A DNA stretch of 64,000 nucleotides from Gracilariopsis chorda. Its lineage: Eukaryota > Rhodophyta > Florideophyceae > Gracilariales > Gracilariaceae. Location: the NCBI GenBank assembly GCA_003194525.1, contig NBIV01000021.1, positions 62,001 through 126,000 of the forward strand, given 5' to 3'. Position 1 is the first letter of the stretch. Each line of letters begins with the position of its first letter. A program made the position numbers and the translations under genes. Under the pieces are notes generated by a model that saw nothing but the letters and a program-made list of their open reading frames with translations, had not been told where the DNA came from and did no database searches. Shown here one piece after another: positions 1 through 64,000 of this stretch.

Positions 1-835
1 GGCGCCCACCACCCCCCTTCGGTAAAAAACTAACTAAATTTTTTTATTCGTTATATGCAAAAAAGCGCAGCGAGCCATATGTTCAGCTGCGTAGACTACG
101 CGCGTAGGGGATGCGCAGCAGCCGCGCCTGCACGCACACCAAATTCATCACACAGCATTACGACATGATGCCGCGCTTCAATGAATAATGAAAATGAACA
201 ACACTTTACAGTGATGGGCGCGCAACTCACGCGAGCGACCGAAAACGGCGCAGCTCGCCTTGCATTGTTTGCAGCGCTGACAAGCGCCCGCGTGCCATAC
301 AGCTGTTGCGCAGCGCGCCGGAAAAAAAGAACCCCCGCCGCGGCAACAACAATCAACGGCGCCGCACAGATCAACAGCGCTGTATGTTCGTCGTCCACGA
401 CACAGACGCCTCACCACCCGCCACGCCGCTCGCGCATTCAGCCTTACATGCCTGTATCCAAACGCGCGCCGCAGAAAAAAAGGCAGCAATCAACAATTAC
501 GCACCCACACCTGCCGCTTCCAACGTATCTAGCTAGCGCAAGCGCAGCGCTGCCGCCTCAATCGCGCGCGGCGTGGCAGCAGCCACACATATGCGGCCCA
601 TAACAAACAACCGCCACTGCGAGCGCATCCGCACCGCCCACCCCACCACCGTTCCCCACGACAAATACCTCCACACACGCATATACGTGTAAGCCACCGC
701 ACTGTCCCCGACAGCGGGCTTACGCGCGCACTGACGCCGCTTGCAACTCACTTGTAACTGTAAACGCGCTCAGTTAATTACATGCCTTTAAAAAGAAGAA
801 AAACTCATTCAAAAAGTGAAAAATATACACAAACC
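1..835. other. intergenic, no gene supported
   Basis: This is the stretch left of the NADPH oxidase stop codon. It is rich in short alternating purine/pyrimidine and CA-type runs. Frames are open on both strands, but none has a recognisable domain, so I call no gene. It should contain the 3' UTR of the oxidase. Confidence 0.5.
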
Positions 836-3800
836 TCATGTAAAGTTCTCAATCCGCACAGCAATCCGCACGCTACATCCAAACGCCGCAGAGTCATGCA
901 TACCACCATCGCCACCACCACCACCACCACCACCTCCTCCTCCCCCGCCCGCCGCGCCGCCCAACGCCGACCCATTGCGCGCCATCCCCCGACCATTCCC
1001 CCCAGACCTCGCCCTCTCAAACGCCACGTCATCGTCGCGCCCAATGCGCTTCGTCTCGTACCCACGCTGCACAGCATTCTGAATGCTCTTCTGCATCGCC
1101 TTCATCGCCGCCTGCTGCACCATGCGCGCCATCCCATCCGGCCCGCAGAAGAACACCCCGATAACCGTGCCGCTTCTCGACCGCTCCACCAGGTTGGTGA
1201 ACACCTCCTCCCAGTTCGGCCGCTTGTACGTCGTCTTGAACGGAATCTTCTCATAATCCATCATCCACGGTTCATACTTCTCTCCGTGCCTCGTGATGAA
1301 CCGATGCAGCCGCACAATGTTCGACTCCGTCAGCGGCAGCAACTCATCAATCAGCCACCCATCGTCCTTGTGCGTCTTGCTCACCCAGATAAAGTCGAGC
1401 GACTTGGTTAGCGCATGCCGCGACTTGAAGTACTGCGCAAGCATCACCCGCGACCCAATCGTCCGCCCAATCCTCCACAGCAAGAACAAACTCAGCACCG
1501 GCCACACAACAAGCACCAACAGCATCGAAATGTGCCCAATTCCCGTTCCAACCCCGCCAACGTTCAGCACGTGCAACACCACACTGCCAATCATCAGCGG
1601 AACAAGCACAAACAGGTCAAACGAATTTCCGAGTCCGTCCGCGATGAACTCACGCACCCCGTGCAAGTACATTTCCAGCAGAACCGCCCCGGTCACCGGC
1701 ACAGCCAGCACAATAGACAGAATCATGTCCACCACGTTCAAAGGCACAGTCTTGAACACGCCCAACCCCGTCTGGTTCAGCTGGAACTGCATGCTAACCA
1801 GTCCAATGCAAACTATAGCAAACCGCACCAGCATAACCCACAGCATTAGCCAGTTCACAGTCACAGTGTGCAGGTAGTACAGCACTCGTTCCTGCCACTG
1901 CGCAGCCTCCATCGCGTCGTCCATAAGGTTCATGGAAGCCTTCATCATGCTTGACCGCTGTTTCTTCTGCTCGGCAGCGTACAAGTACCGCATCATCGCG
2001 CCGGGCCCAAAGCTCATTCCGAGCAAGTTGAGCGCGTTGGACGGCGTCTGGTGGTCTCCAATGAGCTCGTTTTCGTAGTCCCATTCACCGGCTTCCAGGT
2101 CCATGGGCTCGATGGCGAAGCTGTCGTCGTGCATCACTCCGCGCCCAACGCCGTCCGTCGCACCTCCAGCACCACCATGCACAACATCCACTTCATCGTC
2201 GTCATCATCGAACAAGCCGTCATTGGAGTCATACTCCTTCACAATCTCAAACGTATGCTGCCTGTCCGTCGACACGCGTGGCTCGTACCCAGCAGAGGCG
2301 TGGCGGTCAGGGATAGGCGCATCCGGGTTACCAAGTTCCTCGTCATAGTCGTCCGGACGCGCGTACATGTCACCGTGCTCATTCTGTTGGAGATAGTGTG
2401 CCAGCTGGTCATCACCACCGGGGAACTGCAACGCGTACCTACCCGGCGCAGCGCCATGTGTATCAAGCCCATTGGACGACAGCGGAATAACAACCGACGT
2501 GTTGTCAAGAGAATGGCGCGGCGAGCCATTGGGCTGTGCCACGGGCGCAGGTCCGTATGGTTGGTTGAGTCGTTGCTCCTGTATGATCATTCCAATGCTA
2601 TCATTCGTCTGCACGGAGGGGGAGCGAGGATCTCCACCCGCAGAGAGAGGACGATCCAGAGTGCCAGAAGCTGACCGTGACATGGCGCCGCGCGAAAGCG
2701 CGCGGTCCATCCGACCCGACGCCGAGCGCGAGATGGGCGTGGACGCGTTTCTAGACGACAGCGCGCGCGAGTAGTTCCTCGAAAAGTTGTTGCCGTTATT
2801 AGCGCCGGCGAAATTGGAGGTGGATTGATTTCTGGACATGCCCCGCGACGCGTTGCGCGAGCGGTGCTGCGCGCTCGCATACCCCGATCGGTGCGAAGGC
2901 GTGTCCGGCACGGAAGGAGTGCCGCGCACACTTTGGTTGCGGGTGAACGCAGCGGACGCGGAGTTGGACATTTCCGCGCCGCGTCGGGTGTGGTTGAGGA
3001 TAAGATAATGCGCATACTTGACAATGGACGAAAACGGGGTTGCACCAATACCACCGCTGACAAGTACGACGTGTTCGTACTGACCGACGTGCTGCGCGGG
3101 TGCGCCATACGGACCGCGCACGTGGATACTGATATCGTCATGTTCCGTGTCGCGCTCCTTGAAAAGGGCGTACAGCTTGCGGGTCCAGTCGCCGTTGACC
3201 TTGATGAAGAAGAGCATTTCGTTCTCATGGGGGGAGGAGGCGATTGTGAAGGGGTGCCACTCAATGTTGCTGACGAGCGGGACCTTGATGTCGCAGTACT
3301 GTCCAGCGAGGTATGAGAAGGTTCGCGGGATGCGCAGACAGACGGTATCGGAGCCTTTCAGCACGGCGGATTCCTTGGTGATGGACAGACGCGAGCCCTT
3401 CTCGTGCATGAGACGATAGGCGCGGTCGAGCACATAGATGAGAAGCGGGGCAAGGACGTACATCCAGGTCTTGAGCTGGCCGACATGGGAACCGTGCATG
3501 ATGAGGAAGATGAAGAAGAGGACGAAGCCGACGTGATGGACCCAGAAGAAAGTCTCGAAAGACCTCTGGCGAACGTACTTGAGAGCGGTGGTCTTCATGG
3601 ACAGGACGACAATGGTGAGGATGGAACCGGATATGGCCAGCGAAGTGGGGCCGAATAATCCTGGACCAGCCAGTCGCCTGGAGATGTAGCGGACGATATG
3701 GCCGACGGCGTGCAGTAAGGTGGCGATGGTGAGGCCGTTACCGACGAGCGAATGGAAGGCGGGCATGGCTTTGTCGAACGGAACGATCATGTTTAGAATG

Positions 3801-4081
3801 GTGCCACGAAGAAAAGTCATTAGCGAACGGGAGGCGACTAGGATGATTAGGGCGGAGTTAAGATTGAGCATGGCGCCGCCGGCACGCGCTATGGTGAAGG
3901 CGGCGCGGATGTGAAAGGGCTCGTTGCTGGCGACGAGCCATGCTGGAGAGGCGCCGACAAAGAAGCAGATGATGTTAGCGAGGATGTAGAGGAAAATAAA
4001 GGTAAAGTGGAAACCATTATGCTGGAGGGCGGGTTCGAGACGAGCCAACGAGCGTTTTATAGAGGCGTTGACAGCGGGCAT
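836..4081 (-). CDS. NADPH oxidase, red algal respiratory-burst oxidase type
   Basis: About 1081 residues. It moves electrons from cytosolic NADPH through FAD and two haems across a membrane to make superoxide. The start is the ATG at 4081, because upstream codons are Arg/Pro low complexity. The haem histidines fit the family spacing (H110 and H124; H182/H183 and H196). The FAD motif HPFTIASSP is near 276 and the NADPH loop GGIGATPF at 343-350. A hydrophilic insert (about 370-700) is full of RxxS/SRNxS sites and ends in an acidic run. Four more hydrophobic helices follow (about 742-870) before the C-terminal NADPH motif (FFCGPDGMA near 977). Helices between the two cofactor halves are known from red algal Rboh proteins. 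No EF-hands are seen, unlike plant Rboh. The C-terminus has a poly-Gly run encoded by a CCA/CCACCG microsatellite. It is divergent from the MDR gene. Confidence 0.93.
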   Translation of the reverse strand: MPAVNASIKRSLARLEPALQHNGFHFTFIFLYILANIICFFVGASPAWLVASNEPFHIRAAFTIARAGGAMLNLNSALIILVASRSLMTFLRGTILNMIVPFDKAMPAFHSLVGNGLTIATLLHAVGHIVRYISRRLAGPGLFGPTSLAISGSILTIVVLSMKTTALKYVRQRSFETFFWVHHVGFVLFFIFLIMHGSHVGQLKTWMYVLAPLLIYVLDRAYRLMHEKGSRLSITKESAVLKGSDTVCLRIPRTFSYLAGQYCDIKVPLVSNIEWHPFTIASSPHENEMLFFIKVNGDWTRKLYALFKERDTEHDDISIHVRGPYGAPAQHVGQYEHVVLVSGGIGATPFSSIVKYAHYLILNHTRRGAEMSNSASAAFTRNQSVRGTPSVPDTPSHRSGYASAQHRSRNASRGMSRNQSTSNFAGANNGNNFSRNYSRALSSRNASTPISRSASGRMDRALSRGAMSRSASGTLDRPLSAGGDPRSPSVQTNDSIGMIIQEQRLNQPYGPAPVAQPNGSPRHSLDNTSVVIPLSSNGLDTHGAAPGRYALQFPGGDDQLAHYLQQNEHGDMYARPDDYDEELGNPDAPIPDRHASAGYEPRVSTDRQHTFEIVKEYDSNDGLFDDDDDEVDVVHGGAGGATDGVGRGVMHDDSFAIEPMDLEAGEWDYENELIGDHQTPSNALNLLGMSFGPGAMMRYLYAAEQKKQRSSMMKASMNLMDDAMEAAQWQERVLYYLHTVTVNWLMLWVMLVRFAIVCIGLVSMQFQLNQTGLGVFKTVPLNVVDMILSIVLAVPVTGAVLLEMYLHGVREFIADGLGNSFDLFVLVPLMIGSVVLHVLNVGGVGTGIGHISMLLVLVVWPVLSLFLLWRIGRTIGSRVMLAQYFKSRHALTKSLDFIWVSKTHKDDGWLIDELLPLTESNIVRLHRFITRHGEKYEPWMMDYEKIPFKTTYKRPNWEEVFTNLVERSRSGTVIGVFFCGPDGMARMVQQAAMKAMQKSIQNAVQRGYETKRIGRDDDVAFERARSGGNGRGMARNGSALGGAAGGGGGGGGGGGGGDGGMHDSAAFGCSVRIAVRIENFT

Positions 4082-4962
4082 GATGGGGAGGGGTTTGAGG
4101 GGGTGGGAGGGTTGGGGTGTTGAAGTGGGACGAGGGAAGAAGGGAGGGGGGGACCGGACGTGAGGGGATGGGGTGGGGATATATGGACAGTTGTGGTGGG
4201 GGGGGGTGGAGAAAGCTTTAATGAGGGTGAGAGTGAGGAGGGGGGGGTGGGGGGTGCGAGCGGGTGCGATGGGGCGCCTTTCTCGGCGGTACCATTGGTG
4301 CGCCACGCTGCGATGCTGACAGGTTGCGGCGTGACGGCGCGAGCAAGCCCCACGTGGCGCGGGCACGCGCCGCCAAAACGCGTGCCTCGCGCGTGCGCGT
4401 CGCGCCACGTGTGCCGCGTGTGCGCGCCGTAGCGCCGTGCGGGAATGCACGCGCCGCGCTGAAGGTGCGTGGCGTGTGCACGTGGCAGTCGTGGCGCGCG
4501 TGGCGCGTCGCGATTGGCGCGCGCGCCCGTCCGCGCGGCGGCGAACAAAAGTGCTCAAAGACGCGCCGCTTGCTGCCGCGAACGGCGCGCCTTTTTCGCC
4601 ACCGCGCCCAACTCGCGCGCGCGCGCAATGGGTGGCCCGTGGCCGCCGCCGCCGCGCGCTACTGTACGCCGTTTCGTCGCCGCCTCTTCGCGCCAGTTCC
4701 GCCGCCGCGTTTCTCGCTTGCTCCTTTCTCCGCCGAATTCGCTGCTTACGTCATATGCGCCGCTTTCCAACCCGTGGCCACGTCATCCACCACCCCCCCT
4801 GCCCCCCGTCACCTTTCGTGGCACCCGCCCCCCCCCCCCCCCCCCCCCCCCACCCCTTCACGTCCGCTCACCCGACTGCACCACCGCTATCTAACAGACC
4901 CCCATGCATCCCCTCCCCCACACCCCCACCCTCGCCCTCCACAGTCCCCCGCCCCCCACACA
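4082..4962. promoter_or_regulatory. bidirectional promoter region, oxidase / MDR gene
   Basis: Both flanking genes are transcribed outward from this 0.88-kb GC-rich gap. It has dense CpG/GCGC, an ATTGG (inverted CCAAT) at 4513-4517, and a run of about 24 C residues at 4828-4851 in the MDR leader. No TATA box is evident. That it works as a shared promoter is inferred from gene orientation. Confidence 0.5.
4828..4851. repeat. poly-C tract
   Basis: A homopolymer of about 24 C, flanked by further C-rich sequence, 110-135 bases before the MDR start codon. Confidence 0.9.
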
Positions 4963-5961
4963 ATGAGCGACCACCCACCGTCCACAATGAACGCCCTCTT
5001 CCTAACCAGCTCGGACAAAGCCTCACACAACAATCGTCCGTACAAACTGCTAGCAGGTCCAGTGCCCGTTCCAAACGCGCCCCAAAATCACCTCCTCATA
5101 AGAGTCAAAGCAGCCGCAGTAGACGCGCGTGACGTAGCAATCTGTCGCGCCTGGCGCTCTCTTCCAACTCGTCCAGCCCAAACATCCCCGCCACCCCCCC
5201 CAGTCCCCGGCTGCGCCCTATCAGGCGTCGTCGTCACCGCCCCGCCGCACCACCCCTTTCAGCCGGGCCAGCACGTAGCCGCGCTCACCCGCTTTGGAGG
5301 CGCATTCGCCCCCTACGCTACCGTCCATGCAGACGAGTGTTGGCTTACCCGACTGCCCTTCGCAGACGCTGCCGTCACTGCTGGAGCTGCCTCCGTCGCA
5401 TTTCAAGCCGTGCGCGTCGCCGCTCTCAAAGGAAATGACACAGTGGCCATCGCTGGAACGCTCACTGCTGCAGGCGCCCTAATAGCGCGTACCTGTCGTT
5501 TGGTGTACGGTGTAAACGTCATTGCAGGTGTGCACGGACCGCACCAACAAGCCGTCGCTCAGTCGTATGCAAATTGTGTCGTAGACCGGTCGCGGAACAA
5601 AGTTACCGCTCAGCTCGGTCACGCTGTTGTAGATGTCGCCTTCGACGTGGAGGGTCGTCTGGAACAACTCTGCAAACTGGTCAAGAAGGGAGGTACTGTC
5701 GTTCGCGTCATCGCTGCTACCGAGACTATCAAACAATCGCAGGCGCAGCGAGTTCGAGCAATCTGTTCTGCACGACGAGTCAACCTCATTCGAGTTGAGG
5801 GTCGCCTGGATGCGCGCGCCGTGCAGAGTACGAAAAACTTGCTACAGACGTTGCAGATTTGCGCCCCCAGCGGCCCGGCGTTTGGAATCAAGCAGTGGGG
5901 TCCGGCTCTCACTGCTGCCGAGCAAGGTGTCGATGTTGGCGCTGTTGTGTTGCTGCACTGA
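4963..5961 (+). CDS. zinc-less MDR-superfamily (quinone-oxidoreductase-like) protein
   Basis: 332 residues, the usual length for the family. The ATG at 4963 follows a long C-rich leader; a second ATG at 4987 is possible. The N-terminal GroES-like part has the typical 'RVKAAAVDARDVAI' strand/turn and a 'PGCALSGVV' segment. The C-terminal half has Rossmann-like order and ends with 'KKGGTVVRVIA'. The dinucleotide-binding glycine motif that family members carry is replaced by AGTLTAAG, so NAD(P)H binding may be weak or altered. No catalytic-zinc cysteine/histidine set is seen. Substrate is unknown. It is divergent from the oxidase, which hints at a shared redox or stress context, but this is only inference. 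Confidence 0.75.
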   Translation: MSDHPPSTMNALFLTSSDKASHNNRPYKLLAGPVPVPNAPQNHLLIRVKAAAVDARDVAICRAWRSLPTRPAQTSPPPPPVPGCALSGVVVTAPPHHPFQPGQHVAALTRFGGAFAPYATVHADECWLTRLPFADAAVTAGAASVAFQAVRVAALKGNDTVAIAGTLTAAGALIARTCRLVYGVNVIAGVHGPHQQAVAQSYANCVVDRSRNKVTAQLGHAVVDVAFDVEGRLEQLCKLVKKGGTVVRVIAATETIKQSQAQRVRAICSARRVNLIRVEGRLDARAVQSTKNLLQTLQICAPSGPAFGIKQWGPALTAAEQGVDVGAVVLLH

Positions 5962-7653
5962 CTGCCTTCTTTTTCGTCACTCTTGTCTGTGTAATATCTC
6001 CAGCTAACCACTGGCTGCCTTTTCGAAGCGCACTTTCTTTCGTGCGCGCTTCAATTCGTCCTACCTATCCCACCAATCCGTTCCTTCACTGAAATGCGCA
6101 TACAACTTTTCTCCGTCCCAGTGCGCGCTGCTCGCACTGCTGTCCCTTGTTGTGGTGCTCACCAATGGACCCTATTCTTCGTCAAACATCGCCTTCTGGG
6201 AACACACGCACACAAGTCTACCACCCCCATCCCTCCCTTTGTTGTATCGGACTGCATCTTGTGCGCTGCATTGCGCATCGTTGCCTCCGCTTTCTATTAC
6301 CTTTGGTACCTCCACCGTAAAGTTATCTGTACCCAAGCGCGCTCTGTACCTCCTGTTTTCTCTTTCTGAGAAACCTCAAAAAGAGAATCTTCTCGTGCAT
6401 GCTAAACTTTTTGACCCTATATTTGCGCTGTGTATTCTCCAGCATTTCATTCTGTGCCAATTGGACAGCTGCTATCGACGTCATGGTTATCTACAATCAC
6501 ACCCTCTTTGAAGAACCATGCAAGCAATGATTCTGCTCACACTCAAGCAGTGTCGCTAATGCTCTTGCTTCCTGTTTGCCTTCTGTATTATTGCCCGGCT
6601 ATCTAAACTTGTTGTACAAGGGTACGGTACACCAATACGAAATGTTCCACGTCCACCAAAGCTGGCTTGGTCACAGTCGTGCTACAGCACGTGCCAGCGT
6701 GACACCACTCATAATACTGCAGGGCGCACCACCCACCCCCCAACTTGTCTCCTTCTCTTCAACTTGAACTTTTTGAACCCGTCGCTTCTTGAATGCAGCA
6801 TGGCGTATGTAGAAACGGTTTGAGGCCTTCATCGCGCCTATGAATCCTCAAAGACATCGTGCAAGAGCACTTCATTCTTAACCAACTAATCATCGCGCGC
6901 AATTCCACAATGGCACAACACCTAAAGCATGGAGACTCCTTGCGCCCGTCCCCAGCCGTTCCAGAATTCTTGCTGACAACTGCAAGCGTCTTCATTGGTG
7001 GCGCATTGGCGCTGCAGCGTCATACCAAGCGTAAGGGAGTCAACAAAATATTTCCATCACTCCTGCTAAACAACCTGTAACTCCGTCAAGCTCCGTCACT
7101 GATGCTTACATATCGAACTGCATGAGCAGACAACTAAACTGGCTAGCTAGCGAAGCCAAACTTGCCAGGTGCCCCTGGTGTGTCGTTTGGACTGTTGACG
7201 TTTGGCCATGCGGCCTCGGTAGGAGGGGCTGCCGGGAAAAACAAATAATGCTATGTGCTGAAGGATAGGTCTACCGTTGGTACCACCGGTAACACACCAA
7301 GAGGAGGGCTGCGAAACGTACTACACTCAGTGCATCAATGAACGCGACTGGATCAAGAATTGGATCTCTCCCAAGCGTTTATTCGCCACAGAATGGGCAT
7401 GGACCCGTCGATTTAGGCCACGCTGCAACGACTGTGGATAGATAAGAACCGGCATCCCTCCAAAAATGGCAGAGGGTTTCTGGTACAAACTTGCGTTGTC
7501 TGAAGTCAGTGCAGCGGAGATGGATCTCTCGGGAACCGCATATCTTCCTCCTCAGAACATCATGCATTACCGACGAGGAAGTATTATCCTTTCACACCGC
7601 CGACTGTGATGCACCGTCCTTCTCAACCATTTTGAGCATAAATCGGAGGCAAG
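5962..7653. other. 3' flank and gene-poor sequence
   Basis: The MDR 3' UTR lies at the left end. Several short open frames exist, such as one on the + strand at 6152-6511 and one on the - strand at 7379-7567 ending in a CPFCGE motif. None is long or recognisable. The - strand frame at 7379-7567 may be another piece of the decayed coding region that follows. Confidence 0.35.
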
Positions 7654-8673
7654 TCAAATGAATCTGGGAGTGCGGCTGCTATGCAACCTATCGTCTACAA
7701 ACTCGAACCAGGCCTTTCGAGTAGACGTATCGCCTCTGGAATAGTGGCGAGTCCCGTACACATATTCATACAAGGGTTCTCTTTCGGGGATCTATACTTC
7801 AAGGCAGAGGTTTTCTAAACCACTTACACACTCTTTAGCATTACGTTCTCTTCTTCGTCAATAATGTGAATGTGAGCACCGGTGGTACGTTCTTGCTTGT
7901 TATAAATGCTGTGTGTGAAATTACGACACTTGGATTGTTCTCCATAGGAGACGCTTTCCTCTCCGAAGGCTACAACGGCTTTACGCTCTCCCAAGCAAGG
8001 CATGTATTCAATTAAAACATCATCGCAGCATTCAAATTAAGTATCCTAGTAGAACAACTTCAGAGCTCGTGTACCGTCGGTACCAACTCAAGATCAAAAT
8101 TTCTTTCGCCCAGAGTAAACAGGAGAATACTCAGTAGCGTCTCTTCATATTCATTTTTGCACATCATCCACGCTGAGAGAATATCACCGCGGAGTCATTG
8201 CCTTCCCCACAGGGCATGCAGATTGCTACCAGTAAGCTGGTGGCGGAATCAATATCTCTGGAATCACGATAGTAGTAAGGGTTACCTAACTTTATCCACT
8301 TGACACAACAATATACGAAAGGTAGAACCTATTCTTTGACATCCCGTTGACCATCCAGATGAACGACTAGCACAAGACTGCAATTACGGCACCTATCATA
8401 ATATGCTTCACCTTCTGAGTGAGTATCTGGGCGAGTCCCTGAAACAACACAGTTAAGCTCTCTCTTTTCTTTGCTGATTACTCTAGTTTCATCCTTCAAA
8501 ATAACAGAAAGCATGGTCATACATTCAGGCCGAGTACTCCCAGTATCACACTCTAAACTAACGACTGAATTGTCGTTTACACATTCCAGGTGCTGTCCTT
8601 CAATTTCCTGCGATTCAATTCAACAGTCCGTAAAATAAACTGCTTCAACAGGGCGAGCAAACACAAGTATGTT
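7654..8673 (-). pseudogene. decayed extracellular-type Cys-containing coding region
   Basis: Three protein-like blocks can be read on the minus strand. Block 1 (8673 to 8164) stays in one frame across a TGA at 8620-8622 and a TAG at 8329-8331. It is rich in Cys and charged residues (YYDRCRNCSLVLVVHLDG; LLVAICMPCGEG). Block 2 (8036 to 7824) is a 70-codon open stretch in another frame with KCRNFTHSIYN and AHIHIIDEEENV. Block 3 (7792 to 7654) returns to the first frame with YEYVYGTRHYSRG. The amino-acid make-up looks real, but stops and frame changes break it. No family is recognised. It could instead be an intron-containing gene, although I found no convincing splice sites joining the blocks. 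Confidence 0.38.
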
Positions 8674-9268
8674 CTAGAGAAACATCCACCGTAGGACTGC
8701 CAAAAGCTAGGACTGTGGAACTGGTGGTACAGAATAAGGGTTACATTGCTAACCCTAATGAAAGCTAGCCGTGGGATTCCAATAATGGTAACTAACACCC
8801 GTTTGGTAGCGACTAAAAATTAACCCTTCAGCTCTTCAAGTTAGTACCGCGCTTTATGGAAGCATTGGCGGGGCACATACCCTCCCTTTCCTCCCCCACA
8901 CGCATACACATTATCCTAACATCTGCTTTACTTGCCGCTACGACAAATATCATCAAATCCCGCAACTCCGAAAGCGAGTTGGCGAGCTGTGACTACTTTG
9001 CATTGGCGTCAAAGGAACCGATAGGTGAATTACATTAACCTGGCTCCGCCTCGATGACTTGTTCATTCATATGGGTTGAGAAGAAGAGAGCCTGTCACGC
9101 TCAGCACATAGCCCCCAGTGCGTTCGTCAATCAAAGGCACACGTGATTGGTAGCCTTCATTTATCAATATGTACGTACCACCGCCCTTTAATCATATGCA
9201 AATGCAACACAATTATGTCCACCACAATTCCAACCCATTAACTTCAGTTTATGATGTTCACTCACTAG

Positions 9269-9958
9269 CTAGGGGCCACAATCTCCACAGAACCAGCCAT
9301 TTTGCTCACACAGAGAGAGCTGGCTCTTAAAATCAGCTCCGTGGAAAAATTTTTTACCGCAGATTCGGCCATCAATCATACACTTGAAAATGTATGGTGC
9401 TTCTGATAAAAACCATGTACGATGGCGTATATGGCTCAAGAAAAATGAATGAGTTCCACTCATCCCGAATGAGCTCTATTCGTTTAATCATTCTCCCTCA
9501 CCCTCGCAGACGCGACGAATCGTCCCTGCCAGACCACCAGAGTTACGTTGAATACCTTGTCGATTTGCTTACCCCGCACCATGGATGTCATTCAAAATAA
9601 ATTTTGATCCTTGGCAATCACAGTCTTTCATGCGGAGGGGAAACGTCTCCTCCGTAGCTCTTGTCTTGCAAGAATGTTTTCGGAAAAATTAACACAGCCC
9701 TGATACTCATAGCCCATCAGGGAAATGAAATTTTTTCCGTTCTGGGGGTCAAATATGAATGTAAACGGTGATGATTTCTCTTCCACTTGCTCTCCAACGA
9801 GACACATCACGATCCATGAAAAAAATGTCTTGTCCAACCTCCTCTGACAAACTTCCACCGCAGTTAAAATGAAATTTCGAGTGTCTCGCGACTTTTCCCC
9901 ATCCCTGGTTCAATGCGTTCAGCAGAACACAAACAACTATCTTTTTTTGGTCGCCCAT
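9269..9958 (-). pseudogene. further decayed coding fragments, unknown family
   Basis: On the minus strand there are three short coding-like pieces. One (9958 to 9749) contains KFHFNCGGSLSEEVGQDIFF. A frame-shifted one (about 9800 to 9640) contains FDPQNGKNFISLMGYEYQGC. A third (9463 to 9269) contains MIDGRICGKKFFHG and ends NGWFCGDCGP. They share strand and style with the relic just downstream and may belong to the same ancestral gene. Stops lie between them. Confidence 0.3.
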
Positions 9959-11179
9959 TCGCTATTATGTACAGTCTCCCATACAATAGAGTGGTGTGAT
10001 TTGCAACATATTTGGTCTCGACCTTATGATTTACTGCGCAAGCAAACCACTTGTTCCTTCAGTGTGACCCGCAACTAGATAGCTTGGTTTACGGCCTCAT
10101 GGTTTCCATGATGTGTATCTTAATAGGTTAACCCCTGCGCATCAAAAGCGTTGCGCCTATGCGCCGCCAGTTAATATTGATTTGCTGTCGCTATCACATT
10201 CATTCTAGAAAACCATCCATGTCCTACACAACCAAGAAAAAGCAAACGACCCATTTATATGTATGTGAGCTTGCCGGCTCGTGTCCGAGATCATGGCGGA
10301 GTTACAGGAAGAAAGCCTCCCTCTCCAGATTTTGGGCCAACTTTTCTTCCCATTCTGTCACGATATAAAGTACTTCAAAACCTTGTCTCCATCGCAATAG
10401 CGAGAGTTCCAAAGGATAAGATGTCGAGAGATAACGACGCAAAAAGAATAACGGACATCACTTTCAAATCTTGTTCCCCATCTTGCGAATCAGAACGTTA
10501 TGAAATGCGCAAGCTTTTCCCTTCATCCGAAGCGGTCAGGCACTGTGTATCGCCATCTGACAAAGATCTTCTCTGACATTCTAGTAAGCTGATGAACTAC
10601 GAAGTATGCATAACTTTGCAAGAGTTGCAATGTAAGTAAGAGTGTATGTTCCCCTGGCGAACGAAGCAATACCTCAAAAAGATTTGCTATCTACGGTTTG
10701 GTTTCCAAAGCCTTCCCACTGTCCATCTAGTTCTGTCTCCAGGAACTCTCTTGATAACATGACAATGACAACACTACCTCACCAGACTGAAATGGCACAG
10801 TTCAAAAGTCTAGGATTCTTAGCCATCATAGCGGTCACTGCCATATAATATCGCAGACTTACTATTTCTACATACACGGAGAACTATAGCTGATGCCTAT
10901 CATCGCAATTAGCTAAAGGAAACACCCCAAAGTACGAAGATTCTTTGTACCTTTGCTTGGCTGTAGGTTCTTGAAAGTTTGTGGTCCGTTTTACCAACTA
11001 TCATAGCGAATGCTTTGCCCCTGTCTATTTTTTATTGATTACGGAGACGAATGCTGGATACTGCGAACGTGATGGGAATTCATTACAAACTGTTAACAAT
11101 GGTAACGAATTCGAAAACTTTTGTTGTGTTGTAGTCTACTGTTGCATTTCCTCATCCTTGGGCATGTAGCAATACGATT
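9959..11179. other. gene-poor sequence
   Basis: An AT-richer stretch with only short frames on both strands. I see no domain, RNA gene or repeat that I can support. Confidence 0.5.
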
Positions 11180-11629
11180 TCATGAGAGAATGGTCTTCTC
11201 CAGCAATACTGCCCTCTGTGCTCCTGCATCCTTTCGGCCGATTTGAGGACGCAGGAAGAATGAGCGAATAGCGAAGAGGAAAGAGAAAAAGAAAAGACTG
11301 AACAGTAAGAATGACTGTGGTGACAGAGCTGAAAGAAAGCTACTTGCACTTGCTTCAGTCAACTCTGGCACTATTTCTCTGAGCGCACTTATGTAGGTTT
11401 CTTTGGTTCGTATTTTGTTCATCGGCAATCAACAACAGACTATCCAGTATCCAGTTCCCTGGAACTTCATCGGGCCCGACGAAGTACAGGCGTAATGGAT
11501 ACGTGCTATTTATGGTTGCTTTGATTGTCTTAATAGATGAAACATTAGATGGATTACAATGGTTTACAAGGATTACAATGAATTCAAACGAATACTTGAT
11601 GTGTGCCGTGACACTTGCGAGGTTTGGGA
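11180..11629 (-). other. membrane-anchor-like frame downstream of the Cys-rich gene
   Basis: Immediately 3' of the Cys-rich secreted gene, on the same strand, one frame (11428 to 11180) encodes a hydrophobic segment (SFLLFSLFFFSFLFAIRSFF) followed by a basic tail. Another frame (11629 to 11355) is open before it. A GTGAGA sequence lies just before the Cys-rich stop codon. A spliced C-terminal membrane exon is therefore conceivable, but I could not find a phase-consistent acceptor. It may equally be a relic. Confidence 0.25.
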
Positions 11630-13807
11630 TCAGCAAGTCCTTATCTCACATTTTCTTGCTCTACAGCCCTTTTGCACACATGTAGCTGACTTCAAGACGT
11701 TCTTTTTCCCACAAACGTATTTCTTTTTGACAGTACGAGTACACATCTTGACGCTTTTGTTCAGGCTATCTTGTACATGTTTCGAAGTTTGCCCAGCGAG
11801 GCCTGTTTGCGGACCCACTTTACCGACTGCCTTTGCGCCTTCCATGATACATGGTTTAGACACCGTCTTCTTTTTCTCGCACGCATACTCCACAGGTATC
11901 TTAAACTTGCACAGGGCGGGACTTTCTTTGACGACTGTACATTCCTTCTGCTCCCTGTGGCACCTTTTAGGTTTCTTGCAGCTTTCTGGTAGGTTGTCCT
12001 TGCAGAAATGGGTCTTTCTTATTGTCTTCTCACATGTTCCTACTATGCAGCCATTCACACAATGTTCATTTGGAGAAAGCAATACATTGCACGGAGCTGA
12101 TACATCTTTTTGTTCGACTTGGTAGCACTTTCCGTCGTTCGGGTTATATATGACTCCTGAAGGCAATGTGGATGATGATACTCGTGCACTCACGCCAGTT
12201 GCGGCAACTCTGGAGATGGCGGTTTGGTCAAACGAGTACAGTGTTCTGCAGCTTGACTCGAGCAGCTCAAAGCAGTATCTCTTCAGTCCCGGCGAGACTG
12301 GCATATATCGCAATTGCTTACAATCGTGACACACTTGAATAGCACAGGCAGTTGAATCGAAAGTTTCCGAGAACAGTTGGCATGACATATCTGAATGGTA
12401 GCACTCCTCTTCATCAAAGAGGGAAGCGAGACAACGAACATTACTCGCAAACATGACCGCGTCTTCAAAAGGTCGTGGCGTAGGTGTTGGGGTAGGTGAA
12501 GCCGGCGCGTTCGGTGCAGGGAGCAAAACAGGTGCTGCGACTGGGTCTTCCGATCGAGGAGCAATTATGGGATCCGGGCCTCTTGGTGTAACAGTACCAC
12601 TTCCATTCGTGCCGTCTTGTTCCCTGGGAGTGTCGTTTTGTTCGCTGGGGTCACGATTCTGTTTCTGTAGCGCACCTCCAAGAGAAGAACTGTTTGCTTC
12701 ATGGGAAAGATTTGGAGGACAAGAAACTTCAACTCGACGAGTATGTGTCTTTGTGCAATGCCTTAGCCTATATTTTCCCACGCAGTTGTTGCATCTGCTG
12801 CTCCGAGATTCACACGGACCTTTGATCTTACCATAAACGCACTTTACTCCTTCGTATATTGAACACTCCTTTGGCTTGCAAAGGGCTTCAATAGGCTTTG
12901 TTTTGCACGCTTCTTTAGGAGCGCTCGCTTTCCTGCTACAGGGCATCGTTTTAGTCACAGTCCGTTTACACACTGCTGGTTCTTTCTCGACAACCTTGCA
13001 CATCGGCAGCTTCTGGCCAGGGCATGGATATTTTTCTCGAACATCCTTCGTGCATAGTCTGAAGGCTGGTGCGACCGCTTTACAACTTACCCTCTTGTTT
13101 CGCTTATTGCAATCAGCTTTGCAAGAAATCTGCCGACGTTTGCAACGCTTTGAGCGTGTCTTATTCTTGGAGACTCTCTTCTGATGGATCTTCTTTGCTG
13201 GCTTCCTCAGGGGCTTTGTGTTTCCTGTTTTGTTCGGCCTTGCTCTTGATCGTGGTTTGGTTTGCTTTCTTCGTTCTGGTTGTTTCTGACTTCTCTTCTG
13301 AATGATCTTCTTTGCTGGCTTCCTCGGGGGCTTTCTGGTTCCTGTTTTGTTCGGCCGTGCCCTTGATCGTGGTTTGGTTTGCTTTCTTCGTTCTGGTTGT
13401 TTCTGACTTCTCTTCTGAATGATCTTCTTTGCTGGCTTCCTCGGGGGCTTTCTGGTTCCTGTTTTGTTCGGCCGTGCTCTTGATCGTGGTTTGGTTTGCT
13501 TTTTTATATTTGCCTTTTTCTTGCCACTCCTCTTGCCTTTCCTCTTGCCCTTCCTCTTGCCTCGCTTTTTACGCACAGTGGTCTCATCCAGGTCCAGGGA
13601 GGACTGACGGGACGTCTGGGAAGCATTATTAGAAACGATCCATGATATTTGGAAATCCCGGCGGCTATGGATTGTTGATGATAATGGGAATTGATCTCTC
13701 GTTTGAATATCTTGGCTATTGCCCAGTGCCGGAGGAGATGCGGTATACGCAGCTGCAAAGAAGTAGAGGCTGAAGAAAAGAAGAGTAGTCGCAAAGTGAG
13801 AATTCAT
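11630..13807 (-). CDS. secreted Lys/Arg-rich, Cys-rich protein with 39-residue repeats
   Basis: 725 residues. The ATG at 13807 is chosen because it gives a clean signal peptide (NSHFATTLLFFSLYFFAAA). Then come an extremely basic region (KRKGKRKGKRSGKKK) and three near-identical 39-residue repeats (about 103-219) of the type KQTKPRSRARPNKTG...RKPAKKI. A first Cys-rich domain spans about 222-363, a Ser/Pro/Thr linker about 370-450, and a second Cys-rich domain about 459-725. Both Cys domains contain the same pattern, xCxVVExxPAxCK...C, so they are probably an internal duplication. No known family is recognised. A polycationic secreted protein in an alga with sulphated galactan walls could bind the matrix; that role is inference. 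The gene stands alone in AT-richer DNA. Confidence 0.75.
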   Translation of the reverse strand: MNSHFATTLLFFSLYFFAAAYTASPPALGNSQDIQTRDQFPLSSTIHSRRDFQISWIVSNNASQTSRQSSLDLDETTVRKKRGKRKGKRKGKRSGKKKANIKKQTKPRSRARPNKTGTRKPPRKPAKKIIQKRSQKQPERRKQTKPRSRARPNKTGTRKPPRKPAKKIIQKRSQKQPERRKQTKPRSRARPNKTGNTKPLRKPAKKIHQKRVSKNKTRSKRCKRRQISCKADCNKRNKRVSCKAVAPAFRLCTKDVREKYPCPGQKLPMCKVVEKEPAVCKRTVTKTMPCSRKASAPKEACKTKPIEALCKPKECSIYEGVKCVYGKIKGPCESRSSRCNNCVGKYRLRHCTKTHTRRVEVSCPPNLSHEANSSSLGGALQKQNRDPSEQNDTPREQDGTNGSGTVTPRGPDPIIAPRSEDPVAAPVLLPAPNAPASPTPTPTPRPFEDAVMFASNVRCLASLFDEEECYHSDMSCQLFSETFDSTACAIQVCHDCKQLRYMPVSPGLKRYCFELLESSCRTLYSFDQTAISRVAATGVSARVSSSTLPSGVIYNPNDGKCYQVEQKDVSAPCNVLLSPNEHCVNGCIVGTCEKTIRKTHFCKDNLPESCKKPKRCHREQKECTVVKESPALCKFKIPVEYACEKKKTVSKPCIMEGAKAVGKVGPQTGLAGQTSKHVQDSLNKSVKMCTRTVKKKYVCGKKNVLKSATCVQKGCRARKCEIRTC
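13150..13510. repeat. 117-bp coding minisatellite, three copies
   Basis: Three tandem copies of a 117-bp (39-codon) unit lie inside the Cys-rich secreted gene. The same GATCGTGGTTTGGTTTGC block recurs at about 13248, 13365 and 13482. The two 5'-most coding copies are nearly identical at DNA level, which suggests recent expansion or gene conversion. Confidence 0.9.
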
Positions 13808-14063
13808 CTTTGCAGACAGAACCCTGCGCTTAAAGACGGGGTACCCTGCTGAGAAGCAATCCGGGGCAATACGGGGAGTGAATCTCAAGTCACACTTTGC
13901 TGGTTAAGTCATGGTTTGAGCCCTGAATTTAGTCGAGGTGAAGCAGCATGAGGCATTCGAGATCGAGCTTAACGAGCGTCTGAGAATTTGAGTCACGTCC
14001 GCTCGCGACTGTTCGTGGAGTGGAATAAACTCAACAACAAAATAAAAAGACAAACAAGAGGGT

Positions 14064-14636
14064 GTGTAGAGTTTCAGTAATTTGGGAAGACACCACTCTT
14101 TTAAAGTCACGACGCACTTGACAGATACATCATTTGCTTCGACGGATATTTCAAGTTCATTCACGGTGAACTTGAAAGAGGAACAATCCTTGATGCTGAT
14201 GATCGTCGACCTTCAACAATGCCATTCACAAATATCCATCACGAAAGTTTTCAGAGGTAACGATACCTTGCAGGAACAATGTACCACGGTCCCATTCGGC
14301 AAAGGCTACGTCTTCGCCGAGGGCACATGCATTTTTCCACTGGTGATGATGCGAATCAGATCCATGTGGACCAGCTATCAGGTCTGTGTGGGGTATCATA
14401 GCCGACGCAAAGAAGGGCACAGAGGTACGCTGGACTGTACCCGTATTCACAAACGTGGAGGAGCGAGTCCGCGCACGAACAACGACAACAACGACAACGG
14501 CGACGACGACGACAACAACAAGATCATTATTGCCGGGGTCGTGTATTCCTGTGGGTATAGTGCCCATATCTGAAGCTCATCGGGCTCCACGGAAGAATTT
14601 CGGGCACCTTAGGCATGCCTTGGCGGCAACGTAGAA
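14064..14636 (+). pseudogene. broken extracellular-type coding relic with Thr-rich linker
   Basis: One plus-strand frame (about 14064-14345) reads a protein-like stretch with TVNLKEEQSLMLMIVDLQQC and PFGKGYVFAEGTCIF. The next frame (14350-14636) takes over with CESDPCGPAIRSVWGIIADA and VRWTVPVFTNVEE, then a poly-Thr run from an ACA/ACG microsatellite (about 14477-14521). The one-base frame change near 14345 and the two stops just before the second block suggest a disabled gene. No family is recognised. Confidence 0.33.
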
Positions 14637-15209
14637 GTCTTCTCCGTCAGTTTCGCAGAGTGTAGTTATGTGGAAACAGACTAAAGCACATACCTCTTGC
14701 ATGTCTTGTGCAAGAGGCTCTAGTTGACTTATTCTTTCCCAATGTCTCGGTAGAACTCTGCTTTTCACGAAAATCACCCCTGTGCTTACTCCTCAGTAGC
14801 AGGGTACAAACGGTGCCATCGGTACAAAGGTACCCTTCGGTATAACTTTAAGGGTAGAATTGCTAACCTTTGTATCCTACCCTTGGTACAGCGGTGAGAT
14901 TTCAAACCCGAAAGCCCAGCGAGCAACTGAGTGCTCCCTCCGTCAACCGACCAATCCATTTTGCTCAAATCTCGGCTGTTGGGCTTCCCAGTGCAAGGCA
15001 CTGAAGGCCGGTTCTTCAAAAATTGGAGCTTGCTCATTTAAAAAAAACATGCAAAACTTGCATGCGACTTGGATATGTCCTCCGACATCTCGGGCGGGCA
15101 TGCTTCTTCCACCTGCAAGCACGGAGTTCAACCCTCATTCTGCACCCATTGCCGCTTGGTCCAACCGCATGCGCATGCTCCCTTACTCCGCGCGGAGCTT
15201 ATTTCACGA
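14637..15209. other. 5' flank of the BSD2-like gene
   Basis: Contains several GGTAC/GTACC-containing blocks (14805-14890), including GGTACAAAGG at 14821-14832 and its near inverse ACCTTTGTATCC near 14867-14878. No gene can be supported here. An upstream exon of the zinc-finger gene cannot be excluded. Confidence 0.35.
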
Positions 15210-15940
15210 ATGCCACCGAGGGCCCGCATCCCATACGCAGTGAACGGCCGTCACACAATGTCTTCGCGGAGACGAGCAAGGAATGCACAGCGGGCATTTT
15301 GTGCGCCGTGGGTAGCCTCCTGGACACCATTAGTGCAAACAGCTATATGCGCTCGAGAGCCAGCTCTTGGACTTGGATATGATCTGTCTGTGCTTCCTGT
15401 GGGTAGTATCATAGCGGCTGGTGGTAAGCTGGATCCCTACTTACGTTCATCGGCATGTGATCTCGAACCGAGTCAGAGATATGACAGGCTGTTGACAATA
15501 CTAACTCTATGTTTCCCCGCCGAACTGCACGTTGCTCAATGTGCTTGACAGTTTCGATTGGTATCCTGGGCGCAACTTTCGAGAATATGCTCAACGTGCT
15601 GTACAACCATAACAGAGTTGTACGTGATCATACTCCTTTTGCGACGCGAGCGATCTCAGAAGTTGTTAACCTTTCAAGCCTGACACCTGTTGAATTCAAA
15701 CCTGTTGAAACTGATCAAACCGCTCAGCGAGATTCTTCTGATGATGAGCTTTGTCCAAATTGTTCTGGATTTGGAACCGTGCGATGCGAAGTTTGCAATT
15801 CTCGTGGCGCCGTTTTCGTTGGCGGTACATCCTTTCAGCGCGTTTGTCCGGCATGTAATGGGAAGAAACGTGAGAAGTGCAGAAGATGTGCGGGTAGTGG
15901 CAAAACTGGAATGAAGAAGTCCATGGTCGTAGATGATTAA
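15210..15940 (+). CDS. DnaJ-type zinc-finger protein, BSD2-like (one intron)
   Basis: The coding sequence is best read as exon 1 (15210 or 15258 to 15423) joined to exon 2 (15552-15940). It gives about 184-200 residues. The junction creates a continuous hydrophobic helix, SIIAAG/VSIGILGATF. The C-terminal half has four CxxC pairs (CPNC, CEVC, CPAC, CRRC) with Gly-rich spacing, as in the cysteine-rich domain of DnaJ and of BSD2-type plastid Rubisco-assembly chaperones. No J domain is present. The Arg/Ser/Ala-rich N-terminus (MSSRRRARNAQRAF) resembles a transit peptide. A chaperone or redox role in the plastid is inferred from the family. The exact start is uncertain, because two in-frame ATGs (15210, 15258) exist and a further 5' exon is possible. 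Confidence 0.65.
15424..15551 (+). other. spliceosomal intron in the BSD2-like gene
   Basis: The donor is GTAAGC at 15424, a perfect TACTAAC branch site lies near 15500-15506, and the acceptor is CTTGACAG ending at 15551. Its 128 bases are not a multiple of three. Removal keeps the frame of the zinc-finger exon, which supports the call. Confidence 0.75.
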
Positions 15941-16333
15941 GCTTAGTTCATGAGCGAGAAAGGGCTTGAGAATCCCAGTTTGTACCATACCACTACATCG
16001 TCATCACAGGTCGTTCCGTCAAGGCGAACCCCACCACATAACGCAAACCGTACACATTACTCAGACGTATAGAGTCGAGGATGCTTTGGTATGGCGCGAT
16101 TTGCAACACACTCCAGCATACGTCAGAAAACAGGGACAAACAAGTGTTTCTCTTTTGCTTTCCTATCAGCATCGTGGAACATGCAAGGAGATACATAGGC
16201 AAAAGTTACAAGTAGGATAGAAGAGAATTGCACTGTGTTTGTGTCTGTTTTGAAGCACAAAGGAGAAGCGCCGCTATCTGATGGCAACCGCTCTAGAAAC
16301 AAAAATCGCTTGCGCAACACAGCAATGAAGGCG
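15941..16333. other. 3' flanks of convergent genes
   Basis: Lies between the BSD2-like gene (+) and the glucan phosphatase (-), which converge here. I see only untranslated sequence. Confidence 0.5.
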
Positions 16334-17929
16334 TCAGTATGGATGCTTTAGCACCTCACGCAATACCGGTACATTAGGTACAGCTACTTTCCGATACTTC
16401 TTGACGTGCGCAACCGCATCTTCAAGACCCATGCCCTTGACCCAACACAGATAAGCAACTGCACAAGCTGGAGCCCTCCCCATGCCAGCGGTGCAGTGAA
16501 TGTACACCTTACGCCCTTCTTTTAGCAAAACATCCAGGGCGTGCGTCGCACCGTTGAGCTTTTCTCTGAGTGAGTCGCGATCAAAGTCACGGATTTGGAA
16601 GCGAACAACTTTTATATCGTGATGTTTGTAGCGCTCTAGAAGAAGCGACCACTGGATGGCGCGATGTTCAAAGTCCTCATCAGTCTGCAAATTGAATACG
16701 GCCGTAACGCCAGCGCGTGCCATCTTCTCAATGTCATCCAAGCTCTGCGGGTACGGGCCGATGAACATGTTGGGCGGCACGAGATCAAACATTAGGTCAG
16801 ACACAAAATTAACGTCTCGCAAGATGCGCTCGCTGTTGACGGCGGCTTCGTCCGCATCAAACTGCGCGCGGCGATTCGGCTCGCGTTCCCAGAGTTCGTG
16901 CTTGGAGACGGTATCGACAAGAATGTAGCGATATGAAAAAGGTTGAACATCCGGCTTGACCCATACAGAGAGATGCCATTTACGGCCCTTGACGTCGGTT
17001 TCGAGCATCTCCACCGGGCCAAGTTGCATGGGGATAGGTCCAGGTTTGAACCAGGCTCCAATTTGCGGGAGATCACCAGTGATGTGCATGATATCAGCGT
17101 TTTTTGCCGGGTAGTAAATGCTGAAGTCCAGTCTGATGCATTCCCAGCGATCATCCCAGACGCGGTCGGGCAGTTTAGCCGATGGCAAGGCAACTCTATT
17201 AGGGCCGTGTTCCCAGCGTCGAGAAGCATCACTGCGACGCGTTAAGTACTTGTATTCGAAACGATGGTTGAGACGATTGCGCTGGATTTGGATGGTGAGC
17301 TCGAAAAGGTTGGCTGAAACAGGTCTCATGGGAGGGGAGTGCATTTTATTCCACACACCTAGCTCAGGAATACTGCCGACGACATAGAGGTTCTCATTGT
17401 CGACGACGCGACACTCGACTCGAAAGACAAGCGATTCGAGGTCATCTGGGGTTTGGACGCCGTTCTGGGCGCCGGCGGCGACGCGAGCGGCGGCGATGGA
17501 GAGGGGGTCGGAGACGGGGAGACCGCGTGCGGGATTTCGTGCGGGCGTAGGGGGTGGACTGGCGGCGAGGGCGGAGGGATGGGGATGGATATGGCCGTTG
17601 GAGGCTCGTTGTGGAATGAAGTGGTCGGAGGAAAGACCCCACTGGAGGTCGAGGGTGTAGTTGGGCTGGGGGTTGAGGGGGAGAAGGGCGACGTGGTTTG
17701 CGCCAGGTTCCCATTGGAAGGTACCATCAGCGGTGCGGACGCAGAACTTGAACTCGAAGCGGGAGGGGGCATGGAAGGAGGGTATGGGAACGGGGACGGT
17801 CCAGAAGTGGTTACTTGTCCATTCGCAGACAGGTGCTGCATTTGGGTCCCATTGTCCGAGCGATTGGGAGCTGCCAACGAGAAGGAGGCAATCACCGTAG
17901 GGGAGACGTCTTTGGAGTCGGAAACGCAT
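16334..17929 (-). CDS. glucan (starch) phosphatase: three CBM20 domains plus dual-specificity phosphatase
   Basis: 531 residues. The ATG at 17929 (MRFRLQRR) starts directly on the first CBM20 strand. CBM20 domains are seen at about 1-97, 167-266 and 268-358, each with the family pattern (VGSSQSLGQW, VGSIPELGVW, TGDLPQIGAW) and later WE.G.N or WE.E.N. The phosphatase domain spans about 375-531. It has the P-loop HCTAGMGRAPA (Cys479) and the upstream loop IRDFDRDSLR, which supplies the acid aspartate. It should remove phosphate from starch-like glucan in the cytosol, as laforin and SEX4 do. CBM20 placed before the phosphatase is laforin-like, but the catalytic loop is SEX4-like. Three CBM20s is more than the single one in vertebrate laforin. 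It starts 232 bases downstream of the BED-finger gene on the same strand. Confidence 0.9.
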   Translation of the reverse strand: MRFRLQRRLPYGDCLLLVGSSQSLGQWDPNAAPVCEWTSNHFWTVPVPIPSFHAPSRFEFKFCVRTADGTFQWEPGANHVALLPLNPQPNYTLDLQWGLSSDHFIPQRASNGHIHPHPSALAASPPPTPARNPARGLPVSDPLSIAAARVAAGAQNGVQTPDDLESLVFRVECRVVDNENLYVVGSIPELGVWNKMHSPPMRPVSANLFELTIQIQRNRLNHRFEYKYLTRRSDASRRWEHGPNRVALPSAKLPDRVWDDRWECIRLDFSIYYPAKNADIMHITGDLPQIGAWFKPGPIPMQLGPVEMLETDVKGRKWHLSVWVKPDVQPFSYRYILVDTVSKHELWEREPNRRAQFDADEAAVNSERILRDVNFVSDLMFDLVPPNMFIGPYPQSLDDIEKMARAGVTAVFNLQTDEDFEHRAIQWSLLLERYKHHDIKVVRFQIRDFDRDSLREKLNGATHALDVLLKEGRKVYIHCTAGMGRAPACAVAYLCWVKGMGLEDAVAHVKKYRKVAVPNVPVLREVLKHPY

Positions 17930-18161
17930 GATGTGTGGGTTGTGCGGATTGCACAGGCGCAGCGGGTGAAGTTTCGGAAGGGAGTGGGGAGCAGATGATG
18001 ACACGCGTGGCAAAAGGCGGGCGCGAAGAGCAAAGAAGCGGAGCGAAGCGGAGCGAAGCGAAGCGAAAGAGGAGTTGAGTGGCGAAGCGCAAGTTGCGCA
18101 AGTATGTAGATATCTTGCAGCTGCCAATGAGCAACGGCGCCAAATACAGTATATCTCTGTA
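17930..18161 (-). promoter_or_regulatory. promoter region of the glucan phosphatase
   Basis: Contains a purine-rich (GCGAAGCGGA)-type repeat at about 18030-18070, the 11-mer GCGAAGCGCAA at 18082-18092, and a CCAAT on the plus strand at 18124-18128. The same 11-mer (or its complement) lies upstream of two other genes in the window. Function is inferred. Confidence 0.4.
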
Positions 18162-20321
18162 TCACACGCCCATGGGCGCCGCAGTCTCTCCGCCTCCGCC
18201 CACGTCGCCGTCCACGTTCGCAGCTCCCACCGCCACCGCCGCCGCCGCCATCGCCGCCCCATCGATCTCGCCCACGCCCTCCGTCACCGCCGCCACCGCC
18301 ACCGCCGCCGCCGCCGCCGCTGCCGCAGCCGCCGCCGCCGTCGTCGCGGCCACCATCTCGCCTTCTCCGCCCACCATCTGCACCGCCACGCTCGGCGCAG
18401 CCATGGCCTGCATCTCCTGTTCCGCCAGCTGCGCCTCTTCCACACCCGCCGCGGCAGCCGCGCTATCGCCCTCCGCTTCCCCCCCGCCATCCACGCGTCC
18501 GTCCATCGTGAAGCCTTCCTTCACGTCGGGCACAACCGCGGCGGCGCGCTCCATCTCCGACACGCGTCGCTCAAAGTCGTCGCCCAGCGTGCATCCCAGA
18601 AGTCGCATTCCCGCGCTGTCGCTCCTCCGAAGCCGCTTCACGCTGATTGCCTCCCCCATCAACTCGCTCTCCACGTTCACCAGCTGCCACTCCTCCGCGC
18701 ATACCGCGAACAGCACCGTTGCCAGCTCGCTCCCGTCCCATCGATACGACACGCGTTCCATCTCCACGTTGGCGCGCGCCTTGCTCAACAGCTTTCTCAC
18801 CGCCTCAGCACTCTCCTCGATCTCCACGCGGAACACCGTCTGCGTCTTCCCCGCATCCATACTACCTGCGCGCCACTCCACCATATCCACCTCATCACCG
18901 TCCGACCCCGAAATATCGTTCACCCCAAACCCACGTGCAGCCAGCTCACTGATCAACCCTTCCTTGCTCTTCTCGGCGTCCAACATGAATCCAACAATCA
19001 CAGGCCACTCGCCAACATACCTCACCCTGCTCACATGAAACGAATCCAACTCTCTCATCAGCTCCTCAACCGAGCATCCATTCTCCCGCTGCGAAACCTC
19101 AAACAGACATTGCTTGCTATCAACCCTCTCAGCCAGATCAGCAACGCGTCTCATCTGCGCAAAGTCGCTCAGAGGCCAGTCTGTCACACACAGCACTCGT
19201 TCGTGCTCAAGCGCTTGATCCTTGCAGTAGCGAATGGCACCCGCCACTGCTAGTGCACCCTCCGGTTGTAGCATGGCGTCACAGTCATTGAACACCGCTT
19301 TCACAGCGGCGCACATTTCAGCACGAGTCACCCGCACCACGTCATTAACAAACGCCCTCCAGTCCTCACTCATGCGCACGCCTTGTACCACCACCGCAAT
19401 CAGCTTGACACCTTGTCCGAGTCTGTGCAGAATGGCGGCCAGAGCTGCAAACAATGGCGCATTTCCAGCTCTAACAAAAATAGCGTGCGCATGTGCACAC
19501 TGTTGCAGAATTTCCAGCCCCAGAGTTGCGTAGCCCGCCACGGCGTGATCCACACCGGCGCTCAGGTCAGCGGCCACATCAACCAACGTGCGGTTCTGAT
19601 CAGCGGCCAATGTTTGTGCCAGTTGTACGCCATCGTCGAGCGCAAAGTGGAGCTTTGCATCGGCGGCGGTGAAGTGTCGTCGTCTGGCAGGCGACGTATT
19701 GCGTTTGAGAAGTGCGGCACAAGGCTTTCCATGCTGCTGTGCGGCTATTGCCACGGAGAGCGCATCGGCGCCTCTGCACATCACGCCGCCCTTGGCTATG
19801 GGCGTGTTGGAAATGTAGTTGTAGGCGGCGCGAAATACTGAGGAACCTCCCTTCTGCAGATCCTCCCTCTTGACGAAGAGCGAGCAGGACGTTTGATGCG
19901 AGAGAAACTCCATGGGCTGGCATGGCGTTCGCAAAGCTGAGCGGAAGGTGGATGAGATCACGGCGGTCTCCAACAGGATGTCGGTGGTTTGAAACGGCTT
20001 CGGCGCTACGGGGGCTACGGGCGGCGGCACGAGCGGAGTTATGCGAGGGTTTCCAGAAAGTTTGGGACGCTTTTGACGCGGTTGAGTACCGGCGCTGAAC
20101 TTGCCATACTCTTCAGCATGGCGACGTCGCATGTGTTGAATGAAGTTACTCGTCACATTGCGCTGTCCCTTGATGGTGGCGCCGCAATGTCGACAAGCGG
20201 CCTCGACATAGCCGTGCGCCTGGTCCACCTTGTACGTGGAGACGTCAAAGTGCTCGAGGATGATACGCGGCGGCTTGACGGGCGGTAATACGCGCTGTTT
20301 GGGCGTCAACGACGCGGTCAT
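18162..20321 (-). CDS. BED zinc finger fused to inactive threonine-deaminase-like protein with two ACT-like domains
   Basis: 719 residues from the ATG at 20321; a more upstream in-frame ATG lacks any domain. Residues 21-75 form a BED-type finger (C43-x2-C46-x16-H63-x5-H69). A basic linker (RQKRPKL) follows. Residues 115-380 match biosynthetic threonine deaminase (IlvA): KREDLQ at 151-156, LGLEILQQ near 267, CAAVKAVFNDCDAMLQPEGA near 337. The PLP-binding lysine is Val162 (SSVFRAAY where IlvA has SFKLRGAY). The SAGNHAQG loop is CRGADALS, and the Gly-rich phosphate loop is RAGNAPL. Catalysis is therefore unlikely. Residues 402-580 match the paired ACT-like regulatory domains (RGFGVNDIS). An Ala-rich tail from a GCC microsatellite ends the protein. 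A DNA-binding, amino-acid-sensing role is an inference. Confidence 0.85.
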   Translation of the reverse strand: MTASLTPKQRVLPPVKPPRIILEHFDVSTYKVDQAHGYVEAACRHCGATIKGQRNVTSNFIQHMRRRHAEEYGKFSAGTQPRQKRPKLSGNPRITPLVPPPVAPVAPKPFQTTDILLETAVISSTFRSALRTPCQPMEFLSHQTSCSLFVKREDLQKGGSSVFRAAYNYISNTPIAKGGVMCRGADALSVAIAAQQHGKPCAALLKRNTSPARRRHFTAADAKLHFALDDGVQLAQTLAADQNRTLVDVAADLSAGVDHAVAGYATLGLEILQQCAHAHAIFVRAGNAPLFAALAAILHRLGQGVKLIAVVVQGVRMSEDWRAFVNDVVRVTRAEMCAAVKAVFNDCDAMLQPEGALAVAGAIRYCKDQALEHERVLCVTDWPLSDFAQMRRVADLAERVDSKQCLFEVSQRENGCSVEELMRELDSFHVSRVRYVGEWPVIVGFMLDAEKSKEGLISELAARGFGVNDISGSDGDEVDMVEWRAGSMDAGKTQTVFRVEIEESAEAVRKLLSKARANVEMERVSYRWDGSELATVLFAVCAEEWQLVNVESELMGEAISVKRLRRSDSAGMRLLGCTLGDDFERRVSEMERAAAVVPDVKEGFTMDGRVDGGGEAEGDSAAAAAGVEEAQLAEQEMQAMAAPSVAVQMVGGEGEMVAATTAAAAAAAAAAAAVAVAAVTEGVGEIDGAAMAAAAVAVGAANVDGDVGGGGETAAPMGV

Positions 20322-20723
20322 TTTGGAAAAGCGGGCACCGTGTGGCGGTGCGCTGCGCGTGTAATGACGAATTGGTCCGACGAAGACGTAATGGGCGCAC
20401 ACTCCCAAAGCGGCGACACCACCGCAGCAGCACGCGATCGTGCACACGACGACTGGCGCCCACGCACAACTGCAGCCGAAGTCGCGCGCGCAGCGAATTA
20501 CACGCGTCGAGCGCCACCGCGCGCAATTTGCACGCCGCGTTTAATTGCAATGCGCAGCCAATTGCGCTCTCATCATTCGCCCCCTCCCCCCGCCAGTCAG
20601 TCCTTTCTCATCCTGCACACCTCTCCATTCATTCATATCACTCTCGCCATCCTTCCCGCTCGCTTCACCCTCCAGTAGAGCGCTTTCTTCCTCCCCCCCA
20701 CAACCTCCCCCCCGCCGCTCACC
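20322..20723. promoter_or_regulatory. bidirectional promoter region, BED-finger / WD40 genes
   Basis: A 0.4-kb GC-rich gap between divergent start codons, with a pyrimidine-rich leader just before the WD40 gene. No TATA box is evident. Confidence 0.45.
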
Positions 20724-22409
20724 ATGCCGGATTTTGCGAAGGGCTCTGTCCAGACCATCACCGTAGCCCCGCACAGCAATCTTCTCGCCGCCCAAACATC
20801 TTCAGATTCCTTTGCTCTTGCGCGTATAGAAGCGCCGACGAAGTCGCCCCAACCGTTCCAACCCTGCAAGACCTATGCTGCTTCTTCTCTCACATCCCTC
20901 TGCCTTCCCTCAACCAACGTTCTCTACCATGCAGATTCAAGAGGAGCATTTCATCGCCACGCAATATCCGATGCACCCACGCTTCAGTACTCGGTCGACG
21001 CCGCTCATTCAGGCCACGAGCTGACCACTGTAACCGCCCTATCGTCTGATTCCCTCGTCATCACAGCCGGAAAAGACGGCACCGTGCGATGTTGGGATCC
21101 CGAGACACGTCAGAGCACAGCTCGACTAGCCGGCCACCGATACGAAGTTCGCTCCGTAGCGGCATCATCGTCGTCCGATGTCGATGCCACTCCCGTCACC
21201 ATCGTCGCTTCCGGAGGGAGAGATAAGACAATACGCCTTTGGGACGTGCGTGCACATTCGTCAAAGGAGATTCACGTCTTTGAGGGCCATTCTGGATGGG
21301 TGCATAGCGTTGCTTTAACCGCCACCCCGTCCCCACTGCTGCTTTCTTGTGCGGGCGATAAAACCGTTCGCTTGTGGGATCTCGTCGCAATGAAGCAACG
21401 TACCGTCTTTAGCGGTCACGAATTCCGCGTCTGGAGCGTTGCGTTTTCCCCAGATGGCTCTTTTGCAGTTAGCGGAAGCACTGATGCTACTGTCAGGCTA
21501 TGGAGCGTTGGCAAGGACGAAGGCAAGTGTAATATCCTAGAGGGACATAGAGATAGTGTCATATCCGTCGCTGCTCATACACCGGCTTCTGTTATTTCTG
21601 GTTGTGAAGACGGCGCGTTGTTTAGCTGGGATTGTCGCGGTCTTCTCAATGTCCCTAAAGATGCACCTCTCGTCAACACTCAAGTCGAACAGAAAGCAGT
21701 ACCAGCTGTGTCTTCTGCTGTCGAATCGGAACAAACGTCGCCGAGGAGACGTCTTTCACATCGCCGTATTGGCCAAACACCGCTCGATCACAAACAATCG
21801 TCACCTAGGAGAACTGTTCCGGAGAGCATTATCGACCAATCCCCGGTTGATCACAAGCAGCCACTGATCCAGACTGAAGCACAACCTAAGTCTACATCCG
21901 ATCGTCAACCATTCTCCTCCGGCAAACCAAAACACGTTGGCGCCGATGAATTGCGCTCTGAAAATGTATCAAACACTGCACACTCACCAAGCGCTTCACT
22001 CGGTACCCAGCGCACAGAGTTACTGAAGACAGCCGCCGTTACACCCCCCCAGAAGGACCCCCGGTTTGACAAATCCGCTGCTGAACTAGTAAACGCATTA
22101 AAGCAGATACAAACTTTAGAAAAGTCTTTGCAACAGGCGCAAACATCTTTGCGAATGAAGGATACCCAGATCGAACAATTGAATCGATCGGTTGCAGAAA
22201 AGGATACATTCATTTCACGTCTTCAAGCGGAAGCTGATTCTTCCAAACAGCTTCTGCATGCAGCGAATGTGAGAAAGCTCTTTCTGGAAAACCCGAGGAA
22301 GGCCGATGTTGCTCTGGACTATCAAGAACCTGTTAACAAGATTGGAGCTGTGACCGATCAACTTTCAGCCTTGAAGGCTAGACTGGATGCTATGATTGCT
22401 ACTAACTGA
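20724..22409 (+). CDS. WD40-repeat protein with C-terminal coiled coil
   Basis: 561 residues; the ATG at 20724 lies in ACCATGC context. At least five clear WD40 repeats lie at about 95-320, with end motifs GTVRCWD, KTIRLWD, KTVRLWD, ATVRLWS and GALFSWD and the typical GH dipeptides. The N-terminal 95 residues are probably degenerate blades of the same propeller. A Ser/Pro/Gln-rich linker (about 330-430) leads to a coiled coil at about 440-545 with heptad pattern (IQTLEKSLQQAQTSL, IEQLNRSV). It should be a scaffold in a protein complex. Partners cannot be told from sequence. The architecture recalls centriolar POC1, but red algae lack centrioles, so I do not transfer that name. Confidence 0.8.
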   Translation: MPDFAKGSVQTITVAPHSNLLAAQTSSDSFALARIEAPTKSPQPFQPCKTYAASSLTSLCLPSTNVLYHADSRGAFHRHAISDAPTLQYSVDAAHSGHELTTVTALSSDSLVITAGKDGTVRCWDPETRQSTARLAGHRYEVRSVAASSSSDVDATPVTIVASGGRDKTIRLWDVRAHSSKEIHVFEGHSGWVHSVALTATPSPLLLSCAGDKTVRLWDLVAMKQRTVFSGHEFRVWSVAFSPDGSFAVSGSTDATVRLWSVGKDEGKCNILEGHRDSVISVAAHTPASVISGCEDGALFSWDCRGLLNVPKDAPLVNTQVEQKAVPAVSSAVESEQTSPRRRLSHRRIGQTPLDHKQSSPRRTVPESIIDQSPVDHKQPLIQTEAQPKSTSDRQPFSSGKPKHVGADELRSENVSNTAHSPSASLGTQRTELLKTAAVTPPQKDPRFDKSAAELVNALKQIQTLEKSLQQAQTSLRMKDTQIEQLNRSVAEKDTFISRLQAEADSSKQLLHAANVRKLFLENPRKADVALDYQEPVNKIGAVTDQLSALKARLDAMIATN

Positions 22410-23716
22410 TACAAGGGTTACCCTGTTCTATGCGGACTAACTCTCTAATTTGTTATACTTCACTTCGTTAATGTCTTCAGCTTATGATAGCAGCCAAACC
22501 ACTACTTTTCAAGAACAGACAAACGATTGTGTAAAAACTAGGCTTGTTTAGGTGCAGAAAACGACACATAAATAGAAGATTCACCTCTAGCTCTTGTACT
22601 GCTGTGCTCTGATCGCACTTTCGTATTCGACTGCAACTTGCCTTGTCGCGGGTCGCAAAGACAGCAACGTTCACTTGACAGAGTTGAGCGCTTCCAGAAA
22701 CATATTTTCCTTTGATGCAGCCATGATGTACGAATACGCTGAACACGAGCTACTCCAGTCCAAAAGGCAGTCGTCCTTTCGTCCCGTGCCAAGTTGTCTT
22801 GGCTGTCGTTGACATCGAGGATGATAGCCCGAGCTTTCTGACGTACAAAGTACTGCGGACCCTTTTCGGGCCTGCGAACAAGCTCTCTCTACCAACGGTA
22901 CGTCTGGGCCACAGGGCTGTTTTTCTCTTGGTATGAAAAGGAAATAGACTACTGTTCATGAATGAATCAGAACTTGAAGCGTTTCCACATTGGCTGTGAT
23001 CCAGGTGAAGGATCTCGTCCAAGAGTCACGCTGTTTATGGCAAAGTCACTGAAGGCGCCGATTAACATACACGAAGATTATTAAAATCTGGTGCGAAAGG
23101 TCGTAAACAATGTCCTTCTTGTGATACTGCTGTGCTACTTGAACCGTGATGAGCAAAAGTTATCCCGAATCGAAGCGACCCATGGAATGAGAGAGTTGTA
23201 GAAAGCACATACTTTTACTTGATTGCGTTCTGTCAGCATTTCTCTTCTGCTCATTAAAAAGCGATGTTCACCCCGACAGTAAAAATCTCCCCACGGTGAC
23301 GAGAGTTCTTCTCAATATGAATGCAAAACAGAATCTTGGAGAGGTGACAAAAGCTTTGTGCTTCTTAGTATGTCCGAAAGTGTCAGCTCTCACGGAGGGA
23401 GATTTCAGCTTTTCTTGCACCCTTCTGCCTTTTCGCTGTGGAAGCACTCACAGATTCGTAAGGAAGAAATAGTAGCAGTTAACTTGTAAACAATGGTGTG
23501 GATAGGTTTTCTCACACACTACTGATCCAACCATTCCCCACTTCGAAGCAAAACACATCTTTCCATATCGCAGCCATTGCGGTAACCCATCTGCTTTTGT
23601 TTTGCTCGGGCTGGAAGTCAATTCTGTGAAAGCTTTGAAAACTTCGCAACTCTGAAGGTTGGAGGGCATTTCTGCTTTGTATACGGACTATCTTTCTTGA
23701 GTTACAAAGGTTGACC
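22410..23716. other. AT-richer intergenic stretch
   Basis: Holds the 3' UTR of the WD40 gene and the 5' flank of the formin. Short frames occur on both strands with no domain. I see no RNA gene or repeat. Confidence 0.5.
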
Positions 23717-25723
23717 ATGGCTCGCAGGAGTAAAAGAAATGATGCTCAGGTTACTCTGGAGGATAGATTGGGCCCAGATGTGCTAAAGAAGTTAGAAACA
23801 ATGGCCGGCGAATTCGTTCGGTTTGAGAAAGGCGACTTTGGTTTTTTCATTGATCCAGCTCGGTATGCTGTGAAGCAGAGACAAGTTGGTCCACTGGGAA
23901 GAGGACGTCGCAGAAAAGTGGTTGCCGGAGTTGATAAAGACGGAAACATCATTACTGCGTGGATCGGAGTCGACAACAAAAGTAAGGGGACAAAGACTGA
24001 TGCTGGTGAGCTCGTTAACATTCCTGACGGTTATGGGGATGGAACCGGCCACGTCGGAACAGGTACGGGAAAAGGAGGTGGCAAGGGAACTAAAGGTGGA
24101 GGAAAGGGAGGCGGCGGCGGAGGGGGCGGTAGTGGCAGTGGCAGTGGCAGTGGAGGTGGGAGCGGTAGTGGTGATGGTAGTGGAGGTGGAGGAGGAGGTA
24201 GTGGGGGCGGTGGCGGAACCGGCAGCGGAGCTCCAAATAGTGGAGGTTCAGGACCAGGAAGCGGACAAGGTGGTAGGAAATCCGCAGCAAAACCACCAGC
24301 CAGTGCAGCCGAAGTTGCCAAACAAGCGGCGGAGAAACGAGCTATAGCAGGGGTATCCAGCACGCCTGAAAAGAAAGATGAAGATGGAACGAAGCCTGCC
24401 GCGCCGACAGGACCCCCTGTTCCGAAACCACCCGTTGGGAATCTGCAGGCTAAGGCGAACGAGGCAAGAGGTCGCAAGAAGAAGCCTCTGCATTGGGCAA
24501 AGGTTCCCAAGAATCTTCTCAAAGACGCCATGTGGACTTCTCTTGATGATAGCTCAATTCGTCTGAATGAAGATGAAATCGATGAGTTGTTTGGTGTGGA
24601 TGTTGCACCGCAGTTTGTGGCAGAAGCTGAAGCAGCGAAGCCTGAGGTGCTGCCTCACAAGCGGAAGCACAACGTCAATATTATTCTAGCCAATCTGAAG
24701 ATGACCACTGACCAAATTAAGGACGTAGTCAGGGTACCAACATACAAGGAACTGGAGGCGTCTAATCTACAAGCATTGCTAATGATCTGCCCAACTCCAG
24801 AAGAAGAGCAGCTGCTGAATCAGAACCAAAACATTATCGACGAAGTGGACAAAACCGATAGGTTTATGATGGAGTTGGCACAACTACCGGGTCTGAGAGG
24901 GAAGGTTTTGTGCGGACTCTCAGCAAAGACATTTAACGAAGAGGCCATCGATTTGATCAAGAGCATGGATACTTACGCCATGATTCCGGTCGAAGTTGAG
25001 AACTCTGCAAAGTTGAACAAGATGCTGGAAATTGTCCTGGCACTTGGCAACTTCTTGAACTCAGGAACTGGTCGTGGTGGAGCGCACGGCTTCAAGTTGG
25101 AGGCTTTAGCAATGCTGAGCACAGTTAAGGACTCGAGGGGAGATACTCTCCTGGACTACCTCGTCAAGATCATCATGCAGGATTATCCGCATCTGTATCC
25201 GCTGGACGACATGCCAACTCTACAAAAAAGCGAGGCGCTGTCTCTGGATGCCATTGGAGAAGACGTACAGGCGATTCTAGACAGTGTGACGAACGTGGCG
25301 GAGCAAATCAAGCAAATTGGTGACGATCCATCAATGGAGAGATTCAAGTCCGAAATGAGCGCGTTCTCAGAGGAAGCGACAAAAGTAAGAGAAGAAATTG
25401 TTTCACTTCGCGCACTGATGATGGAAAAGCTTCAGCATATGATGGCGCACTTTGGGGAGAGAAACAAGGCTGCGAGGGGCCGGCAGGAAGATATTTTAAG
25501 GATGCTGAGAGAATTTTCCGCAGACCTGACGGCTGCGGTTGCCCGCTACAACGAGAGATGTGAACGAGAAGCTAAGAAAGCGGCAAAGGCCGGCGGTAAG
25601 CCACCAGCTAAACCTGTTCCTTCCGGAGAAAATGTGCCTGCGCTACCAGATGCACCGCAAGAGGGCCCTAGCGTGACCGAAAAAATTGTATCGGGCTCCA
25701 GAGCTAGCGGAACTGCAGAATGA
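23717..25723 (+). CDS. formin (FH2-domain actin nucleator) with Gly/Ser linker in place of FH1
   Basis: 668 residues; the ATG at 23717 sits in the context ACCATGG. It nucleates and elongates unbranched actin filaments. The FH2 domain begins near KKKPLHWAKV (255-264) and runs to about 620. Its hallmark is LALGNFLNSGTGRGGAHGFK (441-460), and LPGLRGKV is near 390. The N-terminal 110 residues are basic and match no GTPase-binding or PTEN/C2 domain that I know. Residues 115-187 are almost pure Gly/Ser. Only a tiny proline run (TGPPVPKPPVG, 231-241) stands where the profilin-binding FH1 is usually long. The C-terminus (about 630-668) shows no clear DAD motif. Regulation by Rho GTPase is therefore uncertain. 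Confidence 0.92.
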   Translation: MARRSKRNDAQVTLEDRLGPDVLKKLETMAGEFVRFEKGDFGFFIDPARYAVKQRQVGPLGRGRRRKVVAGVDKDGNIITAWIGVDNKSKGTKTDAGELVNIPDGYGDGTGHVGTGTGKGGGKGTKGGGKGGGGGGGGSGSGSGSGGGSGSGDGSGGGGGGSGGGGGTGSGAPNSGGSGPGSGQGGRKSAAKPPASAAEVAKQAAEKRAIAGVSSTPEKKDEDGTKPAAPTGPPVPKPPVGNLQAKANEARGRKKKPLHWAKVPKNLLKDAMWTSLDDSSIRLNEDEIDELFGVDVAPQFVAEAEAAKPEVLPHKRKHNVNIILANLKMTTDQIKDVVRVPTYKELEASNLQALLMICPTPEEEQLLNQNQNIIDEVDKTDRFMMELAQLPGLRGKVLCGLSAKTFNEEAIDLIKSMDTYAMIPVEVENSAKLNKMLEIVLALGNFLNSGTGRGGAHGFKLEALAMLSTVKDSRGDTLLDYLVKIIMQDYPHLYPLDDMPTLQKSEALSLDAIGEDVQAILDSVTNVAEQIKQIGDDPSMERFKSEMSAFSEEATKVREEIVSLRALMMEKLQHMMAHFGERNKAARGRQEDILRMLREFSADLTAAVARYNERCEREAKKAAKAGGKPPAKPVPSGENVPALPDAPQEGPSVTEKIVSGSRASGTAE

Positions 25724-26466
25724 GCTCAGGTTGAATTGACGCGTTCTCATTGTCGGGGTTCACGATATTCATAACCCTTTGATAGCATGACGGAAGCAAC
25801 GCGTTGTAAGATGTGGAATGGTGTAGCTAGAAGCAAGTGCAGTTGGCGCCTTTCAGTTCCATTTTGTTTGTTGAGAAAGAAAGAATATGCGCGAATCAGC
25901 AAAAGATCATGTTTGTGCCCATTTCTTTTTGAGTAGCGTCGCCCAAGGCAGCACACCAGAGGTGCTTGGATAGTGAATCAGCGCTCTGACTTGGGACTCG
26001 GCTTTGCGATGTGGAGGATAGCTAACAGGAAGTAAAAGGCCATAACCCAGTCCACAGATTAAGAACCGCCCACAAGGAGGGGTTCCAAGAATAGTACCCC
26101 TTGCCATGATAACAAGAAAAAGTTAGTGGAAATGATTTACAATTGAAGGCGCCTCTCGTGAGATGTAAGAATGAGGAAGCGATCGATCTGACTAGAACGA
26201 GTAAAAGGTAGGGCGTACGGGTAGGTAACAATGGGCAGACACACAAATATTAAAGACGCAAAGGTGTTAAGGGGTAGGCGAGACAAAACATGAAGGGTGA
26301 GGGTGCAATGCAACCGTGATAAGAACCAACAAGCAGCTGCAGCGACGGAGGTGACCAACAATGAAACATAGTGCAATAAGTAAGCGCACAGAACGCAGGC
26401 GTGCAAAAAAGAAAACGTGGGGAAACTCGGCGGTTTCGTGAGCAGTGTGAACAAAAAAAAACGGAG
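25724..26466. other. 3' flanks of convergent formin and BAR-like genes
   Basis: Untranslated sequence between two converging genes. No further gene is supported. Confidence 0.5.
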
Positions 26467-27249
26467 TCAGGATGAGGAGTCTTGGGCGTCTTCAGCCATC
26501 TTAGCCGGCTGTTCGTACAAGTCGGCCGCTCTTCGGAAGGTGTCTGCTTTCGCTTGGGCTACGTTGAGGGTCCATTCAGATAGCTTTGAAGTGCAGTGAG
26601 AAATGAGAGCGCGACATTCAGCGGAGAGGGTTTCGCTGGTTGCGCGCCATATGGTTGCGGTAGTCTCGATAAGAGTGTCAAAACCGTCAGTGTCCGTTTG
26701 CCTTCTCAGTCTATTCCACTCGTTCTTCTGGGCAAGATACCTCTTTCTGAGCGGGACAATTTTGTCTGTGTAGGAGTCCTCGAAGGTTCTAGCCAGGTCA
26801 ACAATGGGCGGGTACACGTCCATGGCGTATGCCTGCAAACAGCTGGCAGCGGACTGTTGGGACTGCACAAACGCGAACTGGGCGGCGAGAGCATCCTTCG
26901 GGACGTACGCCTGGAGCATATCGCCGAGGGCAGATTCCGGGGACAAAGAGGACGAAAGCTGTTTTTCAACTCGAGTGAGCTGTAACATGGCGCGTTTATG
27001 CGCCTCTGCATGGGTGGCGAGTTCGGAAATGAGGTTTCGCAGGTCGTCCAGAACGGAGAGAATTTCGTAGAGGGGGTAGTCAGCTTCGTAAGCGTCCTTT
27101 GCGGGACGCAGTGCAATTTGCTGAATGGACTGTTCTATGGAGCGCTTGGCCTGGTTGAGACGCGGTTGCAGGGCGACGTTGACGTCGGCGGAAGCGCGTT
27201 TGACGCGATCCTGCAGGTCCTTGACCCAGGAGGAGGCCAAGGGGTTCAT
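26467..27249 (-). CDS. BAR-like coiled-coil protein
   Basis: 260 residues from the ATG at 27249; upstream codons are poly-Pro low complexity. The protein is almost wholly helical. It starts MNPLASSWVKDLQDRVKRAS, a basic amphipathic stretch. Three long helices with spacing typical of BAR/sorting-nexin-type dimers follow, with QLTRVEKQLSSSLSPESALG in the middle and KIVPLRKRYLAQKNEWNRLR later. BAR domains bind and bend membranes in endocytosis and trafficking. No PX, SH3 or PH domain is attached. The family assignment rests on length and helix pattern, not on a diagnostic motif. Confidence 0.5.
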   Translation of the reverse strand: MNPLASSWVKDLQDRVKRASADVNVALQPRLNQAKRSIEQSIQQIALRPAKDAYEADYPLYEILSVLDDLRNLISELATHAEAHKRAMLQLTRVEKQLSSSLSPESALGDMLQAYVPKDALAAQFAFVQSQQSAASCLQAYAMDVYPPIVDLARTFEDSYTDKIVPLRKRYLAQKNEWNRLRRQTDTDGFDTLIETTATIWRATSETLSAECRALISHCTSKLSEWTLNVAQAKADTFRRAADLYEQPAKMAEDAQDSSS

Positions 27250-27750
27250 CTTCTTGCGCGACGACAGAGGTGGGACGGTGGGAGCCGGGTGGGGGGGGTT
27301 GGGGGGGAGCGGCGGCGGCGGCAGCGGCGGCGGCGGTGGGGACGACGAGACGCGGAGTGAAGGTGTGACGGAAGCAACTCGCGTGTGTGAGTCTCGCAAA
27401 CCGTGCACTCGAAGAAGCGGAATGCTCCGTCAGCCAAACGCAAGTAGCACACCGCGGCAGTCCGGAGCGGACGCGCACGTGTCCACGCGCACACGACGTA
27501 CACGTGGTGGAGACTGCCGCTGACGCGCGTCGGGCAACAGTGCAAACGCGAGAGGTGTAATTGTTGTTTCGCGATGGCGCAAGTGCGCGGTGTCGCGCTC
27601 CCCCCGCTCCGCACCGCTTAAAGCTCAAAAACAAAACTTGAGAGCGCGGAGAAAGACACAAGCGTCGCCGCTCAGTGTGCACCCGTCGTTGTGGTCGCCA
27701 CGCCACGCGCTCAACTCCGCGGAAGGGACAAAGTGGACGGGTCTGAAACG
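27250..27750. promoter_or_regulatory. bidirectional promoter region, BAR-like / PH-like genes
   Basis: A half-kilobase GC-rich gap between divergent start codons. A (GGC/GGT)-rich run lies at 27300-27345 in the BAR-like 5' leader. No TATA box is evident. Confidence 0.4.
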
Positions 27751-28404
27751 ATGCCCACATTCGCCCCGCTCCGGCGCCTACGACCGCCTGCCGACCGTGG
27801 TGACAGTCGCTCAAATGCTTGGCCAAACGCTAAGCGCACGGCCACCGGACTCACCGCGAGTGACAGTAACACACAGCGCAAGCCACCGCGTCGAATGCGT
27901 CGCGTCGTTTCTCTCAACACCACCGCCACCACCGCCACCACCGCCACGAGCGGCGCCACAGCGTTGTCAACCGCCGCATCTCCGTCGCCTTCCGGTGAAG
28001 GTGCCCGTGAGAAGAACGTGGTGAAACAGGACGTACTGTCCCGCGCGCGCGTGGTGGAGCGACACCTCCGCGCCGCAATCCGGGCAGACGCCACAAGAAA
28101 CGTGCTGCACGGGCTGGTGCGCGTGCCGTGGATATGCGGTTTGCGCACATGCAGACTACTGGCGCTCAAGGAACGCACGCTGGTGTGCTGCGACCAGCAC
28201 GCGGAGCGGGTGCTGTGGCGGGAGCAGGTGGAAGGGGCGCGAGTGCGCGTGCAACTCCGGCAGTGCAAGGTGGTGGTGTCGAAGCTGGTGTCCGGCGCCA
28301 TGCTGCAGTTCTGGGCGCCGGACGAACTGGCCACTCGGCGCTGGGCCGCGGCGCTGCTACGCGCATCGTCCATGGCGCGCCTGCGCGCGCGCTGCTGGTC
28401 GTGA
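27751..28404 (+). CDS. small basic protein with C-terminal PH-like domain
   Basis: 217 residues from the ATG at 27751. The first 100 residues are Thr/Ser/Arg-rich, disordered and encoded by GCC/ACC repeats. Residues from about 115 to 210 have the strand pattern of a pleckstrin-homology fold: VLHGLVRVP, CRLLALKERTLVCC, VRVQLRQCKVVV, MLQFWAPDELATRRWAAALL. The last segment matches the C-terminal PH helix with its conserved Trp. Such domains bind phosphoinositides or proteins at membranes. The match is by pattern only. Confidence 0.5.
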   Translation: MPTFAPLRRLRPPADRGDSRSNAWPNAKRTATGLTASDSNTQRKPPRRMRRVVSLNTTATTATTATSGATALSTAASPSPSGEGAREKNVVKQDVLSRARVVERHLRAAIRADATRNVLHGLVRVPWICGLRTCRLLALKERTLVCCDQHAERVLWREQVEGARVRVQLRQCKVVVSKLVSGAMLQFWAPDELATRRWAAALLRASSMARLRARCWS

Positions 28405-28860
28405 GCGCGCAGTTTTGGACGCGCCACGTGCGTGGCGCGCGCTTCTTACGTAATGCTCAATTCAGCGTTTAAAAATACTTTTGTTCTGTTCCTTTTCGTT
28501 CGTTGTGGTGCGCTTCGCTTCGCGCGCCGTTGCGCTTCGCGCGCCGTTGCGTTTCGCGCCCCGCTTCGTTGCGCTCCGCGCCCCGCCGCGCCTGCCTTCT
28601 TTCGCTTCGCGCACCACCGTCTCGGCCCGCGTCTTCGTCCGCGCAGCGCCCTCCTTCCCGTCCACTGCCCGTCCCCGCGCCCCACCTCGTTACGCCCCTC
28701 CCCGCACCATGCCGTCCAGTCGCCCCCCAACCAACACAAACGTCCTCAACATCCGCCTCCTCACTCACTCCCCCCGCCTACCCTGCTCATTCCATCTCCG
28801 CTGCATCTTTTCATTAACCGTCCGCTCCGCGTTCGTCGCGTCCGGCGAGATATACAGCAC
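28405..28860 (+). promoter_or_regulatory. promoter region of the sorbosone-dehydrogenase-like gene
   Basis: Contains repeated CGCTTCGCGCGCCGTTG units (28505-28575), including TTGCGCTTCGC at 28530-28540, the complement of a motif found upstream of the phosphatase and synthetase genes. A pyrimidine-rich leader follows. Confidence 0.4.
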
Positions 28861-30954
28861 ATGCATTTCATAGCGCTCGCGCTCTTCTGCACTGCGCTTG
28901 CTGCCGCCCTTGGCGCTAGCACAAATGGAGGTTTCGACCACCGCGCGCACTCCGTTCCAGGCGTCGATCAGACCGTGTACGACATCGACAATACCGGTTT
29001 CGAAATGGTTCATCTTGACGGTATAAACTCCCATTCCCATTACTTTGAACCGGGGCCTCCCATTGTCAGCGGCGTCATTGTATCCTTCAGCTGGCTCAGA
29101 ATGGACACCAATCGGGTGTTTTGCACCTCCGTCCAGTGCGACGTCCGCCTGCCCGTCGGCACCACCGACATTCAACTCACCGTCGTGGACAACACCGGCG
29201 ACACCGTTTCAGACTCCATGCAAGTCACCGTGTTGCCGAGAAGCTCGCTCACCGAACCGCCCAGAATTGAGCAACTGGGGCCTGCAGAGGGACCCTCCAC
29301 GGGGGAGAACACCGTCACCCTTGACGGCGCCTACCTGTATCACGATTCCAAAGTCTACTTTGGTTCGCAACAAGCGCTCAGCGTCGAGCACGTCGACCGC
29401 TCGCGCATTACCTGCAGCGCGCCCGGAGGCACTGGAACCGTCTCTGTTACCGTCGTCAGTTCCATGGGCACATCCAACGCCCTTTCGTACACCTATCAGG
29501 AAGGCGCCACCGTCCCCATTCGTTTCAAACACGGCACGTGGAAGAACGAGGACAATTCGCAATTCATCATCGAGGAAATCACATCCATCGTGCTTGGACG
29601 CGACCATCGTTACTACCTTGGCTCGCTTCTGGGAACCGTCACAGTTGTCTACGTGGACCGCGACCTCGTAGTCCGCTCCAAGTGCACCGGCGCCAGCATG
29701 GGCGCAGATCGCTCCATCACCGGGCTCGGATACAACCCGCTCGACCCTTACGCACGCGTGTTTGCCTCCGTGAACACGCACTTTTTTGAGAGCAAAGGAT
29801 TGAGATGGGACAGCGGCACGGTGGAATCCATCGAAGTAGAGGCAGATGGATGTCCCAGAAAGGGGCCTACCATTATTTCCGGGCTACCTACGTCGAATCA
29901 TGACCACGGCGTGAGCTCGATTTCGTTCTTGGCCGACGGAACCATGCTGATTTCCATCGGGTCGTTCTCGAATGCCGGCGTGAGCAAGCCGGGCGACGGC
30001 ATTGGTGGATACCCTGAAAACCCGTTGTCAGCGGCCATTGCGAAGGCGCCGTACTTGCGACCGGGCTTCAATGGAAACATCAAGTATGACCAGTACGACG
30101 ACCCTTCCACAGCAAACGTGATAGAGGGTGACGTGGAGACGTACGTGACCGGGTTGCGAAACTGCTTTGGAATAGTGCGACACAGTAACGGACACACGTA
30201 CCTGACCGATAATGGACCCAACACTGGATTCGGTGCAATGAGTGTCTCTTGCACGGAGGAAGCGGACGATCCAGAATCGGAGGACAAGTTGATCAGAGCA
30301 GTTGCAGGAATGTACTACGGCCATCCGAACCGCAACCGCGGACGGTCCGACGCGCGGCAATGCGTGTTTAAGGACATTGAGGAGGAGAGCGGAAACGGGT
30401 ACATGAAGGGCATGGGTACAATGTCGTCGTCTACAAACGGTATCATCGAGTACCGCGCCAACGCGTTTCAGGGCTCCCTCAAGGGGGATCTGCTGATGAG
30501 CAAGGTTGCGTTCGGGGCGGAAGGGCTTGTATGGCGCGCGGAACTACAGCCCGATGGAACGGCTTTGAAAACTCAGCCGTATGAGTTTTATGACCAGAGC
30601 GGGGTGGCATTGACGCAGGGCCTGTATGGCGAGCTGGTGATGCCGCAACTGAAAAAGTACACTGTGCTGGCTTTGACAGCGGATGAACCAGGGCCGAAGC
30701 ATGTGTCAATCACATCTGTACACCCGGATCGTGGGGTGAAGGAGGGCGGGACGGAAGTGTTCATAACGGGACACTTTCTCAACGCGCACGACCTGGTGAT
30801 CCGGTTCGGCGGAAAGGCGTGCACGAACATCGTGGACATCAAATACCAGCACGTGCGATGCGTGACTCCTGGTGGGAGTGGAAAGGTGAGCGTAATCGCA
30901 AGTTCTGGAGGAAAGAGTTCCAAGAGCTACGGGCATGAGTACGAGTACATGTGA
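28861..30954 (+). CDS. secreted glucose/sorbosone-dehydrogenase-like propeller with PKD and IPT/TIG domains
   Basis: 697 residues. The ATG at 28861 gives a signal peptide (HFIALALFCTALAAALGAS). Residues about 60-126 look like a PKD domain (VSFSWLR, DIQLTVVDNTGDTVSDS). Residues 134-212 are an IPT/TIG immunoglobulin-like domain (ITCSAPGGTGTVSVTV). Residues about 218-600 form a beta-propeller of the PQQ-dependent glucose/sorbosone dehydrogenase type, with GLRNCFGIVRHSNGHTYLTD as the signature loop. A second IPT/TIG domain (608-697) closes the protein (RCVTPGGSGKVSV). It probably acts outside the cell on sugars or wall polymers. PQQ dependence is not shown. The combination of flanking Ig-like domains is unusual for a simple dehydrogenase and suggests adhesion or carbohydrate binding. 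Confidence 0.8.
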   Translation: MHFIALALFCTALAAALGASTNGGFDHRAHSVPGVDQTVYDIDNTGFEMVHLDGINSHSHYFEPGPPIVSGVIVSFSWLRMDTNRVFCTSVQCDVRLPVGTTDIQLTVVDNTGDTVSDSMQVTVLPRSSLTEPPRIEQLGPAEGPSTGENTVTLDGAYLYHDSKVYFGSQQALSVEHVDRSRITCSAPGGTGTVSVTVVSSMGTSNALSYTYQEGATVPIRFKHGTWKNEDNSQFIIEEITSIVLGRDHRYYLGSLLGTVTVVYVDRDLVVRSKCTGASMGADRSITGLGYNPLDPYARVFASVNTHFFESKGLRWDSGTVESIEVEADGCPRKGPTIISGLPTSNHDHGVSSISFLADGTMLISIGSFSNAGVSKPGDGIGGYPENPLSAAIAKAPYLRPGFNGNIKYDQYDDPSTANVIEGDVETYVTGLRNCFGIVRHSNGHTYLTDNGPNTGFGAMSVSCTEEADDPESEDKLIRAVAGMYYGHPNRNRGRSDARQCVFKDIEEESGNGYMKGMGTMSSSTNGIIEYRANAFQGSLKGDLLMSKVAFGAEGLVWRAELQPDGTALKTQPYEFYDQSGVALTQGLYGELVMPQLKKYTVLALTADEPGPKHVSITSVHPDRGVKEGGTEVFITGHFLNAHDLVIRFGGKACTNIVDIKYQHVRCVTPGGSGKVSVIASSGGKSSKSYGHEYEYM

Positions 30955-31772
30955 GCGGCGGGAGGCGTTATTTTGTATGAGCGTTTGTAATGTATTTAGA
31001 AGTGATGTTTGTTTTGCGTGATGGTGTGTGTGTGTGCAGTGCATGTTTTAGTTGTTACGGGTTGTTAGACTTGACTTGTATTTTGCGGGAGTACGTGCGC
31101 ATGGGGAAGAGACGGGGCTAGGGCTTGGGGAGGATGATGCTGCATGTGCTGTGTGTGTGAGAGTGCGTGTGTGCGTGTGTGGGTGTGTGGTTGTGATTTG
31201 CAAAAGTTGTAGGATACGCTTTTTGAAGCAGTGAGTTGAGGTGAGACATTTTAACGTTGTGCACAGATATGCGGGCTGCAGCTTTCCAAGCGCTCGGCAA
31301 CGGGGCTAAAAAAGTGGCGTGCGTGCAACACTGACGTAGAGGCGGGGGGCGGCTATGAGACTGAGATGCATACGAAGGTAGAATGAGCACGTAGTTGGAG
31401 ATGAGAGCGTACAGAGAGAGGGCGCGCAGAGCAGACCGTTACGACGGCGCTAGTAGGAAGCGGCGGCGCGGCTGACAGTGCGCGCGGCGCGCAAGCGAAG
31501 CGCGCAGCAACGTCCGTTGCGGGCGATGCGCGTTTCAAATCTTCAAACGGCGCGGGCAGCGGCGGCGCGCCGCGTGACGGCCAAACGCCAAAAAAGCACC
31601 GAAAGAACGAGCATGCGTGACGCGCGCGCGCGCACACGTGCGCACGCGCCGCACGCCGCGCCATGTTGCGCACAGAACGGAACGCCGCTCACACGCTACA
31701 AAAAGCGGCGCCACTGTTGCTCGCATCGGCGCGCAACCGCCGACGTGCATTGTGTTCTTCGCCCACCCCAAC
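30955..31772. other. intergenic with GT microsatellites
   Basis: 3' UTR of the dehydrogenase-like gene followed by GT-rich runs at 31024-31036 and 31149-31193, then a GCGC-rich promoter stretch for the next gene (31440-31772). Confidence 0.5.
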
Positions 31773-32819
31773 ATGGCTGCCGTACAACCAGCATCCACCT
31801 CCGCCCCCCCCGTCGCGCCGGACATCCCCCCCCCATCGCCGGCCCCCGCGCCCTCCGACGCGCAGCTCCGCAAGCTGCCTCGTCCAGGAACCTTTTCGCA
31901 TGCGCGGCTGCCGCGTGCCGCCTCCGCCGCCCTCCCCCGCGGGCGCTCCTACCACGGCGGCAAGCCGCTCTCCCCCGCCGCCCAAGCCGCCAGGGACGGT
32001 TACTTTGCGCGCAAGGCCGCAAAGCTGTACGCCGAGCGTCGTAAAGGCGCCTCTTCAGCCTCGCCCGCGCCGCCTGCGCAGCAGCAGCCCCCCGCCTCCC
32101 CCCCACCCGCCCTGCAACCGTCCAACCACAACGACCGCGACGTCGAGGTCATCAACATCACCGTGGACGCCACCGGCTTCAAAATCGATGATCACAAGAA
32201 GTTGCCCCGCACCACTTCAACCAACCCGTCCAGAAAGAACTCGCGCGCCAGAATGACGCGTTCCTCCTCCCGTCAGCGCAACAGCTACAACCGTCCGCCA
32301 GAAGACAAGGAAAACCTCCTCACTGACGCCCGTCTAGAAGCGCACATCGAGGCGTACTTTAATCGAAAGAGGGCCGCCGCCAATGCCACCAATGCGCCGC
32401 CGCCCCTCGGCGCAGACGTGCGCCATCCGCAAAATTCGTGCACGTCCAATCACTCTTGGGACGGCTCCATGCCGAAACGTCGAAACAGTCGCAGCGTTAT
32501 TGAACGTGATCATGCCATCAACCAGCGTACCAGTGCTGTGCGCGCTGCCAAAGCGCCTACGACAGCCACCTCGCCGCTGCCCAAGGTACTGCACCTCCAC
32601 AACAGCAGCGACAGCTGTGAACCCAACCCTCACGTCCGACACGTGCAAGCAACGCAAGCTGCCATGGCGCGGCCAGATGAAACGCACGCCATCACAAGCA
32701 CCACCGCAGAGACAATGCAGCATGATGCACACAGCTCGGAGCAAACGCCGCAAGATGGGGGGGCACGGCCACGCAGCTGCCCGGCAGCGGTAAGTGGTGC
32801 GACGAGTGTGCGGGCGTAG
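31773..32819 (+). CDS. Pro/Ala/Ser-rich KEN-box protein, function unknown
   Basis: 348 residues if unspliced. The ATG at 31773 gives ACATGGC context. The protein is mostly disordered: a Pro-rich N-terminus, a conserved-looking basic stretch (GKPLSPAAQAARDGYFARKA, about 63-82), the segment VEVINITVDATGFKIDDH (about 124-141), and a KEN box in PPEDKENLL (175-183). KEN boxes direct APC/C-dependent destruction, so a cell-cycle protein is possible. A strong donor, GTAAGT, lies at 32790 in the last coding stretch. Downstream a different frame encodes a coiled-coil C-terminus, so the annotated stop at 32819 may lie inside an intron. Confidence 0.5.
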   Translation: MAAVQPASTSAPPVAPDIPPPSPAPAPSDAQLRKLPRPGTFSHARLPRAASAALPRGRSYHGGKPLSPAAQAARDGYFARKAAKLYAERRKGASSASPAPPAQQQPPASPPPALQPSNHNDRDVEVINITVDATGFKIDDHKKLPRTTSTNPSRKNSRARMTRSSSRQRNSYNRPPEDKENLLTDARLEAHIEAYFNRKRAAANATNAPPPLGADVRHPQNSCTSNHSWDGSMPKRRNSRSVIERDHAINQRTSAVRAAKAPTTATSPLPKVLHLHNSSDSCEPNPHVRHVQATQAAMARPDETHAITSTTAETMQHDAHSSEQTPQDGGARPRSCPAAVSGATSVRA

Positions 32820-32932
32820 GTCTGCACATTTGCGCATTGCTATCCGAACTGGAAGCGCATCGCAGCAGCTGTGACGCGGCTGCAAACAGTGCTGACAATC
32901 ACCACTGTTCGTCCTCCTCAGGCTCGAAAAAG

Positions 32933-33121
32933 GGGTGGAAAAGTATGGTGACCCAAACGGTGCTGGGCGACTCGAAGAGTAAAAGCGCTTCTGAGAAGAC
33001 TCGACTGGTGCAGCAGATCAACGTGTTGCGCGCCACGGTGGACTTTTTGTACAAGAAGATCGAGCGTATGGAGAATGGAAACAACGACGACGCGTCTGCT
33101 ACGTCGGCTACTTCGCGCTGA
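32933..33121 (+). CDS. probable 3' exon of the KEN-box gene (coiled coil)
   Basis: The frame ending at 33121 encodes GWKSMVTQTVLGDS and then a coiled coil, TRLVQQINVLRATVDFLYKK, with an Asp/Ser tail. It has no good ATG of its own near its start. Joining the GTAAGT donor at 32790 to an AG at 32932 keeps the frame. The better-looking acceptor, TCCTCCTCAG ending at 32921, would give an early stop. The splice is therefore a hypothesis. Confidence 0.4.
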   Translation, partial: GWKSMVTQTVLGDSKSKSASEKTRLVQQINVLRATVDFLYKKIERMENGNNDDASATSATSR

Positions 33122-35255
33122 AGCGTTGGGCGGGTGTGGTTGTTGTTGTGAACGTCTACAAGTTGTGCATGTGAGATGATGTTATTACGGTAGTGTGAGT
33201 TGTTAGAGTTTTGTGACGCCTTTGCCATTGTAAAGCCGAGAAGCGGCCGGCCATACCGAACGCGAAACAGATCTGAGCTTAGGTGACGGCGGCGCCGGCA
33301 CGGCGCGTTGGCAGAAGTGCGCAGCGTGACGGAGCGCCGTGATCACTTATCAGCGAGTATTACCGCCTTTTCTATTTTTCAAAACCAGTTTTGAAATCAG
33401 CGCCGCATGCGTCTTGCGGCGTGTGCTCCCCCAGTGGCAGCGCGTCCGCTTCGCATACGTGCTCGCCCTTCCCGGCCGACGGCGCCACGCCTCACTCGTT
33501 CCCGCCCACGGAGCAGCTCCGTTCCAATCGAACCAAAAGGTCGCATCTCCCATTCCACCCCATATCGTTCTCAACGAACCTATTCTTCACGCGCATCACG
33601 CAATGCGCCGTGCTAATCGCGCCCGCCCGCTTTTCAAAATTTGAGCACAAAGCCACGCGCGATACGCCCATATGGCGCACCTTACTTACAACCCGCACTC
33701 ATTGAGGACGCCTCAACATACACAGGCGCGTGTGACAAAAAAAGACTCTCCGCCATACACCCGTTCAACACGCGTTTGTTCGCTTCACCGTAAAACTTAC
33801 GCCGTTTTGTGGCGACAGCCGGCTGGCGCTTACCTTTAAACCCTTTCCAACGCTACAACTTGGCGTTCACTTTGATGCGCCCTTTTTTTGAATTCACATG
33901 TCGCGCCATCGAATACACCGTTGACAGCGTATCGACACACAGTCTCGCCACTGCGAGTGTTCCCCTCCGTCACCTTGCATCCTCCTTCAAAACGAACGGA
34001 ACAGCTGTGCACCAGCTCCCTTCGAATCGCGCGACTCGTGCCGTCTTGCAAAACTCCAAACCGCACATTTTCAAATCCGGGGAGCGAGAAAGAGGCACTG
34101 TCTGCATGCTCGTATATGATGCCCTATAAGTATAGCTAGTAAGGGTTAACATTTACACCCACTTGACACGCGTCCACACTTTAATACCACGCTGCCGTAA
34201 CGTTAATCTGTACATTTTAATCTGTATTTTCGAAAAATAAATCTGCGCTTTCATTCAGTTGTATGTATTCTACCCTTGGCCATTTGTTACAACAAACGCC
34301 TCAAAATAGTTCGCGCTTGTTCACTTCACAGTTACTGTAGTCGTAGTCAATGACTACTGCAGCTCTCCTCTCTCCACAAAGTGACAATACATCAATTCTG
34401 AACGAGCGCTCAAACGACCGAATCCGTGCGCAAGCCACATAACATGTGCGCTGCTTCTCCACCAGTTCAAGTCTTAGATAACATACCCATCATATCTATG
34501 CAACGAGAACACTGTGTTAACCTTGCCTAAACCGTCTTCACCGCCTTATTTCAAACACTACACTGCCTTTGCTCACATCATCCATTTCTTGTGCACAACC
34601 ACCGCTGCGGTGTACTAACTACCTTCCGTGTATACTTTTTAACCTTATTTCAAACCACAAACTTCTCCTATTCCGCCTTCATCACATTTCCCGCCAACAT
34701 CTCATGTTGGCGGCAAATGTGATGAAGGCGGAATCACGTTATCAACAGCACTTCACCCACTTACAAATCGTCACGTCCACACCACCGAAGCGCACAATCC
34801 CCGGCAACTTACTTCATGTCCAGACAATCTGTCATTCAGGTCGCAACTTTTCCATACACGCCCCCGAACTCACCGTTTCTCACCGAGCATTCCGCCCAAT
34901 AATTCGATCTCCGCCGTAGATCCGTCCCGTTAGCAAACCCCGATCCTCCGTTCCAGCTGCACAAAGCGCCCGGAAACAACAACTTCCCTAACAACTCATC
35001 CACACCAATGTGGATTCTCTTTACAACCATCAGTATCACTATATGTTCACTACTTCAGTATCTGTGCAACGCAATAGTGCTAAGTCACCTATTTCTCTAG
35101 TCTTACCCGTTTTACATACCGCATATCCATCCAAGCCCTCTTCCTCCTTCACCAAAACCAAACACTACACAACAAAAGCTTCCTTCACCTCCGCCCCGGC
35201 AACCACTCTATTACACTTATTATTCCAAACCCTCCACTCCACCACAAGCCATCCG
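33122..35255. other. gene-poor gap with a strong hairpin
   Basis: Two kilobases between the KEN-box gene and the converging TRPC4AP-like gene. It contains a 65-base foldback (34670-34734) and no convincing coding frame. Confidence 0.5.
34670..34734. repeat. near-perfect 31-bp inverted repeat with 3-base loop
   Basis: The left arm begins ATTCCGCCTTCATCACATTT and the right arm (34704-34734) is its complement, with a single mismatch. The loop is CTC. As RNA or single-stranded DNA it would fold into a very stable hairpin. Confidence 0.95.
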
Positions 35256-38237
35256 TCATGACAAAGCCGGCAAGTTCTTTGTTATTAGTCGAACCCGTTC
35301 TTCAACGTCCGTCAACCGTGTCTGCAACTTCTTAGCCGTCTCCACGAAAACGTCAAACGAAATATTCGTATTCACCTCCAAGGACGACACATCCGACCCT
35401 TGATATCGATAATAGTTCAACCAGAACTGCACCAACTTTGCAAAGTTGCCCATGACATCCGTAGGCAGAATCGAGTTCACTGAGAACTCGCAGATCGAGC
35501 AGTTCATCGCATACTCAATAATCATGTCTGCGAGCTTGGATAGCATCGCATCAATTGCACTGTCATCTCTGCAAGATACCACAAACAAGATTAAAGCCGT
35601 GTTCACGCAACACAAGTTCTCGAACGTGATGTCTTCTACTCTCACACTTGAGATCATATCGTGAATCAGTCGAACTCTGTACTTCTCAATAAACTCCCAA
35701 AGCACACAGTTGTCAAAGTCATACATCTCGCTCTCATCAGCTTGCTCTCCGTAGTGTCGAGCCAATTCATCTTCTACTCGAAAGCGCTCTAGTGACAATG
35801 CAATCGATCGCACAAATACGTTCGAATCGACAAGGCGATCCGATACTGCATGCAGCAGATTTTGCAACAGTCGGTGGTCCTTTCGAAACATATCATTCAG
35901 GTCATGAAACAGCGATCGATTCCATTTGATCAGCTGGCTAAGCAAATCAAAGCTAGTCTGCCTAAGTACACTGATCTGCGCTTGCGGTCCGTCAAAAGTA
36001 GCCAGCTGTACAACGAGGTACCTCAAAAGCCCTCGACGTGCAAGAAAAGTCTTTTCACACAAAGTAGCGCTGCGTTGAAACGTTTCAATACATCCAGATA
36101 ACAGGTATCGTCTTGTTCTCGACGCATCATCGCTTCCCTTTGAGAGCATGAAAATAAGCGCTAGCTTAGTGAGCAGTCCGGCTTGTTCCGGTGGGTCATG
36201 CACCTGCTGGAACGCCGGGTTTGACTTTCGCGACAAAGGGGTAACAGGCGCGCTAGAGGGAGGGGTCTTCATTCTAGGACTGGCTGTCAGACTGCGAGGC
36301 TCAGCTTCAGGTGCAGCTCTTTCCTGCGAAACAGCTGCATCTCTTGCCGATATCGACGGATACATTGAAAACAAATGAGCCACTGTGGGGCCGGCCCTGT
36401 CTTCGTTCGAATCCAGCGATCTCATATTCTCCGCGGATGATGATGCTGCGGATGCTGCAGTGGAAGTAAGGGACAGTCTCTCTAACGGAGGTAACTCGGC
36501 GCAAGTGACCGATGCAGGGGACGGGAAAGGGGCAAACTGCAACTGGTAACCCTGTTCCATAGCCTGCAACAACTGCCGCTCGTGTTCGCTAAACATGAGC
36601 CGCTTTCGAGGGATAAGAACGTTCTCGTCAGAACTTTCACAAAGAGAATGTACAAGTCTGATAAAATGCATTTTCAAAGAGTCTTCAGTGCGCGTTTCGT
36701 AAGTGGCGGTGGTCCAGTCTAAAGCATCACAGAAACGATTCAAGGCATGGAAAACGCCCATATCAGTGAGCTGGCGCTGTACGTCGGCCTTGCGTTTGCC
36801 CATCAACAACGAGTAAAGAACAAAGAGCACGTCGATTTGGTGCGCCGACATGACGATGGAATCGACGGTGACCACCGGCGGAGGTGGACTGGGCTCGCTC
36901 ACACTATCAGAAAGAGGTGGAATGTGAGTGAAAAGGAGCTGCTGTACAAGGTTTTCGGAGGTAGCTTCGGGCACAGGTTGCTCCCCATGCATGTCATTAT
37001 GCACAGGTTCGGCGTCAAGCGAGGCCGGGGCATGGGGATGATCAACTATTGGGGAAGCGTGGGACAACACCGGGGATGAGGTATGTGTAAGGTGGTTTGC
37101 ATCGGAGATTGGGCCGTTAGGATAGCTTTGCTGTTGTTGAAGTTGACTTCGGTGGTATCGGTGGTCAGCGGAGGACGGAAAAGAGGCTGCTATTCGTCGG
37201 TCGAGCGCCTTCCAAGACTTGGTTCCAAAGAGATCGGCGTCATCGGCTTCGGGTCCACGACGAAATACTTGAGCAAAGCGCTGACGAATGTGTGGGGGGA
37301 TGTGCAGCAGTGCTTGATTGTCATTGGTGAAATCGGTGTAGTCGCCGGCCAAAGCAACTGAACCGGCTCTGGCGGCGTGGTCTATGACGACAAGATCGTC
37401 CCTCGATGCGGGAGGGATGAAAATGAGCTTGACGAGACGGTTGAGCAAGGCGGGAATCGAAAGCAAGACGGCATGGTTGCGGTCGCGTACAATGCGCGCA
37501 CAAGCAACGTAGGAGCGGCGTTGGCGGAGGTGGACGGCTGAGTCCTCGACGCGACGCCATTCAGAATTGGTGAGACAGTTGCCAGCGCAGCAATCGCCAC
37601 CGCACAAAGAGGGCTCGGTGCGCTCGTCCACAAGCGACGCCAGTACTCTACAGGCGTGGCCGAGTTGAAAAGGAGATAGGGCGAGGAGGGTGTCGGCGAG
37701 GTTGGGGATGGTGGAGAGGTCGAGGGTGGGGCGTTCGTGCAAGAGCTCTTCGATGAGATTTATGGCGAGTTCTATGCTCTCCCTGTCGTACATGCAACGA
37801 AAGAGGAGCGGGAAAAGATTGTGGGAGGCGAAGCGTTTGCAAATGAGGTCGGAGGCACTGACAAAGATGGTGAAGGCCCTGAGCACTCGGACAATGAAGT
37901 GGCGCAAGTCGGGGAGGTTGGCGTTAACGGCGACGAAAAGCGTGTGTGAGAGGGCCTCCGGAAGCTGCGCCTCGCAGACGAGGTGGATGAACTGCTGGGA
38001 TGCTGCGGCCTCGACGAGGGGTGCGGCGACGTCGGTGATAACTTTTGCGAGGGTGTGGAGGCGTTCGACGTCGGGGGTTTGGAGAGGTGGGAAACAGACG
38101 CGGAGGAGGTGCAGAATGTGGTTTCGGGAACGACGGAGCTCGCGGAGGGGGCGGGGGTAGCTGGAAAGGGGGACGGAGCTGGGCGAGAGGGGAAGGAGAA
38201 CGGAGTGGACGCGCCGGGGGGCGCGTCGCTGCGGCAT
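35256..38237 (-). CDS. TRPC4AP/TRUSS-like protein (DUF3689 family), putative CRL4 substrate receptor
   Basis: 993 residues from the ATG at 38237. Upstream in-frame codons are a poly-Pro-Thr microsatellite. The protein is helical throughout, with an N-terminal armadillo-like part (IVRVLRAFTIFVSASDLICK; ELAINLIEELLHERP). A disordered Ser/His/Pro-rich middle and a long C-terminal helical region follow. The latter has the family's order: LLTKLALIFMLSKG, LLSGCIETFQRS, FLARRGLLRYLVVQLATFDG, FDLLSQLIKWNRSLFHDLND. Human TRPC4AP serves a CUL4-DDB1 ubiquitin ligase; a similar role here is inference. I recognise the family from the overall pattern rather than a short signature, so confidence is moderate. 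Confidence 0.62.
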   Translation of the reverse strand: MPQRRAPRRVHSVLLPLSPSSVPLSSYPRPLRELRRSRNHILHLLRVCFPPLQTPDVERLHTLAKVITDVAAPLVEAAASQQFIHLVCEAQLPEALSHTLFVAVNANLPDLRHFIVRVLRAFTIFVSASDLICKRFASHNLFPLLFRCMYDRESIELAINLIEELLHERPTLDLSTIPNLADTLLALSPFQLGHACRVLASLVDERTEPSLCGGDCCAGNCLTNSEWRRVEDSAVHLRQRRSYVACARIVRDRNHAVLLSIPALLNRLVKLIFIPPASRDDLVVIDHAARAGSVALAGDYTDFTNDNQALLHIPPHIRQRFAQVFRRGPEADDADLFGTKSWKALDRRIAASFPSSADHRYHRSQLQQQQSYPNGPISDANHLTHTSSPVLSHASPIVDHPHAPASLDAEPVHNDMHGEQPVPEATSENLVQQLLFTHIPPLSDSVSEPSPPPPVVTVDSIVMSAHQIDVLFVLYSLLMGKRKADVQRQLTDMGVFHALNRFCDALDWTTATYETRTEDSLKMHFIRLVHSLCESSDENVLIPRKRLMFSEHERQLLQAMEQGYQLQFAPFPSPASVTCAELPPLERLSLTSTAASAASSSAENMRSLDSNEDRAGPTVAHLFSMYPSISARDAAVSQERAAPEAEPRSLTASPRMKTPPSSAPVTPLSRKSNPAFQQVHDPPEQAGLLTKLALIFMLSKGSDDASRTRRYLLSGCIETFQRSATLCEKTFLARRGLLRYLVVQLATFDGPQAQISVLRQTSFDLLSQLIKWNRSLFHDLNDMFRKDHRLLQNLLHAVSDRLVDSNVFVRSIALSLERFRVEDELARHYGEQADESEMYDFDNCVLWEFIEKYRVRLIHDMISSVRVEDITFENLCCVNTALILFVVSCRDDSAIDAMLSKLADMIIEYAMNCSICEFSVNSILPTDVMGNFAKLVQFWLNYYRYQGSDVSSLEVNTNISFDVFVETAKKLQTRLTDVEERVRLITKNLPALS

Positions 38238-38910
38238 GGCGGCCGTGCGGGGTTTGGGGGGGGGTGTTGGTGGGGTTGGTGGGGTTGGTGGGGTTGGTGG
38301 GGCTGGGGGGGCTGGGGGGAGGGGGGGGAGGGTGGCGGAGCGGCGGGCGACGAGCACGGCAGTCGGCGGCGCGCGTGGACGGTGAAGGTGTGCGACTGCG
38401 CTGCGTGCGGGCGGGCGAGCGAGCGAGCGGGCGCAGGTGAGCGCGCGAGGTTCGGTCGCGGCTATGAAGCGCATCGCAGCCGCAACGACGCGCATGCGTT
38501 CCAGTCGCACCGCCCATTGGTAGATGCATTTTGTTGCTTTTTCGTTTCACAACCGCCAATCCAAACGCGGAGCGGCTGCTGCCGCCCCAACCACTCACAG
38601 CGCAGAGACTCCAGCGCCACGGCGCACAAGTGCGCCGTGGACGCGCCCTCCAACTGCGCACACAAACTGCAACTAATTTCTCAACTTCTTCTCGTCCCGT
38701 GTTTGTTTCCTGCTTTGAGGCTCAAAGTTTGAGCACAGAGCGCGCACAGCTATTATACACTGCTTACAGTGAAAGCACGATGAGGGAATCGCCTCAATCT
38801 CGCCGCGGCTCGCACTCTCCCAGCGCCCCTGCGGCGGCACCTCACGTGGGGCGAAGCGCAAACCGGCGAAGCGCAAACCGGCGAAGCGCAACCGCCGCGC
38901 TGCCCCGACC
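38238..38910. promoter_or_regulatory. bidirectional promoter region, TRPC4AP-like / acyl-synthetase genes
   Basis: Next to the TRPC4AP-like start lies a G-rich plus-strand tract (38250-38340) with repeated TGGGGTTGG units. An ATTGG (inverted CCAAT) lies at 38516-38520. Three copies of GCGAAGCGCAA, spaced 15 bases apart, lie at 38851-38891, 20-60 bases before the synthetase ATG. Confidence 0.5.
38250..38340. repeat. G-rich tract with quadruplex potential
   Basis: The plus strand has many runs of four or more G, partly as a TGGGGTTGG-type tandem repeat, just upstream of the minus-strand TRPC4AP-like start codon. Confidence 0.85.
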
Positions 38911-41118
38911 ATGGTCTCTAGCGTGGCCTTCTGCTGCGCGCCCGCGCTGCCTCTGTGCAAGCCCTCGTCGTCGTCGTCGTCCCCGTCCCCGTCCCCGTCC
39001 CCGTCCCCGTCCCCGTCCCCGTCGCGCGTGCGTCCCCGTCCAGTGGCCCCGCGTCTCGCCGTGTCCCCGCCGCAGCCGCCGGAAACGCGCGTCCGTCCGC
39101 AGACCTATCCGCCCTCCGTCACCCCGTACCCGCGCCCCGTCGGCACCCCCGGTCGTCAGGCCGACAAGGTCCGCGCTCTCAGCAGCATCCCGCAGCTCAT
39201 CCACGTGCTCGCCGAGCCGCCCACCGCCGACAACCTTGCCGTCGTGGACGAGCGTCACTCCCCTCCGCAGCAGCTCACTTTCGCCCAGCTCAACGAGCAG
39301 ATCAATTGCTGCACCGCCGGATTACGACTTCTGGGATTGCGACCGCGCTGCAACGTTGCATTCTTCTCGGAGAACTCAGCCCGATGGTGCATTCTCGATC
39401 ATGCCATCATGTCCGCTGGCGCTGCCGCCGCCGTGCGCGGCGTCTCAGCACCCCCCCATGAGCTCGTCTTTATTCTAGAGCACTCCGAAAGCAAGGTGCT
39501 TTTCGTGGAGAACCTTGCTGTGCTCAAGACCCTTCTTTCCGCGGGCGTCGATTTCAGCGCCCTGCACTTCGTCGTGCTGCTATTTGGCCATGCCCAACCT
39601 GCGAAGCACCTCGTCAGCGCCGTTCCAATCTACTCGTACGAAGATGTGCTCAATCTGGGAGCCAATTACACCTCGGACCTCGTCAAACCCCTTGCTGAAA
39701 GAACCGACATTGCCACCCTGTTGTACACTTCCGGTACCACTGGAAATCCGAAAGGCGTCGTTCTAACCCATGCAAATATCCTATCCCAGCTCGAAGACGT
39801 TTCGCTCGGAGCCTTTGATCCCACTCCAGGTGAGACCTTCCTTTCCATCCTACCATGCTGGCATGTATTCGAACGCACGGCCGAGTATTGGTGTCATAGC
39901 AAAGGCGTCAAAACCGTTTACTCCAACAAGCGTCATTTTAGGGATGATCTCCAGAAGCACCAACCACACATGCTCATCGCTGTTCCTCGAGTATTTGAAA
40001 GTCTTCATTCCGCCGTCATGCAGAAGATCCGCCATGCATCTGCAACACGACAGGCTCTCTTCTCCCTCTTCATGGGTATTAGCATGGCCTACATCAGCGC
40101 CCGCCGCCGCCTCAGGAGTCAGCATATCCACGCCGCTCCGCTCTCCAGCACATTTGAAAAGGCGCTTTGTGCCATACAATTCACCCTGCTCACCCCGCTC
40201 TATGCGCTCGCCAATTTGCTTATATGGCGTAAGATTCGCGATGGATTTGGAGGCAGATTGCGTATTTGTCTGTCAGGCGGCGGCAGTCTTGCTGGTTTTC
40301 TTGAGGACTTTTTCGAATGTGTTGGCATTGATATCTGCATTGGGTATGGCATGACGGAGACGTCCCCCGTTATCGCAAACAGGTTTGGGGAGCACAACGT
40401 GCGCGGATCGACGGGCACAGAGCTGCCCAGAGCATATGTAAAGCTGGTAGATATGGAAACGGGAGAACCAGTTCCGTTTGGAAAGCAAGGGCGCCTTTGT
40501 GTCAAGGGTTCGTATGTGTTTTCCAAGTACTGGAAGAACCAGGGGGCTACTGCTAAGGCTTTTGATGTGGAGGGCTACTTTGACACTGGAGATCTGGCCT
40601 ACCGCGCGCCGGGAGGTGATATTGTGATTAGCGGGAGAGCAAAAGAGCTCATTGTACTCTCAAACGGGGAAAACATCGAGCCTGCACCAATTGAAGACGT
40701 GATGACCGCGAGTCCGATGATTGACCAGATCATGTTGGTTGGACAGGATGAGAAAGCGCTTGGCGCTCTCATAGTGCCCAATTTGGGGTTGCTGGAATCA
40801 CAGGGTCTGATTGAAGAGGGAACAAAGGATAAGGTGGAAAAGCTGTTGACGGATGAGGTGAAGAATGCTGAAGAGATCAAGAAGATTGAAGATCAACTTG
40901 AACAGTCGGGAGAAGTTGTGCGTACGCTGGAAGCTGAGATCGCAAGCTGTAATCGGCAACGAGTGGCGTACAGTGCTAACGACCGTGTTTCGCATGTGCG
41001 TGTGTTGCTCACTCCGTTCTCTGTTGAGAATGGGATGATGACGCAAACACTGAAGCTGAAGAAGAACATTGTGTCGGAAAGATATGCAAAGGAGATTGAG
41101 GCGATGTATAGAGTATAG
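38911..41118 (+). CDS. plastid long-chain acyl-CoA / acyl-ACP synthetase
   Basis: 735 residues from the ATG at 38911 (ACCATGG). It activates fatty acids via an acyl-adenylate, using ATP. The N-terminal 60 residues are a Ser/Pro-rich leader of transit-peptide type, lengthened by a CCCCGT microsatellite that codes Ser-Pro repeats. AMP-binding motifs are intact: LLYTSGTTGNPKGVVLTHAN (268-287), GYGMTETSP (476-484), YFDTGDLAYR and ISGRAKELIVLSNGENIEP (554-589). The C-terminal lysine region is KLKKNI. The linker helices and the RVFESLHSAV/IRDGFGGRLR pattern are those of plant AAE15/16 and cyanobacterial acyl-ACP synthetases. It probably recycles free fatty acids in the plastid. It is divergent from the TRPC4AP-like gene. 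Confidence 0.88.
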   Translation: MVSSVAFCCAPALPLCKPSSSSSSPSPSPSPSPSPSPSRVRPRPVAPRLAVSPPQPPETRVRPQTYPPSVTPYPRPVGTPGRQADKVRALSSIPQLIHVLAEPPTADNLAVVDERHSPPQQLTFAQLNEQINCCTAGLRLLGLRPRCNVAFFSENSARWCILDHAIMSAGAAAAVRGVSAPPHELVFILEHSESKVLFVENLAVLKTLLSAGVDFSALHFVVLLFGHAQPAKHLVSAVPIYSYEDVLNLGANYTSDLVKPLAERTDIATLLYTSGTTGNPKGVVLTHANILSQLEDVSLGAFDPTPGETFLSILPCWHVFERTAEYWCHSKGVKTVYSNKRHFRDDLQKHQPHMLIAVPRVFESLHSAVMQKIRHASATRQALFSLFMGISMAYISARRRLRSQHIHAAPLSSTFEKALCAIQFTLLTPLYALANLLIWRKIRDGFGGRLRICLSGGGSLAGFLEDFFECVGIDICIGYGMTETSPVIANRFGEHNVRGSTGTELPRAYVKLVDMETGEPVPFGKQGRLCVKGSYVFSKYWKNQGATAKAFDVEGYFDTGDLAYRAPGGDIVISGRAKELIVLSNGENIEPAPIEDVMTASPMIDQIMLVGQDEKALGALIVPNLGLLESQGLIEEGTKDKVEKLLTDEVKNAEEIKKIEDQLEQSGEVVRTLEAEIASCNRQRVAYSANDRVSHVRVLLTPFSVENGMMTQTLKLKKNIVSERYAKEIEAMYRV
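38965..39023. repeat. TCG and CCCCGT microsatellites inside the synthetase leader
   Basis: (TCG)n is followed by about seven copies of CCCCGT. Both are in frame and code poly-Ser and Ser-Pro in the putative transit peptide. Confidence 0.9.
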
Positions 41119-41527
41119 AGAAGACACATGAGTTGTACTTTTTGAGGTAAAGGCAAAAAGATGACTGGTTTTCTACGCTTGTGCTTTCCATGGATTACGC
41201 AACGTCGCCGACCCTCGTATGTTCCAGGAGCAGGTAGTGAGACGTGGTCGAAGCAGGGAGCGAAATAGTCGCAAGGGAGTCACAGCGCATGGCGATCGTT
41301 CGCGAAGTTCTAGCTACGCAAATCGCAATGCAATAAGGCTCAGTGCATCTACCTTCGGTAACTTTGCTTACATTCTGAGACTGCCGCACACTCAAGTTGG
41401 CCGACAATCTACGTGGGCACGTTTAAACGAAAGCGCACGCGCAAAAGGCGAACAAAGACATGGAGACAGAGCGAGAGACAAGCAAGGCGGCATTTGCGAA
41501 TAGCAAAAAGCAAGAAAGAAAAGATTG
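41119..41527. other. 3' flanks of convergent synthetase and ChaN genes
   Basis: About 0.4 kb of untranslated sequence between two converging genes. Nothing else is supported. Confidence 0.5.
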
Positions 41528-42766
41528 TTATGAACTAGTTAGACGCTCTATCGGAGGCAAAAGCGTTTTGCGAATCTGTCGTCTCGGCTTGGCATCAGCA
41601 GCTGAACTGAACCACAAGAAGTCAGCAATAGGCACCGGAATATCACCGACAGGCATTTCAAGTTTGAGACTGCCGTCGGTGGTATCGTACGCATCGGCAG
41701 GTCCAGGGTTGAGCATGACAGTTCTCAGGAGCGGGTCAGCCACTTCTGGCATGGGCTCATTGACTGTAGTTTGATTGTGTTTATCGCGTAGTCTCGTTCT
41801 CTCCGCGAACAACTGTCTTCTGACACGTCCCGTGACGCCGTATTCGAACTTGACGTGGTCGGCTCCTAGGAGACAGATGAGCGTGCCGTCATTAGCGAGC
41901 ACATGTCGCACAGCCCTTGTAGCCATGGCCTCGTCGCGGAACATCCTACTGGTAAAGTAGGTATTGAAATTAGTAGTTTCATTAAGCAGACCCAGCTTGT
42001 AATGGGCGGCATAGCTGGGGGTGATGCATTCATTGACATATGTTTTAAAGCCGGATTCACGCATCATGTCCGCGAAGACAACGGCATCGCCAACATGGGT
42101 GCGCATTTCCAGCCCCGATAGATTGGTAATGCCGCCTTCCTCGCGAAGCTTGTTGAGCGTTTCAGAGTTTATGGAAAGGGCGATAAGGGGGATTTTAAAG
42201 CGTCTGCATGCTCGAAGGACGGGCAGATAAAGCTCGTACGGCCACACCCATCGTGTTTCCCACTCGGTTGCAAAGTACAGATCTAACTCTGAAAGCTGCC
42301 CCGCTACATACTTATCCAAGGCGGGTTGAAACTTCTGCTGGACCATTTCGAGCGCTACGGCAACCGGTCTTGACGATGTGGAATGCAGCGTTGAAATGAT
42401 TCGAGCCTGCAAGGTATGGTCCACCAACGAGTTATGATGCTCTCCCAGAAAGACGACATCAGCCGTTGCGCAGCTTTGCACGGCGCTTTCAAAGTGAACG
42501 GGCAGCAGGTTAACGTCTGCAATAGTAGTGGGCAGCACTGAGAAGACGGTGGAGGCGGTTTGTTGAGAGGAGGTGGATTGGGGTGGAGAAGCAAAGGGCC
42601 AAAAGGCTTGCGCGGGCGGGAGGAGAGGCGCCGTTGCGGCCAGGGCTGCGGTTTGTAAAAGGCGACGACGAGAGGGACGTATCGAACATGTCGGGGGGCG
42701 CGGGCGACGGTGACGCGGACGCGCGCGGGGCGGTAGCGCGTGCTGCGGGACGAAGGCGGCTGCCAT
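41528..42766 (-). CDS. ChaN-like (DUF399) protein, Tat-targeted to the thylakoid lumen
   Basis: 412 residues from the ATG at 42766. The N-terminus combines an Arg/Pro/Ser-rich stroma-targeting part with a twin-arginine lumenal signal, SRRRLLQTAALAATAPLLPP, ending AQA-FW (cleavage near 54). The mature part has the ChaN fold motifs: DVVFLGEHHNSLVDHTLQA with E109 and H110, ALEMVQ, and LLGADHVKFEYGVTGRV near the end. Bacterial ChaN binds haem. Plastid relatives are little studied, so haem or iron handling in the lumen is inference. It is a single exon and converges with the acyl synthetase. Confidence 0.85.
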   Translation of the reverse strand: MAAAFVPQHALPPRARPRHRRPRPPTCSIRPSRRRLLQTAALAATAPLLPPAQAFWPFASPPQSTSSQQTASTVFSVLPTTIADVNLLPVHFESAVQSCATADVVFLGEHHNSLVDHTLQARIISTLHSTSSRPVAVALEMVQQKFQPALDKYVAGQLSELDLYFATEWETRWVWPYELYLPVLRACRRFKIPLIALSINSETLNKLREEGGITNLSGLEMRTHVGDAVVFADMMRESGFKTYVNECITPSYAAHYKLGLLNETTNFNTYFTSRMFRDEAMATRAVRHVLANDGTLICLLGADHVKFEYGVTGRVRRQLFAERTRLRDKHNQTTVNEPMPEVADPLLRTVMLNPGPADAYDTTDGSLKLEMPVGDIPVPIADFLWFSSAADAKPRRQIRKTLLPPIERLTSS

Positions 42767-45091
42767 CGGAGCGTTGGAGCGGGTGGCGGCGGGTGAGCGG
42801 ATGGAGATTGGGCGGAGGTGACGCCGCTCGGTGATGTGCGTCTGCAGACTGTGCGGAGGGTGGGTTGCGCGGAAGCGTGAGATTGAGCGTGTGGGTTGGC
42901 GCGCTCTGCGAGCGTGTGAGAGGGCGACAAGTACGACGGAGGCGAGATGACTCGCTGTGGACGCGCCAAGTGGACGGCGTCCATTTCGGGCTGGTCGGGC
43001 ACACACACACACTTGTCCGAACGCAGTGGGCACACACGACGGGTGGGGAGTGGAAGAGCGTAGCAAACGGCGGCGGGAATAAAAGCAGGTCTGCGCGGTG
43101 GACACGTGGCACTGCTGGAATAAAGAGACGTTGCGCACTGTGTCTTTTTGCGCGCAGCGTGACTTGGACACCACAAGGCGGCATGGCAGGCGTGAATGTA
43201 CAAAGGTACAGCAATACGCGTCATGGCGTGTTGCACGCATGCATTCGCAGATGGTCTTTTTTTTGTTGCTAAAGTTTTATAACCCCCCTCGTTGGTGGCC
43301 ACCGCGACTGTTCCAGATGGATGCAAGATAGCGTGTTCTGTACGGTACCGATATGGACGCATGCACGGTTGCACCCAACGACGCGTATGTTCATGCACGG
43401 GGGCAAGAGCTTAAATGAGTACACAGCTCGGCGGCGTCCAAGTGCGCATATCATACCCGGCGCATTAAACAAGTGCTGCGACGTTTTCATGCGGAAGAAA
43501 GTGCGAACAGCAATTGTTCGGTTCACTGCATCGTTCAATGCAGCGCATCAACAACTGCCTGCAGAGCTGTTCCCCAGAGCATCTGATAACGGGGCAACTA
43601 TTTGCGCGATGCGGTGCACATGCTCGGTGCGGCGCTCCAGGAGGGCTAAAACGCTGACAGCGTTGTCGCCAGTAGCCGTGCAGCGCTGAGCATGGTAGCA
43701 AGCAACGCGGCGCGCTGCTCCAATCGGCAGCTGCTGCCGTGTGTTTAATGTGTGCGCAAGCGTGACACAGCCGTGTTTTCATTCTGGCGCGCAACTTTTT
43801 TTGGGCGCTTTAGCACGCTGTTCGATATTTGCGCAGTGGTGCGTTTTTTGGGCGGGGCGCATCCACGTCACTTGGAAAGCAAGGATTCTGTTTGCTTGTT
43901 TGCGTGCAATGAAAGTTGTGCTTGCAAAGCGGCACTTTTTCTGTTTCAGACTCACACTTGTTTTCTTTTCGCCGGCTGTGGGTGACGTCAGGGCCGTTTT
44001 GGTTGGTGCGCTCACCATTAGCCACGCCAACCAAAACGCGCCGTCGATTACAATTCTCATGAGAGCACAAACGGCACATCGTCGTGCTCGTGCTCTCATG
44101 AAAATTGTCAAGCTCGGCGGAAGGGCTCCAAACTGGCAGGGCGACCGTAGCACGTGTCTGGACAACTGATCACGCTGGGTGCTATGTAATTAGTGCAGCC
44201 GACGAGAAAGAGTGAAGGGCTGTGCGGGTGTGGAGCGCCACGAAACAAGCCATTCAAGCTAAGTCAACGTGAGGCTGTGACCCTTTCCTCGTCGCACAAA
44301 TGGCGCGTGCGGAGAAATGATGTCTTTTATCGACGGAGGCGTTTGCGAAAGTTTGTGCGACGCACAGTTTGTGCAGGAGACGCGCCATGTAGCGTGGTAC
44401 GACGAGGCGACGTGTAGGCAGAGACGGTGCGAAACGGGAGTTGCAAAAAGGTTGAGGAGGAGAGCGCGAATGAAATACGTGTTTGTACGGTTGGCATGCG
44501 TTGCAGTGGAGCGCGTTTTCCACAGCTGGGAGCGAGGGGAACGCGACTTGTAGAACATGTACAGAGTTATGCAGTTTGCTGAACAATTGCAATGTGCAGA
44601 CTGAAGAGAAGCAAAGGCGGCGAGAAGGGCGGTCCGAAACGCACTGCTCTGGATGGCGCTACGTGTACGCATGGGGCACAGAAAGTGGGCGCGCAAAGAT
44701 ACGTGGCGCTGCGTACTGTACGAGAGCGACGGAGGTGCTTTCGTTTGGTGCGCGTTGCATTGGTTGTGTTTGCCATGGGCAACAGCAGTGTAACGATGCA
44801 TGTGAAGTGGCAGTGCAAGCTTGTTTTTTTATTTACAAAATTGGGTGGGCGTCGCCTTTTTTTGGTGCTATGTGCACAGAGATGTTCGGTTGCGGGGGGG
44901 GAGGGGGGGGGAGGGCGCGCCGGTCTGCAAGCAGAGTGCTTCTTTTAGTTGTTGCGGTTCGCAGGGGTGAGTTATGTTGGTCAGCTGCAACGGTAGGTGT
45001 AAACGAGGGCGTGTTAGACGAAGCCAACTCGGAAAAGAAAAGACGGTTTGTACACAAAAAAGAAATGTTATCGGTTGACGGCGCGCCGCGC
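42767..45091. other. gene-poor gap, 2.3 kb
   Basis: The ChaN promoter lies at the left, with a CA run near 42999-43012. The rest has only short frames on both strands. Two hairpins sit side by side at 43995-44107. A G-rich run lies at 44894-44918. Confidence 0.5.
43995..44107. repeat. two adjacent hairpins
   Basis: Hairpin A has arms 43995-44008 (CGTTTTGGTTGGTG) and 44025-44038, with one mismatch. Hairpin B has arms 44051-44068 (CAATTCTCATGAGAGCAC) and 44090-44107, with one mismatch and a 21-base loop. A TGACGTCA palindrome lies just upstream at 43983-43990. Confidence 0.85.
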
Positions 45092-45607
45092 TCACGGCAG
45101 TAGAGCGGAAGCGCACATGTAGGCGGCCACAAACGCAGTAAACAGCAGAGCGAACATGAGCGTGATGGGGTTGGAAAGCAGCCAAGACTGCATCACACAC
45201 TTTTGCAAAGCTTCTTCAGCGGGGCGCTGTGACTGTTGGCAGGCGTCGGCGTTGAGCGTTATTACCACGTGTTGCGGAAGCGGTGTTACAGGGAGAGAAG
45301 CGCTTGCTTGGTAGCTGTTCGCATCGGCCAGTCGGTACACCATTCGTCGAAGCTGGTGCGGTGAGAAGTTTGGCGCGCAGCTGCTCACGTCCAGTTGCAG
45401 AGACGCGAACTGCGACGGCGTGCGCGACGGCGTGCGAGAGGCGCTCTTCGGCTGCACGGGCGACGCTTCGGCGCTGTACACCGGTAGCAAGGGCTCCTTC
45501 ACAGAGCAGGGCGAGTTGGGCATTGAAGCTCGCAAACGCTTTACCAGCTGCTCTGGAAAGGCGAGCATTTCGCGATTGGGCACGATCGAAACAAGCGAGT
45601 TCAACAT
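45092..45607 (-). CDS. tail-anchored membrane protein, unknown function
   Basis: 171 residues from the first ATG at 45607; the frame is open further upstream but without ATG. The cytosolic part is Ser/Pro-rich, then a more ordered stretch (HQLRRMVYRLADANSYQASA; HVVITLNADACQQ). A single C-terminal helix, NPITLMFALLFTAFVAAYMC, ends four or five residues before the stop. That is tail-anchor topology, expected at ER, mitochondrial or plastid envelope membranes. No family is recognised. It shares a 0.37-kb divergent promoter with the SNM1-type nuclease. Confidence 0.55.
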   Translation of the reverse strand: MLNSLVSIVPNREMLAFPEQLVKRLRASMPNSPCSVKEPLLPVYSAEASPVQPKSASRTPSRTPSQFASLQLDVSSCAPNFSPHQLRRMVYRLADANSYQASASLPVTPLPQHVVITLNADACQQSQRPAEEALQKCVMQSWLLSNPITLMFALLFTAFVAAYMCASALLP

Positions 45608-45979
45608 GGCTGGGTTGGCGGCGGTGGGCGACGGGAAGACGTTGTGTGTGGCTTGCGGCGGGGCGGGTGGTGGCGATGGTGAGGACGAGGTGCGCTTCAC
45701 TTTGAGTCGGGGAGGGGGAGGGGGGGGGTGCGACCTTTTGTAGAGCTTTTGTGTGCGTGGCTGCTACAAAAGCGACACGCGGCGGGAAGGCGCGCCGCAC
45801 GCGTGTCGCGCCAAGTGGCGCGCCACCGGCGTGTTTTAAAGCGCGCCGCACTCGCGCCACGCGAGAAAAGTGACGCGCGCTCGCCCAGTCACGCCGACCT
45901 CCGCGTGCGCGCGCGCCGCCGCTTCGTCTCCGCCGCGCGTCGCGGTCGCGCCGCCGCCGTTGCCGCCGCCGCCGCCGCC
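45608..45979. promoter_or_regulatory. bidirectional promoter region, tail-anchored / SNM1 genes
   Basis: A very GC-rich gap with GCGCGCC-type blocks and a G-run at 45713-45728. GCCGCC repeats precede the SNM1 start codon. No TATA box. Confidence 0.4.
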
Positions 45980-46085
45980 ATGCGCAAGTGTCCGCAGTGC
46001 TCGTCGCCCGTGCCGCCGCGTCTGGCCGCGGCGCATTCCGCGCGCTGCCGCGCGCTCTCCGCGCGCTTTCCGGCGCTGAGCGTGC

Positions 46086-46116
<31 letters not shown>

Positions 46117-47484
46117 CGCCTCGCTGCCCGCGCTGCTCGCCGCTCACGGCCTCGTTCACCACCTCGCCGCGCTCCGCTCCGCAAACGTGCACACGATCGA
46201 GCAGCTGTCCGTCGCGCTGCCCGCCCTCCCCCTCCCGCTCGGCGCGCAGCGGAAGCTCCAGGCCCTTTTTCCGCCCCCGCTCTCGCCCGCAGCCAAGCGC
46301 CCTGCCCCTTTCAACTTCCCGCAGCCGCCGCCAAAACGGCCGCCCCTTCGTCCGCCCTCCGCTTCCGCTTCCGCTCCAGGTCTGTGCCGCCGCCCGCTTC
46401 TCACCGCGTTACCGATACCGCTTTTTTCGTCGACGCCTTCAGCTATACACTTCCGCTCAACGCTGTCACATTTCTCACCCACTTTCACGCAGACCATTAC
46501 AGCGGCTTGCCAAAGTCGCTTCCCGCGCAAGCCATCTTGCATTGCACACCGATAACCGCCGCCTTAACGCAGCGTTATCTCAGAGTTCCCTCGCAAAAGC
46601 TACGTCCGCTACAGCTCCAACGTCGCTACGAGCTCGCCGATCCCTTTGGCAAGCGCGCGCACGTATGGCTCTTCGACGCCAATCACTGTCCCGGTGCCGT
46701 CATCCTTCTTTTCTTTGTGCTGCACACCAAGAGATGGACGCTCCACACGGGTGATTTCCGTTACCATGCGCCCCATTTCAACACCTTTGACGCCTTGACA
46801 ACCCTCGTGCAGAGCGCTTCTCTTCACTATTTGCACTTAGATACCACCTACTGTTCACCCAATTATGTGTTCCCCCCGCAACACCAAGTTATTCAAACCG
46901 CCGTTCAGCACGCCATTCAGGAAGATACGCGTACAAAGGGGCAGTGTTTGTTCTTCTTTGGAACCTATTCCATCGGAAAGGAGCGAATATTTATGCACGT
47001 TGCTACCCAGCTTAACCTGCACATATACGCCTCCAAACGCAAAAGAGACATGCTTTCTTTGTTACAAATCCCACATCTTCAATCCAGACTCGTGTCAAAC
47101 CCCCGCAACGCCAGAATTCACCTCGTCGCCATGAACGCGTTGAACCCACCGGCGTTACGAGAGTATCTCAAACGCAATTCTCTCTCGCAACGATTTATTG
47201 GACGAGCACTCATCGTTTGTTTTCGTCCTACTGGGTGGACGTTTAACGCCTCGAGAAGCTCTGCACGATCGGTTCGACCGCATGATAACGCTGTCATGTT
47301 TCAACTGCCATATTCGGAACATTCTAGCTTTGACGAACTTTGCAAGTTTGTGAAATGGCTAAAGCCGCGACGACTTATTCCTATGGTTGGCGCACGTTCG
47401 CCTGAGAAGAGTGAGCAGATGAAGAGTATGTTGGCTCACCGCGATCGTCCGCTTGCGGATCAGTCCGCCGCCGCACCATCATGA
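45980..47484 (+). CDS. SNM1/DCLRE1-type DNA crosslink-repair nuclease; reading frame shifts once
   Basis: About 500 residues in two frames. The first frame (45980 to about 46400) encodes a UBZ4-type ubiquitin-binding finger at the very start (C4-x2-C7-x11-H19-x3-C23). A SAM-like helical domain follows (LPALLAAHGLVHHLAALRSA ... LGAQRKLQALF), then a Pro-rich linker. The second frame (from about 46330) carries the whole metallo-beta-lactamase/beta-CASP nuclease: THFHADH, DANHCPGA, LHTGDFRY, DTTYCSP and YSEHSSFDEL, all metal ligands present. Such 5' exonucleases process interstrand crosslinks. The shift equals one missing base somewhere in 46280-46420. No GT-AG intron of the right phase fits, so it is a real mutation, a non-canonical intron or an assembly error in a GC-rich homopolymer. 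Confidence 0.82.
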
Positions 47485-48729
47485 CAGCTTTGCACTCACT
47501 GCTACATACTGTGCTTTTCGACACTTCCCGAGCTTCTCTGCAGAGGAGCTTCCCGGTTTACTTTGGGAATGAGCGCACCGCAATCACACCGTATTCCGCT
47601 GTAACACGTGGAAAATATTCCTTACCCAATGCTGCGCTAGCTGTTTGGACGTTTTTTCTCAAGCCTCCTCGTTTTGGCTTAACTTACCTGCCCGTATGGC
47701 GTGTTTTAATCTCATTTTAACCCTACTGCCCTTGTCACAGCAGCAATGTGTAGCAGTGTCACCGCAGCTAGAGCCTTGTATCCCTGGTAATATTCACCTG
47801 TACGTTCCTCAAGTGTTTGTGCTTGAACCCGGCTAATCGGTGAAGCGAGATATTATACCCAAGGTTCGACGCGCACGAAGGGTGAGGTCTGTCCTTATAA
47901 CCGTACATGCCGCTGAAAAAGAATGACACCTGCGTGCGAGATGAAGAGCCACGTCCACTTCCCGGAGAAATTAGCTGTCTCACCGTTGTCGCGTTGACGT
48001 GTACATAGGCTGCAATGCAAGTCGTTCTCTCTCCGTCATTCCTTTGTACAGGGTATCATTTTTTCATGCTTGTTACCTCACCGCTTCTTTGTGTTCATCG
48101 TGACTGTCAGACCTGGTCACTCTGTCGGACATGACCACCATTGTTTCTGACATACCGCCAAAACGGTTCAAGTCTCCTCCTGCAAACACGTCTTCTTCCT
48201 ATGCGGTTGTCAAGCACGCTTGCTTCGTAAGGCACAGAATCGAAGTCTGCTCTATTTCTGGGTGTACATGTTGCACGCACGGATAACATTTCCGGTATCG
48301 GCCCGTGTGTCGAGTTTCTACTCAAGCGCTATATGAGACTGGTGGTCAAAGCTCTCTACGCCATATGAACGATGTTCCGGAAGATAAGGATAGGGGACTC
48401 CTCCCTCGTTGGTTGTAGACATTGTTGTCAGCTTGCATGTTGTTCAAGGCTTTGGCGATGTACGGGTGCTAGCTGTCATTGTACTTCTCTCGACTGGGCT
48501 TCTATGAACTGGAGACTGCGTTCAGTATGCAAGTCGTTCAAGAACCTCCTGCGTAACTACAATAACTTCTGAAATGCTAACCCGGGTAGCAACCTAACCC
48601 TTATCTAGCCTTCTACAGTTGTACAAGATTCGAAGAAGTGAACCGTATCAGGGGGGAAAGCTATTCCTTCTTCTTCTTTGCTGCGGGCCCTTGCTGTCTA
48701 ACTACAACATAAGGGTAAAACATATCTGG
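47485..48729. other. 3' flank and gene-poor sequence
   Basis: Begins the AT-richer right-hand compartment. Short frames only; no gene supported. Confidence 0.45.
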
Positions 48730-49330
48730 TTAAAGAAATTTTTCTCTCCGCAGGAAACCAAGGAATTTCTGCGACCACTGTCTAATAATATCCTTGACTG
48801 ACTTTCCCTTTCGCTCGCGCCAACTTGATAAGTATTCTCTCCTGGCATGCTTAGTCAACTGGCACCGGAGCATGTAATGATCAACATCCGTCTTTGCCCT
48901 GCACGGACAGTCTCATAAACAGCATTTTTTCTCGAGGAAGGTTGCTACCGGATGTAGTCTTGACACGTACCCCGTGAAGAATTGTGCTAGTAACACTTCC
49001 GCTGTTCTTGCTTCCGCATCGCACTTCATGAACTCAGGCCATTCTCGTAGAAGACCATGAGTACGTGCAGTCTTCTGTGTTCGTGCTTTTGCATCCAAGA
49101 AGTCTATTGGCACTGCTACCTGAGATGTCGGTGGCAGCTCCAAGCTCGACTTTGCCAAATTGTCCACTCGCTCGTTGCGATCGATTCCAATATGTATCGG
49201 TATCCAGATGATATGATGTGTGCTACTTATCTCGCATATGAGAGAAGTGAGCTCTTGAGCGGTAAAACATTGTCGTCACACATGCAGCTCGCCTTCACGT
49301 GGTGTGTCTGAATCCGAGTCGCGATTAAGC
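48730..49330 (-). pseudogene. LINE-type retrotransposon relic: RNase H tail and zinc knuckle
   Basis: One minus-strand frame reads ELTSLICEISSTHHIIWIPI, then HIGIDRNERVDNLAKSSLEL, the hallmark end of a retrotransposon RNase H. It continues to AEVLLAQFFTGYVSRLHPVA. After an in-frame TGA at 48913-48915 the same frame continues with a zinc knuckle (CPCRAKTDVDHYMLRC). Another TGA interrupts the frame upstream (near 49280). It is a 5'-truncated, dead non-LTR element. Confidence 0.7.
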
Positions 49331-49558
49331 GGCCGGAACGAAATGGGCTCGCACGCGAGTCTTCCACAGAGACCAGGGAATTTAGGGTTGCTGTCAAATC
49401 TATTCCTGTGAAAGCTAGAATGCTACATCAAGGAACTCTCTGGATCCTACTCTGGATGTCCTCTGCTCTACGGCGGTTCCGAGCTAAATGAATCTACCAT
49501 AACGTCGACACTAGCTAGACCCCCGCTTGGATGTCAACTGATTCTAGAGCGATTTCGT

Positions 49559-51212
49559 CTAGCCGCTGCACCACGTTTGTACACGTACACAAAAGCGCTC
49601 CGATCGCGGTTTGGCACACTGCCGTCTACGCCCCTCGAGCAGAACGCCTCCCAGACTGACTTCACCCCCCTCACATTCTACACACGTCCTGTTTATCATC
49701 CTCTGCCCACATGCACATCGTCTACAGCTTCTATCACTCGCCGAGAATTTGTCTTTTGCGCCGATATCCTTTCACACATTCGGTCACCGGCTCCACATCA
49801 GGATCCGCGTCTGCGCAGAAGCGACGCGTTCCCTGTCCAGCCGCCTTGAATCTATTCGCAGCACACGGCACACATAGTGCCACTAAGCCCGTCGTGAAGC
49901 CCGGTTCGCACTCGACGCACTTCCCGTTCACAAGAGTCATTGTGCCTTTACACTGGCAGCTTTTGAACTCATGCGAATACGGGAATCCAGTCGCTGCGTC
50001 GCACGGAGAGCACCTCTCGTTCGGCAGAGTGATTTCCAGATATTCACACTAACCAGAGGTCTCATTTAGAAAGCGGTTCCCGGGACAGTTTAGAGGTATG
50101 CGCCGTCCGTTTAGAGCTTGAAGACCGTTTCCACAGTGTACGCCTCTGCTCCTCGCCCCAGAACGAAGTGTGCGGTTGTGGCTGAAACTTGGTACATTTC
50201 GACGAGCACTCTTGGCGACAATTCCCTTTTCATCTTCACAAGGAATACGGTTCTCAACAACAATACCGGAACGAACTGGACGAAATATAAGTTTGTTACA
50301 TAGACAAGCGTTCGTGCGCGGAAGGTATTAAGGTAGTGAAGCCTTTCCGACACTCACTCCACATGTACCGCAAGCAAAGCTCCAACAATTACATTTAACC
50401 ACGCCTCCTGGGCAAGTGAACATTCTTTCACATGCCCCTGCAACAACGTAACAGAACAAAGACATTTCATCCGAGTCACGTCCAACATTTGCAACACACT
50501 ACATTTCTCTTCCACTAACCACCCGCGTTTCTGAGTCATACTCAGACCGGAACACCCTTTGCTTTTGGACGCCACCACTAGTTTTGACTGGCTTTGCTCT
50601 ATAATTTTGTTTCTAACAACAGTTTCGAATTCCCGATGAAACAGTTTGCACAAATCTGCCCTTGGGGCATGCGGAACAACGATGACCGTCGGCGTAAATT
50701 GGCTCCAAGCAAGGGATGCAACTCAGATTTGGCCCATGTGACTCGGAAAGGGGAAGCGAAGCTGGAGGGCATATCTTATGCGATGCTTGACCAAGCTCGT
50801 CTTGAAATTCAGCGAATGAGCAATTGGAACAGGAAGTTCTTGGACGGTTCGGCAACAAGTTGTAATATGGGCGCGAGAATGTTCCTGGCTGACATGGTTT
50901 GCAGAAGAAATGACCCGGAAGGCCTTGAACGGTGCCAGGAGCGCACGGTTGACAAGCGTTTCCGTCGTTAAACCAGCCGGGAGGGCAACTGCGACCAGTA
51001 TCGGTTGGAATAATAGGTACCTGCCTTGCCTCGGCAAGACCGACGAGGAAGAAGAACGTACCTGTGTGGGTAAGAATGGCTGTCGTTGATGCGGATCGAA
51101 GACGGGATGGTGCTGGGCTTCTCTTTTGCGGGCAGAGAGATCGGAAGTGCGAAATCGGCGAAAGAGGCGGGGGAAAGCCATCGGGATGCCAGGTGGGAGA
51201 AAAGCCGCGTAC
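49559..51212 (-). pseudogene. Cys-rich GCC2/ephrin-receptor-like extracellular protein, broken
   Basis: A single minus-strand frame from 51212 to 49734 can be followed across four in-frame stops (50613-50615, 50499-50501, 50328-50330, 50049-50051). It starts with a signal-peptide-like stretch (TGTFFFLVGLAEARQ). Repeats of the TNFR/ephrin-receptor-like type follow: CPPGWFNDGNACQPCAPGTV, CKPCQPGTF, CSACPKGRFVQTV, CSPCDAATGF, CVECEPGFTTGLVALCVPC. After a one-base shift near 49750-49775 it continues with CRRCACGQRMINRTCVECEG to 49559. It was a secreted or cell-surface Cys-rich protein. It is now disabled. Confidence 0.65.
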
Positions 51213-51526
51213 TTAATGAATCTATCTCGAGGGCTGAGCATGATCTGCTGCGAGAAGTCCTCTGTTGCAATGATGCGCTGTGGTTTCCATGTTGAGCAAG
51301 AGTCTAATTTAGCATTCCCTGATCATACATGATGAAGGAGCGCTACGAGTCGGCCACCTTCATTCCTTACATCCTTGTACACTATCTTTTTCGCTCCAGC
51401 AGCTATTGGATACAGGTGGCAAATGTGGTCAATGAGATCATTGGTGCTTGAGGCTGTTGTACGGTACGTACGCAAACGTTGCACGACACCCGTAGAGCCC
51501 GTCCCTGCAACGCTGCGCTATGAAGA
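51213..51526. other. spacer between two Cys-rich relics
   Basis: No coding frame with recognisable content. It lies between the 5' end of one relic and the tail of another on the same strand. Confidence 0.3.
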
Positions 51527-51894
51527 TCATGCAAACCCGTAATCATCGTCGGGATGCATTGATTCAAGTGGATCCTGAGAATCTTTTCTGGTCCAGGCCG
51601 CCGGCACAAAACGGGAGCAGCGTGACAAACCCAAATTGATCTTCTCTTCCGTTCTTTGAGCTGGCCTCTCCGCACCTTCCGCCGCAGACAATGCCCAGCA
51701 TTCCGAAAGTCCATTCGATGTATTCGGCCAAGGAATGTTTCTCCCCCAAAACAAAAAGTACAACTGCGCCAGTGCACCAAACACAAGCACCACAGTTATC
51801 TCTAGTCCTCCAACGATGATAAACGTCCTGTCTAACAAAGTTCTTTCTGAGAACTCGCCTCCCGGAACACACTCATGCTGATATTATCTGCCTT
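51527..51894 (-). pseudogene. membrane-anchor and tail of a second Cys-rich receptor-like relic
   Basis: The minus-strand frame begins directly at the end of the foldback element with HECVPGGEFSERTLLDR, then one transmembrane helix (TFIIVGGLEITVVLVFGALA). A cytoplasmic tail ends DDDYGFA. The CxPG piece before the helix is the style of the Cys-rich relic downstream, so this is probably the 3' end of a tandem paralogue whose 5' part was cut off by the MITE. Confidence 0.4.
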
Positions 51895-52100
51895 TGTATA
51901 CAAAGCAGGGGCGTATTTGTGATTAACTATTTTGCCACATGAAGTAGTCATTTGTCAATACTTTTCCAAAATTGGTAGTGAAAACCCTACAATAATAATC
52001 AAAAAATAGGATGATGACTACTTGTTTTACCGAGGCAGTCAGTCACATTCCCCATTATGGCAAAATAGTTAGTCACAAATACGCCCCTGCTTTGTATACA
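51895..52100. mobile_element. 206-bp foldback MITE
   Basis: The 43-bp terminal inverted repeats at 51895-51937 and 52058-52100 differ at one position. Each contains CAAAGCAGGGGCGTATTTGT. TATA sits at both outer edges and may be the target duplication. Inner inverted repeats (AAGTAGTCAT and its complement) make the element fold almost end to end. It has no coding capacity. Confidence 0.88.
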
Positions 52101-55100
52101 GCATGCGTCGCAATATCCTACGGAAATCGTGGACTGCCAAAGGGAACTGAGTGATAAAATCTACGTTTGCAAAATGATCAGTCCCAGAAATGTAGCCGAT
52201 GACTGCTGCTTGCTCTCACCTTGCAGCAGCCGTGTTGCGCTCACTAGCTACTATCTCGGAACATTGAAATATGACCACCAAACTTCTACGGGAAGCGTCT
52301 TTCAGCCGTCCGGTGACCACGTTATGACGAAAACCACTGGCAGACTTCCGGGTCACGCGAAGCAAAATTAGACTCCAATCCGTAGGAGAGGGATCAAATT
52401 TCTGTCGCTTGTGCGCCAAATCGGCACTGGAATGCCATCATAGCTCACACATGTCATTGCCCGTGGTACATGCAGAGGACGCAAACGCCGAACTTAGTAA
52501 CCAGAGCATTACTAATTGGAAATGATTGCCAATATCTGGTGCGAACTTGTGGTGTTAACTTGTGGTGCGATTGTAATTGCCGTTGCGCATCTCTGGATAA
52601 GTCGTAATGATTCATCCATAGGGATCGTAAGCCATCTAGCAGAATGTGTTTCTACTAGAGCACCTGAACTAGAGCAAGACATGGATCGCTTCTCTCTACC
52701 AAACTCCATCAGGGGCGTCAAAGTTGTCATAGCCCATCTGGAATCACGACGCTAAATCGCTTTGCGCTGGATACCGTTGTGGTGAGGGACCACTGCAAGG
52801 TACTAGCGAGTCCCGCTCAGAGCACATGCAGTTCCGCCCGTCGAGGTGTGCCGACCTTCAGAAAAGGTTATGAAACACGATAAAGTTACGCCGGATGAGG
52901 AAGCCAAATGGAGATGCGATTGGGTCTATTAGGGAAATTTAGCCGTCAAATAGATAATTAGCATTCTACTTGTAGAAAGCGAATACCGTTGCCTTGGAAT
53001 TAGGGGCACGTGCCCGTAACCACACACACACACAAACTCCATCATCCGCTTCGCTGTTTGCTGTATTTCAATAGCACCGAGTGTCGCGTTCATGGGATAA
53101 GAGCTTAGCCTTTGAACAGGTATCGGACAGACCACTTCACCCCTTTGTCATGCGCAGCCCGTCCTAGAAGGACAGCCATCATAGTGCAGCGAAGGTTTAG
53201 CGTGTCAGCAGAAAGATGTCGAGTGTCATCGCGAGCTTTGTAAACGCTATGTGAGTAAACGAATGAACCTTTTTGAAACATGAGTTTTAATGCATCGCAA
53301 GTTGCTGTTGGCAAGATATATACAAGAAAGAATTCTGCCTTGGAAATCGTGTGGCAGACATGGCACTCTGAGGAAAAGGATTAGCGGTCGGTACCAAGAT
53401 TAGCCTTCTACAGAAGAATTCATAGACATCCGTCGGCAGAAAAGAGGTCCTCGAGATGGAAAAGCTATGTCAACAGTGCCAAACCAGTCAATGTTCATGT
53501 TGTGCGATTATCTTCATGTGTCATGGTTACTCTTTGGAAGTGTGTAGCATAATCTAACAGTAAGTTATAGATAGCATCATTTGTTTATCTCTGGTGAGCT
53601 GCAGGTTCAAATAATTCAAAGTTTGTCGCAGGAAGTCTTCCCATTGTGACCGGTGCATATCTTCTCATGTTATGACGACTGCCGCCAACACCGAGCCACC
53701 AAGGTCGTTTTTTTCTTTCTATCCAAGTGCACGTCATTTGCCTCATCACATCCCACAATTACCGCTAGCCGACCATTCCGTTATGTGGTTCTCCTCCTAT
53801 ACTGTCTGGCGCTCCCTCTGGTCATGGGATTATTCTCATGCAGCCATCTGGTTTCATCAAAATCCTCCAGCGTATGGTACAGTTGTATATGTTTAGTCTC
53901 TCGTATCCGCCCGATATTGCTGTCGTTTCCAACCGGGATTTGTTTCCAGCTACGAGTCAACAATCATTCCCCACCTCAGAACCACTTTCGAATTAAAGAC
54001 GCAGTAATTGCGCAAGAACAAAAGACAGCGCATTTCCCGCGTAACTGACTTGGGATTCTGTTGGATCGTACACGTAACTCATTGACAAGCAGAATGAAAC
54101 GTGGAGCAGCAGAAAATCTTAACGGTAAGAAAAGGGTGACACACGAAAGAAAAGATAAATATCTCTCAGTTTCTCCTTCGTCTTTGTGAGTGCCTTCTCT
54201 TAGCTTCTTGGGCACATTTCAAGCACAAAACTTTTCTCCTTTCCAACAGTTTACAGTTTAAACTCGCACGACTTGAGTTACAAACACTTAATGACACGAA
54301 CCCCTGAGAAACATAAGATATTACTACTGCTACATGGACCTCAATATGTTTTGTTTGTTGACAATGTGCGCCTGTCGAAAAGGGAGAATCAGTCCTGGTA
54401 ATCTTTGAAGTTCAGATTCCAGCAATCTCTATACAAGAACATAATTCTTCCTGAGTCAGAGCAATGTTCAAGTCTCGAATCTCTAAAGCAATATGCCGTT
54501 AATCTATAAGGTTTCGTCAGCAATAAGTCTGGAAAGTCTCCCGGAACCAATCCAAAAATAGATGACCTCCGATTGTGAATGGAATACTCTCGTGATCCAG
54601 AAATGAGAATATGCTATGAGGCATTTGTGAACAAAACCGTGAAGCCGGGACCAGTTGTGATTTCGAATAACGAATGCTGTTATTTTTGTCTACGCAGGGA
54701 TGTTCTGAACTCAAATTTTTTCTCATCTGAAGAACAACAGAAGAAACATCAAAACCCAAAGCAGAGCAACAGGAGAGCAGCCAAGAAAAATCGCCCCCTT
54801 CTGAAACAGGAGTTTCTTCCTCAGAAAAAAAAATGATCTTGACTTGAGCCAACCATGGTTCATTCTCGTCAATCGATCGATTGACGCGTGGTTCTGTATG
54901 AGAAATAATAAGTAATAACACAGTTGATGCCTTTCACGAACTCACTGTCCAGCAAAAGACAAACACAGGGCGACTAACAGGTGTCTCAGATATCTGCTGT
55001 GGCCTATTTTTACATGGGATCAATCCAATTTATCTACGGAGTAGGAGCGTATACTATGTCTCTGAACTAGCCAGAGAACTCAGTACATCGTTTCGATACC

Positions 55101-56083
55101 GTTGCTTCTTCCGTGTGCTCCCATCAGACACGCGGGCTTTTAAACTGTAAGCGAAGTTGTTTCTCTCAGAAACGAAGGGTAGTCGTTCCCAATCAGCTCG
55201 TGGCGATCACATTGCTTGCATGGCATAATTTGTTTAATATTACTTCTCAGCTGATCGTTCATCCTTTATTCATTTCAAAAATAATCAAATATGCGTGAAT
55301 TTACATGTTGAATTTACAAATTACTCGATATCTCAAATCCTTGTTGATAGAGCGCCTAACAGTGGTCGGTTTTGTCGTATGTAGTTATTGCCAGGGAATG
55401 CCCATTGCATATAATGACAAAAAAAACCAGAGTGTTCAAATGCCATGCACATTCCACAGCATTCTCCTGGAGAGGAGGATTTTTTCTCACCTCTCAACCA
55501 AAGAGCTTACCCTATCCTGAGAACTTCTCAGCATCTCATGTAAAGTTAAGCATTTCCATCGAAAAGTAGAAGCCTGATGGTTAATGAAGACTTTTCGTGA
55601 GATAGCGGAACAAAAGCAGAGAAGGGACCATTTGAGTTTGAATCTATGCTATTGTGACTTCACTCTAAGATACCAGTCCTGGTTACCCCTCCGCATGCTC
55701 AACAGCCAACATTTTACCCAGCTAGCGGTCTCCTGTGAATCGCTAAAGGGAGAAACTGTGTACCAAACAGAATCTGGCGTGCGAAAGAACCTCTTAACGT
55801 CATCTGTTTGTTATACCGTTATCAATTTCAATGGATGCCTTCAAAGCCTATCAGAACAACAGTAGATCTGTCTCTGAATTGAAAGAACCCCTTCGTCCCG
55901 TGGTTCAGATCAAAATGGGTGTTCTGAGATTTCGCCGATTGATATAAAAGAGCAGTAGACCCCTTCAGTCTAATCCGTCGATCTCAAAATATCCACAACT
56001 GAAATCTCCCTTCCCTCCAAACCAATTCGACTCCCTGCAAAACTTGGATATTTGTTGGTATCGAAGCCCCACGCTACTCGAAT
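52101..56083. other. gene-poor sequence with possible transposon fragments
   Basis: Four kilobases without a supported gene. A plus-strand frame at 52516-52755 (IVIAVAHLWISRND) faintly resembles the region before the RNase H of plant-type LINEs, but is too short to call. A CA run lies at 53021-53034. The right end holds the promoter of the next gene. Confidence 0.35.
55943..55950 (+). promoter_or_regulatory. TATA box
   Basis: TATAAAAG, 134 bases before the start codon of the secreted protein gene. It leaves room for a start site about 30 bases downstream and a 5' UTR of about 105 bases. Confidence 0.6.
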
Positions 56084-57022
56084 ATGATGCACAACTGCTA
56101 CAAACCCGTGCTTATCATTCTACTCGTCCTTTTGTTGGCGCATTCTGTTTATGCATGGGCACCTGGTGAATGCCATAAAACTGGACGGAGTGCTTCTCGC
56201 TGCTGTGAACACGAAGCGTACTGGTGCCACGGTGGAAATGGCCGAGCGCTTAACCACTGCCACTACTGCCAAGAGGAATGCATTAAGGTATCTTCTGACT
56301 CAGTATGCGTCTGGGGCGGCACTTGGCCAGCAAGACGTAAGAAGTGTTACCCTGGTGTGGAATGGTTTAAGGTTTGTGTAGCAATTCCGACTGACGCATC
56401 ACTCGGCGGTGGAGCTTATGAACATGTGGACCGGGCAATCGTCAGTTCGTCTACCTCGTCTCAGTCAGGAAGTGTTGAAGAGCTTCCCGTGAAGCTTGCC
56501 CTTTTGACGCATGCAGCCAAAACAATTGCGGAGCGAGCGAAGGGCGTCGATAACCTACCTGCTTTTGTTAAGGAACGCAGGAATCCGGTTTCAAATCAGA
56601 TCGCGTTCATTATCTCTTTGATGGGCGAGGTGCTCAGTACTCTCCGTAGTGCTCTGATATCTAACACAATTGAGTCTGCAAGAACAAATATGAACAGGGC
56701 GGTTTCAAGCTTGGAACAACTAATTACCCAGGCCAGAGAGTTGATTAACCTCATACCAACCTCGGACAGGGGCCTTGTTAGAACTGTTATCGATAGGTGG
56801 ATCAGTGCACTTCGAGTTATCAGAGTCACTCTTCGAGACTTTATTGAGGAAGGCGCTACCCTTGCTGATCTCAAAGAATCAACCCAAGCTATTCTAGATG
56901 AGCTGAAAAGGGGTTTCTGGACCAAAGCAGAAGTTGCCCTCAATGCATATGCCGCATTCGGCCGATTCACGGCAGACTGGGCGCCGTGGGTTAACGCTAT
57001 CGGTAGATACTTTCGAGGGTGA
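56084..57022 (+). CDS. secreted protein with Cys-rich N-domain and helical C-domain, unknown
   Basis: 312 residues; ATG at 56084, with a second ATG at 56087. The signal peptide is PVLIILLVLLLAHSVYA, cleaved near 25. Residues about 29-100 hold a dense Cys/His/Trp domain (CHKTGRSASRCCEHEAYWC; CHYCQEECIKV). A Ser-rich hinge (VSSSTSSQSGS) leads to a helical domain (about 135-310) with TRSALISNT-like and ARELINLIPTSDRGLVRTVI segments. No family is recognised. It is isolated in transposon-rich, AT-richer DNA and has its own TATA box, so it may be an inducible or lineage-specific gene. That is inference. Confidence 0.65.
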   Translation: MMHNCYKPVLIILLVLLLAHSVYAWAPGECHKTGRSASRCCEHEAYWCHGGNGRALNHCHYCQEECIKVSSDSVCVWGGTWPARRKKCYPGVEWFKVCVAIPTDASLGGGAYEHVDRAIVSSSTSSQSGSVEELPVKLALLTHAAKTIAERAKGVDNLPAFVKERRNPVSNQIAFIISLMGEVLSTLRSALISNTIESARTNMNRAVSSLEQLITQARELINLIPTSDRGLVRTVIDRWISALRVIRVTLRDFIEEGATLADLKESTQAILDELKRGFWTKAEVALNAYAAFGRFTADWAPWVNAIGRYFRG

Positions 57023-59650
57023 GATCTAACAGCAGTATTATGCACGAAAAGAAAGCTTTCTCTTCATCTCTGTGCGAGGCAACCCGGTAGCGCGTATGCG
57101 GGAACTTAAATCCTTCACCTTTGCGGCTCAAGCAGAGCCTAAGCAAACACGACATTATACTTGATAAATATAAATCATGCATTCAGTTCTTGAGCGGGTA
57201 CGCTCCCGCGCTGCCCTGTTTGTGGGTTTTTAAAAAAGTCGAACAATTGCGTCGCTTGTCTTTGTTGAGGGATTTCAAGTGAAGAAGAATACGGGTACTA
57301 GCAAACGCAGTACTTGTGAAGGACGTATTTTGAGCTCTACCAAGAGATTGCGTGTTCCTTTGCTTCCTTTCCTAAAATCCATTGTTATACAGTTCAATTC
57401 GCTTTATTTGCCTCGCTTGCCAATGTTTCTCGTTATGCGCAGCATGGGAAAATGAGATGAACCCAAAGGCGAGGTGGTCAAACGAAATATGTGTTCTGAT
57501 GCGCTGGAATTGAAGAAAAGGTGCAGAAGAAAGAAACCTGTGAAACAGCGATTTACCCAGTTTTGCTTTCATTCTTTGTAGAGAGTGGTGTCGCTCATAA
57601 TTTATCAGCAATTTAATATTCTCCTTCACCACATTATTTCTGGAATGCATTCTGTGATGATCGCTGTTACGCCCTACGCCTTGCTGCCGAATTCTATATG
57701 TCCGCTATGAACAGTCGTGAGACTCTAAACAAACAGAGGAGCAATTTGAACTCATTTTCATAGCCGGCACCGTGACGAGAGATGCCATAACAACTACGGC
57801 AGAAGACAACATGCAGTATGTCAGCAACGGAATGTCATCAATAGAGCCGAAAGGATGACAGAAGAGAATGCAGCAGATACGGCGTTCTGAAGAGCAAAAT
57901 CGAATAGACGGATAGAAGAGAATTAAACGGCGAGCCATTGCACCAACGGTAATAGAAGAAGGCAAGGAGAGAGAAGGGTTAACTCCGATGCCCAGGATGT
58001 TTTTTTGTCTTGAACAATTTGTTTGCTTCGTCAATTTGTACCGCTCCCAGTATACCATGGACGGTACTTCAAGTCGTCTAACAACAGTATCCTTATGTCG
58101 CTACAGACAATTGCCTGGCTTCTGGTAATTGACCTCCCTGCTTTCAAGGTCAATGTTCAATTGGATACATCCGGATAAGTTGAACCCATTGAAAACTGGG
58201 TGACTCAGTGCTTTGAAGGAGGGAGATCCCGTCACAGAGAAAGCATCACCATGAACATTGCTGCACATGATGTCCTTTCAACAGTGGATGTGAGTTAATG
58301 GCAACTGGGTCGATGGCCTCTTTACTAGGTATCTTCTGCCCAAACAAGAGCGCTTAAATAAGCATTCAATCTACAGTTTCGCGCCCTTTGGATATCTTAC
58401 TGACACAATCCGAATTACTTGACCGATTTGAGTTCCATTCCGACGACCATTTGCAACACTAGAATATTTCTGTTGCAGTCCTCGTCTCATCTTCGGCCTA
58501 CATCCAGCACCCCTTCCATCGTCATCATTGCCTTCCTCGCATCAGCCAGCCATTTGTTGAGCTCTTGGTGCAGTCAGACTCAACGAGGGGAACAACGCAA
58601 CACGACACTGGGCACTAAGGCTATGCCTCCCTGCGAGTGCAGGCCTTGCCTTTACTGATGCCGACTATATAGTCTTCGTTGGTCGCCTTCGCGATCTTTC
58701 CGACACTTAGACTTACGTTCGAATTATTGTCAGCTCGTACAAGCCTGGCGACCTGTGGGACAAACGAAGCTACACAGCTTTGCGTCCCGTAACACATTAT
58801 TTTAGCGTACAGATCGCTACACCACCTGCTCCTGATATGAGTCGCTCGACGTGTCAAGCGAAAGGTAAAAAGACGGAATTATGGGTCTACTCAGAGACTT
58901 TTCGTTCGTGGCAGAGATGCAATCCTACGAAGACCAAATAAGCCGTTGGTATTAGGTGCTTATCGTCCCGGAAAAGAAGAGTTAGGAAAAGAAGAAGCAA
59001 CACGGTGTTTCCCTACGAACTTCTGTGGTGAAGGAAACAAGACATTGCAGAGAGGCATCGCTAAGAAAATGGTAGCCACAAAAGAAATGGTCTTGGTGGT
59101 GTATTTCATAGAATCCCCTGTCCCCATCGCACTTGGCCGCACTAACGGAGTGCATTGCACTGCGCTTCAAAAACGATTGAAAATGGAGCGAAAACTCTTT
59201 ATTGAAAACTAAAGAGACCCGAGATGTGGTAAACGCTCCATTCGTTCAGGCGAAATTGGTCGAAATTGTTAAGCGGTCGTAGCTCATCTTGGAGCTGCAG
59301 TATCAAGTCGCTTTTGGTGGAGTAGTACTGCGCTGAGGGATCACACGTGAACCGCCAGTGGTCCCACTTTGAGCGCAATGCATTAATGCGCCCGCCGTGA
59401 TGTGCAGACATTCCAGCTGATGCAAGTCAATCCGCAACTGGGTCTCCCCCGAGGGCTTCGCTTTCGGGCAGAGACTAGCTCCTCTGAGAGTTCATGCGTC
59501 GAATTCGGAATTAGGTTGTGTACGCATAACCAACAACAACAAAGGCAACGCAGGCACTTTACTCATATTTGTCGTTATACAAGTTGGTCGGCTTGTTGTG
59601 GTCCTTGCGGGGAGCCAGTCGTACGTGCATTTTGCTTCCATCACTACTAG
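57023..59650. other. gene-poor sequence up to the piggyBac-like element
   Basis: Only short frames on both strands, none with a domain. The right boundary is the CTAG target site at 59647-59650. Confidence 0.4.
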
Positions 59651-60007
59651 TGTCTATCTGACCAGCAACCTCATATGAGGTCAATTTTAATTACTCTAGA
59701 ACTTTATCAAACCCTTAAAACTTTTCCAAGAACTTTTTTGCTTTGATCTTCTCATCATGTATTCTACGCCGGCAGCGCTGAACTATGTCCACAACACATC
59801 ACCAACAGTCGTATATGTCGAATCAAGCACTATCGTCAACAACATTTGTACACAATGGCCCCGTCCACAGATCTGCGCAGAACTGTTGAAACAGCTGTCA
59901 ACAGCCGTGCTCGTCTGGGTACAAATGACGCTGAATGCAAACGTTATAATGGATCTCAATGGAAATTAACCACGGTACATGGTTCCGTCTTCCATATTGA
60001 CATTTGA

Positions 60008-61955
60008 ATGGTCAAAAATCGAAATCTCACTTTTCTGAATTTGAATCTTAGTCTACCAGACCGAGGAAAAGAAGTCGCCCTACCTATATCCAGTTTCAAA
60101 CTAGGTACCAGTGTTGAAGAAGCCTTGAATGCTGCAAAAGAACCTATTACCGAGGTTGAACTCGTTGATACGCAAAATATCGAGGAAGTTGCTTTTTTCA
60201 AACCATCTCAGATGCAATTTCTGTAGCGGCAAACAAGTTTATTAAACGAAAACGCATATGTCCAATCAACTGTAATTAATGGTGGTGTGTGAAAAGCCTG
60301 TACGACGTTTAGTCCTCTGAATAGTTGTATACAAATGCATCAGTAGAAAGTGGTCGGCACAGCCGGAGATTGTATCTCACCCCGTCACGTTCCTCCAAAC
60401 ATGAGTGCATTAGATTTATTCCTTTGGATGTTCCCTATGCAACATTTGCAGTTTATAATGAACAGAAAGAATACTTGGTTGAAAGCAAAGACGTTCGGTG
60501 GACTGCAGGGGTAGAAATGCTCAAATTATTAGGAATTTTTATCCTCATGACTCGCATTGAGTTCTCTAAAAGACGGGATCTTTGGAGCCTCGAGCCTTTT
60601 TCTAAGTTTATTCCTCAGCCAAATATTGGTCTTGCGATGTCACTGGACAGATTTGAAATGCTTAGACTTTCAATATGTTTTAGCAGAAATTTGTCACTGA
60701 GAAGCAGGGAATCGCGCGTTGGTCCTTCGTTACAGATTTTTTGAAGGCAATCAATGACCATCGTTGGTCTTTTGTCACGCCATCACATGCCTTATGTGTT
60801 GACGAAGGAATTTCGCGATGGTGCGGATTAGGCGGTATTTGGATTGATGTCGGGCTTCCACACTATACAGCATAATATAGAAAGCCGGAAAATAGTCTTG
60901 AAATGAAGGCCATATGTTGTGTACAAAGTGGCATAATGCTGAATATTGAGCTCAATATGGGTGCAAATATTACGGAACAAGTTTTTGATTCTGATAACGC
61001 CCATGGAACGGCAGTCTTACTTCGCTCAGTGCAACCATGGTTTGGGTCAGGAAGGTCGGTATGTGCAGATTCACTTTTTGCGTCTGTTAGTACCGCAAAA
61101 GCATTACTGGAGAAAGGTTTAAGGTTTACTGGAGTTTTCAAAAATGCTACACATGAATATTCTTTTACATATCTCTCCGAAAATACTCTATCGGTCAGGG
61201 CAGATTTTGTATCTATGCTATCAAAACGAAGCATTATCAATAATGATATAATGGCTATAATGTGGATGGACAGAGAAAGAAGGTATTTCGTATCAAACTC
61301 TGGCACGGTTAATCCTGGTTCTCCTATTAGTCGAGAAAGGTGGAGACGGCAGGGAAATATTTCTAAGAAAGTGGAATTGGAGTTGGCAATTCCCGAAGTG
61401 TAGGAAGAGTATTAAAAGAACTGTTCAATGGTCGATCGCCCTAACAGATGCACACAAGATAATCTGCATCTGGAGAAGAAAATTGAAGTGAAAGAGTGGT
61501 CATTTCGAGTGAATTTCTCCCTTTTATCGATTTGTATTGTGGACGCGTGGAAGTTATACAAAGCCGCAAATGGAACCAGAAACGTGAAGAGTCCGCATCA
61601 CTTCTATTGCCAAATGGCTGATGAAATAATTGAGAACACATGGGATATCACAGGTCTAATGAGTAGAGATGAGCAAGAATGTGAAAATATTCATGAGAAG
61701 CCAATGTTTGAAGGCACTGGCTTGCATTTAAGTCAAACGAATAGACGGAGAAAAAACAAGGATGGCAAGATTACAAAAGCTTTATATCAAGGACGATGCA
61801 ATTTCTGCAAAGGTAATACAAATTCCAAGTTTCTCAGTTCTGGGTGCTATATCAGAAAGGAAAAAGAAGTGTTCTCATGGCACACTGGTACTAATAGAAA
61901 TTGTTTTATGAAACAAATTGAAGAGCGGCACGGTATAATGAAGTTCAGAAGCTGA
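60008..61955 (+). pseudogene. piggyBac-type (DDE_Tnp_1_7) transposase, broken
   Basis: The conserved blocks appear in order. The first (about 60325-60744) reads LGIFILMTRIEFSKRRDLWS and MSLDRFEMLRLSICFS, typical of the family's N-terminal core. After a frame change near 60720 come LCVDEGISRWCG with a catalytic-type Asp, then SVCADSLFASVSTAKALLEK with the second Asp region. A TAA at about 60873, then TAG and TAA between 61401 and 61415, interrupt the frame. The frame resumes with MVDRPNRCTQDNLHLEKKIE and WKLYKAANGTR. A Cys-rich knuckle (CNFCKGNT; NRNCFMKQIEERHG) ends it at 61955. Possible N-terminal coding at 60008-60226 is acidic and uncertain. Confidence 0.8.
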
Positions 61956-62238
61956 TGCGGATGTCAACAACCTTGTCAACCTTCGTTTTTTGTATTAAAA
62001 ATCTATGTTTGAGTGCAAAAGTTTACAATAAGTTCATTCTTCCTTTAGCCCCTTACAAATGCAATCTGCGTTACTTAGACTTGCTAGATTATTTAAAATC
62101 TATGACAAAACTGCCTCTCAAACAGATGTGACCGAATTCTTTCTGCTGTTCAAGTAGGTGTTGAAAACGTTCTCAGAGTTTAAATATATTTAGAACTAGT
62201 CGAGCTCCTTAAGGAGTTTTGGAGTTATTGTAAACTCA

Positions 62239-62314
62239 GCGAGGTTCGAACTCATGTTTTGTTGCTCGCATGTGACCTAACGACCACTGAGCTGCTGTTA
62301 TGGCTCAGTGGTCG
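62239..62314 (-). other. tRNA-like (Pol III A-box/B-box) sequence with hairpin
   Basis: On the minus strand GCTCAGTGGTCGTTAGGTC (D-arm/A-box-like, from 62292) is followed by GAGTTCGAACCTC (T-arm/B-box-like, 62253 to 62241). The acceptor stem does not pair well, so this is not a functional tRNA. A perfect 12-bp hairpin (CGACCACTGAGC at 62281-62292 and its complement at 62303-62314) overlaps the A-box end. It may be a SINE promoter remnant inserted in the transposon. Confidence 0.45.
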
Positions 62315-62468
62315 TCTTCTACAACTACTTATAGTTCAAAGACCACCCCGTTGGCCATTTTTCAAGTTCAAAATTTGAACTGTGGGGCCATGCGGTTCAG
62401 ATTTCAATTTTCTTTTTACTTTTGCGTGCCGGTGCGTTGACCTCATTTAAGGTCAGCGCGCCGGTCCG

Positions 62469-62486
62469 ATAGACACTAGTGTCTAT
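62469..62486. repeat. 18-bp palindrome at the junction of two transposon ends
   Basis: ATAGACACTAGTGTCTAT is a perfect palindrome made of the right end of one element, a single CTAG, and the left end of the next. Confidence 0.95.
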
Positions 62487-63129
62487 GCGACCGGCTTGCT
62501 GACCTCATATGAGGTCAGAGAACGTCCAAAAATTAAATTAAATTACTCTCTGATGGTGTTTGCTTTCAAAACAACTCTATTCTACCATGTGCAATTTAGA
62601 AATAAATTTCAAAGTTACTCAGAAATAATCGTAGATGATTTGTAATATATGCAATGTACCTGCTACGAGCTCTTTTATCCGAAGGGTTTGTGAAGCACAG
62701 ACACTATTAACGACGATTAGAAAACCAAAGTTGGTAATGTTTAAATATTGACAATAATAGAACTCTTCTTTACAGCTTTTATAGCAAGAAACTGCTAATA
62801 CTACTGGCAAAAAGAACTATGGCACAAGCTTTTTAACGTTTTCTAAACAATTTTAGCAAACATTACTAATCTAGCTACTTGACATATTTTTTCTGTAGAT
62901 GCTCTTCTACTGAAAACTCGAAAAGTATTCGTTTTGCTTACTATTTGAATTTTTAACGAAATTTTTATTTATAGATAATGTAAAACTCTCTGTGTCAAGT
63001 GTGATAACTTTTTAATGCCTTAATATCATTTTTCCCATTGATAGGGTGTGAAAAAGTTTATAAATGGTTTTAAATTTTTTTTGGAAAAATGTAAACCTGA
63101 CCTCATATGAGGACAATGTAAAATAGACA
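62480..63129. mobile_element. non-autonomous relative of the piggyBac-like element, 650 bp
   Basis: It starts TGTCTATGCGACCGGC at 62480 and ends with ATAGACA at 63123-63129. Both ends carry the subterminal palindrome CCTCATATGAGG. It is flanked by CTAG at 62476-62479 (shared with the neighbouring element) and 63130-63133. It is AT-rich inside and has no coding frame. Confidence 0.7.
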
Positions 63130-63133
63130 CTAG

Positions 63134-63601
63134 ACAACAAGGAGAACGGACCCATCTTATCAAACGAAATCAACCTGTGTATGTGCCCTTGTTTGTATTG
63201 GCTCGCTCATACAGTATCTCTAGGACATCGGTGAAGACTAATCCAGAACAACAGATAAACCAGTAGCTTTTCCCACCATAATGTGACAAGGGGCCACATT
63301 ATGGGGGACGAAGATCAATAAAATGGTCATATCTCGGCGATGCATAACCCAAATGCGTCGGTGTCAAGTTCCACAGAGCCGCCACTCAACTTCGTGCTAT
63401 CAAAGAGACTCAAGTTTGCTGCAGCACCTTGCAAAATTCATCTAGGCAGCCCATCTTTGATTCCTTTACCCAACCCAAATACTCACAATTTTACAATGTG
63501 AACAAGATATTTACGCCTGCTAGCGCCCATTTTTCAAATATCTATTCTGTGGCTCCGTGACCAATCTCACTTGAAACCCCATCATCATCCAGTGTCGGTT
63601 A
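63134..63601. other. gene-poor sequence
   Basis: Apart from the short hairpin at 63272-63307, I see nothing supported here. Confidence 0.4.
63272..63307. repeat. short hairpin
   Basis: CCACCATAATGTG and its complement CACATTATGGGGG (one mismatch) are separated by about nine bases. Confidence 0.8.
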
Positions 63602-63988
63602 TCTGCGTAAGTGCGGCCAACTGTTGCCTCGAAAGAGCCTTTCATCACGGCGAAACTGGCCATTTTCATTCAAACATTTGGGCACAATAGCGCGCTGTTT
63701 TGTAATCTGCACAAGACGGCGAATTTCCTCTTTTGGTTCCTTGTAGTCTGCTTTCTTTTCTGGGGCAGTCTTAGCCGCTGCAGCATCTTTCCTACGGGCG
63801 TTTCATTCATTCAAAGCCCCCATCATCTTGTCATTTTTTATGAACGAATACGACGCCTTATTAATTCTGACGTACCTCTCTTCCTCCACAACCGCGCCTC
63901 GCAATAGGTTACGGCCACTCTTCTTAAACTTTTCAGCAAGGGTTGCCACTTTAACCTCACTAAATTTACCCTCCTTTCTATGGGACAT
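63602..63988 (-). pseudogene. interrupted basic coding frame, unknown
   Basis: From the ATG at 63988 the frame reads MSHRKEGKFSEVKVATLAEK and on to KNDKMMGALNE. After a TGA at 63803-63805 the same frame continues protein-like (APEKKADYKEPKEEIRRLVQ; VPKCLNENGQFRRDERLF) to a TAA near 63602. The composition on both sides of the TGA is alike, which suggests one gene with a nonsense mutation. Its family is unknown. Alternatively the first part is a short exon. Confidence 0.3.
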
Positions 63989-64000
63989 GTACTTTCTTAA

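What the first reader, a model, noticed from the sequence alone, without database searches (positions are those of the whole stretch)
18162..20321. BED zinc finger fused to a catalytically dead threonine deaminase with ACT-like tail
The body aligns block by block with biosynthetic threonine deaminase, including the regulatory ACT-like pair. However, the PLP lysine is Val162, the SAGNHAQG loop is CRGADALS and the Gly-rich phosphate loop is gone. An intact BED-type finger (C43, C46, H63, H69) and a basic linker are added at the N-terminus. An enzyme fold turned into a ligand-binding, DNA-binding regulator would be a new kind of amino-acid sensor. The sequence shows the fusion and the residue losses; the sensing role is inference.
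Basis: partly seen in the sequence, partly recalled or inferred. Interest (0 to 1): 0.88.

Follow-up and report, generated by a model that had tools for sequence, protein, structure and literature searches.

The report
Zinc-finger fused to dead threonine deaminase
A red-alga gene joins a DNA-binding type of zinc finger to a threonine deaminase that has lost its cofactor site, and the same fusion is kept in related sequences, which suggests that an amino-acid enzyme was turned into a gene regulator whose signal is still unknown.

The parts
18162..20321 (-). whole reading frame, 719 aa plus stop, no intron needed
   Evidence: start supported by P0002 and P0003
20097..20276 (-). BED region, residues 16-75
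   Evidence: zf-BED E 1.7e-7; mean pairwise identity 0.79 over 45 pairs of 10 members
20118..20195 (-). zinc-ligand core C43-x2-C46 ... H63-x4-H68
   Evidence: C43, C46, H63, H68 invariant in the 10 members of A2
20055..20078 (-). basic NLS-like stretch RQKRPKLS, residues 82-89
   Evidence: a KR[PR][KR] core in 14 of 15 members; the 15th, P0125, is a fragment; the NLS reading is inference
19128..19991 (-). IlvA-like catalytic-fold domain, residues 111-398, PLP site lost
   Evidence: PALP E 8.9e-28; hhalign; VIA-align rows
19836..19838 (-). codon of Val162 in place of the PLP lysine
19755..19778 (-). CRGADALS in place of SAGNHAQG, residues 182-189
19452..19466 (-). GNAPL in place of the phosphate loop GGGGL, residues 286-290
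   Evidence: N287 invariant in the family
18912..19118 (-). ACT-like domain 1, residues 402-470
18630..18845 (-). ACT-like domain 2, residues 493-564
   Evidence: Thr_dehydrat_C E 0.011, below cut-off
18165..18605 (-). low-complexity Ala/Gly/acidic tail, residues 573-719
   Evidence: 24 D+E against 6 K+R in 147 residues

Best explanation
A copy of a two-ACT threonine deaminase was joined to a BED zinc finger in an ancestor of these algae and became a nuclear DNA-binding regulator. Shown: one reading frame, an intact finger motif, IlvA ancestry, loss of the main PLP-site residues, and conservation of the same fusion. Inferred: the basic linker sends it to the nucleus; the IlvA body assembles as a dimer or tetramer and so pairs fingers on DNA; the acidic tail present in many members contacts the transcription machinery; and the body, through the remodelled cleft or the ACT pair, binds a small metabolite that alters DNA binding. 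PLP chemistry and threonine deamination are very unlikely from the residue losses but were not assayed. A branched-chain amino acid as effector is possible but not favoured by the conservation pattern.
Against: No experiment on DNA or ligand binding. ACT domains poorly conserved; linker His kept in 1 of 11 rows, Arg in none; ACT2 Tyr is Leu in 2 of 11. The model is weak overall (mean pLDDT 61.1, pTM 0.37), poor around the old active site, and whole-chain IlvA matches have rmsd above 9. The acidic tail is not general: weak in P0001 and P0003, and no acidic end in P0010, P0122 or P0124. BED fingers also occur in transposase-derived and structural proteins (recalled).
Confidence: 0.6

Rival explanations
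1. The IlvA body is only an oligomerisation scaffold for the BED finger. The protein is a constitutive DNA-binding or chromatin-architecture factor with no ligand.
For: ACT domains are the least conserved domains; effector-site and linker residues are not consistently kept; PLP pocket lost; homology and fold retained.
Against: 26 new family-invariant residues, one of them (N287) in the old phosphate loop, hint at a new pocket rather than a bare scaffold; pocket geometry was not measured.
Confidence: 0.27
2. A regulatory partner of the ordinary IlvA: the dead copy forms mixed oligomers with the active enzyme, and the finger serves protein contacts rather than DNA.
For: Shared fold and an ACT-like pair; an ordinary IlvA in the same genome.
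Against: NLS-like linker, and a finger more conserved than the body. Plant-type IlvA is plastid-located (recalled), a different compartment.
Confidence: 0.06
3. Still an enzyme, with a relocated lysine or a PLP-free chemistry.
For: K151 and K199 are conserved in 10 of 10 members, K306 in 9 and K341 in 8; K199 is not a lysine in the commonest ordinary residues at that column.
Against: K151 is Lys in 110 of 110 ordinary IlvA, and K306 and K341 are Lys in 57 and 66 of 110, so only K199 is new; it should lie at the far end of the helix after the old Asn loop (reasoned from the fold, not measured). Asn loop, phosphate loop and SGAN loop are changed too.
Confidence: 0.03
4. Artefact: two neighbouring genes or a pseudogene read as one frame.
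For: The tail is low complexity and antisense open frames overlap the 3' half.
Against: The same finger-body order in 10 further database proteins, one of them (P0002) a 99% copy; P0123 joins the end of the finger to body and tail.
Confidence: 0.02

Closest known systems
Biosynthetic threonine deaminase IlvA with two ACT-like domains (TIGR01124; PDB 1tdj, 9d2q, 8y1j; regulatory domain with isoleucine 9d2r)
   Same: Domain order catalytic fold, ACT1, ACT2; KRED and P.GA..VAG blocks; profile match E 8e-53; structural match
   Different: PLP lysine, Asn loop and most of the phosphate and SGAN loops lost; FADGVAV segment missing in the window protein; BED finger and tail added; ACT linker His/Arg lost in nearly all rows
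MocR/GabR regulators (wHTH plus fold-type-I aminotransferase)
   Same: DNA-binding domain fused to a PLP-enzyme fold used for sensing (PMC6522883 passages; PMC5320631 start of abstract)
   Different: Other enzyme fold, bacterial, bind PLP; here fold type II (recalled class), eukaryotic, PLP site lost
QutR, GaaX and TanX repressors of fungi
   Same: For QutR the working hypothesis is a catalytically inactive enzyme copy that still recognises the inducer and controls transcription (PMC10512348 passages)
   Different: AROM-derived, acts on a separate Zn2Cys6 activator rather than carrying its own finger
CysK-CymR of Bacillus
   Same: PLP enzyme that controls a transcription factor (PMC6522883 passages; a CysK-CymR peptide structure title is from Staphylococcus); that CysK is fold type II is recalled
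   Different: Active enzyme acting in trans, not fused
BED zinc-finger proteins (ZBED, DREF, hAT transposases; recalled)
   Same: C-x2-C ... H-x4-H finger, Pfam zf-BED over cut-off
   Different: No hAT dimerisation domain was reported in this protein

Membership tests
IlvA threonine deaminase (as an enzyme) | PLP Schiff-base lysine | tested here: not met
   V/I in 14 of 14 family rows covering it; K in 110 of 110 ordinary hits
IlvA threonine deaminase (as an enzyme) | Asn of SAGNHAQG and glycines of GGGGL | tested here: not met
   Asn lost in 11 of 11; loop glycines 2-4 lost in 11 of 11, first Gly kept in 11 of 11
IlvA threonine deaminase (by descent and fold) | homology through the catalytic fold and both ACT domains | tested here: met
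IlvA threonine deaminase (by descent and fold) | curated NCBIfam equivalog cut-off | tested here: not met
   139.1 bits against 411.3 for TIGR01124
Ile-responsive ACT pair | two effector tyrosines and linker His/Arg (yeast Tyr423, Tyr526, His480, Arg482) | tested here: inconclusive
   Window has Y435 and Y526 but not the His/Arg; ACT1 is Y 5, F 6 and ACT2 is Y 6, F 3, L 2 of 11; His 1 of 11, Arg 0 of 11. Numbering carried over by motif spacing in a fungal IlvA, exact for His480 to Tyr526 and off by 3 for Tyr423; yeast sequence not aligned
BED zinc finger | C-x2-C-xn-H-x3-5-H and Pfam match | tested here: met
   31.6 bits against 20.6; 10 of 10 members of A2 at E 0.05 or better; 5 of 9 in A5, which includes four members whose frames lack all or part of the finger
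BED transcription factor | sequence-specific DNA binding | not testable with these tools
   needs experiment
hAT transposase or domesticated transposase | hAT dimerisation domain in the same protein | tested here: not met
   no such Pfam match in the window protein at E 1; 42 hAT matches exist elsewhere in the genome

The most novel reading that the evidence does not exclude
A class of eukaryotic metabolite-responsive transcription factors in red algae, in which a fold-type-II PLP enzyme lost its cofactor and was rebuilt as the sensor of a BED-finger protein, with a new ligand in the remodelled cleft or ACT interface.
Probability: 0.4. Interest if true: 0.82.

Novelty: new variant of a known kind. 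Interest (0 to 1): 0.66.

Why it matters
It would be a eukaryotic counterpart of MocR regulators built on a different PLP-enzyme fold. A retained fold with a changed pocket makes the ligand question directly testable with one protein. It also adds a candidate regulator to red algae; in the main text of two surveys of red-algal transcription factors no word beginning with BED, and no threonine, occurs (supplements not seen).

Tried and rejected
Pseudogene or gene-model error: set aside because the fusion and its new invariant residues recur. A relocated PLP lysine: set aside on the conserved-lysine list, without coordinates. Origin from the alga's own IlvA could not be settled: own IlvA is weakly next to the family (54/64), and grouping with a fungal IlvA or with the one-ACT group is not rejected (p-AU 0.241 and 0.4). 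A look for operators in the divergent promoter gave only two short inverted repeats, not tested against chance. Codon-level selection tests could not be made: no DNA of the relatives was at hand.

Literature: searches returned no paper; others (6 papers; 1 paper) were seen as listings only, and none of those titles or abstract starts describes this fusion. Two red-algal transcription-factor surveys were searched by word. The library lacks most subscription papers.

Limits and rows dropped: searches scored only the 8000 candidates sharing most words, so 14 further members is a lower bound. One search listed 120 of 169 hits; the other 49 were not seen. One search uses 11 family rows and 110 ordinary IlvA (P0012-P0121). 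Searches use 10 family rows (P0002 left out as a near-copy, P0122-P0125 not included). One search uses 13 family rows and 26 ordinary ones; one search uses 12 and 20. Effector-site residues were read on the 11 rows only. Of the 38 canonical columns lost in all 10, a few are gaps in some or all family rows rather than substitutions. A zinc-ligand pattern hit in P0125 lies in its body and is a false match.

Full report
Observation. Window 18162-20321 (-) is an uninterrupted frame of 719 codons plus stop. It has a BED finger and a PALP domain over Pfam cut-offs; the ACT match is below cut-off in Pfam, but the NCBIfam IlvA models (also below cut-off) and profile comparison run through the ACT pair. 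Three alignment methods (phmmer, MAFFT, hhalign) put Val162 at the PLP lysine. The phosphate loop is altered, not absent.

Is it isolated? No. Of the 120 proteins listed (169 hits), 10 carry BED plus PALP: a 99% copy (P0002), an unnamed protein product of Agarophyton chilense (P0003, 69%; a Gracilariaceae red alga) and eight unnamed proteins at 34-47%. Searching with the finger region alone gave 9 hits among 10 candidates, all the same fusion; P0009 was not among them. An alignment search found the same 10 plus four more, P0122-P0125. P0122 and P0124 begin inside the finger, which fits an intron there (inference); P0123, by its accession style from a transcript assembly (recalled), begins at the finger's last residues and runs through body and tail; P0125 is a fragment without the site. 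In A5 zf-BED is therefore seen in only 5 of 9 members, against 10 of 10 in A2.

Dead site. Ordinary IlvA hits have Lys in 110 of 110, and so, by motif, do the 60 ordinary hits (59 by pattern, P0133 read by eye). The 11 family rows have Val or Ile, as do P0122, P0123 and P0124. The Asn of SAGNHAQG, glycines 2-4 of GGGGL and the Gly, Ala and both Asn of SGAN.NF are lost in 11 of 11; its Ser is kept in 4 of 11 and its Phe in 11 of 11. Of 109 columns at least 98% conserved in ordinary IlvA, 28 are kept by at least 9 of 10 family members and 38 are lost in all 10, a few of these as gaps. From residue 111 on there are 26 residues invariant in 10 of 10 members and rare in ordinary IlvA, which suggests continued selection; no codon-level test was possible. 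Four lysines of the body are conserved (K151, K199 in 10 of 10, K306 in 9, K341 in 8); three are usual in ordinary IlvA as well, K199 is not.

Which part is kept best? Mean pairwise identity over 45 pairs of 10 members: finger 0.79, catalytic fold 0.55 and 0.51, ACT1 0.39, ACT2 0.34, inter-ACT linker 0.19. This puts the finger first and argues against a conserved ACT effector. The linker His is kept in 1 of 11 and the Arg in 0 of 11; the effector tyrosines are Y or F in ACT1 but Y, F or L in ACT2. In the window protein both are Tyr (Y435, Y526). The roles of these residues come from passages of PMC8904041; their equivalence here rests on motif spacing in a fungal IlvA, exact for His480 to Tyr526 and off by 3 for Tyr423.

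Genome context. The same genome encodes one ordinary IlvA on C25 and a dehydratase/racemase-like protein on C2 (my label, no family search). It has one other BED finger over cut-off and 42 hAT dimerisation matches, so a transposon origin of the finger is possible but not shown. The tree makes the family one clade with a very long stem (100/100, length 3.57) and does not place it firmly.

Mechanism. Shown: fusion, loss of the cofactor site, retained homology and fold, conserved finger. Inferred: nuclear entry by the KR[PR][KR] linker, oligomer-paired fingers on DNA, acidic tail as activator where present (strong in P0004-P0008, P0123, P0125; at the N-terminus in P0009 and P0011; weak in P0001 and P0003; absent at the ends of P0010, P0122 and P0124), ligand in the remodelled cleft or ACT pair. 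Precedents for an enzyme-derived sensor are MocR/GabR, QutR/GaaX/TanX and CysK-CymR; none is a member match, because fold, cofactor or fusion differs.

Verdict. A real, conserved family, not found described in the papers searched; the regulator role is likely, the amino-acid-sensing role is open.

Noticed in passing
window 16334-18262 (-): Neighbouring frame with CBM_20 starch-binding (two stretches) and a dual-specificity phosphatase domain, a laforin-like glucan-phosphatase layout (the name is recalled).
   Followed up: partly
window 20724-22409 (+): Divergent neighbour is a WD40-repeat protein starting about 400 bp away; two short inverted repeats lie in the shared gap.
   Followed up: partly
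window 23711-25723 (+): Formin FH2 protein with a long Gly-rich stretch.
   Followed up: no
L005 781-2418 (G000:C223): The only other BED finger over cut-off found in the genome sits in a Pro-rich frame without another Pfam match at E 0.001.
   Followed up: partly
G000, for example L007-L009: 42 hAT dimerisation-domain matches, several in long open frames and some with internal stops, while BED matches over cut-off number only two.
   Followed up: no
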